Of a DNA stretch of 64,000 bases, positions 1 through 64,000 are shown in pieces (the first letter of the stretch is position 1; each line of letters opens with the position of its first letter). Source of the DNA: Microbulbifer celer (GTDB lineage: Bacteria > Pseudomonadota > Gammaproteobacteria > Pseudomonadales > Cellvibrionaceae); NCBI RefSeq assembly GCF_020991125.1, contig NZ_CP087715.1:434001-498000 (forward strand), written 5' to 3'. A program made the position numbers and the translations under genes. Under the pieces are notes generated by a model. It was not told the origin of the DNA. It saw only the letters and a list, made by a program, of their open reading frames with translations, and made no database searches.

Positions 1-1
1 C

Positions 2-178
2 CTCGACGACGACACGGGTTACTATCTGCGTCAGGGCCAGCCGGTAATGGATATGCAGGTCTACCGCTTGGGCGATGAAGGTGATATGGTGCGCCTTTTC
101 CTGGAAAGTGGTGAATTTCTGGGCGTTGGAGAGATTACTGATGACGGGCGGGTCGCTCCCCGCCGGTTGGTAAAGTAA
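2..178 (+). CDS. truB: tRNA pseudouridine(55) synthase TruB, C-terminal end
   Basis: Only the last 58 codons are present; the gene enters from the left edge and stops at TAA 176-178. The C-terminal residues FLGVGEI and DGRVAPRRLV match the end of the RNA-binding tail domain of TruB, which makes pseudouridine 55 in the T loop of tRNA. The catalytic domain is outside the window. The position directly upstream of rpsO and pnp is the standard gammaproteobacterial order, which supports the call. Confidence 0.85.
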   Translation, partial: LDDDTGYYLRQGQPVMDMQVYRLGDEGDMVRLFLESGEFLGVGEITDDGRVAPRRLVK

Positions 179-310
179 TCGTTCCTCACCGTCGTCATAC
201 CGGATCTAGTGCGGAATGACGAGTGGAGCGACTACAGCGGGCTATGTCCGCAAACGACGACTAGCTGGTCTGTAAACATGCACGGGCCAGCCGGATCTTT
301 AAAGCATGTT

Positions 311-329
311 ACGAACGAGGTAATTCGTT
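311..329 (+). promoter_or_regulatory. Hairpin enclosing the rpsO ribosome-binding site
   Basis: AACGA (314-318) pairs with TCGTT (325-329), which abuts the ATG at 330. The Shine-Dalgarno GAGG (317-320) lies partly in the 5' arm and loop. ACGAA/TTCGT is an alternative pairing of the same bases. In E. coli S15 represses its own translation by binding a structured leader, so this hairpin may play that role here. The structure is seen in the sequence; the regulation is inferred. Confidence 0.35.
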
Positions 330-599
330 ATGGCACTGTCTGCAAACGAAAAAGCAGCCATCCTGAAAGAGCACGGCCAGTCTGAAGGTGATACCGGTTC
401 TCCGGAAGTCCAGGTAGCCCTGCTGACTGCCAACATCAACAAGCTTCAGGGTCACTTTGCTTCTCACAAGCAAGACCACCACTCTCGTCGTGGTCTGATC
501 CGCATGGTAAACCAGCGTCGTAAGCTGCTGGATTACCTGAAGAGTAAGGATCTCAACCGTTACGCACAGCTGATTGCCAAGCTCGGCCTGCGTCGTTAA
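330..599 (+). CDS. rpsO: 30S ribosomal protein S15
   Basis: The 89-residue product is the usual length for S15, a primary 16S rRNA-binding protein of the small-subunit platform. The whole chain matches the family, including GDTGSPEVQ, the [18 protein letters not shown] segment and the C-terminal [21 protein letters not shown] region. The ATG follows GAGG with suitable spacing. The gene lies between truB and pnp, and a 10-bp hairpin directly after its stop separates it from pnp as in E. coli. Confidence 0.98.
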
Positions 600-607
600 G
601 ACCCTGC

Positions 608-630
608 AATGCCCGCCTCTGGCGGGCATT
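608..630 (+). terminator. Hairpin after rpsO (partial terminator)
   Basis: AATGCCCGCC (608-617) and GGCGGGCATT (621-630) form a perfect 10-bp stem with a TCT loop, starting 8 nt after the rpsO stop. What follows (GTTCTATATA) is not a clean T-run. Readthrough into pnp is therefore likely, as known for the E. coli rpsO-pnp transcript. Confidence 0.65.
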
Positions 631-850
631 GTTCTATATAAAATTCGTGTTCCGTGAGAGGCTCTCCCGGAGCAGGCGGGTACAGCCCGCAACTATTTCC
701 GCTGTCGGTGCGCCGTCAGCGGATTTTCGCGTTTGTATGGACCGAAGTAGGGTGAAGTACAGCGCACAGATGAACAGAGTGTTGTTCATATCTGTAGGTA
801 AGGCGTTGCTGGAATGGGCCAGCACGCACAGGAAACAGGAAAAGAGTCTA
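631..850 (+). promoter_or_regulatory. Structured pnp leader
   Basis: This 220-nt leader has no gene but at least three hairpins: TCCGCTG/CAGCGGA (698-704 with 717-723), a CAGAT-GAACA arm pairing with TGTTC-(AT)-ATCTG (767-776 with 783-794), and TGCTGG/CCAGCA (807-812 with 819-824) just before the Shine-Dalgarno region. In E. coli the pnp leader is cut by RNase III and then used for PNPase autorepression. The hairpins are seen; the autoregulation is inferred. Confidence 0.45.
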
Positions 851-2968
851 GTGAATCCAGTAACTAAAACATTCCAGTACGGAAATCAGCAGGTCACCAT
901 CGAGACTGGCCGGGTTGCGCGCCAGGCCACCGGTGCCGCGCTGGTCACCATGGGTGAAACCGTGGTGCTGTGTACCGTTGTCGGTGCCAAGGAAGCGAAG
1001 CCTGACCAGAGCTTCTTCCCGCTGTCCGTGCACTATGTAGAAAAGGCCTACGCGGCCGGCAAAATTCCCGGTGGCTTTTTCAAGCGTGAAGGTCGCCCGT
1101 CAGAGAAAGAAACCCTGACCTCCCGTCTGATCGACCGTCCTATCCGCCCGCTGTTCCCGAATGGTTTCATGAACGAAGTACAGGTGATGATCACCGTACT
1201 GTCTGCAGAAAAAGACGTGGATCCGGATATCGCCGGTATGATCGGTACCTCCGCGGCGCTGTCCGTATCCGGCATCCCGTTCGGTGGCCCGATTGGCGCT
1301 GCGCGCGTGGGTTACACCGAGAAAGACGGCTACCTGCTGAATCCGCGTTACAGCGAGCTGAAAGAGTCCGAGCTGGACATGGTTGTGGCCGGTACCAAAG
1401 ACGCCGTACTGATGGTTGAATCCGAAGCCGCCGAGCTGCCCGAAGACATCATGCTGGGCGCAGTACTGTTCGCGCACCAGGAAATGCAGGCCGTGGTTAA
1501 GGTCTGTGAAGAGCTGAAAGCGGAAGCGGGCAAGCCCACCTGGGACTGGCAGCCGGAAGCGGTCAACGAAGAGTTGAAGTCTGCACTGGAAGCTCAGTTT
1601 GGCGAGAAAGTCGCCGAAGCCTATAAAATCACCGACAAGCAGCAGCGCACCACCCGCCTGGGCGAACTGCGCAATGAAGCGGTAGCGGCCCTGGCCACTG
1701 AAGAGCTGGACGAAGGCACCGTAAAAAGCTACTTCGGCAAGCTTGAGAAGAAAACCGTACGCGGTGCTGTGGTACGCGGTGAGCCCCGTATCGACGGTCG
1801 CGACACCAAGACCGTACGTCCGATTTCCGTAGAAGTTGGCGTACTGCCGAAAGCCCACGGTTCCGCGCTGTTCACCCGCGGTGAAACCCAGGCACTGGTA
1901 GTCTCCACCCTCGGCGCGACCCGCGATGCACAGATCATCGACGCCCTGGAAGGCGAGCGCAAAGACTACTTCATGCTGCACTACAACTTCCCTCCCTACT
2001 CCGTAGGTGAAGCGGGCCGTGTTGGTGCAACCGGCCGCCGCGAAATCGGCCACGGTCGTCTGGCCCGTCGCGGTATCGCCGCGGTACTGCCGAATCCAGA
2101 AGAGTTCCCCTACACCCTGCGTGTGGTATCCGAGATCACCGAATCCAACGGTTCCAGCTCCATGGCTTCCGTATGTGGTTCCAGCCTGGCACTGATGGAC
2201 GCGGGTGTCCCGCTGAAAGCGCCGGTTGCCGGTATCGCCATGGGCCTGGTGAAAGAAGACGAAGGTGTTGCGGTCCTGACCGACATCCTGGGTGACGAAG
2301 ACCACCTCGGCGACATGGACTTCAAAGTAGCCGGTACCGCCTCTGGTGTGACCGCGCTGCAGATGGACATCAAGATCGAAGGTATCACCGAAGAGATCAT
2401 GGAAACCGCGCTGGAGCAGGCCCTGCACGCACGCCTGCATATCCTGGCGGAAATGAACAAGGTAATCGGCACCTCCCGCGATGTGGTCAACGAGAACGCA
2501 CCGCGCTACGCCACCCTGAAGATCCACCCGGACAAGATCCGCGACGTGATCGGTAAAGGCGGTGCGACCATCCGCTCCATCACCGAAGAGACCGGTGCCT
2601 CCATCGATATCGAAGACGATGGCAGCATCAAGGTATTCGGTGAAGACGGTGAGAGCCTGGAAGCGGCAGTCACCCGCATCGAGGAAATCACCGCGGAAGC
2701 CGAAATTGGGGCTATCTATGAAGGTAAAGTGGTCCGCATTGTGGACTTCGGTGCATTCGTTAACTTCCTGCCGGGTAAAGACGGTCTGGTCCATATCTCC
2801 CAGATCGCGGAAGAGCGTGTCAACGCGGTTTCCGACTACCTGAGCGAAGGTCAGATGGTGAAGGTCAAGGTACTGGACGTAGACCAGCGCGGCCGCATCA
2901 AGCTGTCCATCAAGGAAGCCAAAGCTGAAGAAGCCGAACAGGCGGATGAGGCTACTGGCGAGGAGTAA
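851..2968 (+). CDS. pnp: Polyribonucleotide nucleotidyltransferase (PNPase)
   Basis: This 3'-5' phosphorolytic exoribonuclease is a trimer and takes part in the RNA degradosome. The product is 705 aa from a GTG start, close to the usual ~700-710. Two RNase PH folds are visible; the second carries the acidic active-site segment [16 protein letters not shown] domain ([12 protein letters not shown]) and an S1 domain ([23 protein letters not shown]) follow. Residues in frame upstream of 851 do not look like PNPase, while the product from GTG begins with the family-typical [12 protein letters not shown], so this start is preferred. AGGA lies 10 nt upstream. The long leader suggests post-transcriptional control. 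Confidence 0.97.
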
Positions 2969-3020
2969 TCCTCACCTTCCATTCAGTTCGGGATAAATAC
3001 CTGAAGCCGAATGAGAAGGG

Positions 3021-3126
3021 CAGGTGGCGGGGATTCACTTTTGAAAGCGTCGGCGACAGGGATGTCGCCGACGCAGCGTACAGGGATGTATTTACAGCGG
3101 TTTCAAAAGTGAATACCCGGTGCCTG
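3021..3126 (+). repeat. Palindromic element, subfamily 1, copy A
   Basis: The outer arms 3021-3046 and 3101-3126 are inverted repeats with 4 mismatches in 26; the inner 14 bp (3033-3046 with 3101-3114) are perfect. The 54-nt core (3047-3100) holds an 11-bp perfect hairpin with loop AGGGAT (3047-3074) and a second short hairpin, TAC-AGGGAT-GTA. The core is nearly identical to that of the copy at 31633-31744, while the arms are different. It lies between pnp and its terminator. Confidence 0.8.
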
Positions 3127-3170
3127 ACCGCCACCGTACTTTGTTGAAAGGTGCGGGGGCGGATCCAAGA

Positions 3171-3198
3171 ACGGTGGCTACAGGCCACCGTTTTTTTT
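3171..3198 (+). terminator. Rho-independent terminator downstream of pnp
   Basis: ACGGTGG (3171-3177) pairs with CCACCGT (3185-3191) around a 7-nt loop, and eight T residues follow. It ends transcripts from the rpsO-pnp unit about 40 nt before the next gene. Confidence 0.85.
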
Positions 3199-3236
3199 GC
3201 CCTGAATTTGGCTCATCGGGGCTTAAGGAGAAAGTC

Positions 3237-4064
3237 ATGGAAATTTTACTGATCTATCTGGTGCTGGGTATGGCGGCGGGGACCATCGCCGGTCTGTTCG
3301 GCGTTGGTGGTGGCCTGATCATCGTACCGGCACTGGTACTGGTATTTACCGCCCAGGGGATTGCCCCGGAGATCCTCACCCATATGGCGGTGGGCACATC
3401 GCTGGCCACCATCATCATCACATCGATCAGCTCTATCCGTACCCATCACGCCAAGCGCGCCGTGGACTGGAAGATCTTTGCCGCCATGGCGCCGGGGATT
3501 CTCATCGGCTCCTGGCTGGGGGGCATGACCGCCGATTGGCTGAGTGGCGCCTGGCTGCAATTGCTGATTGGTGTCTTTGCCGTGGGGATCGCCCTGAAAA
3601 TGTGGCGGGATGGACTGCGCAAAGCCGAGCTGCCCACCGACGGCAGCCGCGTGCCGGGCAGGGTGGGATTGTCCGCGGTCGGTGCGTTTATCGGCTGGGC
3701 GTCAGCGATCTTCGGCATTGGTGGGGGCTCACTCACTGTGCCGTTCCTGAACCGCTGTCATGTCATCATGCAGCGTTCAGTCGCCACCTCTGCGGCCTGT
3801 GGTCTGCCCATCGCGGTAGCCGGTGCATTGAGTTTTGCGGTACAGGGCTGGAACAGCCCGCAGTTGCCCGAGTGGAGTACCGGCTACATCTACTGGCCGG
3901 CGTTTCTTGGTATTGTACTGGCCAGTACCTGGTTTGCCCGCTTGGGCGCGATTCTGGCCCACCGGCTGTCGCCACAGCTGCTTAAGAACTGCTTTGCCGG
4001 ATTGCTGTTTATTATCGGTGCGCGGTTTATCTGGCTGAACTACACGGCCGTGTTGGCGAGTTGA
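3237..4064 (+). CDS. TauE/SafE-family membrane permease
   Basis: The 275-aa product is very hydrophobic, with about eight membrane segments. The family-typical internal duplication is visible: GLFGVGGGLIIVPAL near the N terminus and AIFGIGGGSLTVPFL in the second half. Members export or import small anions such as sulfite, sulfoacetate or other organosulfonates across the inner membrane; the substrate here cannot be assigned. The ATG at 3237 follows AAGGAG with a 6-nt spacer, so the in-frame sequence upstream is not used. The gene stands alone between two terminators. Confidence 0.88.
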   Translation: MEILLIYLVLGMAAGTIAGLFGVGGGLIIVPALVLVFTAQGIAPEILTHMAVGTSLATIIITSISSIRTHHAKRAVDWKIFAAMAPGILIGSWLGGMTADWLSGAWLQLLIGVFAVGIALKMWRDGLRKAELPTDGSRVPGRVGLSAVGAFIGWASAIFGIGGGSLTVPFLNRCHVIMQRSVATSAACGLPIAVAGALSFAVQGWNSPQLPEWSTGYIYWPAFLGIVLASTWFARLGAILAHRLSPQLLKNCFAGLLFIIGARFIWLNYTAVLAS

Positions 4065-4093
4065 CCAATCCCCATTGTAGGGAATAAGGCAAT

Positions 4094-4129
4094 AAAAAGG
4101 CCGCTGCGGTTTCCCGCAGCGGCCTTTTT
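4094..4129. terminator. Bidirectional terminator
   Basis: AAAAAGGCCGCTGCGG (4094-4109) and its exact complement (4114-4129) form a 16-bp stem with a 4-nt loop, A-tract on one side and T-tract on the other. It serves the convergent TauE-family gene and POT symporter. Confidence 0.9.
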
Positions 4130-4152
4130 CAGCTTGAATAAGCGTCTTCAGA

Positions 4153-5688
4153 TCAGACGGTCTTCGCTGGCGCTTCCGCCGGCTCCACCGCTTCAATGTG
4201 ATCCTGCCCCTCACCTTCCCAAGTCTTGGATTTCAGGCTGATCAGCGCAATTACCGCACCGATACCAATACTGAATATTGCGATCTGGATGTACAGATTG
4301 GGCAGTGCAGAGACATTCTCTGGATCGAAGTTACCCGCCAGCAGGCCGGCGATTACATTGCCGATGGAGTAGGTGAGTACAAACACACCCATCATCTGGC
4401 CGGCGAAGCGGCGTGGAGACAGCTTGCTCACCGCACTCAGGGCTACCGGGCTCAGGCACAGTTCACCCACAGTATGCAGGAAGTAAGTGGTTACCAGCCA
4501 CATGGGGGCGACTTTCAGGCCCTGTGCCGCCTGTTGGGCCGCGAAGAACATGACGATAAAGCCACTGGCCATGATCATCAGGCCGATCGCACATTTCATG
4601 CCGTAAGACGGGGAGATCATGCGCTTGCCCAGATTGATCCACAGGGCGGCGAAGAACGGTGACAGGATGATGATGAACATCGGGTTCACGTTCTGGAACC
4701 AGGACGCCGGGATCTCGAAGGAGCCGATCAGGCGATCGGTGTAATCGCGGCCGAACAGGTTTAGCGAGGAGCCAGCCTGTTCAAAGCCGGACCAGAAGCA
4801 GGCAGAAGCAATACACACCAGGAACAGAGCCCACATGCGCTTTTTTTCCACCTGGCTCAGCTTGCCGCCAAAGTAGATGTAGGCGTAGTAGGCGAAGAAG
4901 ATCAGGGTGAAGATGATGGCGGTATTCTGGGCAACTGCCACCGGGTTAATGATGATCACGCCGGCGATGGACAGCACGGCAACCACTGTAACAATGGCCA
5001 CAATTGCCCAGATCGCTCCCCAGGCCTTTTTGGCGCCTTCCGGCGTCATCGGGTGCTCCGGCTTCAGGCTCGCATCCCCCAGGTTGCCGATGGTCTTGCG
5101 GTACTGGATCAGGCCGATGCCCATGCCTACCGCGGCAGCGCCGAAGCCCCAGTGCCAGCCGATTTTCTCGCCGAAGTAGCCACAGACGAGGTAACCCAGC
5201 ATGGAGCCGATGTTGATGCCCATGTAGTAGAGCGCGTAGCCACTGTCACGGCGTACGTCGTCGTGTGCATAGAGGTGACCCACCAGGGCGCTGATATTTG
5301 GCTTCAACAGGCCGGTACCGGTAGCTACCAGGATCAGGCCGATAAAGAAGGTACTGTCACTGGGGATGGCCAGCACGATATGGCCACACATGATGATGAT
5401 GCCGCCGTACCATACGGTTCTCTGGCCGCCGAGCAGCCGGTCGGCAATCCAGCCGCCGGGGAGCCCCAGAAAGTACACCGCACCGGTGTAGAGGCCGTAG
5501 ATGGCGGTGGCGGCGGCTACCGTAAAGGCGAGGCCTTCCTGCTGCAGGCTGGCGGTCATAAACAGGACCAGCAGCGCCCGCATGCCGTAGTAACTCATGC
5601 GCTCCCACATTTCGGTAAAGAAGAGGGTCGAGAGCCCCTTGGGGTGGCCGAAGAAGCCGGCACTGTTCTGATGCGTATTTGACGACAT
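4153..5688 (-). CDS. POT/PTR2-family peptide:H+ symporter (first copy)
   Basis: This 511-aa inner-membrane transporter has 12-14 hydrophobic segments. The N-terminal signature FFTEMWERMSYYGMRALLV includes the ExxER-type motif used for proton coupling in di- and tripeptide symporters, and GGWIADRLLGGQR follows. The start at 5688 gives the usual short cytosolic head (SSNTHQNSAGFFGHPKG) before the first helix. An in-frame start 31 codons upstream would add a poorly matching tail. No strong Shine-Dalgarno is visible. A second POT gene lies at 31782-33263. With the nearby TonB receptors it suggests peptide feeding, but substrate range cannot be read from sequence. Confidence 0.92.
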   Translation of the reverse strand: MSSNTHQNSAGFFGHPKGLSTLFFTEMWERMSYYGMRALLVLFMTASLQQEGLAFTVAAATAIYGLYTGAVYFLGLPGGWIADRLLGGQRTVWYGGIIIMCGHIVLAIPSDSTFFIGLILVATGTGLLKPNISALVGHLYAHDDVRRDSGYALYYMGINIGSMLGYLVCGYFGEKIGWHWGFGAAAVGMGIGLIQYRKTIGNLGDASLKPEHPMTPEGAKKAWGAIWAIVAIVTVVAVLSIAGVIIINPVAVAQNTAIIFTLIFFAYYAYIYFGGKLSQVEKKRMWALFLVCIASACFWSGFEQAGSSLNLFGRDYTDRLIGSFEIPASWFQNVNPMFIIILSPFFAALWINLGKRMISPSYGMKCAIGLMIMASGFIVMFFAAQQAAQGLKVAPMWLVTTYFLHTVGELCLSPVALSAVSKLSPRRFAGQMMGVFVLTYSIGNVIAGLLAGNFDPENVSALPNLYIQIAIFSIGIGAVIALISLKSKTWEGEGQDHIEAVEPAEAPAKTV

Positions 5689-5859
5689 ATCAGGGATTCC
5701 AGTTGTTATAGCTTTAGTAAACAGCCCGAGTTTACCAGCGGTGTTTAAATCAGGCGAATGGTTACAAATGAAACAGGGCATGCAACTGCAAAAAGGATTC
5801 CATCACGACAGGAATAGTGGAAAACTACCGTTTCGGGAAATCAAATGGGGAAAATAACG

Positions 5860-7068
5860 ATGAAAACCCCGCATAATTCTGCACTGCAGCGGTGGAACCA
5901 GTCACAAATAAGCCTGAAGCGCCGGTATTCCGGCCCCCTGACGGCATGGTTTCTTCTCGGTGCTGCCGTACTAGCAGGCTGTGCTGCCAGTCCACCACAA
6001 TCTGCCCCTCGCATTGATACGAACGCACTGCTCACTGGTACCGCGTTGCTGGGTAGTCCCATTGACATCGCCACGTTACCCGAAGACGGCACCCTGACAT
6101 TATCCTCGGAGATGCGCGCCTATCTCGCGCAGATCTCCCCCGGGGCAGGCGGCGATGCGCGCCTGCAGGCGCTACTGCGGGCTTTCCAGAACCGCGAATT
6201 TGTCGTCGAATACGATGCCCAGGCAACACTGACCGCCGAGGAAACCTACCGGCAGCAGAAAGGCAACTGCATGGCCTTTACCCTGATGATGGTGGCCATG
6301 GCGCGGGCTCTGGGGGCGGATGCCAGCTTCAACCAGGCGGAGGTGCCACCGGTCTGGGATCATGACGAGGCGCGCACGTTTGTGGTGTACCGCCATATCA
6401 ATATGGTGTCTGAAAATGTCCGCGGCCGCCGGGTCGTGGATTTCAATCTCGCTGCCTACGATCCTCTTTATGACCAACGGAAGCTCTCCGATATCGAAGC
6501 ACTTGCCCAGTATTACAGTAATCGCGGCCTGGAGCTGATGCAGGAGGGAGATCAGGAGAATGCGTTTCGCTATATGCGCAAGGCCTTGGATCTGAAGCCC
6601 GGCAGCGCCGACCTGTGGGCGAATCTGGGGGCGCTGTACAGCCGTAACCGGCTTTTTGATCTGGCGGAGCAGGGTTATCAGCAGGCTTTGGTGTTGGACT
6701 CGGGGCACGCCATCGCGCTGAGTAACCTTGAGCGATTGTATCGGAATGCACAGCGTAATGAGCTGGCCGATTACTACGCTGGACGTTCCCGTTATCACCG
6801 CGAGCGCAACCCGTACTTCCTCTATTATCAGGCACGCAATGCCTACGAACACGGAGATTATCGCTCCGCCAGAAAGCAGCTGAAACGGGCGCTATGGCAG
6901 CATGAAAACGACCATCGCTTCCATTTTCTGATGGGGCTTACCAGCTATCGGCTGGGAGACTACGACGATTCCCGTACGCATCTTTCGCAAGCGTTTTCCC
7001 TGGCGGAGAATGCGGGTACCAGACAGGCCTATTCGCGCAAGCTGGACGTGTTGCGGGATGGGAAATAG
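5860..7068 (+). CDS. Lipoprotein with transglutaminase-like core and TPR repeats
   Basis: The 402-aa product starts with a basic head, then a hydrophobic segment ending in the lipobox LAGC, so it should be a lipid-anchored envelope protein. Residues ~130-215 resemble a transglutaminase/cysteine-protease-like fold: a Cys in GNCMAFTLMM, a His in VYRHINM and an Asp in VVDFN could form a Cys-His-Asp triad. From ~225 there are several TPR units (ENAFRYMRKALDLKPGSADL and following). The ATG at 5860 has GGGGA 8 nt upstream; an in-frame ATG at 5845 is possible. The partner and substrate are unknown. The triad is my reading, not proven. Confidence 0.75.
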   Translation: MKTPHNSALQRWNQSQISLKRRYSGPLTAWFLLGAAVLAGCAASPPQSAPRIDTNALLTGTALLGSPIDIATLPEDGTLTLSSEMRAYLAQISPGAGGDARLQALLRAFQNREFVVEYDAQATLTAEETYRQQKGNCMAFTLMMVAMARALGADASFNQAEVPPVWDHDEARTFVVYRHINMVSENVRGRRVVDFNLAAYDPLYDQRKLSDIEALAQYYSNRGLELMQEGDQENAFRYMRKALDLKPGSADLWANLGALYSRNRLFDLAEQGYQQALVLDSGHAIALSNLERLYRNAQRNELADYYAGRSRYHRERNPYFLYYQARNAYEHGDYRSARKQLKRALWQHENDHRFHFLMGLTSYRLGDYDDSRTHLSQAFSLAENAGTRQAYSRKLDVLRDGK

Positions 7069-7088
7069 AAAAAAATCTTTGAGCAATA

Positions 7089-7120
7089 AAAAAGGGGATG
7101 CCTTGCGGCATCCCCTTTTT
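7089..7120. terminator. Bidirectional terminator
   Basis: AAAAAGGGGATGCC (7089-7102) and GGCATCCCCTTTTT (7107-7120) form a perfect 14-bp stem with a TTGC loop. It separates the convergent TPR lipoprotein gene and the first TonB-dependent receptor gene. Confidence 0.9.
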
Positions 7121-7140
7121 AGTGTGACCGAAGTCAGCTC

Positions 7141-9825
7141 TTAGAACTGGTAAGAAACACCAGCCCAGTAGTAACGACCCTGGAAGTCGTAGAAGCTGTT
7201 CCAGTCGCTGTAACCGGAGGTGTCTTGCGGCTCCTCGTTGGTTACATTGTCCAGACCGGCAGATACGCGCAGAGAGTCAGTCGCATCCCAGCCACCACGC
7301 AGGTTCAGGTAGGTTTGGCTATCGATCGCCAGCTCGTACGGAGAGGCGCTGATGCCACTGTCAAAGTACTGTGCCTGGATGCCCGCATCCCAGCCGTTGC
7401 CGTACCAGGTGGCACTAGCCAGACCGCGCCAATCGACGTACATACCGCCGGTGAGACCTACTTCACCCAGGTAATCGGATTCAGTTTCGGTCTGTTCGTT
7501 GTACTCGGTGTACTCGAGCATACGGGTTGCCTGAGCACGCAGCGCCAGACGGCCGGCGTCGAAGTGCAGGTTCTGGACGATATCGATATCAACACCGCGG
7601 GTGTCGATCTGACCGATATTCATCTGCGCACCTTCCAGGCGAACGATCTGATCGCCGGCACCGCGAGTAACAGAGTTACAGGCAGTTGCGATACCGTCAC
7701 GGAAGCAGTCGTCCAGGATACGCTGCAGGTCCGGATTGGTGATCGCGTTTTCTACGGAGATGTCGTAGTAGTCCAGTGTGATGGACAGATCGTCTACGAA
7801 GCTCGGAGTCCAGACGACACCGAAAGTGAAGGATTCCGCTTCTTCCGGTTGCAGTTCCTGGTTACCGCCAATGTTGGTCGGAACCTGGCTGCCAGCCTGT
7901 TCAAAGCCCGGGCTGACCTTGTCACAGTAGGCACCCTGGCCCTTGGTGTTGGCTTCGCCGGTGCTGCAGGGGTCGGTCAGGGTTTCGTAGCTCTGGGCGC
8001 TACCGCTGAACAGCTCGTAGATGCCCGGTGCACGGAAAGAGGTGGAGAAGCTGGAGCGTATACGCACGTCTTCGATCGGCGCGTAAAGCAGGCCAACTTT
8101 ACCAGTGCTCTCGCCGCCGAAGGTACTGAAGTCGGAGTAGCGCACGGCTACGTCGGCAGTCAGCTCTTCGGCGCCTTTCACACCCGCCAGAATCGGCAGG
8201 TTGAATTCGGCAAATACTTCAGCAACATCGTACTCGCCACCGGTGGCGTCTTGCTGGTTACCGAAGGTCTCTCCGCTCTGGGTTTCTGGAGACGGGTTGA
8301 ACTCACCAGACTCTTCACGGTATTCCACACCGGTAGCAAAACCGAGTGCGCCGCCCTGGAACTGAACCGCTTCGATGTCACCGGTCAGGCTCGCACCGAT
8401 GTTGATCAGCTCGTACTCGTTGTCTTCACGGTCGTCGTAGCTGAAGTAGTTGATGATTTCCGGGCTCATGCCACCGGCAAACTCGTAATCCAGACCTGCT
8501 TCACCGCTGAAAATTTCATTCAGCTTGGTCTTGTTATAGGAGTTTGCAGTAACGTTCTCGCCTTCGTTCTTGCCGTAGCTTGCGAATGCGTCCCAGCTCC
8601 AGCCGTTGTTCAGGTCACCGCGAATACCGCCGAGGAAACGGTAAGTGTCGGTTTTCTGTTCGGAGTCACGGGTACCGCCGGCAACTGGACGGATGCGCAG
8701 GTCATTGAACCCGTCAATGCCATCGTCACCGATACCGTAAGCCCAAGTGTCGCCCGGGTAGGGGAATTTTTCGTCATCCGGGTTGGAGCCATTGGCTTCC
8801 CATGCGTCGTAGGCTTCTTGCCAGGCTTCTTGCAGCTGGGACTGGATTTCAGCCGGCAGGTGTTTTTCCGCATCCAACTCGAAGCCATTACCAGCGTACA
8901 TAGGCTGTGCAGCCAGCTGCTGATTGGTGGTTTTGGTGGTGTAGCTCGCTTCACCGAACAGCTCAACAGAGTTGGTCAGGGAGAAAGTGCCGGATGCCGT
9001 CGCAGAAGTCCGCTCCATCGCGCCGGACAGCCACATGTGCTGGCCGATGTCGTAAGTGCTGTACTCGCCCAGAGATACGCCGTCTTCGCCGATCGCGAAG
9101 TTGCCGTAGCTGGTCAGGATGTTGCCGTTGGGAGACATGGAGCTCTGCAGGCCAGCCCAGTCGCGATCGTTGTAAGTGATTTCATCGCGCTGGCTGTGGG
9201 AAATGTTGGCGATGAAGTTACCGCGCTCACCTTCGTTACCGAAAGTGAAGGAGATCTCGCCGTTCTCGCCGCCACCTTCAGTGGTGGAACCGGCGCGCGC
9301 ATTGATGCGCAGACCGTCGTAGGAATCTTTCATCACGACGTTGATAACACCGGCAACCGCGTCGGCGCCGTATACCGCAGATGCACCGTCGGTCAGAACT
9401 TCGATACGGTCAATCATGTCTACCGGGATGTTATTCATATCAACCGCGGAGCTAACGCCGGATGCGGAGGATACGAAGCGACGGCCATTTACCAGTACCA
9501 GAGTACGAGCAGAGCCCAGGTTGCGCAGGTCGACAAATGCCAGACCCATGCCGCCGTTGTTGTCGTTGGCGTTGATGCCGGTGGTGCCCATGGACGGCAG
9601 CTGGTTCAGCAGCTCGTCGATGGTGCCGACGCCGGAGCGGCTGATCGCTTCGGAATCAACGATAGTGATGGGGCCAGTAGTGGAGAGCGGATCGCGGGCA
9701 ATGCGAGAGCCGGTAACGATCACTTCTTCAACGGTAGGGCCGGGAACCGCTTCTTGGGCTGATACGCCAGCAGCGGCGACAGCGCTGAATGCTGCAACAG
9801 CAATACTCAACTTGGTCTTGATCAT
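7141..9825 (-). CDS. TonB-dependent outer-membrane receptor 1
   Basis: The 894-aa product has a signal peptide (residues 1-23, cut after VSA), a TonB-box-like EEVIVTGSRI (33-42), a plug domain with VLVNGRRF and IEVLTDGASAVYGADAVAG, then a long beta-barrel ending in the outer-membrane signature VSYQF with terminal Phe. AAGGA lies 7 nt before the ATG at 9825. The barrel carries paired cysteines (DPCSTG...AYC, DDCFRDGIATAC) common in this receptor subgroup. It takes up a large substrate using the proton-motive force; the nutrient is unknown. Residue 1 could also be placed 9 codons upstream, which is less likely. Confidence 0.93.
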   Translation of the reverse strand: MIKTKLSIAVAAFSAVAAAGVSAQEAVPGPTVEEVIVTGSRIARDPLSTTGPITIVDSEAISRSGVGTIDELLNQLPSMGTTGINANDNNGGMGLAFVDLRNLGSARTLVLVNGRRFVSSASGVSSAVDMNNIPVDMIDRIEVLTDGASAVYGADAVAGVINVVMKDSYDGLRINARAGSTTEGGGENGEISFTFGNEGERGNFIANISHSQRDEITYNDRDWAGLQSSMSPNGNILTSYGNFAIGEDGVSLGEYSTYDIGQHMWLSGAMERTSATASGTFSLTNSVELFGEASYTTKTTNQQLAAQPMYAGNGFELDAEKHLPAEIQSQLQEAWQEAYDAWEANGSNPDDEKFPYPGDTWAYGIGDDGIDGFNDLRIRPVAGGTRDSEQKTDTYRFLGGIRGDLNNGWSWDAFASYGKNEGENVTANSYNKTKLNEIFSGEAGLDYEFAGGMSPEIINYFSYDDREDNEYELINIGASLTGDIEAVQFQGGALGFATGVEYREESGEFNPSPETQSGETFGNQQDATGGEYDVAEVFAEFNLPILAGVKGAEELTADVAVRYSDFSTFGGESTGKVGLLYAPIEDVRIRSSFSTSFRAPGIYELFSGSAQSYETLTDPCSTGEANTKGQGAYCDKVSPGFEQAGSQVPTNIGGNQELQPEEAESFTFGVVWTPSFVDDLSITLDYYDISVENAITNPDLQRILDDCFRDGIATACNSVTRGAGDQIVRLEGAQMNIGQIDTRGVDIDIVQNLHFDAGRLALRAQATRMLEYTEYNEQTETESDYLGEVGLTGGMYVDWRGLASATWYGNGWDAGIQAQYFDSGISASPYELAIDSQTYLNLRGGWDATDSLRVSAGLDNVTNEEPQDTSGYSDWNSFYDFQGRYYWAGVSYQF

Positions 9826-10256
9826 AATGCATCCTTTATGTACTTGGGGCACTTACAAAGAAATTATCTGGTTGTTGTAATTTGAGTGCGGCGTGACTTT
9901 AAAGGATGTAAATCTTTTAGGGAACTAACGTGACATTTGTGAGTCGCGTACGATTCAGTCAAGGTGGTTGCTTATTGACCGGTGTGGTTGCTTTGTGTTC
10001 GGAGGTGGGGGGAGATTGTCGCTTATAGACGTAAAAATTATGAGGGGATTGCGATTTTTAATAAAAATTTAGGATGAGTGTAACTAAAATGATAGGGCGA
10101 GCCATCTTGGCCTAATTGTTTGTAAGTTGGAATATTTTCAGACTTTTTAACTGCAAATAACATTTTTTTCGTTGAAAATGGGTAGGGGTGGGCGCTGAGG
10201 GTATTACGAGTGTGGTGCGGGGCTGAGCCCCGCACACCGTATGAGATGCGAACCGA
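9826..10256. other. Intergenic region with AT-rich patch
   Basis: There is no convincing gene. The part next to 9825 should hold the promoter of receptor gene 1. About 10020-10190 is markedly AT-rich compared with its neighbours. Near the right end, GTGCGGGGC (10215-10223) and GCCCCGCAC (10227-10235) form a 9-bp hairpin with a TGA loop, 20 nt beyond the yhgN stop; it has no T-run, so it is a weak terminator candidate for yhgN. Confidence 0.5.
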
Positions 10257-10841
10257 TTAGCCTAAGCTCTGTTTCATTCCATCGAGAAACAATTGCACGG
10301 CCAGCATAACCAATACCATCCCCATCAATCGCTCTACGGCGATCAAACCCCGGTTCCCCAGCAATTTCGCCAAGGGGGATGATGCCAGCAGAATAACCGC
10401 GGAGACCCCCCAAGCGCCCAGCAACGCCAGCGTCCAATTCCAGAGTTGTTCCCCCTCGCTGTTGGTCATCAGCATCAAAATTGCCATTGTCGAGGGGCCC
10501 GCCACCAGCGGCACCGCCAACGGTACAAAGAACGGCTCCCCTTCCAGCCGCTCACCCATAATGCCGCCCTCGATGGGAAACACCATCCGAATCGCAATCA
10601 GGAACAGAATAATCGCCCCCGCAATCCGGATCGCCTCCTGCGACAACCCCAGCCAGGCCAGCACAAAGCGCCCGCCGTAGAGGAACACCAGCAACACAAT
10701 CAGCGCAAAAATGAGCTCGCGCATGATCACATAGAGCTGGCGTTTGGGGGGGACGTTCTTCAGGGCGGACAGGAACACCGGGATGTTACCCAGGGGGTCC
10801 ATGACGAAGAGGAGGGTGAGGAAGGCGGTTAATGTGTCCAT
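10257..10841 (-). CDS. yhgN: MarC-family integral membrane protein YhgN
   Basis: The 194-aa product is close in length and sequence to E. coli YhgN (~197 aa), with about six membrane segments. Visible family motifs are MDPLGNIPVFLSALK at the N terminus, GAIILFLIAIRMVFP, and PFFVPLAVPLVAGPSTMA. MarC-family proteins sit in the inner membrane; their role is not settled, and an early link to multiple antibiotic resistance was not confirmed for MarC. It is a lone gene between two receptor genes on the same strand. Confidence 0.9.
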   Translation of the reverse strand: MDTLTAFLTLLFVMDPLGNIPVFLSALKNVPPKRQLYVIMRELIFALIVLLVFLYGGRFVLAWLGLSQEAIRIAGAIILFLIAIRMVFPIEGGIMGERLEGEPFFVPLAVPLVAGPSTMAILMLMTNSEGEQLWNWTLALLGAWGVSAVILLASSPLAKLLGNRGLIAVERLMGMVLVMLAVQLFLDGMKQSLG

Positions 10842-10876
10842 ATGGTGCTCAAATTCTATTCGACTCTGAATTAAAA

Positions 10877-10898
10877 AAGGGGCCCCTGAGGGCCCCTT
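10877..10898 (-). terminator. Terminator of receptor gene 2
   Basis: AAGGGGCCC (10877-10885) pairs with GGGCCCCTT (10890-10898). Read on the minus strand the stem is followed by a run of T, and it starts 24 nt after the end of receptor gene 2. Confidence 0.85.
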
Positions 10899-10921
10899 CT
10901 ATCGCTAAAACTTTGCAGATG

Positions 10922-13723
10922 TTAGAACTTAATGTTAGCACCTGTAAAGAAGCGGCGGCCGATTACATCGTACATGCCCGGTTCGGTATTGGCATTGAAC
11001 GCGCTGTGGAAGCGAGGTGCATCTTCGTCAGTAACATTGTTGATACCGAAGGAGAAGTTGATGTTCTGCCAAGTATAAGTACCGATCAGGTCATGGTAGA
11101 TGATGCTTTCAGCTACTGCGTCGTCTGTCACGGAAGCTGGGCGCAGCGCGTCGACGGTTTTATCGATAAAACGCATATCCCAGTCCAGAGTCCAGTTATC
11201 GCCGAAAACGCCAACGTTGCTATTCCAGCGCCACTCAGGGAATACCTCAAAGCCGTTGGCGGTGCCAACCAGTTCGCGGGATCCCGCCAATGGGTAAGCG
11301 CGTTCATAGCTGTCTACCAGGGTCGCCATCCAGCCCAAGGTATACCCTTGCATCGGGCCTACGCTCAGGTCGCCGTGGTATTTCGCGGCAAAATCGAAAC
11401 CACTGGTCGTTAGAGTACCCAGGTTACCGAATGCGGCGTAAGCATCACCCGGATACGGAACACCACCGTATGCGTTCAGGTACGGATTGCCCTGTTCGCT
11501 TCCGTCAAACCCATACAGTACGGAGCACGCAGCACTACTCAGTTCTACGGAGTTCATACAGGCAGACATCAGGTCGTTGATGTCCTCGGAACCAATCACG
11601 TTATCGATTTCGATGCTCCAGTAGTCAACGCTGAGGGACAGACCTTCAGCGAAACCAGGAGTGTAAACGAAGCCAAAGTTGATGGACTCAGACTCTTCTG
11701 GTTCCAGCGGCTCTGCGGGAGCAGATGTCTCGTAATAAGACTGCCACGCGAAACCAAGTTCGCCTGCATCGGTAGTATCAATACCCAGAGCCTGACAGTT
11801 GTCGTACAGCGTTTGAGTGATATCCCCTGATTCCAGACGACGATCACCGAACTCACACAGCGGCTCAACGATCGGGAAGCCGCCGGATTGACCCTGGTTC
11901 AGCTCAGAGATGTTCGGAGCGCGGAAGCCTGTCGCGAAACCGGCACGAATACGCAGATCTTCCAGCGGCTGGTAGTCAGCACCAATTTTGTAGGTGGTAG
12001 CTTCACCGGCGGAAGTGTCGTAGTCGGAGTAACGAGTGGAGGCGTTCACGTCCAGGTTGTCCATAACAGGCAGAAGTACTTCGGCAAATACTTCTTTAAC
12101 CCCGTAGCCACCTTTCAGCGGATCGCCGGCACCGCCAGTAGTCAGACCTTCAGAAACAAATTCATCCGGGACGTACTGACCTTCTTCCTGACGGCTGTCA
12201 AACCCAACTGCCCAGCCTGCGGTACCGCCTGGCATTTCGATCATGTCACCACTAAACGACAATGAAGCGACTTCCATGCGGGATTTGTAGACGTCTTTCA
12301 GAGAGCCTGCAGTGAGGAACGCCATTTGTGCAGGGGAAATACTTCCAAATTCACCAAATGGGTTGAGTACACCAGCTTCGGCACACGCTGCATTAGCAGC
12401 GCAAGCATCAGGGTCTACTGCAATTGCCCAGCGGTCGAAACGACCATAATTAGTCGTTTCATCCATAGTTTGGTTTTCGGCAAACGTATAGCTGAAGTCC
12501 CAGTCAACTTTTCCAGCGATTTCGCCCGTGAAGCCAGCAACCATACGGTAGGAGTCAGCTGTTTGAGTGAAAAGGCGGCCGCCTGACTCTTCGAAGCGAC
12601 GGTTCACACGAACACCGATTCCAGAAATGCCGAGATCGTTTTGTGCATTATCTCCGAAAGGGTTGTACGGGTTGTTTGCCGGCACCCAATCGTTCCACTG
12701 CAGGCCGTTGTTTGGAGTTTGAATATCGTCGGTTACTGCAAAGGATGCATCTGGTGCGAGGCGCTGATGGGACGTTCGGCGGGTATAGAGCGCTTCTACG
12801 TAGCCCTCCACGTTATCGGAAATTTCCACGCTACCTAGAGCACCAAACTGCCAACGCTCGTTGGGGGTGATCAGGGCATTCACCGGTGCATAGTTATATA
12901 CGTCGTCAGAGGTGAACGGACGAGCCTTGCCTAATGCTGAATCGTAAATGTAGTTGCCATGTCCCGGGACGGCGATTTTCCGGCTATTGGAAGAGCCGGA
13001 ACCGATGGCTTTGAATGTGCCATCTTCCTGTAGAACCGGGTAAAGCGCTTCTGTTGCCCAGGGGCGCTCAGCCTGATACATCTCTTCCTGAACGGAGTAG
13101 CCCAAAGACATGACCATATTGCCACGGTCGCCATTAATGCCTGCGAGCATGGAGAAGCCGCTATTCTGAGCCTGGCCATCTTCCATGCCCTGCCCCAGGT
13201 TGGCGTTTATCTCGAAGCCTTCGAAGTCATCTTTAAGGATGAAGTTGACTACACCTGCGAGAGCGTCAGAGCCATAGATGGTAGAAGCACCGTCCTTCAG
13301 AACTTCTACGCGTTCGATCATGGCTTCAGGGATAGTGTTGATATCTACAGCACCATCACCGGTTGCGTCGCCGGCCTGGCGGCGGCCGTTGATCAATACC
13401 AGAGTACGGTTGAAGCCAAGACCGCGCATGTCGACCTTCTTCTGCCCCTGATCACTACCATTATTGGTAGAGGCGCCCATCTGATAACCGGTGAATGCGG
13501 GATCTTCTTTCAGGAACTCATCGACACTGGCTAGGCCAGCTTTACTCAACTCTTCAGTTCCGTATGAATTGATAGGACTGGAAGAACTAAAATCGTCTCG
13601 TGCAATCCGTGACCCGGTTACAACGACCTCTTCAACTAGAGTCGCATCTTCTTGCGCGAACGCGGGCAGAGCTGGAACCATAATCGACGCAGCAACGGCT
13701 ACGGACAGAAGGTTCTTTTTCAT
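10922..13723 (-). CDS. TonB-dependent outer-membrane receptor 2
   Basis: The 933-aa product has a signal peptide MKKNLLSVAVAASIMVPALPAFA, then EEVVVTGSRI, a plug with TLVLINGRRQ and VEVLKDGASTIYGSDALAG, and a long barrel ending in FFTGANIKF with terminal Phe. AGAGGA lies 6 nt before the ATG at 13723, so the 42 in-frame codons upstream are not part of the protein. Paired cysteines occur in extracellular-loop regions (DACAANAAC, MSACMN...AACSV). It shares the subgroup with receptors 1 and 3, suggesting gene duplication for related substrates. The ligand is unknown. Confidence 0.93.
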   Translation of the reverse strand: MKKNLLSVAVAASIMVPALPAFAQEDATLVEEVVVTGSRIARDDFSSSSPINSYGTEELSKAGLASVDEFLKEDPAFTGYQMGASTNNGSDQGQKKVDMRGLGFNRTLVLINGRRQAGDATGDGAVDINTIPEAMIERVEVLKDGASTIYGSDALAGVVNFILKDDFEGFEINANLGQGMEDGQAQNSGFSMLAGINGDRGNMVMSLGYSVQEEMYQAERPWATEALYPVLQEDGTFKAIGSGSSNSRKIAVPGHGNYIYDSALGKARPFTSDDVYNYAPVNALITPNERWQFGALGSVEISDNVEGYVEALYTRRTSHQRLAPDASFAVTDDIQTPNNGLQWNDWVPANNPYNPFGDNAQNDLGISGIGVRVNRRFEESGGRLFTQTADSYRMVAGFTGEIAGKVDWDFSYTFAENQTMDETTNYGRFDRWAIAVDPDACAANAACAEAGVLNPFGEFGSISPAQMAFLTAGSLKDVYKSRMEVASLSFSGDMIEMPGGTAGWAVGFDSRQEEGQYVPDEFVSEGLTTGGAGDPLKGGYGVKEVFAEVLLPVMDNLDVNASTRYSDYDTSAGEATTYKIGADYQPLEDLRIRAGFATGFRAPNISELNQGQSGGFPIVEPLCEFGDRRLESGDITQTLYDNCQALGIDTTDAGELGFAWQSYYETSAPAEPLEPEESESINFGFVYTPGFAEGLSLSVDYWSIEIDNVIGSEDINDLMSACMNSVELSSAACSVLYGFDGSEQGNPYLNAYGGVPYPGDAYAAFGNLGTLTTSGFDFAAKYHGDLSVGPMQGYTLGWMATLVDSYERAYPLAGSRELVGTANGFEVFPEWRWNSNVGVFGDNWTLDWDMRFIDKTVDALRPASVTDDAVAESIIYHDLIGTYTWQNINFSFGINNVTDEDAPRFHSAFNANTEPGMYDVIGRRFFTGANIKF

Positions 13724-13947
13724 TGGAAATCCTCTCTTGAACGTTGGACTTGTATAGTTTTGCCTTTTTTGGCTTTGGAAATGGCTACCCCCAAGCGGCC
13801 ACCTCCGTTCCCAACGTTTGTATAACGGGCGAGGAAAGGAGTCCCTCAAGAGATGAATGGAGTTTACGTGGGTTAAAAAGTCAGGTTTTGCATGTTATGT
13901 GGTCTTTAATGGTGGTTTCTAATTGCTGGATCATCAGAAAACAAAAA

Positions 13948-13969
13948 AGCCCCGTCAAATGACGGGGCT
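13948..13969 (-). terminator. Terminator of receptor gene 3
   Basis: AGCCCCGTC (13948-13956) and GACGGGGCT (13961-13969) form a 9-bp stem with loop AAAT. On the minus strand a run of T follows, 30 nt past the receptor 3 stop. Confidence 0.88.
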
Positions 13970-13999
13970 GAAGGTAAGAGCTACGTTGTTCTCGAAGGG

Positions 14000-16774
14000 T
14001 TAGAACTGGAAAGTCACACTGCCGTAGAAGAAGCGGCCGACGGTGTCGTAGCTTCTCATCAGGGTATTCATGTCATCGTTGTTGGTGACATAAGGCGGTT
14101 GCTGGTTCCAGACGTTGCGGATGCCGCCGGAGAGGGTCACGTTCTCCCAGCGGAAGTAGTTGAAGTTCACATCCTGGTACCAGGTGTTGTCGATGTGGGT
14201 TGCGAAATCGCCGGGGGCGGGATCGAAGTCATCTACTTCACCGAGCATGCGCACTGTAGTGAATGCACTCCAGCAGTCGTACTCGTAGCCCACTGTTCCG
14301 TAGAATTTCCATTCGGGGAACGCCACGATGGCAGTGGTTACCGGATCAGCACCGAAGTAGCCGGCGAGGTCGATGGTGGGATCCTCTGGGCTGCCGCGAT
14401 ACTTCCACTCGTGGAGATAAGTAGCAGTAGCATTAAAAGTCACAAGTCCCGGACCGGCTTCCATGCTGTAGTCGAAACCGAAGTCGACACCGGAGGTTTC
14501 AAAGGTGGCAACGTTCTGGCTATTCAGCAGCTGGCCGGCAATGGTGTTGTCGTTGGCCCGGCGAGTGGGCGCGGATGGTGATGGGCTGGTGCCCACTGCA
14601 GAACCGCCGGTAATCAGGTCACATAGTGGTGAGCTGAAGTTGGCGCTCTCATAGCATCCCTGAACAATGGTGTTGGTAGTGAGCGTACCGATTGCATCGT
14701 CGATGCTGATATCGAAGTAATCGACGGTGAAGCCCATATCGTCGGTCCAGCTGGGGGTCCACACAATACCCAGAGTCCAGCTCTCCGATTTCTCCGCTTT
14801 CAGATCCTCGTTACCGCCAAACAGGCCCGTTGCCTGGGTGCCGATGGTGGTGCCCGGAGCGATGCCGTCCGCCTGGCAGTTAGCAACAACATTGGCGTTA
14901 TCACCACTGCTGTACTCATCGCATGGATCGGCGTAGGTTTCCGCGGAAACTGTGGGTGGTAGAAAGAGGTCATCCAGACCCGGTGCACGGAAGCCTTCGG
15001 AATAGGTCGCGCGGAAGCGCAGCTCTTCCAGAGGTGCGTACTCGAGTACCGCACCGAATGTGGTGTCGCTACCAATGGTATTGTAGTCGGAGTAACGGGC
15101 GGAAGCCTCGAATGCCAGGATGTCGGCCCACGGGCGCCCTTCAAGGATCGGCACGCGAACCTCACCGTAGAATTCATCGACGCTATAGTGGCCGTCCCAG
15201 CTATCGCCACTGACGAAATAAATCTGGCCGATTTGTGCGGCGCCATCAGCGATGATATCGACACTTTCAGAACGGTGCTCATAGCCGATCGCCCAAGCTG
15301 GGGCTTCACCGGTCAGTGCCCACTCTCCAAAGTCGCCTACCAGGTTGGCTTGCAAGCTGCGCAGGGTAGAGCGCTCTACCGGCGAGTTTGTGACCAGTGC
15401 ATAGTCCTGCATTTCCTGGGTCAGTGTATCCCGAGCAAAGGGGTTCCAGGCTGGTACTCCGGATGCATCCAGCGCGGCTTGGCAATCTGGGTCTTCTGCA
15501 CAAGCTACTGGGTCCAGCAGATTCTGGAAGCGCACGGTATTACCGCGACCGCGGTCAATCTGGGAATCGACCCAGCGTGCATAGTTGTAGGACAGGTCCC
15601 AGGTCCACTCGTTACAGATTTCACCTTCGAGGCCGAGTACACCGCGCCAGGTGTTCAGATCCTGAGTAAATTGGCGGCCACCGGTTTCTTCCAGGCGGCG
15701 GCCGATGTTCACTGGCTCTCCGATGGGGTTGTACGGGTTGCTGACTGGAACTTCCGGTCCCCAGAAAGTACCCTCTGCCGCGAGTAGCTGGTCGGAACGG
15801 CGATTTACGAAGGATAGCTCCGAGAAACCATTAACCGTGGTGACGTCTTTCCAGTCCCACAGCTCGTAGGTGCCGTAGCCATACATGGAAGCGACTTCTT
15901 GCGGTGTACTCAGGTAACTGGCTGCTGCGAAGTTATAGCTATCGGTCGTCGCACTGAAATCCCGAACCACACCGGTTACTGGGTCAACGATCAGTTGATC
16001 GTCATTGGCGGTCGGAGAAAAGCGCGCCGGGGTCGTGGTAAAGCTACCGGAACATACGATGCTGCCGCCGATTTCAGCCAGCGGACATTCTGAAAAGTTG
16101 CGCTCATACTGCCAGATGTCTTCGCGTTTCGTATATTGCGCGTTGAGCATCACATGGCCTTTGTCGTTGCCGGTGCCGAAGGTCATCGCGGCAAGGTACT
16201 CGTCACCATCACCGTGGGTGGATGCACCGTAGTCAGCGGTGATCTCGGCACCTTCAAAATTTTTGCGAGTGATGATGTTGATCACGCCGGCGATAGCATC
16301 GGAGCCGTAAATGGTGGAGGCGCCGTCGCGCAGAATTTCTACGCGCTCGATAATGGATGTAGGAATGGTGTTCAGGTCGACCACGCCGGTCGCCCCTGCC
16401 GCAGAGCTCAAACGGCGGCCATTCATCAGAATCAATGTGCGGGCTGAGCCCAGACCGCGCAGCGAAACGGTTGCGAGACCGGCACTGCCATTGTTCACTG
16501 ACGAGCCCAGTTGGCCACCGGTCATGGAGGGGACATCCTGCAGGAAGTCCTCCAGTGTTGTCTGGCCGGATTGTTCTAGCTGCGCAGCATCAAAAACACT
16601 GATTGGCGTTGCACTGTTGGCGTCCGTGGCGCGTTGAATACGCGAACCGGTGACGACGATTTCTTCTACCTGGGCCTGAGTATCCTGGGCAAAAGAAGCA
16701 CTAGAAAAAGTGGATGTTATGGCTGCGGTCGCGATGACACCCTTGATTGCCCGAGAAAGACGGGTTCTGTCCAT
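14000..16774 (-). CDS. TonB-dependent outer-membrane receptor 3
   Basis: The 924-aa product has a signal peptide ending ASFA (residue 29), EEIVVTGSRI, a plug domain with ARTLILMNGRRL and VEILRDGASTIYGSDAIAG, and a barrel ending GSVTFQF. AGGAGAGG precedes the ATG at 16774 with good spacing. Cysteine pairs are present (DPCDEYSSGDNANVVANC, QGCYESANFSSPLC). The gene has its own terminator and a ~310-nt upstream gap, so it is probably transcribed alone. The substrate is not identifiable. Confidence 0.93.
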   Translation of the reverse strand: MDRTRLSRAIKGVIATAAITSTFSSASFAQDTQAQVEEIVVTGSRIQRATDANSATPISVFDAAQLEQSGQTTLEDFLQDVPSMTGGQLGSSVNNGSAGLATVSLRGLGSARTLILMNGRRLSSAAGATGVVDLNTIPTSIIERVEILRDGASTIYGSDAIAGVINIITRKNFEGAEITADYGASTHGDGDEYLAAMTFGTGNDKGHVMLNAQYTKREDIWQYERNFSECPLAEIGGSIVCSGSFTTTPARFSPTANDDQLIVDPVTGVVRDFSATTDSYNFAAASYLSTPQEVASMYGYGTYELWDWKDVTTVNGFSELSFVNRRSDQLLAAEGTFWGPEVPVSNPYNPIGEPVNIGRRLEETGGRQFTQDLNTWRGVLGLEGEICNEWTWDLSYNYARWVDSQIDRGRGNTVRFQNLLDPVACAEDPDCQAALDASGVPAWNPFARDTLTQEMQDYALVTNSPVERSTLRSLQANLVGDFGEWALTGEAPAWAIGYEHRSESVDIIADGAAQIGQIYFVSGDSWDGHYSVDEFYGEVRVPILEGRPWADILAFEASARYSDYNTIGSDTTFGAVLEYAPLEELRFRATYSEGFRAPGLDDLFLPPTVSAETYADPCDEYSSGDNANVVANCQADGIAPGTTIGTQATGLFGGNEDLKAEKSESWTLGIVWTPSWTDDMGFTVDYFDISIDDAIGTLTTNTIVQGCYESANFSSPLCDLITGGSAVGTSPSPSAPTRRANDNTIAGQLLNSQNVATFETSGVDFGFDYSMEAGPGLVTFNATATYLHEWKYRGSPEDPTIDLAGYFGADPVTTAIVAFPEWKFYGTVGYEYDCWSAFTTVRMLGEVDDFDPAPGDFATHIDNTWYQDVNFNYFRWENVTLSGGIRNVWNQQPPYVTNNDDMNTLMRSYDTVGRFFYGSVTFQF

Positions 16775-17086
16775 GGTATACCTCTCCTGATACCGGTAAT
16801 GTTCGCCGAATTTGGCCACGCCCTCCCTGACAACTGCGTACTTCTATCAATAGAGGCATGCTTACAACCCTAGAACAATTTTTCTTTCTTCAAGGTAAAT
16901 CGTGAATGAAATTGCGCCTTTGGTTCGCTGGTACCAATTGTGGCGTCAAGGCAGACGGAAAAAGCGAATAAACTGTGCGCAATTCCCCTTAGTAGGCGGG
17001 ATTTTTGAGTCAGTGGCTGTAAACAGTGAACTCAGCACAAGCGTAGACGGTTATTACTGAGGTCCAAGAATTATTAGGCAGGAAAT
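16775..17086. other. Intergenic region upstream of receptor gene 3
   Basis: No gene is recognisable. It lies between the start of receptor gene 3 and the end of receptor gene 4, both on the minus strand, so it should hold the receptor 3 promoter and the end of the receptor 4 transcript. I could not assign either signal; only weak AT-rich tracts near 16870-16890 are seen. Confidence 0.4.
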
Positions 17087-19996
17087 TCAGAAACTGACGC
17101 CAAAAGTGGTATACCAGTAGCGTCCGGTGAGGTCGTACGTGCGGGCATCAAAATTGTCGTTAAATGCGGTTGCTGCGAAGGGCGGCGGTGTGTCCATCAG
17201 GTTATCAACCCCGAGAGCGAATCGGAATCCGCTGGGAATGTTGTAAGCGACTTGTAAATCGTGCGAAGTCCAGCTCTCAATGGTGCGGGTCACAGGCGCA
17301 TCGTTGAGCGTAAATTGCTCTTCGAGCTCTCCGACAAAATGAATAGTGTACCCGCCTTCCCAGCGTCCTCGTTGCCAGTAGACGCCGGTGTTCGCTTTCC
17401 AGTGTGGCAATGCGCCGGCACCACCACTGGCGGCGTCAACAAAAGTACCGGCCAGATCTTCTACCGGGCTGCCGGGCGCGAGCTGATTCAGGTAGCGGTG
17501 AATGTGGCTGCTATTAAAAGACCAGCGCAGCAGGCCCAGCTCTTTTGATTGATACTGGTAACGCAGAGTAGCGTCGGCACCCATCACTTCTCGCGAGCCG
17601 ATATTGAGGCGGGTTGCGGTGACACTGGTGATATCGCCTTGGGTATCACGATGCACCCGATCGCGGAACAGACCGTAGTGCGCATTCTGATTTATCAGGT
17701 ACTGGGGGCTGGTATCGATTACCTCGTTCTGGCGGATTTCAAACAGATCCAGACTGGCGTGAAAACCGGTGAAGTCGCCGGGAGTCCACACAATACCGAG
17801 CGAACGGTTGTCGGAGGTTTCCGGCTGCAGGTTCCGGTTGCCACCGAACTCCGTCAGATACTGGATGCGCGCCTGGTCCGCCTGGCCGTTACACCCCGGT
17901 AGTGTATTCGCGTTGCTGTTGGTACAGGGGTCAAACAGGTATTCCTGGCTCTGGTGCCCCGACTGATTCATATCCACCAGTGTGGGTGCTTTAAAGCCGG
18001 TAGCATAACTGGCCCGCACCATTAATGCGGGCCATGGTCGCCACCGCAAGGCTATTTTGGGGTTGCCGCTGTTACCAAAGTCGCTGTAGTCGGAGTATCG
18101 AACGGCCCCATCCAGCCACAGGGAATCTCTACGTAACGGGAGAGAAATCTCGGCAAAGGCTTCACCGATGATTCTTCGGCCCAATGCGGAACCGGACGCT
18201 ACGCTACCAATGGGGGATTGCCCCGTGTGGTCGGTGGAATTGAAATCAATGGACTCCCGGCGCAGCTCGACACCGGCGGCGGCGAGAATTTCCCCAGCGG
18301 TATTTTCTCCCAGGGCGCCGTTGGCGATATAAGTCAGTGATGTCATCCGGCTCACACCGTCCACATCGTTTGCCGCACGGATATAGCTGATCTGCTCACT
18401 GGTAATGCTGCCCGTAGGACCGAGCAGGTTGATCGGCACACACTCTGTACTTGCGTTGCAGATATCGGGGCCTTTCAGGCCGAGAGTAAGGTGCTCGGGG
18501 TTTACCAGATTGCTGAGGGTCTCCTGGGCGTGTGTGTAGTGCGTTGCCGCGGTCAGCTCCCATTGCCAATCGTTGATCAAGCCCTTCAGGCCGGTATTGA
18601 AACGCAGCGTATCGGTGCCGTTGTATTGAACCCGTGGGCCGAGCTCCAGTAGGCGCTTTCGTACATCGGTGATTTCTTCGCCAAAGGGGTTGTACACCTG
18701 ATCGGCTGAAATACGCAGGTCGCCATTGTCGAATCGGGTGAAGAGCGGTGTGGGGGCCAGATCGGATTCCGAGCGGGTGCGCACCGCCATCAGTTCTGCA
18801 AACGCATCTACCGAATCGGAGAGCGTGCGATCCGCGGAAAGATAAAGAGACTGGCGTTCTGACGGTACCAACGCAGAGGTATAGTCGCGGAAGTTGTACA
18901 GGTCTTCGCTGGTCCACTCCCGATAGCCAGTATCCGAGTTGGTAACAACCCGATCTGACAACGCAATATAACCCTGGGGGGAAGCGGATGAACGCTGGTC
19001 GGTGCCGCCGCGAAGCCGGTTGTCGGCATTGTCAGAAAGCGCGCGATCCCGGCTTAGCACCTCTCCCTGACGATAGTGGGCCAGGCTCAACATCAGGTGC
19101 CCGGAATCGCTGCCCGCCCCCCAGGTCAGGGAATGGGATTCGGTTTGCTGATCGTTGTATCGACTCTGGCCGTAGTAGGTATTGATGTCCAGCCCTTCAA
19201 AGTCCCGTCGCAGTATGACATTGACTACGCCGGCAATCGCGTCAGAGCCATACACGGCGGAAGCGCCGTCTTTCAGGATCTCGATACGGTCCACAGCGGA
19301 CAGGGGAATGGTGTTGAGATCTGCGGCCTCGCCACCAAAACCATTGCTGACAATGCGACGCCCGTTGATCAACACCAGGGTATTGCTGGCAGGCAGGCCA
19401 CGCAGTGTGACTGTCGCAGTACCGTTGCCGCCGTTGGTGACTGAGGTACTGGTGGAGTTGCCGGAAACCGCGGGCAGGTACTTGAGGAGCTCTGATACCG
19501 TTTGCGCGCCAGTAATTTCCAGCTCTGGTTGCGCCAGCACATCAATCGGTGCATAGCTGTCCAACTTCAGGTGGCGCAGGTGGCTACCCGTGAGGCTGTG
19601 ACCGGTAACCGTGACTTCTTCTGCGGGTAAATGGGTCTGCGCCCCATACTCTTCCAACTCTTCCGCGACCGGCCCACGCGAAACAATCGCCACAGCATTG
19701 GTGCCTGCATGCGTATAGGTGAGCGGCGTATGCTTCAGTAACTGCGTGAGCGCAGGGGCAATCCTGCCGTCTGGTGTTTCCAGTTGCTGTTCGGGAATAA
19801 TGATGGCGTTGGCGCTGTCGGTCTGAACCAGCAGTGATACACGACACTGGCGACCGAAGGAGATCAGGGCGCGGGAAAGGTTGCCGGCAGGCAGCCGGAC
19901 GCCGGATTCCGGGCAGGCGGCAATTGCGCTTTCGGACAATACGCCGAGCGCTATCAGACCTGTCAGTGGCAGGGGTGCCCAATGCCGGATTCTCAC
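17087..19996 (-). CDS. TonB-dependent receptor 4 with signalling STN domain
   Basis: The 969-aa product starts at GTG. After the signal peptide (cut near AIAA) residues ~30-105 form a secretin/TonB N-terminal (STN) domain (LPAGNLSRALISFGRQCRVSL...IAPALTQLLKHTPLTY). This extra periplasmic domain is typical of FecA-type receptors that signal to a FecR anti-sigma protein. Then come EEVTVTGHSL, the plug (LVLINGRRI, IEILKDGASAVYGSDAIAG) and the barrel ending TTFGVSF. The fecR-like and ECF sigma genes sit directly upstream on the same strand, which fits a transmembrane signalling trio. The ligand is unknown and not necessarily iron: no siderophore genes are nearby. Confidence 0.9.
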   Translation of the reverse strand: MRIRHWAPLPLTGLIALGVLSESAIAACPESGVRLPAGNLSRALISFGRQCRVSLLVQTDSANAIIIPEQQLETPDGRIAPALTQLLKHTPLTYTHAGTNAVAIVSRGPVAEELEEYGAQTHLPAEEVTVTGHSLTGSHLRHLKLDSYAPIDVLAQPELEITGAQTVSELLKYLPAVSGNSTSTSVTNGGNGTATVTLRGLPASNTLVLINGRRIVSNGFGGEAADLNTIPLSAVDRIEILKDGASAVYGSDAIAGVVNVILRRDFEGLDINTYYGQSRYNDQQTESHSLTWGAGSDSGHLMLSLAHYRQGEVLSRDRALSDNADNRLRGGTDQRSSASPQGYIALSDRVVTNSDTGYREWTSEDLYNFRDYTSALVPSERQSLYLSADRTLSDSVDAFAELMAVRTRSESDLAPTPLFTRFDNGDLRISADQVYNPFGEEITDVRKRLLELGPRVQYNGTDTLRFNTGLKGLINDWQWELTAATHYTHAQETLSNLVNPEHLTLGLKGPDICNASTECVPINLLGPTGSITSEQISYIRAANDVDGVSRMTSLTYIANGALGENTAGEILAAAGVELRRESIDFNSTDHTGQSPIGSVASGSALGRRIIGEAFAEISLPLRRDSLWLDGAVRYSDYSDFGNSGNPKIALRWRPWPALMVRASYATGFKAPTLVDMNQSGHQSQEYLFDPCTNSNANTLPGCNGQADQARIQYLTEFGGNRNLQPETSDNRSLGIVWTPGDFTGFHASLDLFEIRQNEVIDTSPQYLINQNAHYGLFRDRVHRDTQGDITSVTATRLNIGSREVMGADATLRYQYQSKELGLLRWSFNSSHIHRYLNQLAPGSPVEDLAGTFVDAASGGAGALPHWKANTGVYWQRGRWEGGYTIHFVGELEEQFTLNDAPVTRTIESWTSHDLQVAYNIPSGFRFALGVDNLMDTPPPFAATAFNDNFDARTYDLTGRYWYTTFGVSF

Positions 19997-20138
19997 CTTC
20001 TCGTCCCACTCCTGTGCCTTGCGCGATCAGCGGTCAGCATCAGATTTGTTGTTGTCGTTCGGGCCAGATTGCCCTGAGTGTGGCGGGGGTAATCGTTGCT
20101 TTTGGCTAATAAACGATCACCCAGGGGAAGGTTATATC

Positions 20139-21233
20139 CTAGTTAGACTTGGGAGACAAGAGAGTCAGTTTGGGATCGCTGGTGTCTGTGTCCAGATCCA
20201 GCGCAGTGGCGATGGCGGAGAGGGTGCTCTCTGGATCCGTCAACTCGAAAGTACCGGAGAGTCTTCTCTCTCCGGCGCCCGGCGCGGCGGCGGCGGGGAC
20301 TTTCAGGTAGCGGTTGAGTTCTTCCAGGGCCTCTGTAAGCGGGGTTTCATCGAACACCAGCTGGCCGTGAATCCAGTCGATCGCCTCGTCTTCTGACGTG
20401 CGGTCTACATTGCCAAGCCCACTTTGGGATACGCTCACTTTCTGATTGCGGGTCAGCTTGACGGAGTCCGGCTGCAGACCGTGAGCACTGCGGGATTCGC
20501 TGACGGCCACGGTGCCGCCGGTAACGGATACCCGGGTATTTTCCGGGTTGCGTTCCACATTGAACCGGGTGCCCAGTACGCGGATGTTAGCGCGGCCTGC
20601 CGCCACGGTGAAGGGGCGGGCAGTCTGGCGGGCAACGTCGAAATAGGCCTCGCCACGAACCAGCTGGGTGCGACGCTCTTCGCGGCTGAAGTTGACGATC
20701 AGCTCGGAATTGGTATTGAGTTGGACTTCGGAGCCATCTGGCAGGGAAAGTATGCGGGTCTCGCCCACCGCCGTTGTGTACATCTGTTGTTGTACCGGGC
20801 TCTGCCGCAACCATTGATTGCCAACCCAGAGGGCTACGGCCAGGCAGGCCGCTACTGCGCTGCCCCCCATCAACCACTGTGGCAGGTGCCAGCTGCCGGT
20901 ACTCTCCCGGGCTTTCCCTGCTTGAGCTTTACCGGTATTGAAGGCGTCAGTAGCGCCAGAACAACCGGCGCCTGTCTGTTCGCGGAATTGCGCGCTGGGC
21001 ACGCTTTCGGGGTAGAGTTCATCCAGTGGCAGGTGAGAGAGGGCACCGAGGTCGCCCCACAGCTCCGCCATTTCATCGAATGCTTTGTGATTTTCTTCAG
21101 ACGCGGCCATCCATGCGGCAAAAGCCCGGCGGTCAGCCTGGCTGATTGAGTCGGAACGCAGGCGGGCGATCCAGGTGCAGGCCTGATCGAGTCTGTCTTC
21201 CGAGTGCACGTCTTGTACTTCCTGAGGGTTCAC
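20139..21233 (-). CDS. FecR-family anti-sigma / sigma regulator
   Basis: The 364-aa inner-membrane protein has a cytosolic N-terminal sigma-binding domain (DQACTWIARLRSDSISQADRRAFAAWM, residues ~16-60), one membrane segment (~119-138), and a periplasmic FecR domain (LPDGSEVQLNTNSELIVNF, RGEAYFDVARQTARPFTVAA, IRVLGTRFNV). A C-terminal STN-contacting-type region follows (FDETPLTEALEELNRYL). In the Fec paradigm it receives a signal from the receptor STN domain and controls the ECF sigma factor. It lies 142 nt upstream of receptor gene 4 and 405 nt downstream of the sigma gene. Confidence 0.92.
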   Translation of the reverse strand: MNPQEVQDVHSEDRLDQACTWIARLRSDSISQADRRAFAAWMAASEENHKAFDEMAELWGDLGALSHLPLDELYPESVPSAQFREQTGAGCSGATDAFNTGKAQAGKARESTGSWHLPQWLMGGSAVAACLAVALWVGNQWLRQSPVQQQMYTTAVGETRILSLPDGSEVQLNTNSELIVNFSREERRTQLVRGEAYFDVARQTARPFTVAAGRANIRVLGTRFNVERNPENTRVSVTGGTVAVSESRSAHGLQPDSVKLTRNQKVSVSQSGLGNVDRTSEDEAIDWIHGQLVFDETPLTEALEELNRYLKVPAAAAPGAGERRLSGTFELTDPESTLSAIATALDLDTDTSDPKLTLLSPKSN

Positions 21234-21638
21234 CGCACCAATACCTTTTATGACCGATTACCTGCTGTACTTGAAAAGCCTCCAGAGTCGACTTGTTCCA
21301 CCTGCAGGTCTGGGGTGTGCAATTTGCCAGAAAAGTCAGGTGCGCCAAATCGGTGCAACCTGTCTTAACTAAAAAACTGTGATTTCATGCAATCTGCGCA
21401 ATCTTTGCAATGAATTAAAGCAAAATTTAGCACATATTGTCCCGGGAGTCCGGCTTTTCATGGACTTTTATCCGGGGTTACCGATAAGACGGATTAGAAG
21501 AGCAGTGCCTCAACAAAAATTTGAGCTGGCTGCGGCAACGCTGTGCGTCGCGGGTCAGGATTGCACCGTTATGGTGCGCTGCAGTCTGATTCTACGCAGC
21601 GGGTTGAAAGTAGTGGAAGCGGCTGTGAGGGGAAATGT
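21234..21638. other. Spacer between ECF sigma and fecR-like genes, with short direct repeats
   Basis: There is no convincing gene in these 405 nt. The spacing is unusual because fecI and fecR normally abut. GCAATC occurs at 21389 and 21398 and GCAAT at 21407, three copies exactly 9 nt apart in an AT-rich part. That could be a binding-site array for the fecR promoter, but nothing in the sequence proves it. Confidence 0.35.
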
Positions 21639-22163
21639 TCAACTCCCGGCTGTTCTCCTGCAGGCTTTGAGCGCCTGAAGGATATATTTCTCCACGCTGC
21701 TGACAGAAATATTCATTTCATGGGCAATGTCGGAGTAGGAAAGCCCCCGGTTGCGATGCAGTAAAAACGCCTGGCGACATTTGAGTGGCAGGTTGTCCAT
21801 CGCGTTGTGAATGGCCTGCAGCTGTTGCCTGGCGGCAAGCACCCGTTCTGGAGAGTGATGATTGGCGTAGTCGTCTTCGGCCGGTGTCGCGCCCTCTGCG
21901 GGCATTTGCTGGCTGACGTAGTCGATGTGCAGTTTGCCACGGCGAAGTTGATCGACCGCCAGATTGTTTGCAATCTGGAACAGGTAGGCGCGGGGGTTTT
22001 CCAGCTCTTTCTCACTAGTGAGCTTCTGCAGCCGCAGGTATGCGTACTGAGCGATATCCTCAGCATCTTCAGTGCTGCGGACGATACGCGTCACGAAGCG
22101 CACCAGGGCTTGGCCGTGGTCGGTAAAAAGCTTTTCCAGAAGTGTCTTCCGGTCGTTATTCAT
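21639..22163 (-). CDS. FecI-like ECF RNA polymerase sigma factor
   Basis: The 174-aa product has region 2 (QALVRFVTRIVRSTEDAEDIAQYAYLRL, then NPRAYLFQIANNLAVDQLRR) and region 4 (MDNLPLKCRQAFLLHRNRGLSYSDIAHEMNISVSSVEKYILQAL), the two-domain layout of ECF sigma factors. The sequence is of the FecI/iron-type subgroup. With the FecR-like protein and the STN-bearing receptor 4 downstream it should form a surface-signalling module that switches on receptor synthesis when ligand is bound. The target promoter cannot be read with confidence. Confidence 0.92.
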   Translation of the reverse strand: MNNDRKTLLEKLFTDHGQALVRFVTRIVRSTEDAEDIAQYAYLRLQKLTSEKELENPRAYLFQIANNLAVDQLRRGKLHIDYVSQQMPAEGATPAEDDYANHHSPERVLAARQQLQAIHNAMDNLPLKCRQAFLLHRNRGLSYSDIAHEMNISVSSVEKYILQALKACRRTAGS

Positions 22164-22411
22164 CAGTCAGTAAAATCCCGGGAACTGCACGCATTTTCGT
22201 TGTTATAAGGCGGGTGGAGTCAGTTATAACACAACGAAGTCGCTGTCGACGAGTGGTGGTTGTGGCGCGGCAAAGCGAAATGGGGGGGAACACCACTGGC
22301 GTCTATCCCTCGCGGGGGATGCCGGTATAATGGCCGCCTTCTTGAATCTCGGGGTATTCCGCCGAATCTGTGGTGCCCCGACAGAGACTCGCAAACCAGC
22401 GCGGAGATTGA

Positions 22412-24466
22412 ATGAGTTATCAAGTACTGGCACGCAAGTGGCGGCCGAGATTGTTTCGGGAAATGGTTGGTCAGGAGCATGTGCTCCAGGCGCTGATCAA
22501 TGCCCTGGACAACAATCGTCTGCATCACGCCTACCTGTTCGCTGGTACCCGCGGGGTGGGCAAAACTACCATTGCCCGGATTCTGGCCAAGTGCCTCAAT
22601 TGCGAGACCGGCGTGAGCTCGGAGCCCTGTGGCCAGTGCTCCATTTGTACCGAGATTGCCGATGGCCGCTTTGTCGATCTGATCGAAGTGGACGCCGCCT
22701 CCCGCACCAAGGTGGAAGATACCCGCGAACTGCTGGAGAACGTCCAGTACGCGCCTACAAGAGGGCGCTACAAGGTCTATCTGATCGACGAAGTGCACAT
22801 GCTCTCCAACAGCTCCTTCAACGCCCTGCTGAAGACGCTCGAAGAGCCGCCTCCCCACGTCAAGTTCCTGCTCGCCACCACGGATCCGCAGAAGTTGCCG
22901 GTGACCGTGCTGTCCCGCTGTTTACAGTTCAATCTCAAGAACATGGGCCTGGAACGGGTGGTGGAACACCTGCGTTTCGTACTCGAACAGGAAATGGTGC
23001 CCTTCGAGGAGGCTGCACTTTGGCATCTGGGGCGCGCTGCCGACGGCAGCATGCGCGACGCCATGAGCCTGACCGACCAGGCGATAGCTTTCGGTGGCGG
23101 TAAAGTCAGCGAAGGGGAAGTGCGGGCGATGCTTGGCACCCTCGACAGTGCGCTGGTATGGAAACTGATCCAGGCGCTCGCCGCCGATGATCCCGCGGCC
23201 CTGTTTGCCGCTGTCGAAGAGCTGTCACAACAGGCACCGGACTACAGCGGCGCACTGGCAGAACTGGCGGCCATTCTGCACCGCATCGCCATCGCCCAGG
23301 TTTTGCCCCAGGCGATCGACAATGCGCTGGGGGATGGGGAGCTGCTGCAGCAGACTGCCGCCACCCTGCCAAGTGAGAACGTACAGCTGTTTTACCAGAT
23401 GGCGCTACTGGCTCGACGGGATCTACCCATGGCCCCGGATCCCCGCGGCGGATTTGAAATGGCGCTGCTGCGTATGCTGGCGTTCAAGCCTCAGGGCGTC
23501 GCCGACATTCCTACCGCCAGTCTGCCGTCAGCGGGAGAGGCTACGCAGGCGCAAGCTCAGCCTGCTCCACCTCCAGCGCCGTCTGCGGGTATTTCTCAAG
23601 AGCCCGCCGCGGACATTTCTCCAGCTCCCCCAGCGGTCACCCCGCCGGGGCCCCAAGAGACGTCGATCTCAGAAAAAAAGCCCCCGGTTGACGCCGCACC
23701 GCAGCCTGCTGCGGCGCCGGCTCCTGTGAAGTCCGCAGAGCCCCAGTTCACACCGCCGCAACCGGTGCCTGAGAGTAAGAGCCCCCAGCCGCAGGAAACG
23801 CCGCCGTGGGAAGACGCTCCCCAGTCTGTAAGCGACCGTCAGCCGGAGCCGCGGTCGCAACCAAAACCAAAACCGGAATCCCCTGTGGCACCTGAGGTGA
23901 TGACCGCGCCCCCCGAGGCGGCCCCCACACCTCAAGAAGACTCCCGCGAGGCGCTGCGTGCTCAGTTGCGTCAACAGGTTGCCCAGGTTGAGTCGGCGCC
24001 GGTGTCTGCAGCGGAACCGCAGCCAGTGAAAGCGCCGCCGGCCCCGGCTACTGAGTCTGAGCCGCCTGCGCGACTGGATGCGCTTACGCCCGGTAGTTGG
24101 CCGGCGATGTACCCCCAGATTGGGGTAACGGGTATCCTGCACTCCATTGCCTCGCATCTGGAGCTGTTGGGGCGGCACGACAATATACTGTCATTTACGC
24201 TGGACCATTCTTTCAGCAGTCTGTACGACGAGGGGCATCAGCGCCGTCTCGCGGATGTGCTGAGAGACTTTTTTCAGCAACCGCTATCCGTACAGATTCA
24301 GGTGGGCGAAGTGCACGGGGGCACCCCCGCGCGCCTGATTGCCGCTACCAAAGAGGCGCAGATACAGGCCGCGCGCGAGTCCCTGCAGAAAGACCCATTG
24401 GTACAGGAGCTGCAATCAGAGCTAGGTGCGCGGCTGGACCCGGAGTCCGTGGAATATTTGGGCTGA
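22412..24466 (+). CDS. dnaX: DNA polymerase III subunits tau and gamma
   Basis: The 684-aa full-length product (tau) is the clamp-loader ATPase that also links the core polymerases. Residues 45-52 are the Walker A GTRGVGKT; C64, C73, C76 and C79 form the zinc module; LIDEVHML is Walker B; LLKTLEEPPPHVKFLLAT and the SRC arginine-finger motif (LSRCLQFNL) follow. Residues ~385-560 are a Pro-rich linker, then the tau-specific C-terminal domain. A slippery heptamer at codons 421-423 with an immediate -1 stop predicts a 426-aa gamma form. Its ATG follows GGAG. ybaB and recR downstream are the classic neighbours. Confidence 0.97.
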   Translation: MSYQVLARKWRPRLFREMVGQEHVLQALINALDNNRLHHAYLFAGTRGVGKTTIARILAKCLNCETGVSSEPCGQCSICTEIADGRFVDLIEVDAASRTKVEDTRELLENVQYAPTRGRYKVYLIDEVHMLSNSSFNALLKTLEEPPPHVKFLLATTDPQKLPVTVLSRCLQFNLKNMGLERVVEHLRFVLEQEMVPFEEAALWHLGRAADGSMRDAMSLTDQAIAFGGGKVSEGEVRAMLGTLDSALVWKLIQALAADDPAALFAAVEELSQQAPDYSGALAELAAILHRIAIAQVLPQAIDNALGDGELLQQTAATLPSENVQLFYQMALLARRDLPMAPDPRGGFEMALLRMLAFKPQGVADIPTASLPSAGEATQAQAQPAPPPAPSAGISQEPAADISPAPPAVTPPGPQETSISEKKPPVDAAPQPAAAPAPVKSAEPQFTPPQPVPESKSPQPQETPPWEDAPQSVSDRQPEPRSQPKPKPESPVAPEVMTAPPEAAPTPQEDSREALRAQLRQQVAQVESAPVSAAEPQPVKAPPAPATESEPPARLDALTPGSWPAMYPQIGVTGILHSIASHLELLGRHDNILSFTLDHSFSSLYDEGHQRRLADVLRDFFQQPLSVQIQVGEVHGGTPARLIAATKEAQIQAARESLQKDPLVQELQSELGARLDPESVEYLG
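23674..23716 (+). promoter_or_regulatory. dnaX programmed -1 frameshift signal
   Basis: A AAA AAG (23674-23680) sits in the correct reading phase (GAA AAA AAG). After a -1 slip the frame reads GCC CCC GGT TGA, stopping at 23689-23691. A GC-rich hairpin (CGCCGCA 23692-23698 with TGCGGCG 23710-23716) begins 11 nt downstream as a possible stimulator. The layout is that of E. coli dnaX, where it makes gamma at about 431 aa. No clear upstream stimulatory Shine-Dalgarno was found. Confidence 0.8.
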
Positions 24467-24545
24467 TCGCTTGAATAAAGTGGTAGCCGGAATCAGATAG
24501 TGATCAGATAGCAGCCAACGCAATTTACACAAAGCGGTGAACGAT

Positions 24546-24896
24546 ATGATGAAAGGTTTGGGCGACCTGATGCAGCAGGCGCAGAAAATGCAGTCCGACA
24601 TGCAGGAACGCATGGAGAAGATGCAGAAGGAACTGGTGGAACTTCGGGTGACCGGCGAAGCCGGCGCCGGCATGGTCAAAGTCACCATGAATGGTCGCCA
24701 CGATGTGACCAGTGTGGATATTGATCCCAGCCTGCTGGGGGAAGACAAAGAAATGCTCGAAGACCTGCTGGCCGCGGCCGTCAATGATACGGTGCGTCGG
24801 GTAGAGGAAATCACCCAGAAAATGCAGAAAGAGCAGATGGGTGGCATGACTGCAGGTATGAACCTGCCGGAAGGATTCAAGTTTCCCTTTGGTTGA
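24546..24896 (+). CDS. ybaB: YbaB/EbfC-family nucleoid-associated protein
   Basis: The product is 116 aa, near the family length of ~109. Matching segments are [55 protein letters not shown] and the C-terminal [10 protein letters not shown]. It is a small dimeric DNA-binding protein encoded between dnaX and recR in most gammaproteobacteria. GGTGA lies 5 nt before ATG 24546; the ATG at 24549 and a GTG at 24537 are alternatives. Confidence 0.93.
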
Positions 24897-24933
24897 GCCC
24901 AAACTGCTTGAGTCCGAAACGCAATGCATTCCC

Positions 24934-24956
24934 AGGGCCCGCCAGCGGGCCCTTTT
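24934..24956 (+). terminator. Hairpin-T terminator between ybaB and recR
   Basis: AGGGCCCG and CGGGCCCT (within 24934-24953) form an 8-9 bp GC stem with a very small loop, followed by TTTGTTT. It suggests that recR is partly uncoupled from dnaX-ybaB. Confidence 0.7.
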
Positions 24957-24989
24957 GTTTCTCAGAAATAACGACGTTTAGCCCATTGT

Positions 24990-25583
24990 ATGTTCAGCCC
25001 ACTGATTGAAGACCTGATTCGCGCCCTGCGCTGCCTGCCCGGGGTTGGACCGAAATCCGCCCAGCGTATGGCCATGTACCTACTAGAGAAAGACCGCGAC
25101 GCCGCGGGACTGTTGGCCAGTACCTTGCAGCAGGCCGTGGAGAAAGTAGGGCGCTGTAATCGCTGCCGCACACTCACCGAGCAGGACGTCTGTTCCCTGT
25201 GTAGCAGCACCCGGCGCGATCACAGTCTGTTATGCGTGGTGGAAACACCGGCGGATGTGCTCGCCATCGAGCAGGCGGGCAATTACCACGGTCTCTATTT
25301 TGTGCTGCACGGCCACCTCTCGCCCATCGATGGTGTCGGCCCGGCGGACTTGGGGTTGGACGTGCTGGGCGAGCGATTCGGCAACGACGAAATTGCGGAG
25401 CTCATCATTGCCACCAATCCGACGGTAGAGGGCGAGGCTACGGCCCAGTTCATCGCCGAGCGTGCCCGCGCCAAGGGCGTATCCGTCAGTCGGATTGCTC
25501 ACGGTGTACCTATTGGGGGTGAGCTGGAATACATCGACGGCGGTACACTCGCGCACGCCTTCAACAGTCGTACGGTGCTCTGA
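24990..25583 (+). CDS. recR: Recombination mediator protein RecR
   Basis: The 197-aa product is the standard RecR length. It has a helix-hairpin-helix ([13 protein letters not shown], ~16-28), a four-cysteine zinc finger (C56, C59, C68, C71) and a Toprim domain ([27 protein letters not shown]). With RecO and RecF it loads RecA on gapped DNA. No clear Shine-Dalgarno precedes the ATG; the N terminus [10 protein letters not shown] matches the family, so the start is kept. Confidence 0.96.
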
Positions 25584-25650
25584 TGTTTGATTGGAGTGGG
25601 TGTCTGATGATGCGTCTCAAATGGGGCAGCAGAGAGACCGGGGGAGAGTG

Positions 25651-26787
25651 ATGGAACAGGCTAAAAAACTGGTGGATACCACACCCATCTGGGTCGATAG
25701 CGGCAAAGAGCTGGCCCGGCTGTGTGAACAGTGGCAGCAACAGAATGCCATAGCGCTGGATACCGAGTTTATGCGCAGCCGCACTTTTTATCCGGTGCCG
25801 GCGCTGGTGCAGGTGGGGGATGGCAAAAACTGCTACCTGATCGATAACCTCGCTATCGCTGACCTGTCGCCACTCAAGGCGTTACTGCTGGATACCCGCG
25901 TGGTGAAAATCATGCACTCCTGCAGCGAAGACCTGGAAACCTTTGATCGTTTGCTCGGTATCGTGCCGGATCCGATTTTTGATACCCAGATTGCCGGTGC
26001 ACTTACCGGGCTGGGGCACGGTCTGGGTTACGCGGCAACGGTCAGTCAACTACTGCAAATCGAGTTGCCCAAAAGCGAGACGCGCTCTGACTGGTTGCAG
26101 CGCCCGTTGAGTGAGTCCCAGAAAAACTATGCGGCGTTGGATGTAGCCTGGCTGCCATTGGTTTACGGGTTGGAACTGAAAAAGCTGCGTGAGCGCGACC
26201 GCCTGGCATGGCTGCAGGAAGATTGCGCAGCCATGGTGGCGAGCGCGCGCAACCCGGAGCCACCGGAACTTTATTATCTCCGAGTGAAAGGTGCCTGGCG
26301 CCTGCGAGGGAATCAGGTTGCAGTGTTGCAGGACCTCTGTGCATGGCGTGAGCGGGAAGCGCGAGAAAGAGACATGCCGCGCAATCACCTGCTGAAAGAG
26401 AATGTCTGCCTGTCATTGGCCCAGTCCATGCCCAGGTATCTGGCGACACTGGCGCAGCCGGGGCTGGAAGGAAAAACCGTGCGCAAGTACGGCGAAACAC
26501 TGCTGGAAATTATCGCCCGCGCAGCCGAACGCACAGATGTGCCACCGCCATTGCCGCAACCACTGAATCGCAGCCAGGGGGATCAACTCAAGGCGTTGCG
26601 ACAGGCGGTGAATCAGTGGGCGGAGGAGAATAACTTGCCCCCAGAGATCCTGGTGCGCAAAAAAGAGCTTGAGGCGTTGCTGCAATCTTCCGAGCCAAAA
26701 CTGGAAGGGCGCCTTACGGGATGGCGGCGACAGATTATCGGCGAGCGATTACTGGCCGAGCTGGCCAACATGAGAAGTACCCAATGA
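25651..26787 (+). CDS. rnd: Ribonuclease D
   Basis: This 378-aa 3'-5' exoribonuclease works in tRNA 3' end maturation. DEDDy motifs are visible: ALDTEF (D37, E39), MHSCSEDLETFD and the YAALDVAWL Tyr-Asp motif; an HRDC-type helical domain follows (ENVCLSLAQSMPRYLATLAQ). The ATG at 25651 is preceded by GGGGGAG and gives the normal length (E. coli 375 aa); in-frame upstream sequence does not resemble RNase D. ycgL and ycgN follow closely, an arrangement shared with many gammaproteobacteria. Confidence 0.95.
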   Translation: MEQAKKLVDTTPIWVDSGKELARLCEQWQQQNAIALDTEFMRSRTFYPVPALVQVGDGKNCYLIDNLAIADLSPLKALLLDTRVVKIMHSCSEDLETFDRLLGIVPDPIFDTQIAGALTGLGHGLGYAATVSQLLQIELPKSETRSDWLQRPLSESQKNYAALDVAWLPLVYGLELKKLRERDRLAWLQEDCAAMVASARNPEPPELYYLRVKGAWRLRGNQVAVLQDLCAWREREARERDMPRNHLLKENVCLSLAQSMPRYLATLAQPGLEGKTVRKYGETLLEIIARAAERTDVPPPLPQPLNRSQGDQLKALRQAVNQWAEENNLPPEILVRKKELEALLQSSEPKLEGRLTGWRRQIIGERLLAELANMRSTQ

Positions 26788-26800
26788 CGAGAATTGCCTG

Positions 26801-27091
26801 ATGAAAGTCGTGAGTGATATTTACCGCAGTCCCAAAGACGAAGAATTGTATCTGTATGTGGACAAACAGCAGGGCATGGAGAAAGTGCCGGAGAAGCTCA
26901 GGGCGCTGTTCGGCAAACCGGTGCACGTAACGACCATGTTGCTGACTGCGGAGCGTAAACTGGCGCGTGCAGATGTGGACCGGGTCATGCAGGCGTTGCA
27001 GGAACAGGGCTATTATCTGCAGATGCCGCCCGTGGTGGACGACGAAATGCGGGCGATCGCAGTCCAGAACACCAAATTGCCCCGGGGCTGA
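26801..27091 (+). CDS. ycgL: YcgL domain-containing protein
   Basis: The 96-aa product matches the YcgL family along its length (CDIYRS-like [19 protein letters not shown] at the N terminus; GYYLQMPPV near the C terminus). It is a small cytosolic protein whose biochemical role is unknown. It lies 13 nt after rnd and 2 nt before ycgN, so the three are probably co-transcribed. Confidence 0.9.
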
Positions 27092-27093
27092 CG

Positions 27094-27540
27094 GTGAGTG
27101 CAGTTCCTTTCTGGCAGCGCAAGCGGCTGGAAGAAATGACACAGACGGAGTGGGAGTCGCTCTGTGACGGTTGTGGGCGCTGCTGTCTGCACCGGCTGGA
27201 AGATGAGGATACCGGCGAGGTCTATGCGACGCGGGTTTCCTGTAAACTGTTGGACACCCATAGCTGCCGTTGTACGCGCTATCCGGTAAGGCGTCGTTAT
27301 GTGCCCGACTGTATCCAGTTAAAGCCCGCTGACGCGCGCAGTTTCACCTGGTTACCGCGTACCTGTGCTTATCGCACCCTCGCCGAGGGGCGGGCACTGG
27401 CAGACTGGCATCCGCTGGTCTCCGGTTCTGCGGAGACCGTCCATTCGGCGGGTATTTCGGTGCAGGGCAAAGTGATCAGTGAGGAGCACGTTGACCCGGA
27501 GGATGTCCAGGATCATATCGTCACCTGGGTGGGGGAGTGA
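27094..27540 (+). CDS. ycgN: YcgN-family (UPF0260) cysteine-rich protein
   Basis: The 148-aa product starts at GTG. It has a Cys cluster, [19 protein letters not shown], followed by [19 protein letters not shown] and the P-CAYR motif; this spacing is typical of the zinc/iron-chelating CxxCxxCC family. The exact function is unknown. The start overlaps the end of the ycgL unit almost without a gap, supporting translational coupling. Confidence 0.9.
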
Positions 27541-27640
27541 TTGCCGGGACGCCTGCTTATCGTGAGATCCCTTTATCCGGGTTTCTTTGATCCGGGTGCC
27601 TTTCAATAACAATCAGTGAATGCAGTAAAAAGACAAAACT

Positions 27641-28006
27641 ATGCCTGAAGAATTCAAAATCGCCTGGATGGTTTACGCCGGTGGTGTATTGGTACTGCTG
27701 GTATCCGGTTGGTGGTTTATGCGTAACTGGAGGTGGTCCTGGGCACGCAATCTGATCCTGCTGGAAGCGGCGGCGGTGTTGTTGGTACCAGCTCGGGGCA
27801 GTGCACCGGACGATCCGTTAAGCCCGGTTTTGCCGCTGTTTGTTTACCAGCTGCTGTTTGAGGAAGAGGGGGCCACCCCGGAAGTCTCCGCTAGCCTGGT
27901 TTTTGCTGCCGGTGGCGCGTTTGCGTTTATGTTGATTGTGGGCATCGTGATGATGCTGATGTCGCGGCGTAAAGATCGTCGTATGACGGAGAGCGATCAG
28001 TATTGA
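27641..28006 (+). CDS. Small hydrophobic membrane protein of unknown function
   Basis: The 121-aa product has three predicted membrane segments (~8-28, 37-52, 87-109) and a charged C-terminal tail (SRRKDRRMTESDQY). No catalytic motif or known family is recognised. It sits 100 nt after ycgN and could be read from the same transcript. Coding potential is supported by the membrane-protein pattern and clean start, not by a named homolog. Confidence 0.6.
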   Translation: MPEEFKIAWMVYAGGVLVLLVSGWWFMRNWRWSWARNLILLEAAAVLLVPARGSAPDDPLSPVLPLFVYQLLFEEEGATPEVSASLVFAAGGAFAFMLIVGIVMMLMSRRKDRRMTESDQY

Positions 28007-28347
28007 TAGCGGCGCTGTAGCCCGTATGGTGGGCTGCGGCTCCCCTTGTCATCCCGAGCGAATCCCCTCCCCTTTAGCTGACTCTTCTCCTGAGTTTGGT
28101 TTTGTGACCCGTTGTTCCCTGCGATAGCCGCGGCAAATAACGCCATTCCTCGTCCACTCCTGGAACTCTGTGCTGCCGGCTCAAGCTGCAACTGCTATAT
28201 CTATTAACACTTGCGATCGCTGGTTTTGCCGCGTTACCGCAGGTGACACAAGGCGCAAATCCATGCGGGGCCGACCTCAGCGGCAGTCGCGATAAACACA
28301 AGAAATGCCAGCGGCGGCGTCGGCTGTGCATTGATGAAGGGACAGGG
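28007..28347. other. Intergenic region without recognised gene
   Basis: This 341-nt stretch precedes a membrane protein gene. An in-frame GTG at 28243 would extend that gene, but the added residues are low-quality and basic, and a good Shine-Dalgarno exists at the later ATG. No promoter or RNA structure was assigned with confidence. Confidence 0.4.
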
Positions 28348-29028
28348 ATGCTCGACCATCTGCTAATTCTGACTGCGGTCATGTTGGTCTCCGGTATTCT
28401 CGGCGGTCTGGTAAATTACTACCAGATGCTGTTTACCGAGGAAGACCCGGCGGGCCTCGCGCGCTGCCTGATCATGGGCTTGTGTGGCGCACTGATGGTG
28501 CCAATCTTTCTCAAATTTACCCAGAGCGACCTGCTGATTGAGATTCAGGGCGATCCCTCCCGCCTGTTGATTTTCACCGGCTATTGCCTGCTCGCGGCCA
28601 TTGCTTCACGCATGTTTGTATTCAACGCTGCCCGCCGCCAACTGCGCGACGCGAGCATTGCCCGTGCCCGGGTGGAGAACCTGGAACAGGAGATCCGGGC
28701 CATGCAGTTGGAAATGATGCCGCTGCTGGAACATGAGATTGAGGGCGACCCGGATCAGGGGCCGACGCTCGATTTCAATCAGATCCGCAAGCTCGACGAC
28801 AATGCATTGCAGGTGCTCGGCCTGCTTAATAACGGTGATTGTGTGTTCCGCTCCCTCGCCGGCATGGCCCACGAAGGCAATATGGAAACCAATTCCATAG
28901 CCCGGGCACTTAACAGCCTTCTGGTGCTGGAGATGGTTGGCAAAATCCACAGTCACCTGGGCATCCGCTGGTATATCACCGACAAAGGCCGCCAGGTAGT
29001 CCGCCGCCGACGTGCGCAGGTAGCTTGA
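28348..29028 (+). CDS. Membrane protein with coiled coil and winged-helix-like C terminus
   Basis: The 226-aa product begins with hydrophobic segments (LLILTAVMLVSGILGGLVNYY, then ~45-60 and ~80-100). A helical coiled-coil region follows (ARVENLEQEIRAMQLEMMPLLEHEIEG). The C-terminal ~70 residues look like a winged helix (NSIARALNSLLVLEMVGKI, then RWYITDKGRQVV). The ATG at 28348 has AAGG 7 nt upstream. I do not recognise the family with certainty; a membrane-tethered regulator is one possibility. It stands upstream of a moxR gene but is separated from it by a palindromic element. Confidence 0.65.
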   Translation: MLDHLLILTAVMLVSGILGGLVNYYQMLFTEEDPAGLARCLIMGLCGALMVPIFLKFTQSDLLIEIQGDPSRLLIFTGYCLLAAIASRMFVFNAARRQLRDASIARARVENLEQEIRAMQLEMMPLLEHEIEGDPDQGPTLDFNQIRKLDDNALQVLGLLNNGDCVFRSLAGMAHEGNMETNSIARALNSLLVLEMVGKIHSHLGIRWYITDKGRQVVRRRRAQVA

Positions 29029-29052
29029 GCCCGATAATCAGCACAATCTTGG

Positions 29053-29190
29053 GGCGAAGGTGTCGATACCGGGTGCGGTCTTGCGAGACCTTCAAAAACA
29101 GGGATGTTTTTGCAGAGCCCCCATGGATGGGTTGAGGGGGGACGCCTAGTTCGTGTCTCGCAAGATCACCCCCGGTAGCGGCGCCGCCAC
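29053..29190 (+). repeat. Palindromic element, subfamily 2, copy C
   Basis: The arms 29068-29089 and 29155-29176 are inverted repeats (19 of 22 positions pair). The core has a CAAAAAC-AGGGAT-GTTTTTG hairpin and a CCC-ATGGAT-GGG hairpin. About 130 nt are homologous, in reverse orientation, to 30205-30329. Differences between the two copies in the left arm are matched by complementary differences in the right arm. Confidence 0.8.
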
Positions 29191-29338
29191 TCAACTGCAC
29201 TACGAAGTACATGTCTCTTGCTGCCTCGATTGTATGCATACTTGTCACCCAATCTGACCGATTCCGCCTTTGGCCCGCCGCACCCCATCCTTTACCATCG
29301 TCAGACTGAGGACTGACTGAACCACACACGGGGTAGCC

Positions 29339-30184
29339 ATGAAATTTACCGGTACAGACAACTACGTTGCCACAGACGACCTGCAGATGGCGGTTGACGC
29401 CGCAGTCACCCTACAGCGTCCGTTACTGATCAAGGGTGAGCCGGGAACCGGTAAAACCCTGTTGGCGGAAGAGGTGGCCAGTAGTCTGGGGATGAAGCTC
29501 ATCCAGTGGCACATCAAGTCCACCACCAAGGCCCAGCAGGGGCTGTACGAATACGATGCGGTATCGCGACTGCGCGATTCCCAGCTGGGGGTGGATCGGG
29601 TACACGATATCGGCAATTACATCAAAAAGGGCAAACTGTGGGAGGCCTTTGAGGCGGACGAACGGGTTGTGCTGCTGATTGATGAAATCGATAAGGCGGA
29701 TATCGAGTTTCCCAATGACCTGTTGGTGGAAATTGACCGTATGCAGTTTTATGTGTACGAGACGGGAGAGACGATTACGGCGAAGCATCGTCCGATTGTG
29801 ATTATTACTTCCAACAATGAGAAAGAATTACCGGATGCGTTTTTGCGCCGCTGTTTTTTCCACTACATCAATTTCCCGGATCGGGCGACGATGCAGCAGA
29901 TCGTGGATGTACATTACCCGGATATCAAGCAGACGCTGGTGGCGGAGGCGATGGATGTGTTCTTCCAGATTCGCGAAGTGCCGGGCCTGAAGAAGAAGCC
30001 TTCCACTTCTGAGCTGATTGACTGGCTGAAGCTGTTGATGGCGGACGATATTCCGGAAGAAGTTTTGAAAAATCGCGATGCGACTTCCGCAGTCCCACCA
30101 TTGTATGGCGCACTGCTGAAAAACGAGCAGGACGTCAGTATGCTGGAGCGGTTGGCGTTTATGGCGCGTCGCGAGCGTCGCTAG
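29339..30184 (+). CDS. MoxR-family AAA+ ATPase
   Basis: This 281-aa ATPase has Walker A GEPGTGKT (~33-40), Walker B VVLLIDEIDKAD, sensor-1 IVIITSNNEKELPDAF and an arginine-finger region FLRRCFFHYINFPD. MoxR ATPases act as chaperones that insert cofactors or remodel protein complexes together with VWA-domain partners. The VWA gene follows 181 nt downstream, which makes a two-gene MoxR-VWA module. Copies C and D of a palindromic element flank this gene in opposite orientation. The client protein is unknown. Confidence 0.93.
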   Translation: MKFTGTDNYVATDDLQMAVDAAVTLQRPLLIKGEPGTGKTLLAEEVASSLGMKLIQWHIKSTTKAQQGLYEYDAVSRLRDSQLGVDRVHDIGNYIKKGKLWEAFEADERVVLLIDEIDKADIEFPNDLLVEIDRMQFYVYETGETITAKHRPIVIITSNNEKELPDAFLRRCFFHYINFPDRATMQQIVDVHYPDIKQTLVAEAMDVFFQIREVPGLKKKPSTSELIDWLKLLMADDIPEEVLKNRDATSAVPPLYGALLKNEQDVSMLERLAFMARRERR

Positions 30185-30204
30185 GTGCTCACGTAGCTGG
30201 TTCT

Positions 30205-30329
30205 GTGGCGGCGCCGCTACCGGGTGGGCGTTTGCGGGACACGCCGTGAACCCATCCATGGGGGCTCTGCAAAAACATCCCTGTTTTTGAAGGTCCCGCA
30301 AACGCCCACCCGGTATCAACGCCTTCGCC
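30205..30329 (-). repeat. Palindromic element, subfamily 2, copy D
   Basis: A perfect 22-bp inverted repeat (30219-30240 with 30293-30314) encloses a core that, on the minus strand, has CAAAAAC-AGGGAT-GTTTTTG and CCC-ATGGAT-GGG hairpins. It is homologous to copy C (29053-29190) in reverse orientation but lacks about 11 nt of its core. It fills nearly the whole gap between the moxR and VWA genes. Confidence 0.85.
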
Positions 30330-30365
30330 TGAACCATCTAATTCTTTCGAGATTTCGGGGCAATT

Positions 30366-31547
30366 ATGCTCATTGGATTTTTCCTCAACCTCCGACGCCA
30401 TCAGCTTCCCGTTTCGATAACGGAACTGCTGTCTTTACTGGAAGCCCTCAAGCAGCGTCTGGTTTACGCCAACATCGAGGACTTCTATTTCCTCGCCCGT
30501 ACCTGTCTGGTGAAAGACGAAAAGCACTTCGATAAATTTGATCGTGCCTTCGCCGCCTATTTCAAAGACCTGGAAACCCTGGACGACGTTCTGGATCAGA
30601 TGATCCCGGATGACTGGCTGCGGGCAGAATTTGCCAAGCAGCTGACGGAAGAGGAAAAGGCCAGGATCGAGTCCATGGGTGGTCTGGAAAAGATGCTGGA
30701 GGAATTCAAGAAGCGTCTCGAAGAGCAGAAAGAGCGCCACAGCGGCGGCAACAAGTGGATTGGCACTGGTGGCACGAGCCCGTTCGGTAACAGCGGCTAT
30801 CACCCGGGGGGCATTCGCGTGGGCGGTCAGAGCCGCAACAAGTCTGCGTCCAAGGTGTGGGAGAAGCGTCAGTTCCGTAACTTGGATGATAGTGCGAGCC
30901 TGGGGACCCGCAATATTCAGGTCGCGTTGCGCAAATTGCGTAAATTCGCCCGCAGTGGCGCGGCGGAAGAACTGGATCTGGACAGCACCATCCGCTCCAC
31001 CGCGCGCAATGCCGGCCTGCTGGATATCAAGATGGTGCCAGAGCGGCACAACGCGGTGAAGGTGTTGATCTTTTTCGATGTGGGCGGCTCCATGGATCCT
31101 TACGTCAAACAGTGTGAGGAGCTCTTCTCTGCCTGCCGCAGTGAGTTCAAACATCTGGAATACTTCTACTTCCACAACTTCGTTTACGAACATGTGTGGA
31201 AAGATAACGCCCGCCGCTACAGCGAAACCACACCGTTGGTAGAAGTGCTGCGCACCTATGGTAAAGACTACAAGGTGATTTTTGTCGGCGACGCGGCCAT
31301 GGCGCCCTATGAAATCAGCAGCCGCTTCGGCAGTGTCGAACACATGAACGAAGAGCCGGGTTCTGCCTGGATGCAGCGGGTGACCAATACCTACGACAAG
31401 CTGGTATGGCTGAACCCGACCGGGGAAGAATACTGGCAATACACCACCAGTGTGAGCATGGTGCAGCAGCTGGTGGATGGTCAGATGTACCCGATGACCA
31501 TTGAAGGGTTGGATAAGGCCATTGCCTATCTGGTGAAAGGCCGGTGA
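30366..31547 (+). CDS. VWA (CoxE-like) domain protein, partner of the MoxR ATPase
   Basis: The 393-aa product has a helical N-terminal half (LIGFFLNLRRHQLPVSITEL... EEMLEEFKKRLEEQ-type charged helices), a Gly-rich linker (~125-160) and a C-terminal von Willebrand A domain with the metal-site motif FFDVGGSMDPYVKQCEELF. CoxE-like VWA proteins work with MoxR ATPases in maturing large enzyme complexes. CGGGG lies upstream of the ATG. The palindromic element between it and moxR does not abolish the likely joint role, but it may influence relative expression. Confidence 0.9.
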   Translation: MLIGFFLNLRRHQLPVSITELLSLLEALKQRLVYANIEDFYFLARTCLVKDEKHFDKFDRAFAAYFKDLETLDDVLDQMIPDDWLRAEFAKQLTEEEKARIESMGGLEKMLEEFKKRLEEQKERHSGGNKWIGTGGTSPFGNSGYHPGGIRVGGQSRNKSASKVWEKRQFRNLDDSASLGTRNIQVALRKLRKFARSGAAEELDLDSTIRSTARNAGLLDIKMVPERHNAVKVLIFFDVGGSMDPYVKQCEELFSACRSEFKHLEYFYFHNFVYEHVWKDNARRYSETTPLVEVLRTYGKDYKVIFVGDAAMAPYEISSRFGSVEHMNEEPGSAWMQRVTNTYDKLVWLNPTGEEYWQYTTSVSMVQQLVDGQMYPMTIEGLDKAIAYLVKGR

Positions 31548-31632
31548 GATGGTGGATGCGCTAACACTTATTCACCCTGCAAAACCTGCTTGTCCGGCAT
31601 GATTTCGGTCGAAGTAGAGCAGTGAAAATTGA

Positions 31633-31744
31633 AGGCCGGGCACCGGGTGGATGTTTTCAGGAGCGTCGGCGACAGGGACGTCGCCGCCGCAGCGTACAGG
31701 GATGTATACACAGCGGTCCTGAAAACATCCACCCGGTGCCCGGC
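31633..31744 (+). repeat. Palindromic element, subfamily 1, copy B
   Basis: A perfect 29-bp inverted repeat (31633-31661 with 31716-31744) encloses a 54-nt core (31662-31715). The core differs from that of copy A (3047-3100) at only a few positions: hairpin GTCGGCGAC-AGGGAC-GTCGCCG and hairpin GTAC-AGGGAT-GTAT. The arms are unlike those of copy A in sequence. It lies between convergent genes (VWA protein and POT symporter). Confidence 0.88.
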
Positions 31745-31781
31745 CGCCACTGAGAGAAATTTCAAAGCACCTGCCGACAGA

Positions 31782-33263
31782 TTACTCCCCAAACTTCCGT
31801 TGCGGCGCCACGTCGTGATCCGCGGTGATGCCAATTTCTTCCTTGGTAGCGTCCTTCACCACCGTGTGTTCCTGTTCAACACCGTGCATCCAGTCCACCA
31901 GTTTTTCCCGAATAAAGAACAGGATGACCCCGGCCAGGATCGCGGCGATGGCAACACCTCCGAAAGTCGCCAACGGGCCCGATTCCCCCACCAGCTTACC
32001 AATCTCCGCCGCGCCTTTGTTGGCAATGCCGATAAATGCAAACCACAGTCCCATCATCAGTGACAGATAACGCAGCGGCGATAACTTCGTCACCATCGAC
32101 AACCCGATCGGCGACAGACACAGCTCACCAATGGTGTGGAAAATATAAGCCACAATCAGCCACCACGGGCTCGCCTTGATCGTCTCCGAATCCCCGATCT
32201 GCAGCGCCGCACCACACATGGACACAAAACCCAGGCCGAGAAAAATCAGGCCCATACTGAATTTTGCCGGCGAATTCGGCTCGCGGGGACCGAGCCCCAC
32301 CCAGATACTGGCGATAATTGGTGCCAGAATGATGATGAACAGCGGGTTCACCATCTGTAACCAGCTGGCGGGAATCTCCCAGCCGAAAACATGCAGGTCC
32401 GTATTGTGCTTGGCAAACAGGTTCATTGAGCCCGCCGCCTGCTCAAACCCGGCCCAGAAAATCACCGTAAACAGCCCGAGAATCAGGATCACCTTGATCC
32501 GGTCCCGCTCCTCTACCGTAAGCGGGCGTTTTTTCTCTTCCTCGCTCAGGTTCGGTTTCAGCCCCAGCTTGGCGGACGGCTGCTTGCCGATATCGCCGAG
32601 AAACTTGTCCGACTGGGTCAGCTGCAGGATCAGACCCAGCAGCATGCCGAGTCCGGCCACCACAAACGCCAGCTGGTAATCCACCTTCTCACCGATCCAG
32701 CCAATCACCAGATAACCCAGAATCGATCCCAGGTTGATGCCCATATAGAAAATGGTGAACGCCGTATCCCGGCGTTTATCGCCCTCATCGTAGAGGTCGC
32801 CCACCATGGTGGAAATATTGGGCTTGAAGAAGCCATTGCCGATGATCATCAGCGCTAGCCCGAGCCAGAGCATGTAAATCTCGCTGCCGTCCGGCAGCCA
32901 CCTGTGGGGGAAGCCAAGGGCAAACTGCCCCAGCATCATCAACACCCCGCCGAATATAATGCAGCGCCGCTGGCCCCACTTGTTGTCCGCCATCCAGCCG
33001 CCGATGATCGGCGTCAGGTACACCAGCATCGCGTACCAGCCCAGATAGCTCAGGGCCTTGGCCTCCAGCGCTACCTGTGGCAGGTTCTCCCAGCCAAACG
33101 CCGCCACGGCCCCGGCGGATGTCAGATAGAACACAAAGATCCCGCGCATCCCGTAATAGCTGAGGCGCTCCCACATCTCGGTGCCGAACAGCAGGAATAG
33201 TCCCTTGGGGTGACCAATCATCTCACCGGCATTGGCGGGGGGCTTGGGTTTCAGGTCTTGCAT
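31782..33263 (-). CDS. POT/PTR2-family peptide:H+ symporter (second copy)
   Basis: This 493-aa inner-membrane transporter has the PTR2 signature FGTEMWERLSYYGMRGIFVF, GGWMADNKWGQRR and the FYMGINLGSILGYLVIGWIGEK segment. The ATG at 33263 has GAGGAG 5 nt upstream, so 39 upstream in-frame codons are excluded. It differs clearly from the copy at 4153-5688, so it is not a recent duplicate. It probably imports di- and tripeptides with protons. It is divergent from hrpA, with ~130 nt between the starts. Confidence 0.93.
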   Translation of the reverse strand: MQDLKPKPPANAGEMIGHPKGLFLLFGTEMWERLSYYGMRGIFVFYLTSAGAVAAFGWENLPQVALEAKALSYLGWYAMLVYLTPIIGGWMADNKWGQRRCIIFGGVLMMLGQFALGFPHRWLPDGSEIYMLWLGLALMIIGNGFFKPNISTMVGDLYDEGDKRRDTAFTIFYMGINLGSILGYLVIGWIGEKVDYQLAFVVAGLGMLLGLILQLTQSDKFLGDIGKQPSAKLGLKPNLSEEEKKRPLTVEERDRIKVILILGLFTVIFWAGFEQAAGSMNLFAKHNTDLHVFGWEIPASWLQMVNPLFIIILAPIIASIWVGLGPREPNSPAKFSMGLIFLGLGFVSMCGAALQIGDSETIKASPWWLIVAYIFHTIGELCLSPIGLSMVTKLSPLRYLSLMMGLWFAFIGIANKGAAEIGKLVGESGPLATFGGVAIAAILAGVILFFIREKLVDWMHGVEQEHTVVKDATKEEIGITADHDVAPQRKFGE

Positions 33264-33393
33264 GAAGGCTCCTCTGGCGCCTGGCGGTAACGCCCGCAAG
33301 TGTAGGCGCAGACCCGGACCGTCCCCAGCAGGTATAATCGCCGGTTTGCCCTGTTCCAGAATTATTATTTCCTGAATCATCAGTCAGTTGTTT

Positions 33394-36300
33394 ATGAGTC
33401 AAGATCCCGCCCGCCCAGAGGTATCAAAACCCAGGCCCGCCGACCTGCAGCACTTCGAGTCGCAGATCCCCCAATGTATGGGGCGCGACCGCTTCCGCCT
33501 GCAGCGCACCCTGCGCAACGTCCGGCGGCGGCTGAAGGAAGGCAAGCCGGCGGACCGGATGCTGGCGCAGCTGGAATCCCAGATCGCGCAGTCTGCGGCG
33601 CTGGCCGAAGCACGCAAAAACAAGCTGCCGAAGGTAGAATGGCCCGAGGGTCTGCCGGTGGTGGAGCGGCGGGAAGAGATTGCCGAACTGATCGCCGCCC
33701 ATCAGGTGGTGGTTGTGGCGGGGGAGACCGGCTCCGGTAAAACCACCCAGCTGCCCAAGGTGTGTCTGGAGCTGGGGCGTGGGATTTACGGCCAGATCGG
33801 CCATACCCAGCCCAGGCGGATTGCCGCGCGCAATGTGGCCAACCGTATCGCGGAAGAGCTGGGGCAGCCGCTGGGCGATTCTGTGGGTTTCCAGGTGCGC
33901 TTTACCGACCAGAGCACCGAGCACACCCATGTCAAACTGATGACCGACGGTATCCTGCTGGCAGAGATCCAGCGGGACCCGATGCTTAGCCACTACGATA
34001 CCCTGATCATCGACGAGGCCCACGAGCGCAGCCTCAATATCGACTTTCTGCTGGGCTACCTGAAAACCCTGCTGCCCAAGCGCCCGGACCTGAAACTGAT
34101 CATCACCTCCGCCACCATCGACCTGGAAAAATTTTCCCGGCATTTTGACGATGCGCCGATTATCGAGGTCTCCGGGCGCACCTATCCGGTGGATATTCAT
34201 TACCGCCCGCCGGCAGACAGCGATGCGGACCTGAACGAGCAGATTGTCGGTGCGGTGGAGGAATTGCTACACGAGGAAAAGTCCTCCAGCCGTCGCGGTG
34301 GCGACATTCTGGTATTCATGAGCGGCGAGCGGGAGATCCGCGAATGTGCGAAGGCCCTGCGGGATGCGCACTTGTCACATATCGATGTACTGCCACTGTA
34401 TGCGCGCCTGAGCCTGGCGGAGCAGAACCGGGTGTTTGCGCCGCACAAAGGCCGGCGGATCGTGCTTGCCACCAACGTGGCGGAAACCTCCATTACCGTG
34501 CCCGGCATCCGCTATGTGATCGACCCGGGCACCGCGCGAATCAGTCGCTACAGCTACCGCAGCAAGATCCAGCGATTGCCGGTGGAGGCCATTTCCCAGG
34601 CCAGCGCCAATCAGCGCGCCGGCCGTTGTGGTCGTGTCAGTGCCGGTGTGTGTATCCGCCTGTACGAGGAAAACGACTTTCTGCAGCGCCCGGAGTTTAC
34701 CGATGCGGAAATTCTGCGTACCAATTTAGCCGCGGTGATTCTGCAGATGCTGCAGTTACGTATCGGTGATATCCGGGATTTTCCTTTTGTGGATCCACCG
34801 GATCAGCGCCTGATCAACGACGGCTACAAACTGCTGCAGGAACTCCAGGCGGTAGATGGAAAAGGCACCGTGACCAAACTCGGCCGTGCCCTGTCGCGGT
34901 TGCCGTTGGATCCGCGCCTCGGTCGCATGCTGATGGAATCCGGATCCGCCCAAAGTCTGCGCGAGCTGCTGATTATTGTCAGCGCGCTGGCGGTACAGGA
35001 TCCGCGTGAACGCCCGGCGGAAAAACGCCAGGCCTCCGATGAAAAGCACAAGCAGTGGCAGCATGAACAGTCGGATTTCCTGTCCCTGGTCAACCTGTGG
35101 GATGGGTTTGAAGCGCAGCGCCAGGAGCTGAGCCAGAACCAGCTGCGCAAGTGGTGTCAGAAGAACTTCCTCAGTTGGATGCGGTTGCGGGAATGGCGGG
35201 ATATCCACCATCAGCTGCGCTTGGCAATTCGCGACCTCGACCTGAAAATGAATGCGGAGCCCGCGGACTACACCTGCGTGCACAAGGCGATTCTGTCGGG
35301 ACTACTGGGCAATATCGGCGTGCGCGACGAGAACAAGGAGTTTATCGGCTGCCGCAATCGCCGTTTCCATATTTTTCCCGGATCTGGCCAGTTCAAGAAG
35401 CCGCCCCGCTGGGTAGTGGCCGCGCAGTTGCTGGAAACCAGCCGTCTATTTGCGCACACCGTTGCCAAAATCGAACCTGACTGGGTGCTGAATTGTTCCG
35501 GGCATCTGGTCAAACGCAATTACTTTGAGCCCCATTACAATCCGCGCTCCGGCGCGGTGATGGCGTTTGAAAAGGTTACCCTGTACGGACTGGTGCTGGT
35601 AGAGAAGCAGCGAATTCATTTCGGCAAGCTGGACCCTGTCACCGCGCGCGAAGTATTTATTCGCGAGGCTTTGGTGGAACAGCGCTATCGCGGCAAGGGT
35701 AAATTCTTCCGACACTACAAAGACCTGTTGGAAGAACTGGAAGACCTGGAAGCGAAATCCCGCCGCCGGGATATCGTGGTGGATGACGAGGTGGTGTTCC
35801 GCTTTTTCGACGAGCGGATTCCCGCGGATATCGTCAACCTCGCCGGGTTTGAAAAGTGGCGCAAGCAGGCGGAGCAGAAAGATCCGCAGTTGCTGTTTCT
35901 GCCGCGTGATCTGATGATGCAACAGGATGCCGGCCATGTAGGCCAGGCGCAGTTCCCTGACAGTCTCACCAGTGGCGGCATCGAATATCCGCTCGGTTAT
36001 CACTTCGCCCCCGGCAGTGCAGAAGACGGGGTGAGTATTCAGGTCCCCGTGGGCGCATTGCATCAGGTGCCGGCGGCACGACTGGAGTGGTTGGTGCCGG
36101 GTTTGTTGCGGGACAAGTGCATCGCGCTGGTGAAAAACCTCCCCAAACAATATCGCAAGTACTTTGTACCGGTTCCTGCCGCTGTGGATAAAGCACTGCC
36201 GCGTATGCAGCCGGACAACCAGCCCTTGTGGGAGGCACTGTCCCATGAACTGAAACGCCAGACCGCGCAAACGCTGCCGGAAGACGCGTGGCAGACTGCG

Positions 36301-37326
36301 GAGCAGGGCCTGGAGGATTTCTATCGTTTTAATATCCAGGTACTGGACGAAAGCGGCAAGCTGCTGGACCAAGGGCGCGATCTGGGCGCGCTGCAGTCGC
36401 GTTACCGCGATCGGGTACAGAAAGAGTTGGCGAGCGCCGGTGACGATTTCGAGCGCGAGGGCATCACGAGCTGGGATTTCGGTGAGTTGCCGGAAACCCA
36501 CCAGCTGGATCAGGGCGGGCTCAAGGTGCGCGCCTACCCGGCATTGATTGCACATAAAGACAGCGTCGATCTCAAGTTGCTGGATAACCCGGAAGAGGCG
36601 CGACGACTGTCCCGTGCCGGTATCTGCCGGCTTGCCATACTGCACTTGCCGGAGCCGGTGAAGTATCTGCGCAAGGAGTTGCTTAAGGGGAAAGAGCTCG
36701 GTCTCAGTGCTGCCGATCTCGGGCGCCGTGAGGATGTGGCCGATGACATTCTGATGGCGGCCGTACGCGAATGCTTTTGGGGCGGCGAAAACTGGCCGCG
36801 CAGCGAGTCGGCGTTTCTTTCCGCACTGGACGCACGTCGGGATCAATTGGTCAGTGTTGCCCAGGAAATTGGCGAATTGCTCCTGAAGGCGCTCACCCAG
36901 CTGGTCCCGCTGCGCAAACAGATCAAACAACAGAAAAACCTCGCCGTGGCGATGGCGGTGGGAGATATCAACCGCCAGCTGGGTAGCCTGTTCTATCGCG
37001 GCTGCCTGTTCCTCACCCCACTGGAATGGCTGCGCCAGTACAGCCGTTATCTGAAAGGGATCGAATTGCGCTTGGAAAAGGCTGCGCTCGACCCTAACCG
37101 CGATCGCCGGCTCAGTGCGGAATATCAGGAAGCGGAAGAACCCTATGCCGCCGAGGCTTCAAAGCACGACGGGCTCTATCTTGCCGGTGACCCAGCCATG
37201 GTTCAGTACCGATGGATGCTGGAGGAGTTTCGCGTCTCGCTGTTTGCCCAATCCCTGAAAACCCTGATGCCGGTATCCTCCAAGCGCCTGCGCAAGCAGT
37301 GGGCGGAAATCAAGGACACACGGTAA
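33394..37326 (+). CDS. hrpA: ATP-dependent RNA helicase HrpA
   Basis: This 1310-aa DEAH-box helicase is close to the usual ~1300 aa. The motifs are motif I GETGSGKTTQ, Ia HTQPRRIAA, II IIDEAHERS, III TSATID, V ATNVAETSITVPG and VI SANQRAGRCGR. The helicase-associated domains and the large C-terminal HrpA-specific region follow. In E. coli HrpA acts in fimbrial mRNA processing and rescue of stalled ribosomes. The start is ATG 33394; a TTG 6 nt upstream is an alternative, and neither has a clear Shine-Dalgarno. Confidence 0.96.
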   Translation: MSQDPARPEVSKPRPADLQHFESQIPQCMGRDRFRLQRTLRNVRRRLKEGKPADRMLAQLESQIAQSAALAEARKNKLPKVEWPEGLPVVERREEIAELIAAHQVVVVAGETGSGKTTQLPKVCLELGRGIYGQIGHTQPRRIAARNVANRIAEELGQPLGDSVGFQVRFTDQSTEHTHVKLMTDGILLAEIQRDPMLSHYDTLIIDEAHERSLNIDFLLGYLKTLLPKRPDLKLIITSATIDLEKFSRHFDDAPIIEVSGRTYPVDIHYRPPADSDADLNEQIVGAVEELLHEEKSSSRRGGDILVFMSGEREIRECAKALRDAHLSHIDVLPLYARLSLAEQNRVFAPHKGRRIVLATNVAETSITVPGIRYVIDPGTARISRYSYRSKIQRLPVEAISQASANQRAGRCGRVSAGVCIRLYEENDFLQRPEFTDAEILRTNLAAVILQMLQLRIGDIRDFPFVDPPDQRLINDGYKLLQELQAVDGKGTVTKLGRALSRLPLDPRLGRMLMESGSAQSLRELLIIVSALAVQDPRERPAEKRQASDEKHKQWQHEQSDFLSLVNLWDGFEAQRQELSQNQLRKWCQKNFLSWMRLREWRDIHHQLRLAIRDLDLKMNAEPADYTCVHKAILSGLLGNIGVRDENKEFIGCRNRRFHIFPGSGQFKKPPRWVVAAQLLETSRLFAHTVAKIEPDWVLNCSGHLVKRNYFEPHYNPRSGAVMAFEKVTLYGLVLVEKQRIHFGKLDPVTAREVFIREALVEQRYRGKGKFFRHYKDLLEELEDLEAKSRRRDIVVDDEVVFRFFDERIPADIVNLAGFEKWRKQAEQKDPQLLFLPRDLMMQQDAGHVGQAQFPDSLTSGGIEYPLGYHFAPGSAEDGVSIQVPVGALHQVPAARLEWLVPGLLRDKCIALVKNLPKQYRKYFVPVPAAVDKALPRMQPDNQPLWEALSHELKRQTAQTLPEDAWQTAEQGLEDFYRFNIQVLDESGKLLDQGRDLGALQSRYRDRVQKELASAGDDFEREGITSWDFGELPETHQLDQGGLKVRAYPALIAHKDSVDLKLLDNPEEARRLSRAGICRLAILHLPEPVKYLRKELLKGKELGLSAADLGRREDVADDILMAAVRECFWGGENWPRSESAFLSALDARRDQLVSVAQEIGELLLKALTQLVPLRKQIKQQKNLAVAMAVGDINRQLGSLFYRGCLFLTPLEWLRQYSRYLKGIELRLEKAALDPNRDRRLSAEYQEAEEPYAAEASKHDGLYLAGDPAMVQYRWMLEEFRVSLFAQSLKTLMPVSSKRLRKQWAEIKDTR

Positions 37327-37620
37327 TCCGATGGGGCGGGGGTCATCCAGTTGGCCTCCGAAACCGTATTATTCCCAGACGTCGTAGCAGAATTTTTGAA
37401 AATGGTGCACAGGGCCCGGCACCTGGGTGTGCTGGGTCACACTTTTGCCGTCCTCCATGAACCCTTTATCGCGGGAGGAGGTCCCAGAGAGCGACTATCA
37501 GCAATCTCACTCGCTATACTGGCGGAACGGCAGCTGGTGAGCCGTTGTATCTGTTTCGGGGGTCTGGTAACGGACCTCTATCATAAGTGCGTAATTTAAC
37601 GTCAATTTGGGAGATCAACC
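37327..37620 (+). promoter_or_regulatory. Upstream region of the bufferin operon with possible ECF-type promoter
   Basis: No convincing gene is seen. GTAACG (37567-37572) and CGTAAT (37590-37595), separated by 17 nt, resemble an ECF sigma promoter of the GTAAC-type, about 26 nt before the precursor start. Metal-stress ECF factors control such operons in other bacteria, so this is a plausible but untested site. The ribosome-binding site GGGAG lies 7 nt before the ATG. Confidence 0.35.
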
Positions 37621-37914
37621 ATGACCAAGAAGAACCTGCCTCTGGCCGCAGCCGTTGGCGCAGCATTTCTGGCTTCTGCCTCTATGAGCACCACTGCCGC
37701 TGCTGATCCTTTCGCCGCCGAAGAACTCTCTTCCGGCTACAACCTCGCCATGGCCGACGACCACAAGAAAGATAAAAAGAAAGAGGGAAAATGTGGCGAA
37801 GGAAAATGTGGTGAAGAGGGTAAAAAGAAAGAAGGCAAATGTGGCGAAGGTAAGTGCGGGGAAGGCAAAAAGAAAAAAGAAGGTAAATGTGGCGAGGGCA
37901 AGTGCGGCGGCTGA
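37621..37914 (+). CDS. bufA: Bufferin-type precursor peptide with EGKCG repeats
   Basis: The 97-aa product has a signal peptide (MTKKNLPLAAAVGAAFLASA..., cut probably after TTAAA) and a mature part very rich in Lys, Gly, Glu and Cys. All six cysteines are in EGKCG motifs, arranged as three EGKCGEGKCG pairs separated by Lys-rich spacers. EGKCG peptides of the HvfA/BufA type are modified by MNIO enzymes, which convert the cysteine to a thiooxazole, and bind copper in the periplasm. The MNIO and partner genes lie directly downstream. This is the first gene of bufABC; a hairpin separates it from bufB. Confidence 0.9.
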   Translation: MTKKNLPLAAAVGAAFLASASMSTTAAADPFAAEELSSGYNLAMADDHKKDKKKEGKCGEGKCGEEGKKKEGKCGEGKCGEGKKKKEGKCGEGKCGG

Positions 37915-37971
37915 TGTCGCAATTGATCGCTCAGTGAATGACTTGTTTTCTTTTTTCTTCGTCTGATACGA

Positions 37972-37996
37972 GGAGCCGGTCCCGAAGACCGGCTCC
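37972..37996 (+). terminator. Hairpin between bufA and bufB
   Basis: GGAGCCGGTC (37972-37981) and GACCGGCTCC (37987-37996) form a perfect 10-bp stem with a 5-nt loop. The T content after it is modest (GGTTAATTCTTCG), so it may be a leaky terminator giving more precursor than enzyme message. Confidence 0.65.
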
Positions 37997-38071
37997 GGTT
38001 AATTCTTCGTTAGCGACAATGTCCCAAATCATCTTCAACTGACAACGTCAAAAGACAATGCCACAAGCATC

Positions 38072-38962
38072 ATGACAGAGTACGAATCCGAACTCCCAGT
38101 CACTGGCTATCCGGTAACGGGCGCCGGCCTGGGCCTGCGCCGTTCCATGATGGGAGAGGATATCCCCTCCGGTGCGGTGGACTTTCTCGAAGTAGCCCCG
38201 GAAAACTGGATTGGTGTGGGTGGCCGTTACGGGCGCTGGTTGCGCGCGCACACCGAACGATTTCCGTTTGTGATCCATGGCCTGTCGCTGTCCATCGGTA
38301 GTCCCGCCCCACTGGACGAAAATCTTGTTCGCGACATCAAAAGTTTTATCCACACCCACGGAATCCGCTGTTACAGCGAGCACCTGAGTTACTGTTCCGA
38401 TCACGGACACCTGTATGACTTGCTGCCGATTCCGTTTACCGAAGAGGCGGTCAAATATGTGGCCGGCCGAATTCGTCGTGTGCAGGATATTCTCGAACAG
38501 CGAATCGCCATGGAGAATGTCTCCTACTATGCAGCACCCGGACAGGAAATGAGTGAGCTGGAATTCCTGACGGCAGTGTTGGAAGAAGCCGATTGCGATC
38601 TGCTGCTGGACGTCAATAACATTTACGTCAACGCCATCAACCACTGCTACGACGCCGATGTGTTTCTGCGTAACCTGCCGGCTGCGCGGATTCGCTATGC
38701 GCACGTGGCCGGGCATTTTGATGAAGCAGATGACCTCAAGGTGGACACCCATGGCGCGCCGGTAATCGACCCCGTATGGCGATTGTTGCAGGACGCTTAC
38801 GATCACTTTGGCCCCATCCCGACACTGCTGGAACGGGACTTCAATATTCCACCGTTGCCGGAGTTGTTCGAAGAGGTCTCGCGCATTCGCGGCTTTCAGA
38901 ATGCGATAGACGCCGACGCTGCCTGCCATTCGATGATAGGAGAGCGTGACCATGTACGGTGA
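38072..38962 (+). CDS. bufB: MNIO-family (DUF692) peptide-modifying enzyme
   Basis: This 296-aa TIM-barrel-type enzyme belongs to the multinuclear non-heme iron oxidases (relatives of MbnB and HvfB). Conserved metal-site segments are visible: [54 protein letters not shown] and DTHGAPV. With its partner it should oxidise the EGKCG cysteines of the precursor encoded upstream. It overlaps bufC by 11 nt, so the two are translated together. The reaction is inferred from characterised family members. Confidence 0.93.
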
Positions 38963-39821
38963 TTCTGGGTGCGGTGATTCTGGATCTTCTCCCGGTACAG
39001 CATGCGTCAAGACGCAGCAGCTACAATCTGAGTTTACGGCGCATTTGCGGGCGCCGGATCGGGTACCTGCTCCCCGGTCGGTAGAAAACCGTCGCATGGA
39101 AATTTATCGCGACCTGATTTACAACAATATCGAGTCGTTTATCGCCAGCGGATTTCCGGTAATACGCAGCCTGTACAGTGGCCCGCGCTGGCATGCCATG
39201 GTGCGGGACTTTGTCAGCCGACATGCCTCTTCCAGCCCTTATTTTCTGGAAATCAGCGAGGAGTTTTTGCAGTACCTGCAAAATGAACGCAGCGATAGTG
39301 AAGAAGCCGTCAATGACCCGTTGTTTCTGTTGGAGCTGGCCCATTACGAGTGGGTGGAGCTGGCATTGGATGTCAGCACAGAAAGCTTTCCGGAAAGCTT
39401 GACGTTGCCGGCGAAGTCTGAGCAGTTTCTGGACTTGTGTCCGGTAGTCTCACCGCTGGCCTGGAGCCTCAGTTACCAGTATCCGGTGCACCGGATTGGT
39501 CCGACTTACCAGCCTGTCGATCCACCGCATGCGCCGACATTTCTGGTTGTGTATCGCAATCGCGCTGATAAAGTGGCATTCCTTGAAGCCAATGGTGTAA
39601 CAGCGCGCCTGTTACAATTGGCCGATGCCCAGCGTAGTAATGAAATCGGTACCGAAAGCAATGCACCAGGGCGCCCCAGTACCGCTCGCGAGCTGCTACT
39701 GCAGTTGGCGCAGGAGTTACAGCACCCCGAGCCGACGCAGTTGTTGCAATCCGGTGTTAACCTGCTGCAGAAGTTGATGCGGCTGGAGATCATTGCCGGC
39801 TTTCGACAACCGGTCCCATAG
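38952..39821 (+). CDS. bufC: HvfC/BufC-type partner protein (DUF2063)
   Basis: The 289-aa product carries an N-terminal DNA-binding-protein-like helical DUF2063 domain ([13 protein letters not shown]... [30 protein letters not shown]) and a second domain resembling the RRE-like partner fold. Such proteins deliver the precursor to the MNIO enzyme. The ATG at 38952 is preceded by AGGAGAG with 7 nt spacing; a GTG 6 nt upstream is possible. No DoxX-like membrane gene, often the fourth member of these operons, follows. Confidence 0.88.
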
Positions 39822-39998
39822 CCTGGCTGGGGTAAATTTCGTTGGCAGGAAATTACCCCATTGCTGCAGGGCCTTGGTATTATGTGGGTCTGTCCTGCTG
39901 GCAAACTTTCTATGGCCAGCGTTAAAATCCTATAATTCCCCAAGACGGAAATGAATTCAGATTTGGACATTCGATTGATCAATGCGAGGAGCAGGGAA

Positions 39999-40955
39999 TT
40001 GCTTAAGCGCAACACCACAAGTGCCTGGGTACTTGCCGCAATGCTGGCATCCCCCCTGGCCCTGGCGCAGGAAGCGTCAGATCCATTTGCCGACGACCCG
40101 TTTGCAGAGTCCCCCGCCGAATCCGGCACTACTGAGCCGGTGACTGCTGATCCCGCCAGTGCAGGCACGGAAGGCGGGAAAAGCACAACAGATGCGGGCG
40201 AAGCCACAGACGACTTTGGTTCAGAGGTGGACGACGGCTTCGGCTCCGCGCTGGAAGACGAGTACGGGTTTGACCCCGCTGATGAGTTCGCCAGCGAGGA
40301 AGGACAGGCGCCCGAACAGCGCGACCCCTGGGAGGGCTTTAATCGCGCCATCTTCCGTTTCAATGACACTGCAGACCGCTGGTTCCTGAAGCCCACTGCG
40401 GTGACGTATCGTCAGGTGACGCCGATTTTCATGCAGACCGGAGTTTCCAACTTCTTCTCCAATCTGCACGAAATCAACAATGTCCTGAACAATGTTCTGC
40501 AGTGGAAGTGGGGGCAGGTGGGCAACGATACCGGCCGTTTCCTGGTCAACAGCACCGTTGGGATTGGTGGACTGTTTGACGTGGCCCAGCACATGGGGCT
40601 GGAGCGCAGTGACGGTGAAGACCTGGGTCAGACCCTGGCCGTCTGGGGCGTGCCTTCGGGGCCCTACTTGGTGTTGCCATTTCTCGGTCCATCCTCCATT
40701 CGCGACGGTACCGGTGAAGTGATGGAGTGGTACACCAACCCGCTCACCTACATTGACGATAACTCCGTCGAATACACGTTGAAAGTACTCGATGTAGTGC
40801 AAACCCGTGCAAGCCTGTTGCAGGCGGAGTCTCTATTGCAGGGGGATCGCTACGTACTGATGCGCGATGCCTACCTGCAGCGGCGTGAGTACCTGATCGA
40901 AGATGGAGAGCTGGAAGATGATTTCGGCGGCGATCTGGACGAATACGATTTCTAG
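39999..40955 (+). CDS. mlaA: MlaA/VacJ-family outer-membrane lipid-asymmetry protein with acidic extension
   Basis: The MlaA domain (DPWEGFNRAIFRFNDTADRW at ~109-128 onward, FFSNLHEINNVLNNVLQ, GLERSDGEDLGQTLAVWGV) works with porins and MlaBCDEF to remove misplaced phospholipids from the outer leaflet. I start at TTG 39999: GAGGAG lies 7 nt upstream and the product begins with a clean signal peptide (LKRNTTSAWVLAAMLASPLALA). A start at ATG 39951 would bury the signal. Unlike E. coli MlaA there is no lipobox; the protein has no cysteine. An ~84-residue Asp/Glu-rich linker precedes the domain, and the C terminus is also acidic. The product is 318 aa. Confidence 0.88.
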   Translation: MLKRNTTSAWVLAAMLASPLALAQEASDPFADDPFAESPAESGTTEPVTADPASAGTEGGKSTTDAGEATDDFGSEVDDGFGSALEDEYGFDPADEFASEEGQAPEQRDPWEGFNRAIFRFNDTADRWFLKPTAVTYRQVTPIFMQTGVSNFFSNLHEINNVLNNVLQWKWGQVGNDTGRFLVNSTVGIGGLFDVAQHMGLERSDGEDLGQTLAVWGVPSGPYLVLPFLGPSSIRDGTGEVMEWYTNPLTYIDDNSVEYTLKVLDVVQTRASLLQAESLLQGDRYVLMRDAYLQRREYLIEDGELEDDFGGDLDEYDF

Positions 40956-40969
40956 AAGCGCAACCCAAA

Positions 40970-41005
40970 AAAACCGGTTCTCATGGCAATGAGCGCCGGT
41001 TTTTT
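40970..41005 (+). terminator. Terminator downstream of mlaA
   Basis: AAACCGG and CCGGTTT enclose an inner CTCAT/ATGAG stem with a 4-nt loop; a 2-nt internal loop separates the stems. A T-run ends at 41005. Confidence 0.8.
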
Positions 41006-41059
41006 AGTATTGTGGCCTGCAGCGCACAAACATGAACAAGTTGGCCGCCGGCAGAGATT

Positions 41060-42250
41060 ATGACTGAATTACGCCAGAAGCACGCCTTATTCCTGGTCGA
41101 CAGCAGCGAGCCTGCCAGCAAACTCATCTACGATGCTCTCTCCCTTCGCGGCTATATCGTCACCCTGTTGGACAGCGGTGTGGAGGCCATCGGTCACTTC
41201 TCCCCGGATAAATACGAACTGGTGATCACCGACCTCCACCTGCCGGACCTCAGTGGGCTGGAGGTTCTGCGCAAGGTCAAACGGCGCTCGCCGGAAACAC
41301 CGGTGGTAGTGCTCGCCTCCAATAGCGATGTAACCGATGTCGTGCAGGCCCTGCGCCTGGGGGCCGGTGATTACGTACTCAAGCCAATCACTGACGCCTG
41401 TGTCATTGAGCACGCCATTAACCGGATTGACGAGGCTCGCGAGCTCTCCCGGCAAAACCGGGCCTACCGCGAAGAGCTGGAGCAGCGCAACCACGAACTG
41501 CGTGATCATATCGACCTGTTGCAGCGGGATCACGAGGCGGGGCGCCAGCTGCAGCAACACCTGCTGCCGCGTTCACCATACCAGTACCCCGCGGGTATCG
41601 AGGCGGCCTACCGCTTGCTGCCCTCCCTGTACCTCAGTGGCGATTTCATCGACTACGGCCTGTTCGGAGAGCGCTTTGTGGCGTTTTACCTGGTGGATGT
41701 ATCCGGCCACGGGGTTTCCTCGGCGCTGGTAACCGCACTGATCAAGCACAGCATCATGCATCTGCTGCGGGAGCGCACACTGTTCACGCAGCTGAACAGT
41801 ATTGATGATGACCTGATCGAAGTGCTTACCATGATCAACCGCGAGCTGCTGTCTACCAAGCTCGACAAGCACGCCAGCATGTTTGTGGGCGTGATCGACA
41901 GCCGGGCGCGCCAGCTGCACTACGCGGTGGCGGGGCAGGTCCCCATGCCCGCACTGGTGACCGAAGAAGGGGCGCACTGGTTAAGCGGCAAGGGGCGCCC
42001 CCTCGGCCTGTTCGAGAAAGGCAATTGGGTGGTGCAACAGCTCAGCCTGCCGGCCAGCTGGCGTCTGGTTGCCTGCTCTGATGGGGTGTTGGAATTGCTC
42101 AGTGGTGACCTGTTGGAGCGGGAGAAGCGTCTGCTGGAGAAGATCGACCATACCCGTGGTGACCTGGACAGCCTTTGTTCCGCCCTGAAAGTGGATACTA
42201 CCGAGTCATTCCCCGACGATATCACGATCCTCACCCTCCGACAGGACTGA
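41060..42250 (+). CDS. Response regulator with PP2C/SpoIIE-type phosphatase output
   Basis: The 396-aa product has a receiver domain (residues 7-125; phosphoacceptor D58 in VITDLHLPD, D14, K108 in DYVLKPI), a coiled-coil linker (~125-165) and a PP2C-like serine phosphatase domain (YLVDVSGHGVSSALVTALIKH, ACSDGVLEL, FPDDITILTL). Such proteins dephosphorylate a STAS-type anti-sigma antagonist when activated. A STAS gene follows at 42452, a plausible substrate. The arrangement resembles the Pseudomonas HsbR-HsbA pair that links to flagellar control, but orthology is not shown. Confidence 0.9.
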   Translation: MTELRQKHALFLVDSSEPASKLIYDALSLRGYIVTLLDSGVEAIGHFSPDKYELVITDLHLPDLSGLEVLRKVKRRSPETPVVVLASNSDVTDVVQALRLGAGDYVLKPITDACVIEHAINRIDEARELSRQNRAYREELEQRNHELRDHIDLLQRDHEAGRQLQQHLLPRSPYQYPAGIEAAYRLLPSLYLSGDFIDYGLFGERFVAFYLVDVSGHGVSSALVTALIKHSIMHLLRERTLFTQLNSIDDDLIEVLTMINRELLSTKLDKHASMFVGVIDSRARQLHYAVAGQVPMPALVTEEGAHWLSGKGRPLGLFEKGNWVVQQLSLPASWRLVACSDGVLELLSGDLLEREKRLLEKIDHTRGDLDSLCSALKVDTTESFPDDITILTLRQD

Positions 42251-42451
42251 TTTTTGCTGTGAAAAATGACAGGGCGCTAACGCTCTTGTCAGTCGCACAC
42301 AGCAGGAGTAAGCTCCGGCCACTTCACCCGCTGACATCTGGAAGTGTCAGGCTACCCTTGCACAAGGAACTGTGCGCGGTCACAAGCCGCATTCGAACAA
42401 TCTGACGCCGGGCAGGGATCAATACCGCGCTCCGGTGTGTCTGAGGTCAAT

Positions 42452-42991
42452 ATGCAGTCCGGGCAGATAATGGTTGGTGACCACCAGGGCATTTATGTCG
42501 TCAAACTGGTGGGAGATGTACGCCTAACACTTTGTACGTCTTTCGATAGCTTTATCGACAGGATGTTCGCGCGCAGTGATTTTCGAGGCGTCGTATTTGA
42601 TCTCAATCAGGCCGACGGCATCGACAGCACCACCCTCGGGCTGATGGCCAAAATCGCATTCCGCGCCGAAGAGCGTCATAACCACCGCCCCCTGGTGTTG
42701 TGTAGTAATCCGGGGCTGTTGCGCTTGTTGGATTCCATGGGGTTTGATGAGCTGATGGACTTCGACAGCGAAGGCAATGACGGCACCTATGCCGCTGATC
42801 CTGCGCCATTGCGCTGTGATTCGACGCCGGATGAAGACGCCGCGCGGGAAATGGTGTTGGAAGCCCACCGTGTGCTGATGAGTATGAACGAGCAGAACGC
42901 CGAGACTTTCCGCGATCTGGTACACGCGCTGGAGTCTGAGCAGGAAAGTGCCGGTGAGAAAAGCACCAACAGCAATCGCAAAGTAAGTTGA
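42452..42991 (+). CDS. STAS-domain protein (anti-sigma factor antagonist type)
   Basis: The 179-aa product has a STAS domain of ~100 residues (GIYVVKLVGDVRLTLCTSFDS, FDLNQADGIDSTTLGLMAKI). The serine/threonine in DSTTLG is at the usual phosphorylation site. A helical C-terminal extension of ~75 residues follows (DAAREMVLEAHRVLMSMNEQ). The ATG at 42452 follows GAGG with 6-nt spacing, while the in-frame region upstream is poor. It is probably regulated by the phosphatase encoded 201 nt upstream; the kinase is not in the window. Confidence 0.85.
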   Translation: MQSGQIMVGDHQGIYVVKLVGDVRLTLCTSFDSFIDRMFARSDFRGVVFDLNQADGIDSTTLGLMAKIAFRAEERHNHRPLVLCSNPGLLRLLDSMGFDELMDFDSEGNDGTYAADPAPLRCDSTPDEDAAREMVLEAHRVLMSMNEQNAETFRDLVHALESEQESAGEKSTNSNRKVS

Positions 42992-43065
42992 TAGGCAAGT
43001 GAGGGCAGGGCAGCGGCGTTACAGGGCGGCTGCCTGACTCCGCCGCCCTGATTTAGTCCGGCCGT

Positions 43066-43533
43066 TCACTCCGGGTCCGGATTGCTGCTGTCCCGCGCCT
43101 CGGCGCGGGCGCGGGTAAACAGCCCGTGGGGGAGGTAGATAAGCTCCGCCACCCGCCGGATCAGGTGCTCTTCAAATGCGTCAATTTCCCCATCTGCAAA
43201 CGCCACCTGCCACATCTGTTTTACCAGTTGATACTTGTCGCGCTCGCTGAAGTTGCTGTTCACCGTCTGGGTGAATTCGTACAGTGAGGTAGCCTCATGG
43301 CGGTCCTTGAGGGCGGTTTCCACCATGGACTGGGCAGTATCGACATCCAGCCCATAGTGGTCCTGCAGCAGGCTGACCAGCGCCGCGTGTTCCCTCTCGT
43401 CTACCTTGCGGTCAGCAGTAGCAATTTCTGCCATCAGTGCCGCGCTGATCATACGCACATCTTTTTCTTCGCGTATTTCCACGTCATCTCCGCGGCCGAT
43501 CTGATCAAACAGTTTGCGAATCTGTTGCAGCAT
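43066..43533 (-). CDS. TerB-like (tellurite resistance TerB family) protein
   Basis: The 155-aa all-helical product has acidic repeats typical of the TerB fold: AEIATADRKVDEREHAALVSLL and WQVAFADGEIDAFEEHLIRRVAELI, each with a conserved AD(R/G)-x-D/E core. TerB-fold proteins bind metals and associate with membranes, but many are not involved in tellurite resistance. It is the last gene of a minus-strand group and starts 15 nt after the tal stop, so co-transcription with tal is likely. Confidence 0.85.
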   Translation of the reverse strand: MLQQIRKLFDQIGRGDDVEIREEKDVRMISAALMAEIATADRKVDEREHAALVSLLQDHYGLDVDTAQSMVETALKDRHEATSLYEFTQTVNSNFSERDKYQLVKQMWQVAFADGEIDAFEEHLIRRVAELIYLPHGLFTRARAEARDSSNPDPE

Positions 43534-43548
43534 GGTGTGATTTCCCGA

Positions 43549-44493
43549 TCAACGTGCTTCTTGAAGTAGCGCTTCCAACTTTTCCTGATCCGCCACGAAA
43601 TTGCGGATGCCCTCGGCGAGCTTCTCGGTCGCCATGGCGTCGGCGTTCAGTTGAAAGCGGAAGGTTGCTTCATCCAGTGTCTGCTCCGGTAGCGGCTGTT
43701 TCTCCACTTCGGCATTCAAGCCGGTGGCCAGGTCGCCGTCGTCATCCTGCAGTTCCTGTAGCAGCTGGGGACTGATGGTGAGTTTGTCGCAACCGGCCAG
43801 GGCTTCGATTTCACCGGTATTGCGGAAGCTGGCGCCCATGACAATGGTGGGGTAGCCGCGAGACTTGTAGTACTCGTAGATGCTTTGCACCGACAGTACG
43901 CCCGGGTCGTCTTTGGCAGTGTAGTCGTCGCGGCCGGTGCTGGCCTTGTACCAGTCGAGAATGCGGCCCACAAACGGCGAGATCAGGGTCACGCCGGCTT
44001 CGGCGCAGGCGATTGCCTGACACTGGCTGAACAGCAGGGTGAGATTGCAGCCGATGCCTTCTTTTTCCAGCACCGAGGCGGCGTTGATGCCTTCCCAGGT
44101 GGAGGCGAGCTTGATCAGTACACGCTTGCGGTCAACTCCGGCCTCTTCATACAGGGCGATCAGCTGGCGCGCATATTCGATGCTGGCGCGGGTGTCGAAG
44201 GACAGGCGTGCATCCACCTCGGTGGAGACCACGCCGGGGACGATCTTGAGAATCTCATTGCCGATGACCACTGCCAGCTTCATCGCTGCCAGCTGTGCCA
44301 CATCGCCACTTTGCTTTTCTGCCCAGGTGATCGCGGCCTTGAGATGATCCTGATACTGGGGGAGTTGCGCGGCTTTATACAGCAGGGACGGGTTGGTCGT
44401 GGCATCTTCGGGCTGGTAACGACGAATGGCTTCAATATCACCGGTATCCGCCACCACCAGGCTGCGTTTTTTCAGTTGCGCCAGTTTGTTCAT
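43549..44493 (-). CDS. tal: Transaldolase (TalB type)
   Basis: This 314-aa enzyme of the non-oxidative pentose-phosphate pathway transfers dihydroxyacetone between sugar phosphates. D17 (VADTGD), ATTNPSLL, the Schiff-base lysine K128 in [13 protein letters not shown], and [14 protein letters not shown] are all present; length matches E. coli TalB (317 aa). It lies between dusA and the terB-like gene on the minus strand. Confidence 0.97.
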
Positions 44494-44553
44494 GGGATCA
44501 CTTCCTTATTGCTGTAACTTGAGAATTTATTGCGGTGCCTGGCTGGTGGATGC

Positions 44554-45573
44554 TCAGGCGGCGTCGGTCACCAGTGTCAGCGCCTGTTCCAGCACCTCCG
44601 GTCCCGCGCCCGCGGTATGTGCGTTTTCGCTCAGATGCCGGCGGAACCGCCGTGCGCCGGGTACGCCCTGAAACAGCCCCATCATGTGTCGGGTAATATG
44701 GTTGAGTCGCTGCCCGCGGCTCAACTCGCGTTCGATATAGGGCAGCATGCCGGCAATCACTTCCGCCGGTGTCGGGCCGGGCTCGCCGTCAAACAGCGCG
44801 CTGTCGACCTCGGCCAGCAGCGTCGGGTTCTGGTACGCCGCGCGCCCGAGCATAACACCATCGAGTTGCCGGAGATGTTCGCGACATGCCTCTATGGTAT
44901 TGATGCCGCCGTTCAGTACGATTTCAAGCTCTGGATAGTCCCGCTTCAGCTGGTACACCATGTCGTACTTGAGCGGCGGTACCTCGCGGTTCTCCTTCGG
45001 ACTCAGACCATTCAGCCAGGCCTTGCGTGCATGCACGATGAAGGTTTCGATACCGGCCTGCGCCTGAGCCTCCACAAAGCGGGTCAGCCCGGCGTAATCC
45101 TCCATATCATCGATACCGATGCGGTGTTTTACCGTCACCGGAATGGATACCGCACTTTTCATCGCACCCAGGCATTCCGCTACCAGGTCCGGCTCTTCCA
45201 TCAGGCAGGCACCAAAACGGCCGCGCTGCACCCGATCGCTGGGGCAGCCGCAGTTCAGGTTCAACTCACTGTAGCCCCACTGTTCAGCAATTTCCGCGCA
45301 GCGCGCCAGTTCATCCGGATCGCTGCCCCCCAGCTGAAGCGCCACCGGCTGCTCCTCCAGGTTGAAATCCAGGTGGCTCTCCCGGTCGCCGTGGATGATC
45401 GCACCGGTGGTGACCATCTCCGTGTACAGCAACGCGTGCTTGCTCAGCAGGCGCCAGAGGTAGCGACAATGTCTATCACTCCAATCCATCAGAGGGGCGG
45501 TGCAGAAGCGGTGATTGACGGCACGCGCGGAGCCTCGGGTGGCGGGGGCGATGGGTGTGGACGATTCAGGCAT
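44554..45573 (-). CDS. dusA: tRNA-dihydrouridine(20/20a) synthase DusA
   Basis: This 339-aa FMN enzyme reduces uridine 20/20a in the tRNA D-loop. The N-terminal [19 protein letters not shown] and the active-site motif [14 protein letters not shown] (catalytic Cys in GCGCPS-like context) are clear, and [13 protein letters not shown] and [16 protein letters not shown] follow. The start at 45573 lies just downstream of a -10-like TATAAT; starts further upstream would lie before or in that promoter. No strong Shine-Dalgarno is seen. Confidence 0.94.
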
Positions 45574-45613
45574 AGGGCGGGTATCGGAAGAAAACTGCGT
45601 TAAAACTGGCCGC

Positions 45614-45619
45614 ATTATA
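45614..45619 (-). promoter_or_regulatory. Possible -10 box for dusA
   Basis: Read on the minus strand these bases are TATAAT, ~40 nt before the chosen dusA start. No good -35 was found at 17 nt, so it is only a candidate. Confidence 0.3.
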
Positions 45620-45660
45620 ACGGGGTTAACGCTCGCTCCCAGCCCGGGGAGCAAATCTGT

Positions 45661-46869
45661 TTAATGATTGCGTTCGCGGGGGGGGACATCGGTGCTGGAG
45701 GTGACCTGAACGCCAGGCTGAGAAACGTGGACGGCGGCTTCCAGGGTGGGGCGCAGCTTTTTCACCACGCTGCGCGCGGTAGCGCGGTAACTGGTGAGTT
45801 TGCCGCCAGCGACCGCGAGAATACGCGGGTGCTTTTCCCGATCGCAGCAGATCAGGGTTTCCCGGCTGCGGGAAAAGGGGCTCTTCTCGGATAGCGGCAG
45901 CACCCGCAGGCCGGAATACGCGTCGCTCACTTCGTGCAGTTGCAGGGGCCGCGTTTGCGGAAAATACTGCTTCAGGGTGCGCAGCAGGTACGTCTTTTCC
46001 TCCAGCGTGGGGGCCACCTCGGAAGGATTGCCATGGTAGGGGCGCTCGGTGGTGCCGATCAGAGTTTCTCCCTGCCAGGGCATGACGAATACGGCGCGGC
46101 CGTCTTCGGCTTCTACATAGAAGATTTTATTGGCCAGCTTCAGTGGTACCTGAATATGGGTGCCGGCCACCAGGTCCAGTGGCGGCAGCTTGGGCCGCGG
46201 GCTGCACTTGCTGTTGGTTTCCTCAATCCACGGGCCGGTGCAGTTCACCAGCACCTGGCAGTGGAGGGTATTCAGCTGTCCCTGATGGAAATAGTCCGCA
46301 ATGACGAACTTGTCTGTCACCTCCGCCCCCACAAGGCTGCCCGGGCAGATCAGCTCGGCTCCGTCGCGCATGGCGTTGCGAATGGCTTCCTGGGTCAGGG
46401 CGGTATCGTCTGTCTGTGCATCGTAATAGCGGTAGACCGCCAGCAGATCGTCGCGATTCAATCCTTCCAGCGCATCCCAGTCATTGATGTCCAGCGATTT
46501 GAAGCGTGAGTAGGGGTTGAAGATGCCTGCCAGTAACGCGTACAGGGACAATCCAGCGCGAATCATCAGTGGAGAGCGTTTGCTGTGCCGGTATACCGGA
46601 ATCAGGAAGGGCACCAGATGTACCAGGTCCGGCTTGTGCTCCAGCAGCCACTTGCGCTCCAGCAGGCATTCGCGCACCAGGCCCAGTTGTCCGCTTTCCA
46701 GATAGCGCAGACCGCCGTGTATCAGCTTGGATGAGCGCGAGGATGTGCCGGCGGCGACTGCTGTCTGCTCCAGAATCGCGACCCGGTAGCCTTCGGCGCT
46801 CAACGACTCGGCGACACCGGCCCCCTGGATACCGGCGCCCACCACGAGCACATCATATTCCGTAGACAT
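45661..46869 (-). CDS. glpD: FAD-dependent glycerol-3-phosphate dehydrogenase, short form
   Basis: The 402-aa product has an FAD-binding N terminus (YDVLVVGAGIQGAGVAESLSAEGYRVAILEQ), the GlpD signature SSRSSKLIHGGLRYLE, LVNCTGPWIE, PWQGETLIGTTE and a C-terminal GGKLTSYRATARSVVKKL. It oxidises glycerol-3-phosphate to dihydroxyacetone phosphate at the membrane. It is ~100 residues shorter than E. coli GlpD (501 aa) and lacks the C-terminal helical domain. AGAGAGG precedes the ATG. It overlaps the upstream GDPD-like gene by 17 nt, suggesting translational coupling. Confidence 0.88.
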   Translation of the reverse strand: MSTEYDVLVVGAGIQGAGVAESLSAEGYRVAILEQTAVAAGTSSRSSKLIHGGLRYLESGQLGLVRECLLERKWLLEHKPDLVHLVPFLIPVYRHSKRSPLMIRAGLSLYALLAGIFNPYSRFKSLDINDWDALEGLNRDDLLAVYRYYDAQTDDTALTQEAIRNAMRDGAELICPGSLVGAEVTDKFVIADYFHQGQLNTLHCQVLVNCTGPWIEETNSKCSPRPKLPPLDLVAGTHIQVPLKLANKIFYVEAEDGRAVFVMPWQGETLIGTTERPYHGNPSEVAPTLEEKTYLLRTLKQYFPQTRPLQLHEVSDAYSGLRVLPLSEKSPFSRSRETLICCDREKHPRILAVAGGKLTSYRATARSVVKKLRPTLEAAVHVSQPGVQVTSSTDVPPRERNH

Positions 46870-47545
46870 TGCTGGCCTCTCTGGAGCGCATCAGCAAAGG
46901 CAGGTCGCCGGTCAGCAGGTGATGTGCTCCCCGGTGACGCCAGTGGACCGCGCCCTGAGCGGTGTTGATTTCATGTACCACCCATTGCCACGGCCCTGGG
47001 GGGAGCTCCTGGCAGTCCACCGTGCTGTGCTCAATGAACAGATAGTCTGGCGCCAGTGTCACCACTTCTGCCGATAGGCAGCGGGCTACGTCGGGCACCC
47101 GCAGCGCCACGTGGTCGAAGCCAAGACTCCTGGCCAGGCGCAGGCTGCGGATATCGCTGGCAATCAGGACAAAGTTATCCTGGTTGGCGAGAATCTCTTT
47201 TTGCAATGATTTTATCGCCCTTTCTGTGCCAATTTGCCGCAGCGTAGTCGCACGTAATTCCACGAACCACTCCAGGTGACGGTGGCGGCTTGCCCAGTCT
47301 GTGAGCTGACCGAAGCTGCACAGTGGCAGCGTTTTCAGGTCCCGGTTAGGTGTTTGTGACAGTGGTTGTTCTATTCCGCGTTCCGGGTGGCCCAGGTTGT
47401 CGCCAGCAAAGCACCAGGGCGTTCCTTCTCTGCTGAACTGGACCTCGGTTGCGATTGCACAGGCGCCTAAACCATGGGCCGCTTCAAACGCTGCCAGGGT
47501 GTTTTCCGGATGGTGAACCTTGTCGCCTAGGTGCGCAATGAGCAT
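46853..47545 (-). CDS. Glycerophosphodiester phosphodiesterase-fold protein with lost catalytic residues
   Basis: The 230-aa product aligns with GDPD enzymes (LIAHLGDKVHHPENTLAAFEAA, VQFSREGTPWCF, LEWFVEL) but key residues are changed. The AHRG motif is AHLG (Arg to Leu), the metal-binding E-x-D is A-T-E, and the second catalytic His in FHDD is Ala (FAGD). The start of the fold and its length are otherwise normal, with no frameshift. It is probably a pseudoenzyme or has another chemistry. It overlaps glpD, whose substrate would be the product of an active GDPD. Confidence 0.78.
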   Translation of the reverse strand: MLIAHLGDKVHHPENTLAAFEAAHGLGACAIATEVQFSREGTPWCFAGDNLGHPERGIEQPLSQTPNRDLKTLPLCSFGQLTDWASRHRHLEWFVELRATTLRQIGTERAIKSLQKEILANQDNFVLIASDIRSLRLARSLGFDHVALRVPDVARCLSAEVVTLAPDYLFIEHSTVDCQELPPGPWQWVVHEINTAQGAVHWRHRGAHHLLTGDLPLLMRSREASNVYGI

Positions 47546-47713
47546 GGATGTGAGCTTCCGGGTGGGGGCTTATTTTGCAGTTTCCTGGCTTTGAAGGTGC
47601 GGCTCTCAAAGCGCATTCTTACTAATGAAAATAGTTCGTGGGAAGCGCCTTGCAACTCGCGGGGGGCGACTCTCGCGCCGCGCGCCGTTCTCGGCATTTT
47701 TCCAATCAACCAC

Positions 47714-47739
47714 TCAAGATTGCCGGCGACGGGCCGATA
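47714..47739 (+). promoter_or_regulatory. Sigma-28 (FliA) promoter of the motA operon
   Basis: TCAAG (47714-47718), 14 nt, GCCGATA (47733-47739) matches the flagellar sigma-28 consensus (T[A/C]AAG-N14-GCCGATAA) with correct spacing. The site is ~37 nt before the motA start. FliA is encoded at the far end of this motility block (62326-63021). Confidence 0.8.
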
Positions 47740-47775
47740 GCTTCCTCACAAGCCTTGGGGGAGTGGAAGTTACTC

Positions 47776-48639
47776 GTGCTGATATTTATCGGATTCGTCG
47801 TGGTCGTGTTGTCGGTGTTCGGCGGGTTTGCGATGTCCGGTGGGCATCTCGGGCCGCTGTACCAGCCAATGGAATTCCTGATCATCGTGGGGGCGGCGGT
47901 AGGCTCATTCATCGCCAGTAATAACGGCAAGGCAATTCGCGCCACGCTGCGTACACTTGCCCGCCTCAAACGCTCCACCAAATATGACAAGTCAATCTAC
48001 ATGGATCTCATGGGGCTGCAGTACAAGCTGCTGTGGAAGATGCGTCGCGACGGCGCCATCGGTATCGAGAAAGATATCGAGTCGCCGGCAGACAGCGAAA
48101 TCTTTGCGGATTACCCGCGCATTCTCAGCGACCCGATGATCATGGGATTCACTACCGACTACCTGCGCCTGATGGTGAGCGGCAGTATGGATCCCATTGA
48201 GCTCGATGAGCTGATGACCCACGAGATCGAAGCCTTCGAACACGAGGCGCGGGTGCCGGCGGACGCACTGCTGAAAGTAGGGGACGGCCTGCCGGCGTTC
48301 GGTATCGTCGCCGCGGTTCTCGGTGTGGTGAAGGCACTGGCTTCTGCGGATGCAGCTGCCGGCGAAGTCGGCATGATGGTGGCCCATGCGCTGGTGGGAA
48401 CATTTGTCGGCATTTTGCTGGCATACGGCTTCGTCAATCCGCTCGCCAGCCGTATCGAGCGCCAGGTACAGGAGGCGGTAAAAGTACTGCAGTGCGTGCG
48501 GGTGACCCTGCTCGCGAACTTGAACGGCTATGCGCCGCAGCTGGCGGTGGAGTTCGGGCGCAAGGCGCTGGATACGTCGGACCGCCCGACCTTCGGCGAA
48601 CTTGAAGACCACGTGCGTCCGTCCCTGTCCGCGGCATGA
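47776..48639 (+). CDS. motA: Flagellar motor stator protein MotA
   Basis: The 287-aa product forms the proton-type stator with MotB. From the GTG at 47776 the product (LIFIGFVVVVLSVFGGF) lines up with the E. coli MotA N terminus, and GGAAG lies 6 nt upstream; the long in-frame region before it is not MotA-like. GSFIASNNGKAIRATL, SEIFADYPRI, VGDGLPAFGIVAAVLGVVKAL and LVGTFVGILLAYGF follow. It is closer to E. coli MotA than to sodium-type PomA by eye. Its stop overlaps the motB start (ATGA). Confidence 0.95.
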   Translation: MLIFIGFVVVVLSVFGGFAMSGGHLGPLYQPMEFLIIVGAAVGSFIASNNGKAIRATLRTLARLKRSTKYDKSIYMDLMGLQYKLLWKMRRDGAIGIEKDIESPADSEIFADYPRILSDPMIMGFTTDYLRLMVSGSMDPIELDELMTHEIEAFEHEARVPADALLKVGDGLPAFGIVAAVLGVVKALASADAAAGEVGMMVAHALVGTFVGILLAYGFVNPLASRIERQVQEAVKVLQCVRVTLLANLNGYAPQLAVEFGRKALDTSDRPTFGELEDHVRPSLSAA

Positions 48640-49508
48640 GCAGTGCTGGCAAAGGTGCACGTCGCATCGTCATTCGCCGCTCGCGCAAAGCCCATCCGGT
48701 ACACCACGGCGGCGCCTGGAAAATCGCGCTGGCAGATCTGATGACCGCGCTGATGGCGCTGTTTCTGGTGATGTGGATTGTATCTACCGCATCGCCCCAG
48801 CAGTTGCATGGGCTCGCCGAGTATTTCCGTACGCCGCTCGCGGTGGCGTTGAGCAAAGGTGACCGGGAAAGTGCCAGCACCAGTGTGATTCCCGGGGGCG
48901 GGGCCGACCCCGCGCACGTGGACGGTGAGCGGGCGCGTGTGGACCTGCGTAGCCAGCGGCTCCCGGACGACACCCGGCGCACCTTCATGGACCTGAGGTT
49001 TCGCATCGAGAGCGTGATCCAGGGGGATCCTGAATTGTGGGAAATGCGCGATCAGGTGCGTTTCGAACTGATCCCGGATGGACTGCGTATCCAACTGCTG
49101 GAAACCGATCAGCGCACCATGTTCCAACTGGGCAGCGACACGCTGGTGCCGGAAATGCAGCGGCTGATTCGCGCCCTTGCACCGCTGCTCAATCAATTGC
49201 CGAACGCAGTCAGTATCAGTGGCCACACCGATAGCCTGAGCTACGCCGCCGGAGACAGCGGTTACAGCAACTGGGAGCTGTCCGCCGACCGTGCCAATGC
49301 CAGTCGGCGCGAACTGATGGCCGGCGGTCTGCAAAGCGACAAAGTGTTAAGGGTAACGGGGATGGGCGAGCGGGTTCCGATTCCGGGCAGCCACCCCGGG
49401 GATCCAGTAAACCGGCGGATCAGTCTGCTGGTGTTGAGTGAAGAAGCGGCCGATCGCATCCGTGCGGGTGGCCGCACTGAGCCGCTGCAGGCTCTGCAGG
49501 AGCGATGA
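48636..49508 (+). CDS. motB: Flagellar motor stator protein MotB
   Basis: The 290-aa product has one N-terminal membrane helix with the proton-carrying Asp (D34 in WKIALADLMTALMALFLVMW) and a periplasmic OmpA-like peptidoglycan-binding domain (AVSISGHTDSLSYA, NWELSADRANASRREL, GMGERVP, NRRISLLVL). It anchors the MotA4MotB2-type stator to the wall. ATGA overlaps at both ends (with motA and with cheA) indicate a tightly coupled operon. Confidence 0.95.
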   Translation: MSSAGKGARRIVIRRSRKAHPVHHGGAWKIALADLMTALMALFLVMWIVSTASPQQLHGLAEYFRTPLAVALSKGDRESASTSVIPGGGADPAHVDGERARVDLRSQRLPDDTRRTFMDLRFRIESVIQGDPELWEMRDQVRFELIPDGLRIQLLETDQRTMFQLGSDTLVPEMQRLIRALAPLLNQLPNAVSISGHTDSLSYAAGDSGYSNWELSADRANASRRELMAGGLQSDKVLRVTGMGERVPIPGSHPGDPVNRRISLLVLSEEAADRIRAGGRTEPLQALQER

Positions 49509-51607
49509 TGGATATCACAGATTTTTACGACACATTTTTCGAGGAAGCCGGAGAGCTTCTGGCGGAGATGGAGCAGCATTTGCTGGAGCTGGATGTAGAG
49601 GCACCGGATCCGGAGCAGCTAAACGCAATTTTCCGCGCGGCCCATTCCATCAAGGGCGGCGCGGGTACTTTCGGCTTCGAGGCGCTGCAGCGCACCACGC
49701 ACCTGCTGGAAAACCTGCTCGACTACGCGCGCTGTGGTGAGTTGACCCTGCGTCGCGATCTGATCGATATATTTCTGGAAACCAAAGATATGTTGAATGA
49801 CCAACTGGATGCCTATCGTCAGAGTGTCGAACCGGATCCGGAGGCACTGGAACGCATCTGCCGCATCCTGCAGCAATTGGCACTGGAGGAGATTGGTGAA
49901 GGCGCAGCGGTTGAAGACGTCGCCCCCGCCCAGTCTTCCGCACCGATTTCCGAAGTGGAACCCGCAGTAGAACCCCAAGGCGAAGAGACGCCGGTGCCAG
50001 CGTCCGGGCGTTTCCGGATCACCTTGAGCGACGTTTCGGAAAAAGACCGCGATCTGCTGATTGAAGAGATGGCGCACCTGGGCAAGGTCGAGAGCAAGTC
50101 CGGAGACACGGCTCGCTACGAGGTGGTACTCGCCTCTTCCCTGGGTGGAGATGAAATTGAAGCGGTGTTGTGCTTTGTGGCGGATCCCGAGCAGCTGGAG
50201 ATAGCCCCGGCAGCCGATGCATCCGAGACACCAGCTGTGGAGACCGCCACCGCACCGGCGGTGACCGAAAGTGATACCAGCAAGCCTGCGGAAAAAATCC
50301 CGGAAAAAGCGCCGGAAAAACCGCGAGCCAGAGCTCCGTCGCAGGCGAAAAACAGTGGCGACAGCGCTTCCATTCGGGTACCGGTTACCAAGGTGGACCA
50401 GATCATCAATCTGGTTGGCGAACTGGTGATTACCCAATCCATGCTCGACCAGGTAGCGGAAGAGTCCGAAGGCAATCGCGACGGCAAACTGTCCAGTGGT
50501 CTGAGCCTGTTGTCGCGCACCGCGCGGGATTTGCAGGAGGCGATCATGTCGGTGCGCATGGTGCCGATGGATTACGTGTTCAGTCGCTTTCCGCGCCTTG
50601 TGCGGGACCTGGCCAGCAAGCTCGATAAAGAAGTCGAGCTGATTACCGAAGGCAAATCGACTGAGCTGGACAAGGGGCTGACCGAGCGCATTATCGACCC
50701 GCTTACCCACCTGGTGCGCAACAGTCTCGACCACGGTATTGAAACCCCGGCCGAGCGCGAAGCGGCGGGCAAGTCCCGCACCGGCAATCTGCTGCTATCG
50801 GCTCAGCATCAGGGCGGCAGTATCCTGATTGAAGTGAGTGACGATGGGGGGGGGCTCAACCGGGAAAAAATTCTCGCCAAAGCCGAGGCCAATGGCCTGG
50901 CAGTGCCCGACAACATCAGTGACGAAGATGTGTGGCAATTGATTTTCGCGCCGGGCTTTTCTACCGCGGCGGAGGTCAGCGATGTCTCCGGGCGAGGTGT
51001 CGGTATGGACGTGGTCAAGCGCAACATTGAAGCCATGGGCGGGCATGTTGAAATCGACTCGCGTCCCGGTCAGGGCACCACTACGCGTATTGTCTTACCG
51101 CTCACGCTGGCCATTCTCGATGGCATGTCGGTACGCGTGGGGGAAGAAACCTTCGTGCTGCCGGTGAATGGCGTGATCGAATCCCTGCAGCCGCGGGAGG
51201 AAGATCTTTACCCGATGGCGGGGGAAGACCTGCTGCTCAAGGTGCGCGAAGACTACCTGCCGCTGATTTCCGTACGCACGGCAATGGATGTGGAAAAGGC
51301 GATAGCAGATCCGACCGCCTCCATTGCCGTCATCGTGCAGGGCCAGGGGCGGCGGTACGCGCTGCAAGTGGATGAGCTTGTGGGGCAGCAGCAGGTGGTG
51401 GTGAAAAACTTGGAGACCAATTACCGCAAAGTGCCCGGCGTTTCCGCTGCGACCATTCTTGGTGACGGCAGTGTCTCTCTGATCCTCGATATCAGTGACC
51501 TGCACCGTTTGCACCAGAGCAAGAAAAACCAGGGCGCCTTCGAGTCCGCCGCCCGTGAACCCATGTCATCGGCCACCCGCCCCAGTGAAGAGGTAGCGTA
51601 TCAATGA
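49505..51607 (+). CDS. cheA: Chemotaxis histidine kinase CheA
   Basis: The 700-aa kinase has a P1 HPt domain with phospho-His 47 in [17 protein letters not shown], a P2-like region (~175-230), the dimerisation domain ([20 protein letters not shown]), the ATPase domain ([45 protein letters not shown]) and a C-terminal CheW-like P5 domain. It phosphorylates CheY and CheB in response to chemoreceptors. It overlaps motB and cheW by 4 nt each. A second ATG at 49508 is an equally possible start. Confidence 0.97.
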
Positions 51608-52101
51608 GTCAACTCAGTGCAGCTGAAAAAAACACCGCGTCCCAGGCTCGCGATCGGGAGTTCCTGGTGTTCTCCCTGGGCGAGGAGGAATACGCGATCG
51701 ATATCCTGAAAGTGCAGGAAATCCGCGGTTACGACAATGTCACGCGTATCGCCAATGCGCCGGATTTCATCAAGGGCGTCGCCAACCTGCGCGGTGTCAT
51801 CGTGCCGATTGTAGACCTGCGGATAAAATTCCGGCTGTCCCAGGCAGTCTATGACGAACAGACCGTAGTGATCGTGGTGAATATTGCCGGACGGGTTGTG
51901 GGTATTGTGGTCGATCGGGTTTCCGATGTGATGACCTTGAATGCAGAGCAGATCAAGCCGGCCCCGGAATTTGGTGTGAGCCTACCGCTCGACTACATCA
52001 GTGGATTGGGCAACCTGGAACAGCGCATGCTGGTGCTTGTGGATATTGAAAAGCTGCTGACCAGTCGGGAAATGGAGTTGGTCGCGGAAGCCGGGGAATA
52101 A
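51604..52101 (+). CDS. cheW: Chemotaxis coupling protein CheW
   Basis: The 165-aa product is a single CheW domain: [21 protein letters not shown], then [17 protein letters not shown] and [14 protein letters not shown]. It joins receptors to CheA in polar arrays. Its start overlaps the cheA stop (ATGA) and the next receptor gene begins 6 nt after it. Confidence 0.97.
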
Positions 52102-52107
52102 GACATC

Positions 52108-53733
52108 ATGAAAAACTCTCAACCGGTAACCAACCGGGAAACGGTCCTGCGCGACAATCACTTCCTGATTTCAAGAACCGACCTGAGCGGACGTATTGTT
52201 TACGCCAACCCGGCGTTTGTGGAAGTGAGCGGCTACAGCCGTGATGAACTTGTCGGTGCGGACCACAACATCGTGCGTCACCCGGATATGCCCAAGGCCG
52301 CGTTCGCCAACCTGTGGCAGACCATCAGGAACGGCGATGTTTGGATCGGCCTGGTAAAAAACCGCCGTAAGGATGGCGGCTTCTACTGGGTGCGTGCCCA
52401 TGTGACCCCGATAATCAAGTCGGGCAAGGTGGTCGGCTATGTCTCCGTACGGCTCAAGGCGAGTCGTCACGACATCGAAACGGCGGAGAACCAGTATCGA
52501 ATTCTGCGCGACGGTCGGGAAAAGCGTTTTTCGCTGTTATATGGACAGGTCATTCCGCGCGGCGTCCGCGGTTGGTGGGCTCGCCTGCAAAATGTCTCTC
52601 TGGCCGCGCAGCTCACATTGATTCCGGTGGTGGCTGGTCTGTTGCTGAGCGGCAGCCTGATGGCCTCCTGGGGGGCTTCGGCTGAACACGAGGCGGCTAC
52701 CAATTGGCCGCTGGTGCTGTTACTGCTCGGCGTCCCGTTATTGGCCGGGCTCAGTTACTCAGTGGGCCGTCGGATACTGCGTCCGCTGGAAGGCCTGCGC
52801 AACTTCTCTCTGCAGGTCGCGGCCGGCAACCTGGATGCGGTGATACCGGAGTGCTCCGGTGGCGAAATGCAACGACTTACACAGGCCCTCGGCGTCATGA
52901 AGCGAAGTCTTTATGACATGGTTAACGAAGTGAATACCGGTGTAAGCGTTGCGGTAAACTCAGCGCGCAGTATCGCCAGTGGCAACGACGAGCTTGCCTC
53001 GCGCACCGACCAGCAGGCGGCATCGTTGCAGCAGACCGCGTCCAGTATGGAAGAAATCACCATCACGGTGGGGCAGAATGCCGACAATGCGAAACAGGCC
53101 AGCGGTCTGTCTGAAAGCGCCGCGCAAGAGGTGAAGGAAGGGGGGGATGCCATGGCACAGATCGTGGATACCATGGGCAATATCACCCACAGTGCCAAGC
53201 AGATGGCGGCCATCATCGAGACCATTGACGGGATTGCGTTCCAGACCAATATCCTCGCCCTTAATGCGTCAGTTGAAGCGGCGCGTGCCGGCGATCACGG
53301 TCGCGGGTTTGCGGTGGTCGCACAGGAAGTGCGCAGCCTCGCCGGACGGTCTGCCGATGCCGCGCGGGAAATCCGCACTCTGATCGACAGTTCCAATCGC
53401 CAGGTCAATGCTGGCGCGGAGCTGGTGCGTCGGGCGGGTCGCTCGATGAATGATGTGGTCGAATCTGTCGCTCGTGTGAGGGACATCATGCGCGAAATAT
53501 CCACGGCATCTGCGGAGCAGAGTACCGGTATCGGTCATATCAATGTCGCAGTATCACAAATGGATGAAGTGACCAAGCAGAATGCAGATAAGGTACATAT
53601 TACCGCGCATTCATCTGGTGAACTGACCGATCGCATGACCCATTTGGCACAGACCATGGAAGTTTTCCAGATTCAGGGGCCCAAGGCGCACGTACAAGTG
53701 AAAGACGATTCGACGTCAAGTGTTGCAGGTTGA
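52108..53733 (+). CDS. Aer-type chemoreceptor with PAS domain
   Basis: The 541-aa receptor begins with a PAS domain of the Aer type (LISRTDLSGRIVYANPAFVEVSGYSRDELVG, then HPDMPKAAFANLW), which in Aer binds FAD and senses energy or redox state. Two close membrane helices follow (~170-190, ~198-212), then a HAMP-like segment and the MCP signalling domain with hairpin tip [27 protein letters not shown]-type residues. There is no C-terminal CheR-binding pentapeptide. It sits between cheW and cheR, the position of tar/tap in E. coli. Confidence 0.92.
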   Translation: MKNSQPVTNRETVLRDNHFLISRTDLSGRIVYANPAFVEVSGYSRDELVGADHNIVRHPDMPKAAFANLWQTIRNGDVWIGLVKNRRKDGGFYWVRAHVTPIIKSGKVVGYVSVRLKASRHDIETAENQYRILRDGREKRFSLLYGQVIPRGVRGWWARLQNVSLAAQLTLIPVVAGLLLSGSLMASWGASAEHEAATNWPLVLLLLGVPLLAGLSYSVGRRILRPLEGLRNFSLQVAAGNLDAVIPECSGGEMQRLTQALGVMKRSLYDMVNEVNTGVSVAVNSARSIASGNDELASRTDQQAASLQQTASSMEEITITVGQNADNAKQASGLSESAAQEVKEGGDAMAQIVDTMGNITHSAKQMAAIIETIDGIAFQTNILALNASVEAARAGDHGRGFAVVAQEVRSLAGRSADAAREIRTLIDSSNRQVNAGAELVRRAGRSMNDVVESVARVRDIMREISTASAEQSTGIGHINVAVSQMDEVTKQNADKVHITAHSSGELTDRMTHLAQTMEVFQIQGPKAHVQVKDDSTSSVAG

Positions 53734-54590
53734 GCGTCTTGAATCAGGCACCAGGCATTGTGTACCGAGACCGCGAGCTCGAGTTTACCGAACGCGATTT
53801 CCAGCAGATTCGCACGCTGATCGCCGAGCGCGCCGGTATCGTACTCGCGGAGCACAAGCGCGACATGGTATACAGCCGGTTGGGGCGCTGTGTCCGCAGC
53901 CGCGGCCTCGCCCGCTTCAGTGATTATCTCTCTGCGCTCTCGCAAAAAAATGCGAAGGAAGACTGGCAGGAATTTGTCAATGCATTGACCACCAATCTGA
54001 CGGCCTTTTTCCGGGAGCCGCACCACTTCCAGCTGCTCGCTACACATTTTCGGGAGCGTCAGCAAAATAGCGGCGAGCCAATCAGAATATGGAGCGCGGG
54101 CGCCTCGACCGGTGAGGAGCCCTACTCGATTGCCATCGCCCTGCGGGAAGTGCTGGGGGATTGCCCGCTAGCACCGAAAATTCTCGCCACGGATATCGAC
54201 AGTGAGGCCTTGAAACGCGCACGCACGGGCATCTACCGACTGGAGCAGGTCCGGCGCCAGGTTGACGAACAGCGTGTGCATCGCTTTTTTCTCAAAGGCA
54301 GCGGCGCGCGCGCGGGGTTCGCCCGGGTGCGTCCCGAAATTGCACAGCAGGTGACTTTCCGGCAGTTGAACTTTGTCGGCGCGCAATGGCCGATCCAGCA
54401 GCGCTTTGATGCCATTTTCTGCCGCAACGTCATGATCTATTTTGACCGCGAAACCCAGGTCCGGCTGCTCGATCGGTTTGCCTCGCTGCTGAACAAGGGG
54501 GGGCTGCTGTTTGTCGGCCATTCGGAAAATTTCAGCCATCTCACCCATCGTTTCCGTCTGCGTGGCCAGACCGTTTATACCCTTACCTGA
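53730..54590 (+). CDS. cheR: Chemoreceptor glutamate methyltransferase CheR
   Basis: The product is 286 aa if started at TTG 53730; a TTG at 53739 is an alternative, and no ATG fits. It has the helical N-terminal domain (LIAERAGIVLAEHKRDMVYSRL), TNLTAFFREPHHF, the SAM-binding IWSAGASTGEEPYSIAIAL, ATDIDSEALKRARTGIY and IFCRNVMIYFD. It methylates receptor glutamates for adaptation. The first bases overlap the stop of the Aer-type receptor gene. No cheD follows; a promoter lies in the gap before cheB. Confidence 0.94.
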   Translation: MSVLNQAPGIVYRDRELEFTERDFQQIRTLIAERAGIVLAEHKRDMVYSRLGRCVRSRGLARFSDYLSALSQKNAKEDWQEFVNALTTNLTAFFREPHHFQLLATHFRERQQNSGEPIRIWSAGASTGEEPYSIAIALREVLGDCPLAPKILATDIDSEALKRARTGIYRLEQVRRQVDEQRVHRFFLKGSGARAGFARVRPEIAQQVTFRQLNFVGAQWPIQQRFDAIFCRNVMIYFDRETQVRLLDRFASLLNKGGLLFVGHSENFSHLTHRFRLRGQTVYTLT

Positions 54591-54658
54591 GTGGTCGGCT
54601 CTGGCCCCAAAGTCCGGAGCCCATATCGGCCGCCGCGAAATTTAATCCCTCGACTCCC

Positions 54659-54685
54659 TAAAGCCCGCTCTCCGTCGGCCGATGA
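54659..54685 (+). promoter_or_regulatory. Sigma-28 (FliA) promoter upstream of cheB
   Basis: TAAAG (54659-54663), 14 nt, GCCGATGA (54678-54685) fits the sigma-28 consensus with exact spacing. It lies in the only sizeable gap of the chemotaxis block (54591-54804), ~120 nt before cheB. It would allow separate expression of cheB-mcp-cheY-cheZ. Confidence 0.78.
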
Positions 54686-54804
54686 ATATCCAGAGGCTGT
54701 TGCCGGCCGGCAATCTGACTTACCGGCTCCCTCATTGGAATCAATGCCCGGTAAGCGCGTTCCGGCTGCGCGCAATGGCGTAAGCAGGAGAGCTGAAACT
54801 CATC

Positions 54805-55860
54805 ATGGAAAAAATCAGAGTGCTCTGTGTCGATGATTCGGCACTGATTCGCGGGCTGATGCGGGAAATCATCGATGCCCAGCCGGACATGGAGGTGGTG
54901 GCGGTTGCGCCGGACCCACTGGTGGCGCGGGACCTGATCAAGCAATTGAACCCGGATGTACTCACCCTGGATGTGGAAATGCCGCGCATGGACGGAATCG
55001 ACTTCCTGCAGCGGTTGATGCGTCTGCGTCCCATGCCAGTGCTGATGGTTTCTTCCCTGACGCGCTCGGGCTCGGAGATCACGCTGCGTGCACTGGAACT
55101 GGGTGCGGTGGATTTTGTGGCTAAACCACAACTGGGGATCCGCTCGGGGTTGCTCGAGTACAGCGAACAGATTGCAGAAAAAATTCGTGCGGCCGCGCGG
55201 GTGCGGCTGTCGCGCCGTGAACAGCGACCGCAGGCTGAGTCGCGCAAGCTCGATTCGGTGATGGTATCCAGTGAGAAGCTATTGGTTGTCGGAGCCTCCA
55301 CCGGTGGCCCCGAGGCGATCCGGCAGGTACTGGAACCGTTACCGCCGAGCAGTCCGGCCATCCTGATTGCCCAGCATATGCCGAGCGGTTTTACCCGCTC
55401 CTTTGCCAATCGCCTGGACCGCCTGTGCCGGATCAGAGTGAAAGAAGCCGAGCAGGGTGAACGGGTGCTCCCCGGGCACGCGTATATTGCACCGGGGGAT
55501 CAGCACCTGAAACTTGCCCGCAGCGGTGCCAACTATCTGGTACAGCTGGATTCGGGGCCGGCGGTAAACCGCCATCGTCCGTCGGTGGATGTACTGTTTC
55601 AGTCTGCCGCCGAGGTGGCCGGGCGCAATGCCATCGGCGCACTGCTCACCGGCATGGGACGGGATGGCGCGCTGGGTTTGCTGGCGATGCTTCGCGCCGG
55701 CTCCGCCACGCTGGCACAGGATGAAATGACCTCGCTGGTCTACGGCATGCCCCGCGAGGCCGCGGCGCTGGGGGCGGCACAGGAGCGTGTGCCGTTGCCG
55801 GATATTGCCGAACGTCTGCTGGCGTTGGCGACGGCTTCGGGTCGCGCACAGCGCGTATAG
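54805..55860 (+). CDS. cheB: Chemotaxis methylesterase CheB
   Basis: The 351-aa product has an N-terminal receiver domain ([18 protein letters not shown], phospho-Asp in [13 protein letters not shown] in VAKPQ) and a C-terminal methylesterase with the catalytic Ser in [12 protein letters not shown], His in [17 protein letters not shown] and Asp in [11 protein letters not shown]. It demethylates and deamidates receptors to reset sensitivity. AGGAGAG lies 12 nt upstream. It is separated from cheR by 214 nt containing a sigma-28 promoter. Confidence 0.96.
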
Positions 55861-55907
55861 AAAACAATGAAGATTTCCAGGGTTACCGACGAGGAGAAAC
55901 TCCGGCC

Positions 55908-57674
55908 ATGTTAAAACTGATGCGAAACCTCAATATCAATACGGTGGTGGCGGGCGTGCTGCTCTGCTGCACCCTGTTGATGGGCGGACTGGTAGGGCTG
56001 CGAATGGCTACCAACCAGGTGGGCAATGACGCGATCCAGACATTGCACGAGGTCAATGTCGAGGTGATGCACGATGTCTTCCGCGCGTTCTCATTGCTGA
56101 ACCAGGGGATGATCGGCCTTAATCTTGCCGCCGGAGAGCTGGATGGCGGGCGCAACCTGAGTGCCGGCACTTACCTGGACGATGTGCAGGCGGCGCTCAG
56201 TCAGGCGCGCGTGCAGTTCGCTGCCGTCGAGGTAACGGAAGCTGACCAGTCCGCAGACCCGGACAAGCCCGAAGCGGAGCAGCTCAGGGAGCTGTCCATC
56301 GTCTTCACTGAAATGCTCGATGAGGTGGAGGCCGAATATTCGATACTGGCCGGGGAAGAGCCCGACCTTCAACGGTACAACGAACGCAAGGAAGACCTCA
56401 GCGTGATCAGCGATGACCTCAATGTCGCGCTGCTCGCACTGCTGGATCACGCTAGCAGTGAAAGCGCGGGGATCATGGACGACTACCGCGATACCACGGC
56501 CTACTACGGAAATATTGGCATTGTGGTGATTGCCGGTATCGCGATTATCCTCGCACTGATCTACCTGATGCTGCGCAATATTGTCGTGCGCCCGCTGGGA
56601 GAGGCGGTTGAAAACCTGCAGAGTATTGCCCGGGCTGACCTGTCGCGTCCGATTACGGATCACGGCGCCAATGAAATCGGCAAACTGTTCAATGCCATGC
56701 AGGAAGTACAAAACAGTCTCAGCCGCATCGTCGTGCAGGTCCGCACCGGCAGCAGTTCCATTTACAGCGGCTCTTCGGAAATCGCGCGGGGCAACGTGGA
56801 TTTGTCGGCGCGTACTGAACAGCAGGCGGCATCGCTGGAAGAAACCGCCACCAGCATGGAGCAGCTCACCGCCACAGTGAAGCAGAATGCCGACAACGCG
56901 CGCCAGGCCAGCGGCCTTGCCAATGATGCCTCCGGTACGGCGACCCGTGGCGGCGAGGTCATGCAGCAGGTATCGAGCAAAATGCAGGGTATTACCGAAA
57001 GCTCACGCAAAGTGGCCGATATTACCGGCATGATCGACTCCATCGCCTTCCAGACCAATATTCTCGCGCTCAACGCTTCGGTAGAGGCCGCGCGAGCGGG
57101 AGAGCAAGGGCGTGGATTTGCCGTCGTCGCCGGTGAAGTGCGCAACCTCGCCGGCAACAGTGCGGACGCGGCGCGCCAGATCAAGGCGTTGATCGAGAAT
57201 TCTGTCGGCGAAGTCGAAGAGGGTGCGTCTCTGGTTGCCCAGGCCGGTGAAACCATGAAAGAAGTCGTGGCCGCGGTGAAGCGGGTAACCGACATCATGG
57301 ACGAAATATCCGCAGCTTCTCAGGAGCAGAGTAGCGGTATCGAGCAAGTGAGTCAGGCGGTCAGCCAGATGGACGAATCGACCCAGCAGAATGCGGCGTT
57401 GGTGGAAGAAGCTTCTGCCGCGGCAGCTTCCCTGGAAGCGCAGGCGCAGCGACTGGAAGAAGCGGTAGCCATTTTCCGTCTTGCCAGGGCGGCGGAGGAC
57501 GAACCGGGTTACGAGGAGCAGGGCAGTGCAGCTGGCAAAGTGGAGTCTGTCGAGCGTGCGCCGGTTGCTGCCACTGAACCGAAAGAACCCGCCAGTGCAA
57601 AAAAAACCAGGCCACAGGAGCCGGAAGAGCATGAACTGGCCACCGCCGGCGAAGACGAGTGGGAAGAGTTCTGA
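55908..57674 (+). CDS. Methyl-accepting chemotaxis protein with C-terminal CheR-binding pentapeptide
   Basis: This 588-aa receptor has a first membrane helix (~11-31), a ~155-residue periplasmic four-helix ligand domain of the Tar/Tsr type, a second membrane helix (~198-220), HAMP ([20 protein letters not shown]) and the signalling domain ([22 protein letters not shown]). The chain ends in EWEEF, an xWxxF-type pentapeptide that tethers CheR/CheB in E. coli Tar and Tsr, after a flexible ~70-residue linker. GAGGAG precedes the ATG. The ligand is unknown. Confidence 0.93.
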
Positions 57675-57698
57675 TCCAGGATCAAGAGAGTGAAAGCG

Positions 57699-58085
57699 AT
57701 GGATAAAGGTATGAAAATTCTGGTGGTGGATGATTTCCCCACCATGCGGAGAATCATTCGCAGCCTGCTTAAAGAGTTGGGCTTCAACAATGTCGATGAA
57801 GCGGAAGATGGCCAGGAAGGCTTGGCCAAAATCAACGGTGGCGGTTTCGAATTTGTGGTGTCGGACTGGAATATGCCCAATCTGAATGGCCTCGATATGT
57901 TGAAACAGATTCGTGCAAACGAGGCCACCCGGGAGCTTCCTGTACTGATGGTCACCGCCGAAGCCAAAAAGGACAATATTGTTGCGGCAGCACAGGCGGG
58001 TGCCAATGGGTATATCGTCAAACCGTTTACCGCGGCGACTCTGGAAGAAAAGTTGAACAAGATTTTCGAGAAGCTGGGAAAATGA
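57699..58085 (+). CDS. cheY: Chemotaxis response regulator CheY
   Basis: The 128-aa single receiver domain is very close to E. coli Che[21 protein letters not shown], phospho-Asp 56 in [56 protein letters not shown]. Phosphorylated CheY binds the flagellar switch protein FliM and changes rotation. The start at 57699 follows AAGAGAG and reproduces the family N terminus; a GTG three codons upstream is less likely. Confidence 0.97.
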
Positions 58086-58125
58086 GATCGTCGAAGCCCG
58101 CTTCCTCCCGCGAGGAGAGGTGACT

Positions 58126-58818
58126 ATGAATGATGAAGTAATGGCGCAGGGCCCGGACAATCTGCCGAGCGATGACCTGGTGCAACGCATCGGACACCTG
58201 ACCCGGATGCTGCGCGACAGCATGCGGGAGCTGGGGCTCGACAAAGAGGTGGAAAAAGCTGCGAAGGCCATTCCCGATGCGCGCGCCCGCCTTGACTATG
58301 TCGCATCAATGACCGAGCAGGCCGCTGAGCGGGCGCTCAACTCGGTGGATCGTGCACAGCCGCTACAAAACGAAATCGAGTCCCGTGCCGAGGGGCTCGA
58401 TCAGCAATGGCAGGCCTGGTTTGAAAACCCGGTAGAGCTGGATAAAGCGCGGGAACTGGTGCGGGAAACCCGCAGCTACCTTTCCGCCGTCCCCGCCATG
58501 GCCCGGGAAACCAACAAGGAACTGCTTGAAATCATGATGGCGCAGGACTTCCAGGACCTGACCGGCCAGGTGATTAAGCGCATGATGGAGGTCATCCAGG
58601 AAGTCGAGCACCAGCTGTTGCAGGTGTTGTTGGAAAGTGTGCCGGAGGGCGAAGAGCGCGAGAGTTTCCGGCGCCGGTTGGAAGACGGTACGGCCGCAGA
58701 GAGCCGGCGGCGGGAAGAGTCTTCCCTGGTCAACGGCCCGCAGATCGACAGTGGAGCCGATGATGTCGTCAGCAGCCAGGATCAGGTGGATGATCTTCTG
58801 GAAGAGTTGGGCTTCTGA
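58126..58818 (+). CDS. cheZ: CheY-P phosphatase CheZ
   Basis: The 230-aa helical protein has the catalytic segment [18 protein letters not shown], whose second Gln inserts in the CheY active site, and the C-terminal CheY-tethering peptide DDLLEELGF. It ends signalling by dephosphorylating CheY. GAGGAG lies 8 nt before ATG 58126. It is last in the che transcript: a terminator follows 35 nt after the stop. Confidence 0.95.
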
Positions 58819-58853
58819 TTTTCACCGGCTTGAATACGCCCTCCAGCACAGAT

Positions 58854-58886
58854 AGCGGGAATTGGCCCCCCTAACTCCCGCTTTTT
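58854..58886 (+). terminator. Terminator between cheZ and flhB
   Basis: AGCGGGA (58854-58860) pairs with TCCCGCT (58876-58882) and five T residues follow. It makes flhB-flhA-fliA a separate transcription unit, as flhBA is in E. coli. Confidence 0.8.
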
Positions 58887-58950
58887 CTCCCTTTGCGATC
58901 CGCCGCCCTGGCACACAATGGCCGGCTCCGAAATAGCCGCGGATGCCCAG

Positions 58951-60087
58951 ATGGCCGACGACAGCCAGGATCAGGAAAAGACAGAAACCGCCACGCCCCG
59001 CCGCCTCGAAAAAGCGCGGGAAGAGGGACAGGTGGCGCGCTCCCGGGAGCTTGCCACCGTCATGCTGCTGTGTGCCGGGCTGGGTGGCCTGTGGGCATTG
59101 GGCCCCGGCCTGTTCGTGGGACTCGGCTCCATGATGGAGCAGTCTTTTCTGTTTGATCGCCAGCAGGTGTTTGATGCCACGGTCATGCTGGTAACGGCTG
59201 CGGATCTGTTCGAGCGCAGTCTCTATGCGCTGATTCCGTTATTTGCACTGCTTACCGCGGTCGCGCTGCTCGCGCCGAACCTGCTCGGCGGTTTTCTGAT
59301 TTCCGCAAAGTCTCTTAAACCACAGCTGTCCAAACTCAACCCGCTCAAGGGGCTCAAGCGACAGTTTTCCCATCAGGCGTTGATCGAGCTTGCCAAAGCC
59401 ATTGCCAAGTCAGTGCTGGTGGGGAGTGTACTGGTGGTGTTTTTAGCCAATCGTCGGGGGGATTTTTTTGCGCTGATGGATCTCAGTGCAGAGCGTGCCG
59501 CCGCCTCAGCACTGCACCTGGTCGCCGAGGCCTGTGGCTGGATGGTGTTGTCGTTGATCCTGGTGATCCTTCTGGACGTGCCCTACCAGCTCTGGAGCCA
59601 TGGGAAGAAACTGCGCATGAGCAAGGAGGAAGTGCGCCGGGAGTTCAAAGAGAGTGAGGGCGATCCGCAATTGAAAGCGCGCATTCGCCAGCAGCAACAG
59701 TCCATGGCTCGCAATCGCATGATGAGCCAGGTTCCCGAGGCGGACGTGATTGTCACTAACCCGACCCACTTCGCCGTTGCGTTGCGTTATGACGAAAGCC
59801 AGATGGCGGCACCGCGCGTTGTTGCCAAGGGTGTGGAAGCGGTGGCTGCGCGGATTCGGGCGCTCGGGAATGAACATAATATCCCGCGCCTGGAGGCTCC
59901 ACCACTGGCGCGCGCGTTGTATCGCCATGTGGACCTGGAGCAGGAAATTCCCGCCGCCCTGTATACCGCGGTAGCCGAAGTATTGGCCTGGGCCATGCAG
60001 CTGCGGCGCGCACGCAACGACGGTTCCGAATTGCCCACCACCCCGGAACAACTGCCCATCCCCAAAGCGCTGGAGGTAACCCCGTGA
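58951..60087 (+). CDS. flhB: Flagellar type III export protein FlhB
   Basis: This 378-aa export-gate protein has the typical head (DQEKTETATPRRLEKAREEGQVARSREL), four membrane helices and a cytosolic C-terminal domain with the autocleavage motif NPTH (N270-P271 in VIVTNPTHFAV). It switches export from rod/hook to filament substrates. ATG 58951 gives the normal length and family-like start; ATG 58918 would add 11 residues. Neither has a good Shine-Dalgarno. Its stop overlaps the flhA GTG by 4 nt. Confidence 0.95.
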   Translation: MADDSQDQEKTETATPRRLEKAREEGQVARSRELATVMLLCAGLGGLWALGPGLFVGLGSMMEQSFLFDRQQVFDATVMLVTAADLFERSLYALIPLFALLTAVALLAPNLLGGFLISAKSLKPQLSKLNPLKGLKRQFSHQALIELAKAIAKSVLVGSVLVVFLANRRGDFFALMDLSAERAAASALHLVAEACGWMVLSLILVILLDVPYQLWSHGKKLRMSKEEVRREFKESEGDPQLKARIRQQQQSMARNRMMSQVPEADVIVTNPTHFAVALRYDESQMAAPRVVAKGVEAVAARIRALGNEHNIPRLEAPPLARALYRHVDLEQEIPAALYTAVAEVLAWAMQLRRARNDGSELPTTPEQLPIPKALEVTP

Positions 60088-62171
60088 AATTTCTGAACCT
60101 GAACCCGGCGTCCGGTGGATTCAGTCTGCCTGCAGGTCGGGTACTGGCAGGTCCCGTACTGATCCTGCTGATCATGTCGATGCTGATCCTGCCGTTGCCG
60201 CCGTTTGCACTGGATCTCTTTTTCACCTTCAACATCGCCCTGTCGCTGATGGTTTTGCTGGTGAGCATGTTCACGCTGCGCGCGTTGGATTTTGCGGCAT
60301 TTCCCGCTGTGCTCCTGTTTACCACCCTGCTGCGCCTGGCATTGAATGTGGCTTCCACCCGAGTGGTATTGATGGAGGGACACAACGGCGGCGCTGCTGC
60401 GGGTAAGGTCATCGAGGCGTTCGGACAGTTTCTGGTGGGGGGAAATTTTGCGGTCGGGCTGGTGGTGTTCCTGATTCTGGTGGTCATCAATTTTATGGTC
60501 ATCACCAAAGGCGCCGGACGTATTGCAGAAGTAGGTGCCCGCTTCATGCTCGATGCAATGCCGGGTAAACAGATGGCGATCGATGCCGACCTGAATGCGG
60601 GGCTGATCGGTGAAGAGGACGCACGCGCACGGCGCACCGAGGTCTCCCAGGAAGCGGACTTTTACGGTTCCATGGATGGTGCCAGCAAGTTTGTGCGCGG
60701 CGATGCCGTGGCCGGGCTGGTGATCATGGCAGTGAACGTGATCGGTGGTCTGTTGATCGGCACCATGCAACACGACCTCTCATTTGGCGAAGCGGCCCGC
60801 ACTTATACCCTGCTGACCATTGGTGATGGCCTGGTTGCACAGATTCCGGCGCTGGTCATTTCCACTGCTGCCGGTGTGACCGTATCGCGGGTCAACACGG
60901 ACCAGGATGTGGGCCAGCAGATGATCGAACAGCTGCTCACCAACCCGCGGGTTCTGTATCTGGCCGCCGGTGTGATGGGGTTGCTGGGGTTGGTGCCGGG
61001 CATGCCAAACCTGGTGTTCCTGCTGTTTACCGCTGCCCTTGCCGGTATCGCCTGGATGATGGGCAAGCGCCGGGATGACGAGTTGGTGCGCGAGCAGATG
61101 GTGTCAGAGCCGGCAGCACAACCACAGGTACCGGAGGCGAGTTGGGATGACGTAGAGCTGATCGATACGCTCGGGCTGGAAGTCGGGCACCGCCTGATCC
61201 CGCTGGTGGATCAGCGTCAAGAGGCGGAGCTGCTGGGGCGAATCAAAAGCGTGCGCAAAAAGTTCGCAAAGGAAGTCGGTTTTCTGCCGCCGGTGGTACA
61301 CATACGCGATGACCTCGAACTGTCGCCGAACACGTACGTCATCACCCTCAAGGGCGCTGAAGTCGGACGCGGTGAGGCCTATCCCGGAAAATGGCTCGCG
61401 ATCAATCCCGGACAGGTCACCGGTGAGCTGCAGGGAGAAATTACGGAAGAACCCGCGTTCGGGCTGCCTGCCGTGTGGATTGATTCAACCCAGCGCGAGC
61501 AGGCCCAGGTCTATGGCTACACCGTGGTGGATGCCGGTACCGTCGTCGCTACACACTTCAACCATCTGCTTCATCGCCACTGCGCCGAAATGCTCGGCCG
61601 CCAGGAAGTACAGCAATTGCTGGACAAACTGTCCGGAGACAGTAACAGCCTGGTGGAAGAAGTGGTTCCGAAAACCGTTTCTCTCACTACGCTGCAGCGC
61701 ATTCTGCAAAACCTATTGGATGAGGATGTTCCGATACGCGATCTGCGTACCATCCTCGATACACTTGCCGATCAAGGGGAGCAGGCTGGCGATGTGCATG
61801 AGCTGACCGCGCGGGTGCGGCTGGCACTGGGGCGGGTGCTTACCCATCAGTGGTTCCCGGGCAATGCCGAAATGCGTGTCATGGGGATCGACAGCCAGTT
61901 GGAGCAGGTCCTGTCACAGGCCCTGGAGGGCGGTGGTGCATTGGAACCCGGGTTAGCGGATACGTTGATGGCGCAGGCCGCTGCCGCACTGGATCGGCAG
62001 GAGACCGCAGGCGATCCGCCAGTACTGGTGGTTCGCCATGGTCTGCGGCCGTTATTGTCGCACTTTTTACGTCGCCGTCTGCGCCAGTTGGTGGTGCTAT
62101 CACAGGCAGAAATTCCCGACGACCGCATGGTGAAAATCAGCAATGTGATCGGTGAGCGCACGGCGGCCTAA
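60084..62171 (+). CDS. flhA: Flagellar type III export gate protein FlhA
   Basis: This 695-aa protein starts at GTG 60084 with TGGAGG 7 nt upstream. The N-terminal half has eight membrane helices with the conserved FHIPEP-type loop (RIAEVGARFMLDAMPGKQMAIDADLNAGLI); the cytosolic half is the chaperone/substrate docking platform (GLEVGHRLIPLVDQR... LLDEDVPIRDLRTILDTLAD). It uses the proton gradient for export. It is coupled to flhB and followed 154 nt later by fliA, without flhF or flhG. Confidence 0.97.
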   Translation: MKFLNLNPASGGFSLPAGRVLAGPVLILLIMSMLILPLPPFALDLFFTFNIALSLMVLLVSMFTLRALDFAAFPAVLLFTTLLRLALNVASTRVVLMEGHNGGAAAGKVIEAFGQFLVGGNFAVGLVVFLILVVINFMVITKGAGRIAEVGARFMLDAMPGKQMAIDADLNAGLIGEEDARARRTEVSQEADFYGSMDGASKFVRGDAVAGLVIMAVNVIGGLLIGTMQHDLSFGEAARTYTLLTIGDGLVAQIPALVISTAAGVTVSRVNTDQDVGQQMIEQLLTNPRVLYLAAGVMGLLGLVPGMPNLVFLLFTAALAGIAWMMGKRRDDELVREQMVSEPAAQPQVPEASWDDVELIDTLGLEVGHRLIPLVDQRQEAELLGRIKSVRKKFAKEVGFLPPVVHIRDDLELSPNTYVITLKGAEVGRGEAYPGKWLAINPGQVTGELQGEITEEPAFGLPAVWIDSTQREQAQVYGYTVVDAGTVVATHFNHLLHRHCAEMLGRQEVQQLLDKLSGDSNSLVEEVVPKTVSLTTLQRILQNLLDEDVPIRDLRTILDTLADQGEQAGDVHELTARVRLALGRVLTHQWFPGNAEMRVMGIDSQLEQVLSQALEGGGALEPGLADTLMAQAAAALDRQETAGDPPVLVVRHGLRPLLSHFLRRRLRQLVVLSQAEIPDDRMVKISNVIGERTAA

Positions 62172-62249
62172 CGCCGGAATAAGCCCGTCCATGCCCGTTT
62201 ATTCACCGCATACAAATTTTCCCGAGCATCAATAATGCACTTGGCTCCA

Positions 62250-62274
62250 GCAAGTGCCTGCTTTGGCACCGATA
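62250..62274 (+). promoter_or_regulatory. Weak sigma-28-like promoter before fliA
   Basis: GCAAG (62250-62254), 13 nt, ACCGATA (62268-62274) resembles a sigma-28 site but is one nucleotide short in spacing and imperfect in both boxes. If real it would give fliA self-activation. Confidence 0.3.
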
Positions 62275-62325
62275 GCGGAGCGTGAAAAAAGAAAAGCCCG
62301 CTCAAGGGGTAGCCGGGGGAGTACA

Positions 62326-63021
62326 ATGTATACAGCTCAGGGAACCATCAATCGGGATGCACTGCTGGAAGAACATCTGCCAGCGGTGCGTCGCCAGGCG
62401 TTGTCATTGCAGGTCAAACTACCTTCCGGCATTGATCTTGATGACCTGATCCAGGCTGGCACCATTGGCCTTCTGGATGCGATGCAACGGTTTGATCCCA
62501 ACGCCGGTGCGAGTTTTTCCACCTTTGCCAACCAGCGTATTCGCGGTGCCATGATTGATGAACTGCGTACCCGTGACTGGTTGCCGCGCAGTGTCCGCCG
62601 CAATGCCCGCTTACTGGAACAGAGCCTGCGACAACTCGAGCAGCGACTCGGACGCGCCGCCGAAGAGCGGGAAATCGCCGCGGAGATGGGGGTTTCCCTA
62701 GACGAGTATCACCGCCTGCTACTGGATACCAACTCCGGGCACCTGCTGCCGTTTGAGGAAATTGTGGCGGAAAGTGGTGAGCCCGAGGCTGGAGCCGGCG
62801 CTCCGGCTACGCCTTTCAGTGCCCTGGTGGATCACGAGCAGCGAGAGCAGCTTGTTACCGCCATCGAGCAATTGCCCGAGCGGGAGAAGCTGCTCATGGC
62901 GCTCTACTATCAGGAAGAACTCAATCTGAAGGAAATCGGCGTGGTTCTCGGTGTGACCGAGTCCAGGGTGTGCCAGTTGCACAGTCAGGCAATCAAGCGT
63001 TTGCGCACCAGATTGGTTTGA
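62326..63021 (+). CDS. fliA: Flagellar RNA polymerase sigma factor FliA (sigma-28)
   Basis: The 231-aa product has region 2 (DLDDLIQAGTIGLLDAMQRFDP, ASFSTFANQRIRGAMIDELRTRDW), region 3 (PRSVRRNARLLEQSLRQLEQRLGR) and region 4 (YYQEELNLKEIGVVLGVTESRVCQLHSQAIKRLR). It directs late flagellar and chemotaxis transcription. The ATG at 62326 follows GGGGGAG at ~4 nt and gives a length near E. coli FliA (239 aa). Its predicted targets include the two sigma-28 promoters at 47714 and 54659. Confidence 0.96.
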   Translation: MYTAQGTINRDALLEEHLPAVRRQALSLQVKLPSGIDLDDLIQAGTIGLLDAMQRFDPNAGASFSTFANQRIRGAMIDELRTRDWLPRSVRRNARLLEQSLRQLEQRLGRAAEEREIAAEMGVSLDEYHRLLLDTNSGHLLPFEEIVAESGEPEAGAGAPATPFSALVDHEQREQLVTAIEQLPEREKLLMALYYQEELNLKEIGVVLGVTESRVCQLHSQAIKRLRTRLV

Positions 63022-63034
63022 TCAAAGCATGCCA

Positions 63035-63059
63035 GTAACGGCGGCGGTGCCGCCGTTAC
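63035..63059. terminator. Hairpin between convergent fliA and tonB-domain genes
   Basis: GTAACGGCGGC (63035-63045) and GCCGCCGTTAC (63049-63059) form a perfect 11-bp stem with a GGT loop. No T-run follows on either strand, so termination is probable but not textbook. Confidence 0.55.
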
Positions 63060-63064
63060 CTGCC

Positions 63065-63451
63065 TCAGCCATTGAGCTTGAATCGAATCGGAATGGTAAA
63101 ACTGTAGCTGTCTATACCCAGATTGGCGGGGATGGCCGGATACGGATTGGAGCGTTCCACGCTGCGCAGTGCTTCGCGGTTCAGGGAGGAATAATTGGAC
63201 TCCTCAACGACTTCGATGTCTTTCACCTGCCCACTCTTATCAATGGTGATTCTCAGGATGACATTTCCCTCTCGCCGTTTTCTTTCCGCACGCGCCGGAT
63301 AGCGGATATTTTTCATGGTGTGATTGTTGAGGATACTTGCATACTGCTCGACAGTACCCTGTTGCTTGACGCCACTCAGTCGCGGCGCAGCATCGACGGA
63401 CATGCCTGCTGCTAACAGAGGCAAAGCAAGGGCAAAGTAACGTAATTTCAT
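63065..63451 (-). CDS. Periplasmic TonB C-terminal domain protein
   Basis: The 128-aa product has a signal peptide (MKLRYFALALPLLAAGMSVDA) and then only a TonB-like C-terminal domain (NIRYPARAERKRREGNVILRITIDKSGQVKDIEVVEES, YPAIPANLG). There is no membrane anchor that would stay in place and no Pro-rich spacer, so it cannot act as a standard TonB that spans the periplasm. The start at 63451 is chosen because it opens the signal peptide. Its partner is unknown. It is convergent with fliA. Confidence 0.82.
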   Translation of the reverse strand: MKLRYFALALPLLAAGMSVDAAPRLSGVKQQGTVEQYASILNNHTMKNIRYPARAERKRREGNVILRITIDKSGQVKDIEVVEESNYSSLNREALRSVERSNPYPAIPANLGIDSYSFTIPIRFKLNG

Positions 63452-63558
63452 TTCGGGTTCCCGGTTGTGTGAATAGCCTTTCTGCCAGTAATTCGGCGTG
63501 GCAGGCAGATCAGTGCCTGCCTGAATAACTATCGGCAGGGTGAGCATCGGCTTTAATT

Positions 63559-63577
63559 CCGGGGAGAAAATCCCCGG
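63559..63577 (-). terminator. Hairpin downstream of the HDOD gene
   Basis: CCGGGGA (63559-63565) and TCCCCGG (63571-63577) form a 7-bp stem with loop GAAAA, about 40 nt after the HDOD gene stop. Only a short AT-rich tail follows on the minus strand. Confidence 0.5.
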
Positions 63578-63616
63578 TCTCGCACAACTATTCGCATGGA
63601 CCGGGGAGGAGTGGGG

Positions 63617-64000
63617 TCAGTCGTCGTAGGTTAGCGCCTGCAGCGCCTGGCGCGCCCAGGAGACACTGTGGCGATAGGCGGTTTCATACACCGGTTTGCT
63701 ATCGATCAGGGTCAATTCAGAAAACGCCCCCCGCTCGTACAATTCCACCTCGCCAAGAGTGCGGCCGAGATCGCCGCTGCGGTGTAGCAGGGCATTTTTC
63801 ACATTCCGGTTCAGGGGAACCTGTTCCATCAGTTCCGGCATGGCGATATCCATCATCGCATCCAGCAGTGACAATAACCCCACAATAAAGTGATCGTTCG
63901 CATTGTTGTAGCCGGCCACTTCCGCCAGTACTTCGCACATACGTCCGCGTACCAGCATTTTGCGGGTCAATTCTTCCGGTTTGCCCCGTTCACCTTCCAC
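63617..64000 (-). CDS. HDOD (YuxH/EAL-HDOD type) signalling protein, C-terminal part
   Basis: The last 127 residues are present; the 5' part lies beyond the right edge. Segments such as RKMLVRGRMCEVLAEVAGY, DHFIVGLLSLLDAMMDIAMPELMEQVPL, ALLHRSGDLGRTLGEVELYERG match the C-terminal HDOD half of proteins that often carry an N-terminal EAL domain for cyclic-di-GMP. The EAL part is not visible, so its presence is inferred only. The gene is convergent with the motility block but separate from it. Confidence 0.75.
   Translation of the reverse strand: MEGERGKPEELTRKMLVRGRMCEVLAEVAGYNNANDHFIVGLLSLLDAMMDIAMPELMEQVPLNRNVKNALLHRSGDLGRTLGEVELYERGAFSELTLIDSKPVYETAYRHSVSWARQALQALTYDD

Follow-up and report, generated by a model that had tools for sequence, protein, structure and literature searches.

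A mobile repeat of about 163 nucleotides in Microbulbifer celer whose sense-strand RNA hairpin is predicted to bind CsrA

The stretch of Microbulbifer celer DNA analysed here (the window; 64,000 nt, contig NZ_CP087715.1, positions 434,001 to 498,000 of the forward strand) contains four members of one repeat family, recognised by a covariance model that we call R1. Two of them, copy A (3015..3134, forward strand; 123.8 bits, and by alignment) and copy B (31631..31750, forward strand; 139.8 bits), belong to class A and lie where a first, sequence-only reading had placed them, each with a full core of 120 nt that is larger than the element then described. The other two are of class B: one on the reverse strand at 30205..30326 (84.6 bits; folding z −9.2), with the loops AGGGAT and ATGGAT, and one on the forward strand at 29056..29190 (50.3 bits; folding z −5.2), which has an insertion of the GGGGGGACGCCTAGTTCG type beside hairpin 2 and was left out of the 144 copies counted below. 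An insertion of the GGGGGGCGCCTAGCTCG type 3' of hairpin 2 recurs in several classes, at 29056-29190 in the window and at 3251525, 4101464, 4109034 and other places in the genome. In a further set of copies (genome positions 675996, 3554051, 162883, 2635643 and 3244360, and locus L105, 2713-2870), a second small hairpin of the GGGGCCGAAGGCGCCG...CGGCCGG type is inserted into one of the GGA loops, which is thereby destroyed.

Read from its 5' end, the 120-nt core opens with three unpaired bases and a 29-position arm, continues with hairpin 1 and then hairpin 2, and closes with the return arm and a GCCAC end. In copy A the 5' arm (3018..3046) stands opposite the 3' arm (3101..3129), both placed by fold and covariation, and between them lie hairpin 1 (3047..3074) and hairpin 2 (3076..3098), each with the loop AGGGAT and each placed by fold, covariation and a loop scan; an exact match to the SELEX consensus of CsrA (GTACAGGGATGT; consensus from PMC7652899) occupies 3078..3089, or genome positions 437078-437089. 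Copy B has its arms at 31634..31662 and 31717..31745 (fold and covariation), hairpin 1 with the loop AGGGAC at 31663..31690 and hairpin 2 with the loop AGGGAT at 31692..31714 (covariation and loop scan for both), and its exact consensus match at 31694..31705 (genome 465694-465705); all of these features lie on the forward strand. Conservation extends beyond the core from about −23 to about +20, as judged by positional information in 143 copies, and in copy A this corresponds to a conserved 5' tag of about 23 nt (2992..3014, forward strand) and a weakly conserved 3' tag of about 20 nt (3135..3154, forward strand), both of approximate extent. Sense-strand folding energies stand well apart from those of shuffled sequences (z −8.3 for copy A and −11.8 for copy B, with 0 of 200 shuffles as good), and the antisense strands fold about equally well (z −7.3 and −12.8), so that energy alone cannot choose the strand.

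Copy A follows a gene identified as pnp by its PNPase domains and precedes an intrinsic terminator (3170..3198, forward strand), assigned from its sequence, the distances and the pnp domains. As 11 of the 12 closest genomes in the comparison have this pnp terminator, copy A sits between pnp and its terminator. The distance from the pnp stop codon to the terminator is 206 nt in M. celer and 211 nt in G042, where the copy is of class A', and 42-45 nt in nine close relatives; in the twelfth close genome, G039, the contig ends at this place, apparently within part of a class B copy. The gain at the filled site, 162-167 nt, fits the conserved extent of the unit, and from the conserved flanks together with these filled and empty sites we define the mobile unit as about 163 nt. 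When R1 was run over 30 of 31 pnp loci, it found a copy only in M. celer and G042; in a set of 80 named pnp loci, none longer than about 21 kb, the only copy with an R1 E-value below 1e-3 was in Marinobacter guineae. The gene at site B is VWA_CoxE-like, and R1 matches flank it, on either side, at 14 of 30 loci; 10 of the 11 closest loci have a match (M. celer and one partial match included), with class or orientation differing among them.

The family is far larger than the two copies first described. As a blastn query against its own genome, copy A finds 42 places, which rejects a recent two-copy duplication and a core confined to two places. R1 was built on 37 of the 40 copies then known, three with a 14-nt insertion being excluded, and it returns at least 147 matches among the best 150 of 2425 candidates scored, a few of these matches being reverse-strand echoes. 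After exclusion of such echoes, of duplicates and of three partial matches (L034 1-91, L008 3014-3100 and L252 1281-1348), at least 144 distinct copies were extracted from 100 loci, a floor, since copies drawn from the best 150 of 2425 candidates miss divergent ones. Simple scripted rules divide the 144 into 51 of class A, 34 of class A' and 59 of class B. The motif ACGRAGY occurs at a fixed place, −22/−21 relative to the core, in 35 of 143 copies; its rate in the window is far lower (0.02 per 100 nt), and 22 further matches to it lie 9-33 nt behind copies. Carriage as phage or plasmid cargo is rejected, as copy B is unmatched in plasmids or phages at E 1e-5, and two core patterns have no exact match in viral_contigs. 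We regard the description of the family as a dispersed, mobile and structured element as well supported.

Evidence for the structure comes from the arms. Within the genome they follow one consensus, GGCNRAGTGCYGGG....TTTTC, in which about 6 nt are hypervariable, and paired changes are scattered along them. The arms of each copy pair with one another, as stated earlier; to call the arms of the two copies unrelated overstates the case within this genome. Across 37 copies, standard pairs fill 96.3% of pair cells (83.8% when shuffled), both partners have changed in 26 of 47 pairs (mean of shuffles 15.2) and double changes occupy 232 cells (mean of shuffles 61.8), and 0 of 500 shuffles attain even one of the three values; the number of further pair types is equalled by 5 of 500 shuffles. 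Sliding the partner by one to three columns lowers pairing from 96% to 36-47%. At 37 loci from relatives the arm sequence differs much more than it does within the genome, with self-complementarity kept and, at 36 of the 37 (the exception is L069), at least 20 arm pairs retained in the minimum-energy fold. The covariation check that the sequence-only reading had proposed thus bears out its view that the structure and not the arm sequence is maintained, and other copies, which it had named as the place to look for arms that do not pair, keep complementary arms.

The mismatches that remain in the arms carry information about the strand. A G-T mismatch on one strand is an A-C mismatch on the other, so the ratio between the two reveals whether a single strand folds alone. 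On the sense strand of the 144 copies, the outer arm (pairs 4-10 and 13-18, with pairs 11 and 12 excluded because the consensus there is T-G/G-T in classes A and A') holds 79 G-T and 7 A-C mismatches, the inner arm (pairs 19-32) holds 15 and 14, and mismatches of other types number 105 in total; the outer-inner contrast has a Fisher p of 9e-6, which is indicative only, since the copies share ancestry, just as the shuffles and binomial tests used here overstate independence. With this excess, the outer arm appears to have been under selection as one strand, read in sense, in the way an RNA would be, and we take the pattern as indicating such selection. A symmetric double-stranded DNA cruciform, one of the three kinds of element proposed earlier, predicts equal numbers of G-T and A-C and is rejected; the other two proposals, a structured RNA candidate and a mobilised small element, have both held up.

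The inner arm behaves differently, in that its hypervariable block shows all four Watson-Crick types with few intermediates of either kind, as if one arm had been copied from the other. At site B, where we took the copies of G002, G021 and G042 as orthologous, a reading of the arms by eye finds substitutions that come in pairs, the intermediates being a single G-T and a single A-C. Patterns of this kind would be expected of a passive selfish palindrome, in which template-switch (quasi-palindrome) correction at replication, and not selection, keeps the arms complementary: inner positions 19-32 include the most variable block, yet their mismatches are rare and unbiased, and the presumed orthologues at site B change in a coupled way with rare intermediates. 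The same correction would, however, erase the outer-arm wobbles at pairs 11 and 12 of classes A and A' and the outer-arm excess of G-T, and the loops and their spacing are kept across the class; we consider a purely passive palindrome very improbable. The contrast between outer and inner arms offers a natural test of how long palindromes keep their complementarity while their sequence changes.

The loops AGGGAT and AGGGAC, already seen in the first reading, are recognised here as CsrA/RsmA-type ANGGAN hexaloops at a fixed spacing of 23-24 nt. As presented in PMC7652899, the CsrA-type loop is an ANGGAN hexaloop, SELEX-selected hairpins have mostly four or fewer pairs, the SELEX consensus is RUACARGGAUGU, and a CsrA dimer bridges sites separated by 10-63 nt, most favourably by more than 18 nt. 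Counting A(N)GGA(N) hairpin loops on stems of at least 3 bp, we find two in 132 of the 144 copies and one in the remaining 12; the GGAs of the two-site copies are 24 nt apart in 90 and 23 nt apart in 42, so that all 132 fall inside the published bridging range (PMC7652899). Six-base ANGGAN loops stand at both places in 79 of 144 copies, and a five-base loop at hairpin 1 in 53 of the 132. Hairpin 2 of the two-site copies carries mostly AGGGAT (74) or ATGGAT (51), and hairpin 1 carries AGGGAC (58), AGGAT (36), AGGAC (17), AGGGAT (16) or ATGGAT (5). The stem of hairpin 2 has 3-4 bp and that of hairpin 1 has 7-11 bp, the latter longer than the stems favoured among the SELEX hairpins. On the antisense strand, none of the 144 copies has GGA hairpin loops of this kind.

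Exact matches to the SELEX 12-mer point the same way, since 33 of the 35 in the genome fall within the 144 copies, one more (155040) sits in a weaker R1 match, and a reversed-pattern control finds none in the same genome. The exact 12-mer is present in only 33 of the 144 copies, and it is scarce in some sister genomes that are rich in the element (five in G008, which has 84 R1 matches, and seven in G013). Where the best match of each other genome was compared, read on the strand with more loop sites, 32 of 34 had two such loops with GGAs 23-24 nt apart, as did all three loci from members of the class outside the order. On the strength of the loops and their spacing, our best reading is that the sense RNA of the element is a predicted CsrA binder.

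Genomic placement bears on what such an RNA could do. With a gene caller and a terminator finder that were both purpose-written scripts, the overlap of a copy with a called ORF never exceeds 30 nt among the 144. The 116 regions in which both neighbours were called hold 141 copies and comprise 44 with both genes on the reverse strand, 40 with both on the forward strand, 27 convergent and 5 divergent; of 61 comparison gaps (100 nt or longer), 19 are divergent (p 2e-6), these gaps having been drawn from the loci around copies and from the window, the window gaps including those that hold its own copies. Divergent regions being rare relative to these gaps, copies lie mostly behind genes, and 111 of the 116 regions are behind at least one. 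Copies show almost no preferred orientation: of those standing alone in tandem gene pairs, 40 are sense and 25 antisense (p 0.08), and over all gene readings 92 are sense and 77 antisense (p 0.28). In 59 of 84 tandem and 27 of 27 convergent regions, a neighbouring gene would read at least one copy in sense. This near-random orientation weakens both a simple role in the 3'UTR and a genome-wide sponge, and we reject a plain sense 3'UTR element on that ground. Nor does the element qualify as an intrinsic terminator, for its core ends in GCCAC without a T-run directly behind it, and the pnp terminator is a hairpin of its own behind copy A. A scripted scan finds no terminator-like site on either side in 142 of the 169 readings.

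Placement behind genes would nevertheless suit an mRNA 3'-end element whose very stable arm blocks exonucleases or aids the ends of convergent transcripts, the loops being minor. Besides the scarcity of divergent regions and the 111 regions behind a gene, copy A lies between the pnp stop codon and the terminator, and stability does not depend on orientation, so that near-random orientation is allowed. Stability alone, however, would not fix the loop sequence, the spacing and the strand, and the T-run is absent directly behind the core; we think this explanation decidedly unlikely.

Near-random orientation also brings to mind a mobile hairpin of single-stranded DNA, in the manner of REP/BIME sequences or of IS200/IS605 derivatives, in which a transposase dimer would read the twin loops at replication and any RNA role would be incidental. 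Two copies occur together in 25 of the 116 regions, in all 25 as inverted pairs, resembling BIMEs; copies keep clear of called ORFs, the unbiased inner arms suggest copying at the DNA level, and a folded single strand of DNA would tolerate G-T over A-C just as RNA does. On the other side, a search of the genome with Y1_Tnp (PF01797), the sole transposase family searched, returns one protein only, at 26.5 bits, and its 3.3-kb locus (L041, G000:C1:3528239-3531565), which adjoins a PP2C-type protein phosphatase gene, contains no R1 copy; moreover, the loop consensus of the element is a known protein-RNA target. A RAYT-mobilised REP is accordingly rejected as the simple answer, and the wider reading as a single-stranded DNA hairpin seems to us unlikely.

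The family is widely spread. R1 matches 28 of 38 near genomes, M. celer included, in the covariance-model search that had been suggested at the outset, and several sister species have at least 95 matches each. Scans of the order and the class, which used stricter filters than the scan of 38 genomes, find R1 in 49 of 145 genomes (36 of 91 genera) and in 31 of 185 genomes, respectively, M. celer counted in both.

The presumed partner is present in the host. The M. celer genome has one CsrA gene (Pfam CsrA, 90.3 bits), whose product aligns without gaps over 57 residues to PDB 1vpz, a 'carbon storage regulator homolog' that we take to be Pseudomonas RsmA. Among element-bearing genomes of the order and class, 39 of 42 have CsrA, although in G144 it is a fragment of 23 residues only, and the three without a match are 67-88% complete; 16 of 18 element-negative genomes have it as well, and with CsrA nearly universal in the class, its co-occurrence with the element proves little. 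Within the genus, no CsrA match was found in G018 (92 R1 matches) or G019 (3 R1 matches). In G008 the csrA gene abuts a run of 1401 N and is cut by masked bases, and masking may by analogy lie behind the missing gene in G018 and G019; a loss of CsrA in element-rich genomes is rejected on the evidence of the G008 gene beside masked DNA, a verdict from which G018 and G019 stand apart. Most sister genomes of the genus have a single CsrA family gene, and in some the family is multiplied (12 in G003, 5 in G004, 9 in G006, 7 in G009, 19 in G010 and 6 in G014); these genomes have few R1 matches (1, 1, 2, 4 and 11) or, in G006, 55 low-scoring ones. Since the genomes with multiplied genes probably form a single clade, they are not independent instances of the inverse relation, and CsrA-paralogue number as a cause of low copy number is rejected as confounded.

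Taken together, these observations lead us to a reading that we consider probable, if only slightly so: the element is a mobile repeat of about 163 nt whose sense RNA hairpin is predicted from its sequence to bind CsrA and to serve as a sponge or as a 3'-end mark. The repeat lies in intergenic DNA behind genes, and where a copy is transcribed in sense, its RNA would fold into the long arm, a junction and two hairpins whose A(N)GGA(N) loops lie 23-24 nt apart, so placed that one CsrA/RsmA dimer could bridge both loops of one element. Copies read in sense would then capture CsrA, jointly as a scattered sponge that titrates the protein, or would mark the 3' end of the host mRNA. A genome-wide CsrA sponge is a bold extension of this reading. 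In its fullest version, which we judge unlikely, a transposable element has turned into a distributed CsrA sponge on unrelated 3' ends, with well over a hundred mobile RNA hairpins in a genome, each able to bridge one CsrA dimer; copy number and transcription set the level of free CsrA, and the arms diversify by copying between arms, which keeps the fold and avoids uniform sequence. Were this so, each new copy of the element could add to the sponge. The CsrA hypothesis is testable in one organism, and selfish repeats may turn out to act as buffers of a global post-transcriptional regulator in many Gammaproteobacteria.

Several known systems resemble the element in part. The CsrA-sequestering sRNAs CsrB and RsmX-Y-Z likewise present GGA hairpin loops bound by CsrA, whereas the element has two sites per unit and 144 dispersed copies. 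REP/BIME sequences with RAYT proteins are, like the element, dispersed intergenic palindromes that sometimes form inverted pairs; the element differs in its longer core of 120 nt, in having two hairpins on an arm and in the single weak Y1_Tnp protein of its genome. By our reading of the alignment, the core ends are GAAGG and CCGCCAC, and the base of hairpin 1 carries CGTC in classes A and A'; GTAG and CGTC are the tags named for REP palindromes in the title of PMC3733652. MITEs share the short, non-coding mobile unit with inverted repeats, and differ from the element in that its inverted repeats vary between copies. We identified neither a parent transposase, within the Y1 family searched, nor a target duplication, intergenic flanks being too diverged between species, and the open-licence literature that we searched yielded no account of such a repeat family.

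Among RNA families, no Rfam model matches within the window at its gathering threshold, and the nearest matches below threshold fall on both strands. Ysr224 (RF02770), a named Yersinia sRNA, matches the antisense strand of copy A at 36.1 bits (E 4.7e-7) and that of copy B at 25.8 bits, far below its cut-off of 70; the Ysr224-like stretches lie on the reverse strand at 3044-3154 and 31660-31763, with the model matched over its full length. Two CCAUCC/CAUCCAUG segments in the Ysr224 consensus are complementary to the GGA loops, and from this we infer that the Ysr224 family represents the opposite strand of a related repeat, which may be a transcript in some hosts. Several miRNA models also match copy B below threshold, MIR8670 with a better E-value than RF01731 or Ysr224 in one search; in our view these are the kind of match that a long hairpin usually draws.

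TwoAYGGAY (RF01731) is the closest in architecture, with an outer stem that encloses two GGA-loop hairpins on the same strand as those of the element. It has AYGGAY at both loops, whereas the element often has AGGGAY with the GGA core kept. Copy B matches RF01731 on the sense strand over the full model (positions 1-168) at 31.8 bits, against a cut-off of 43, with an E-value of 0.021 (0.0058 for Ysr224 in the same search); copy A is unmatched up to E 10 and is nearer to Ysr224, on the antisense strand, than to TwoAYGGAY. The best RF01731 match in the genome reaches 32.3 bits, also below that cut-off, and none of 20 loci from relatives and M. celer passes the gathering threshold. Across the 38 genomes, 13 match RF01731 at E 0.01, and two, from other families of the order, exceed the cut-off (G027 at 47.6 bits and G029 at 43.5); the five best RF01731 loci, L299-L303, include two above the cut-off, and R1 matches each of the five with an E-value no higher than 7e-8. 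TwoAYGGAY appears as a table row in PMC2864571, with gamma-Proteobacteria among the listed hosts, and binding of CsrA was proposed from motif matches in PMC4333381; three further papers bring it into statistics on structure. In the passages of these papers that concern it, the CsrA link is a motif-based proposal, no function is tested, and it is not described as a repeat, in contrast to the high-copy dispersed repeat analysed here. In M. celer, a TwoAYGGAY-like architecture is thus found as a mobile repeat, with 144 examined copies in which the loop sequence and spacing are fixed and the GGA loops are confined to one strand.
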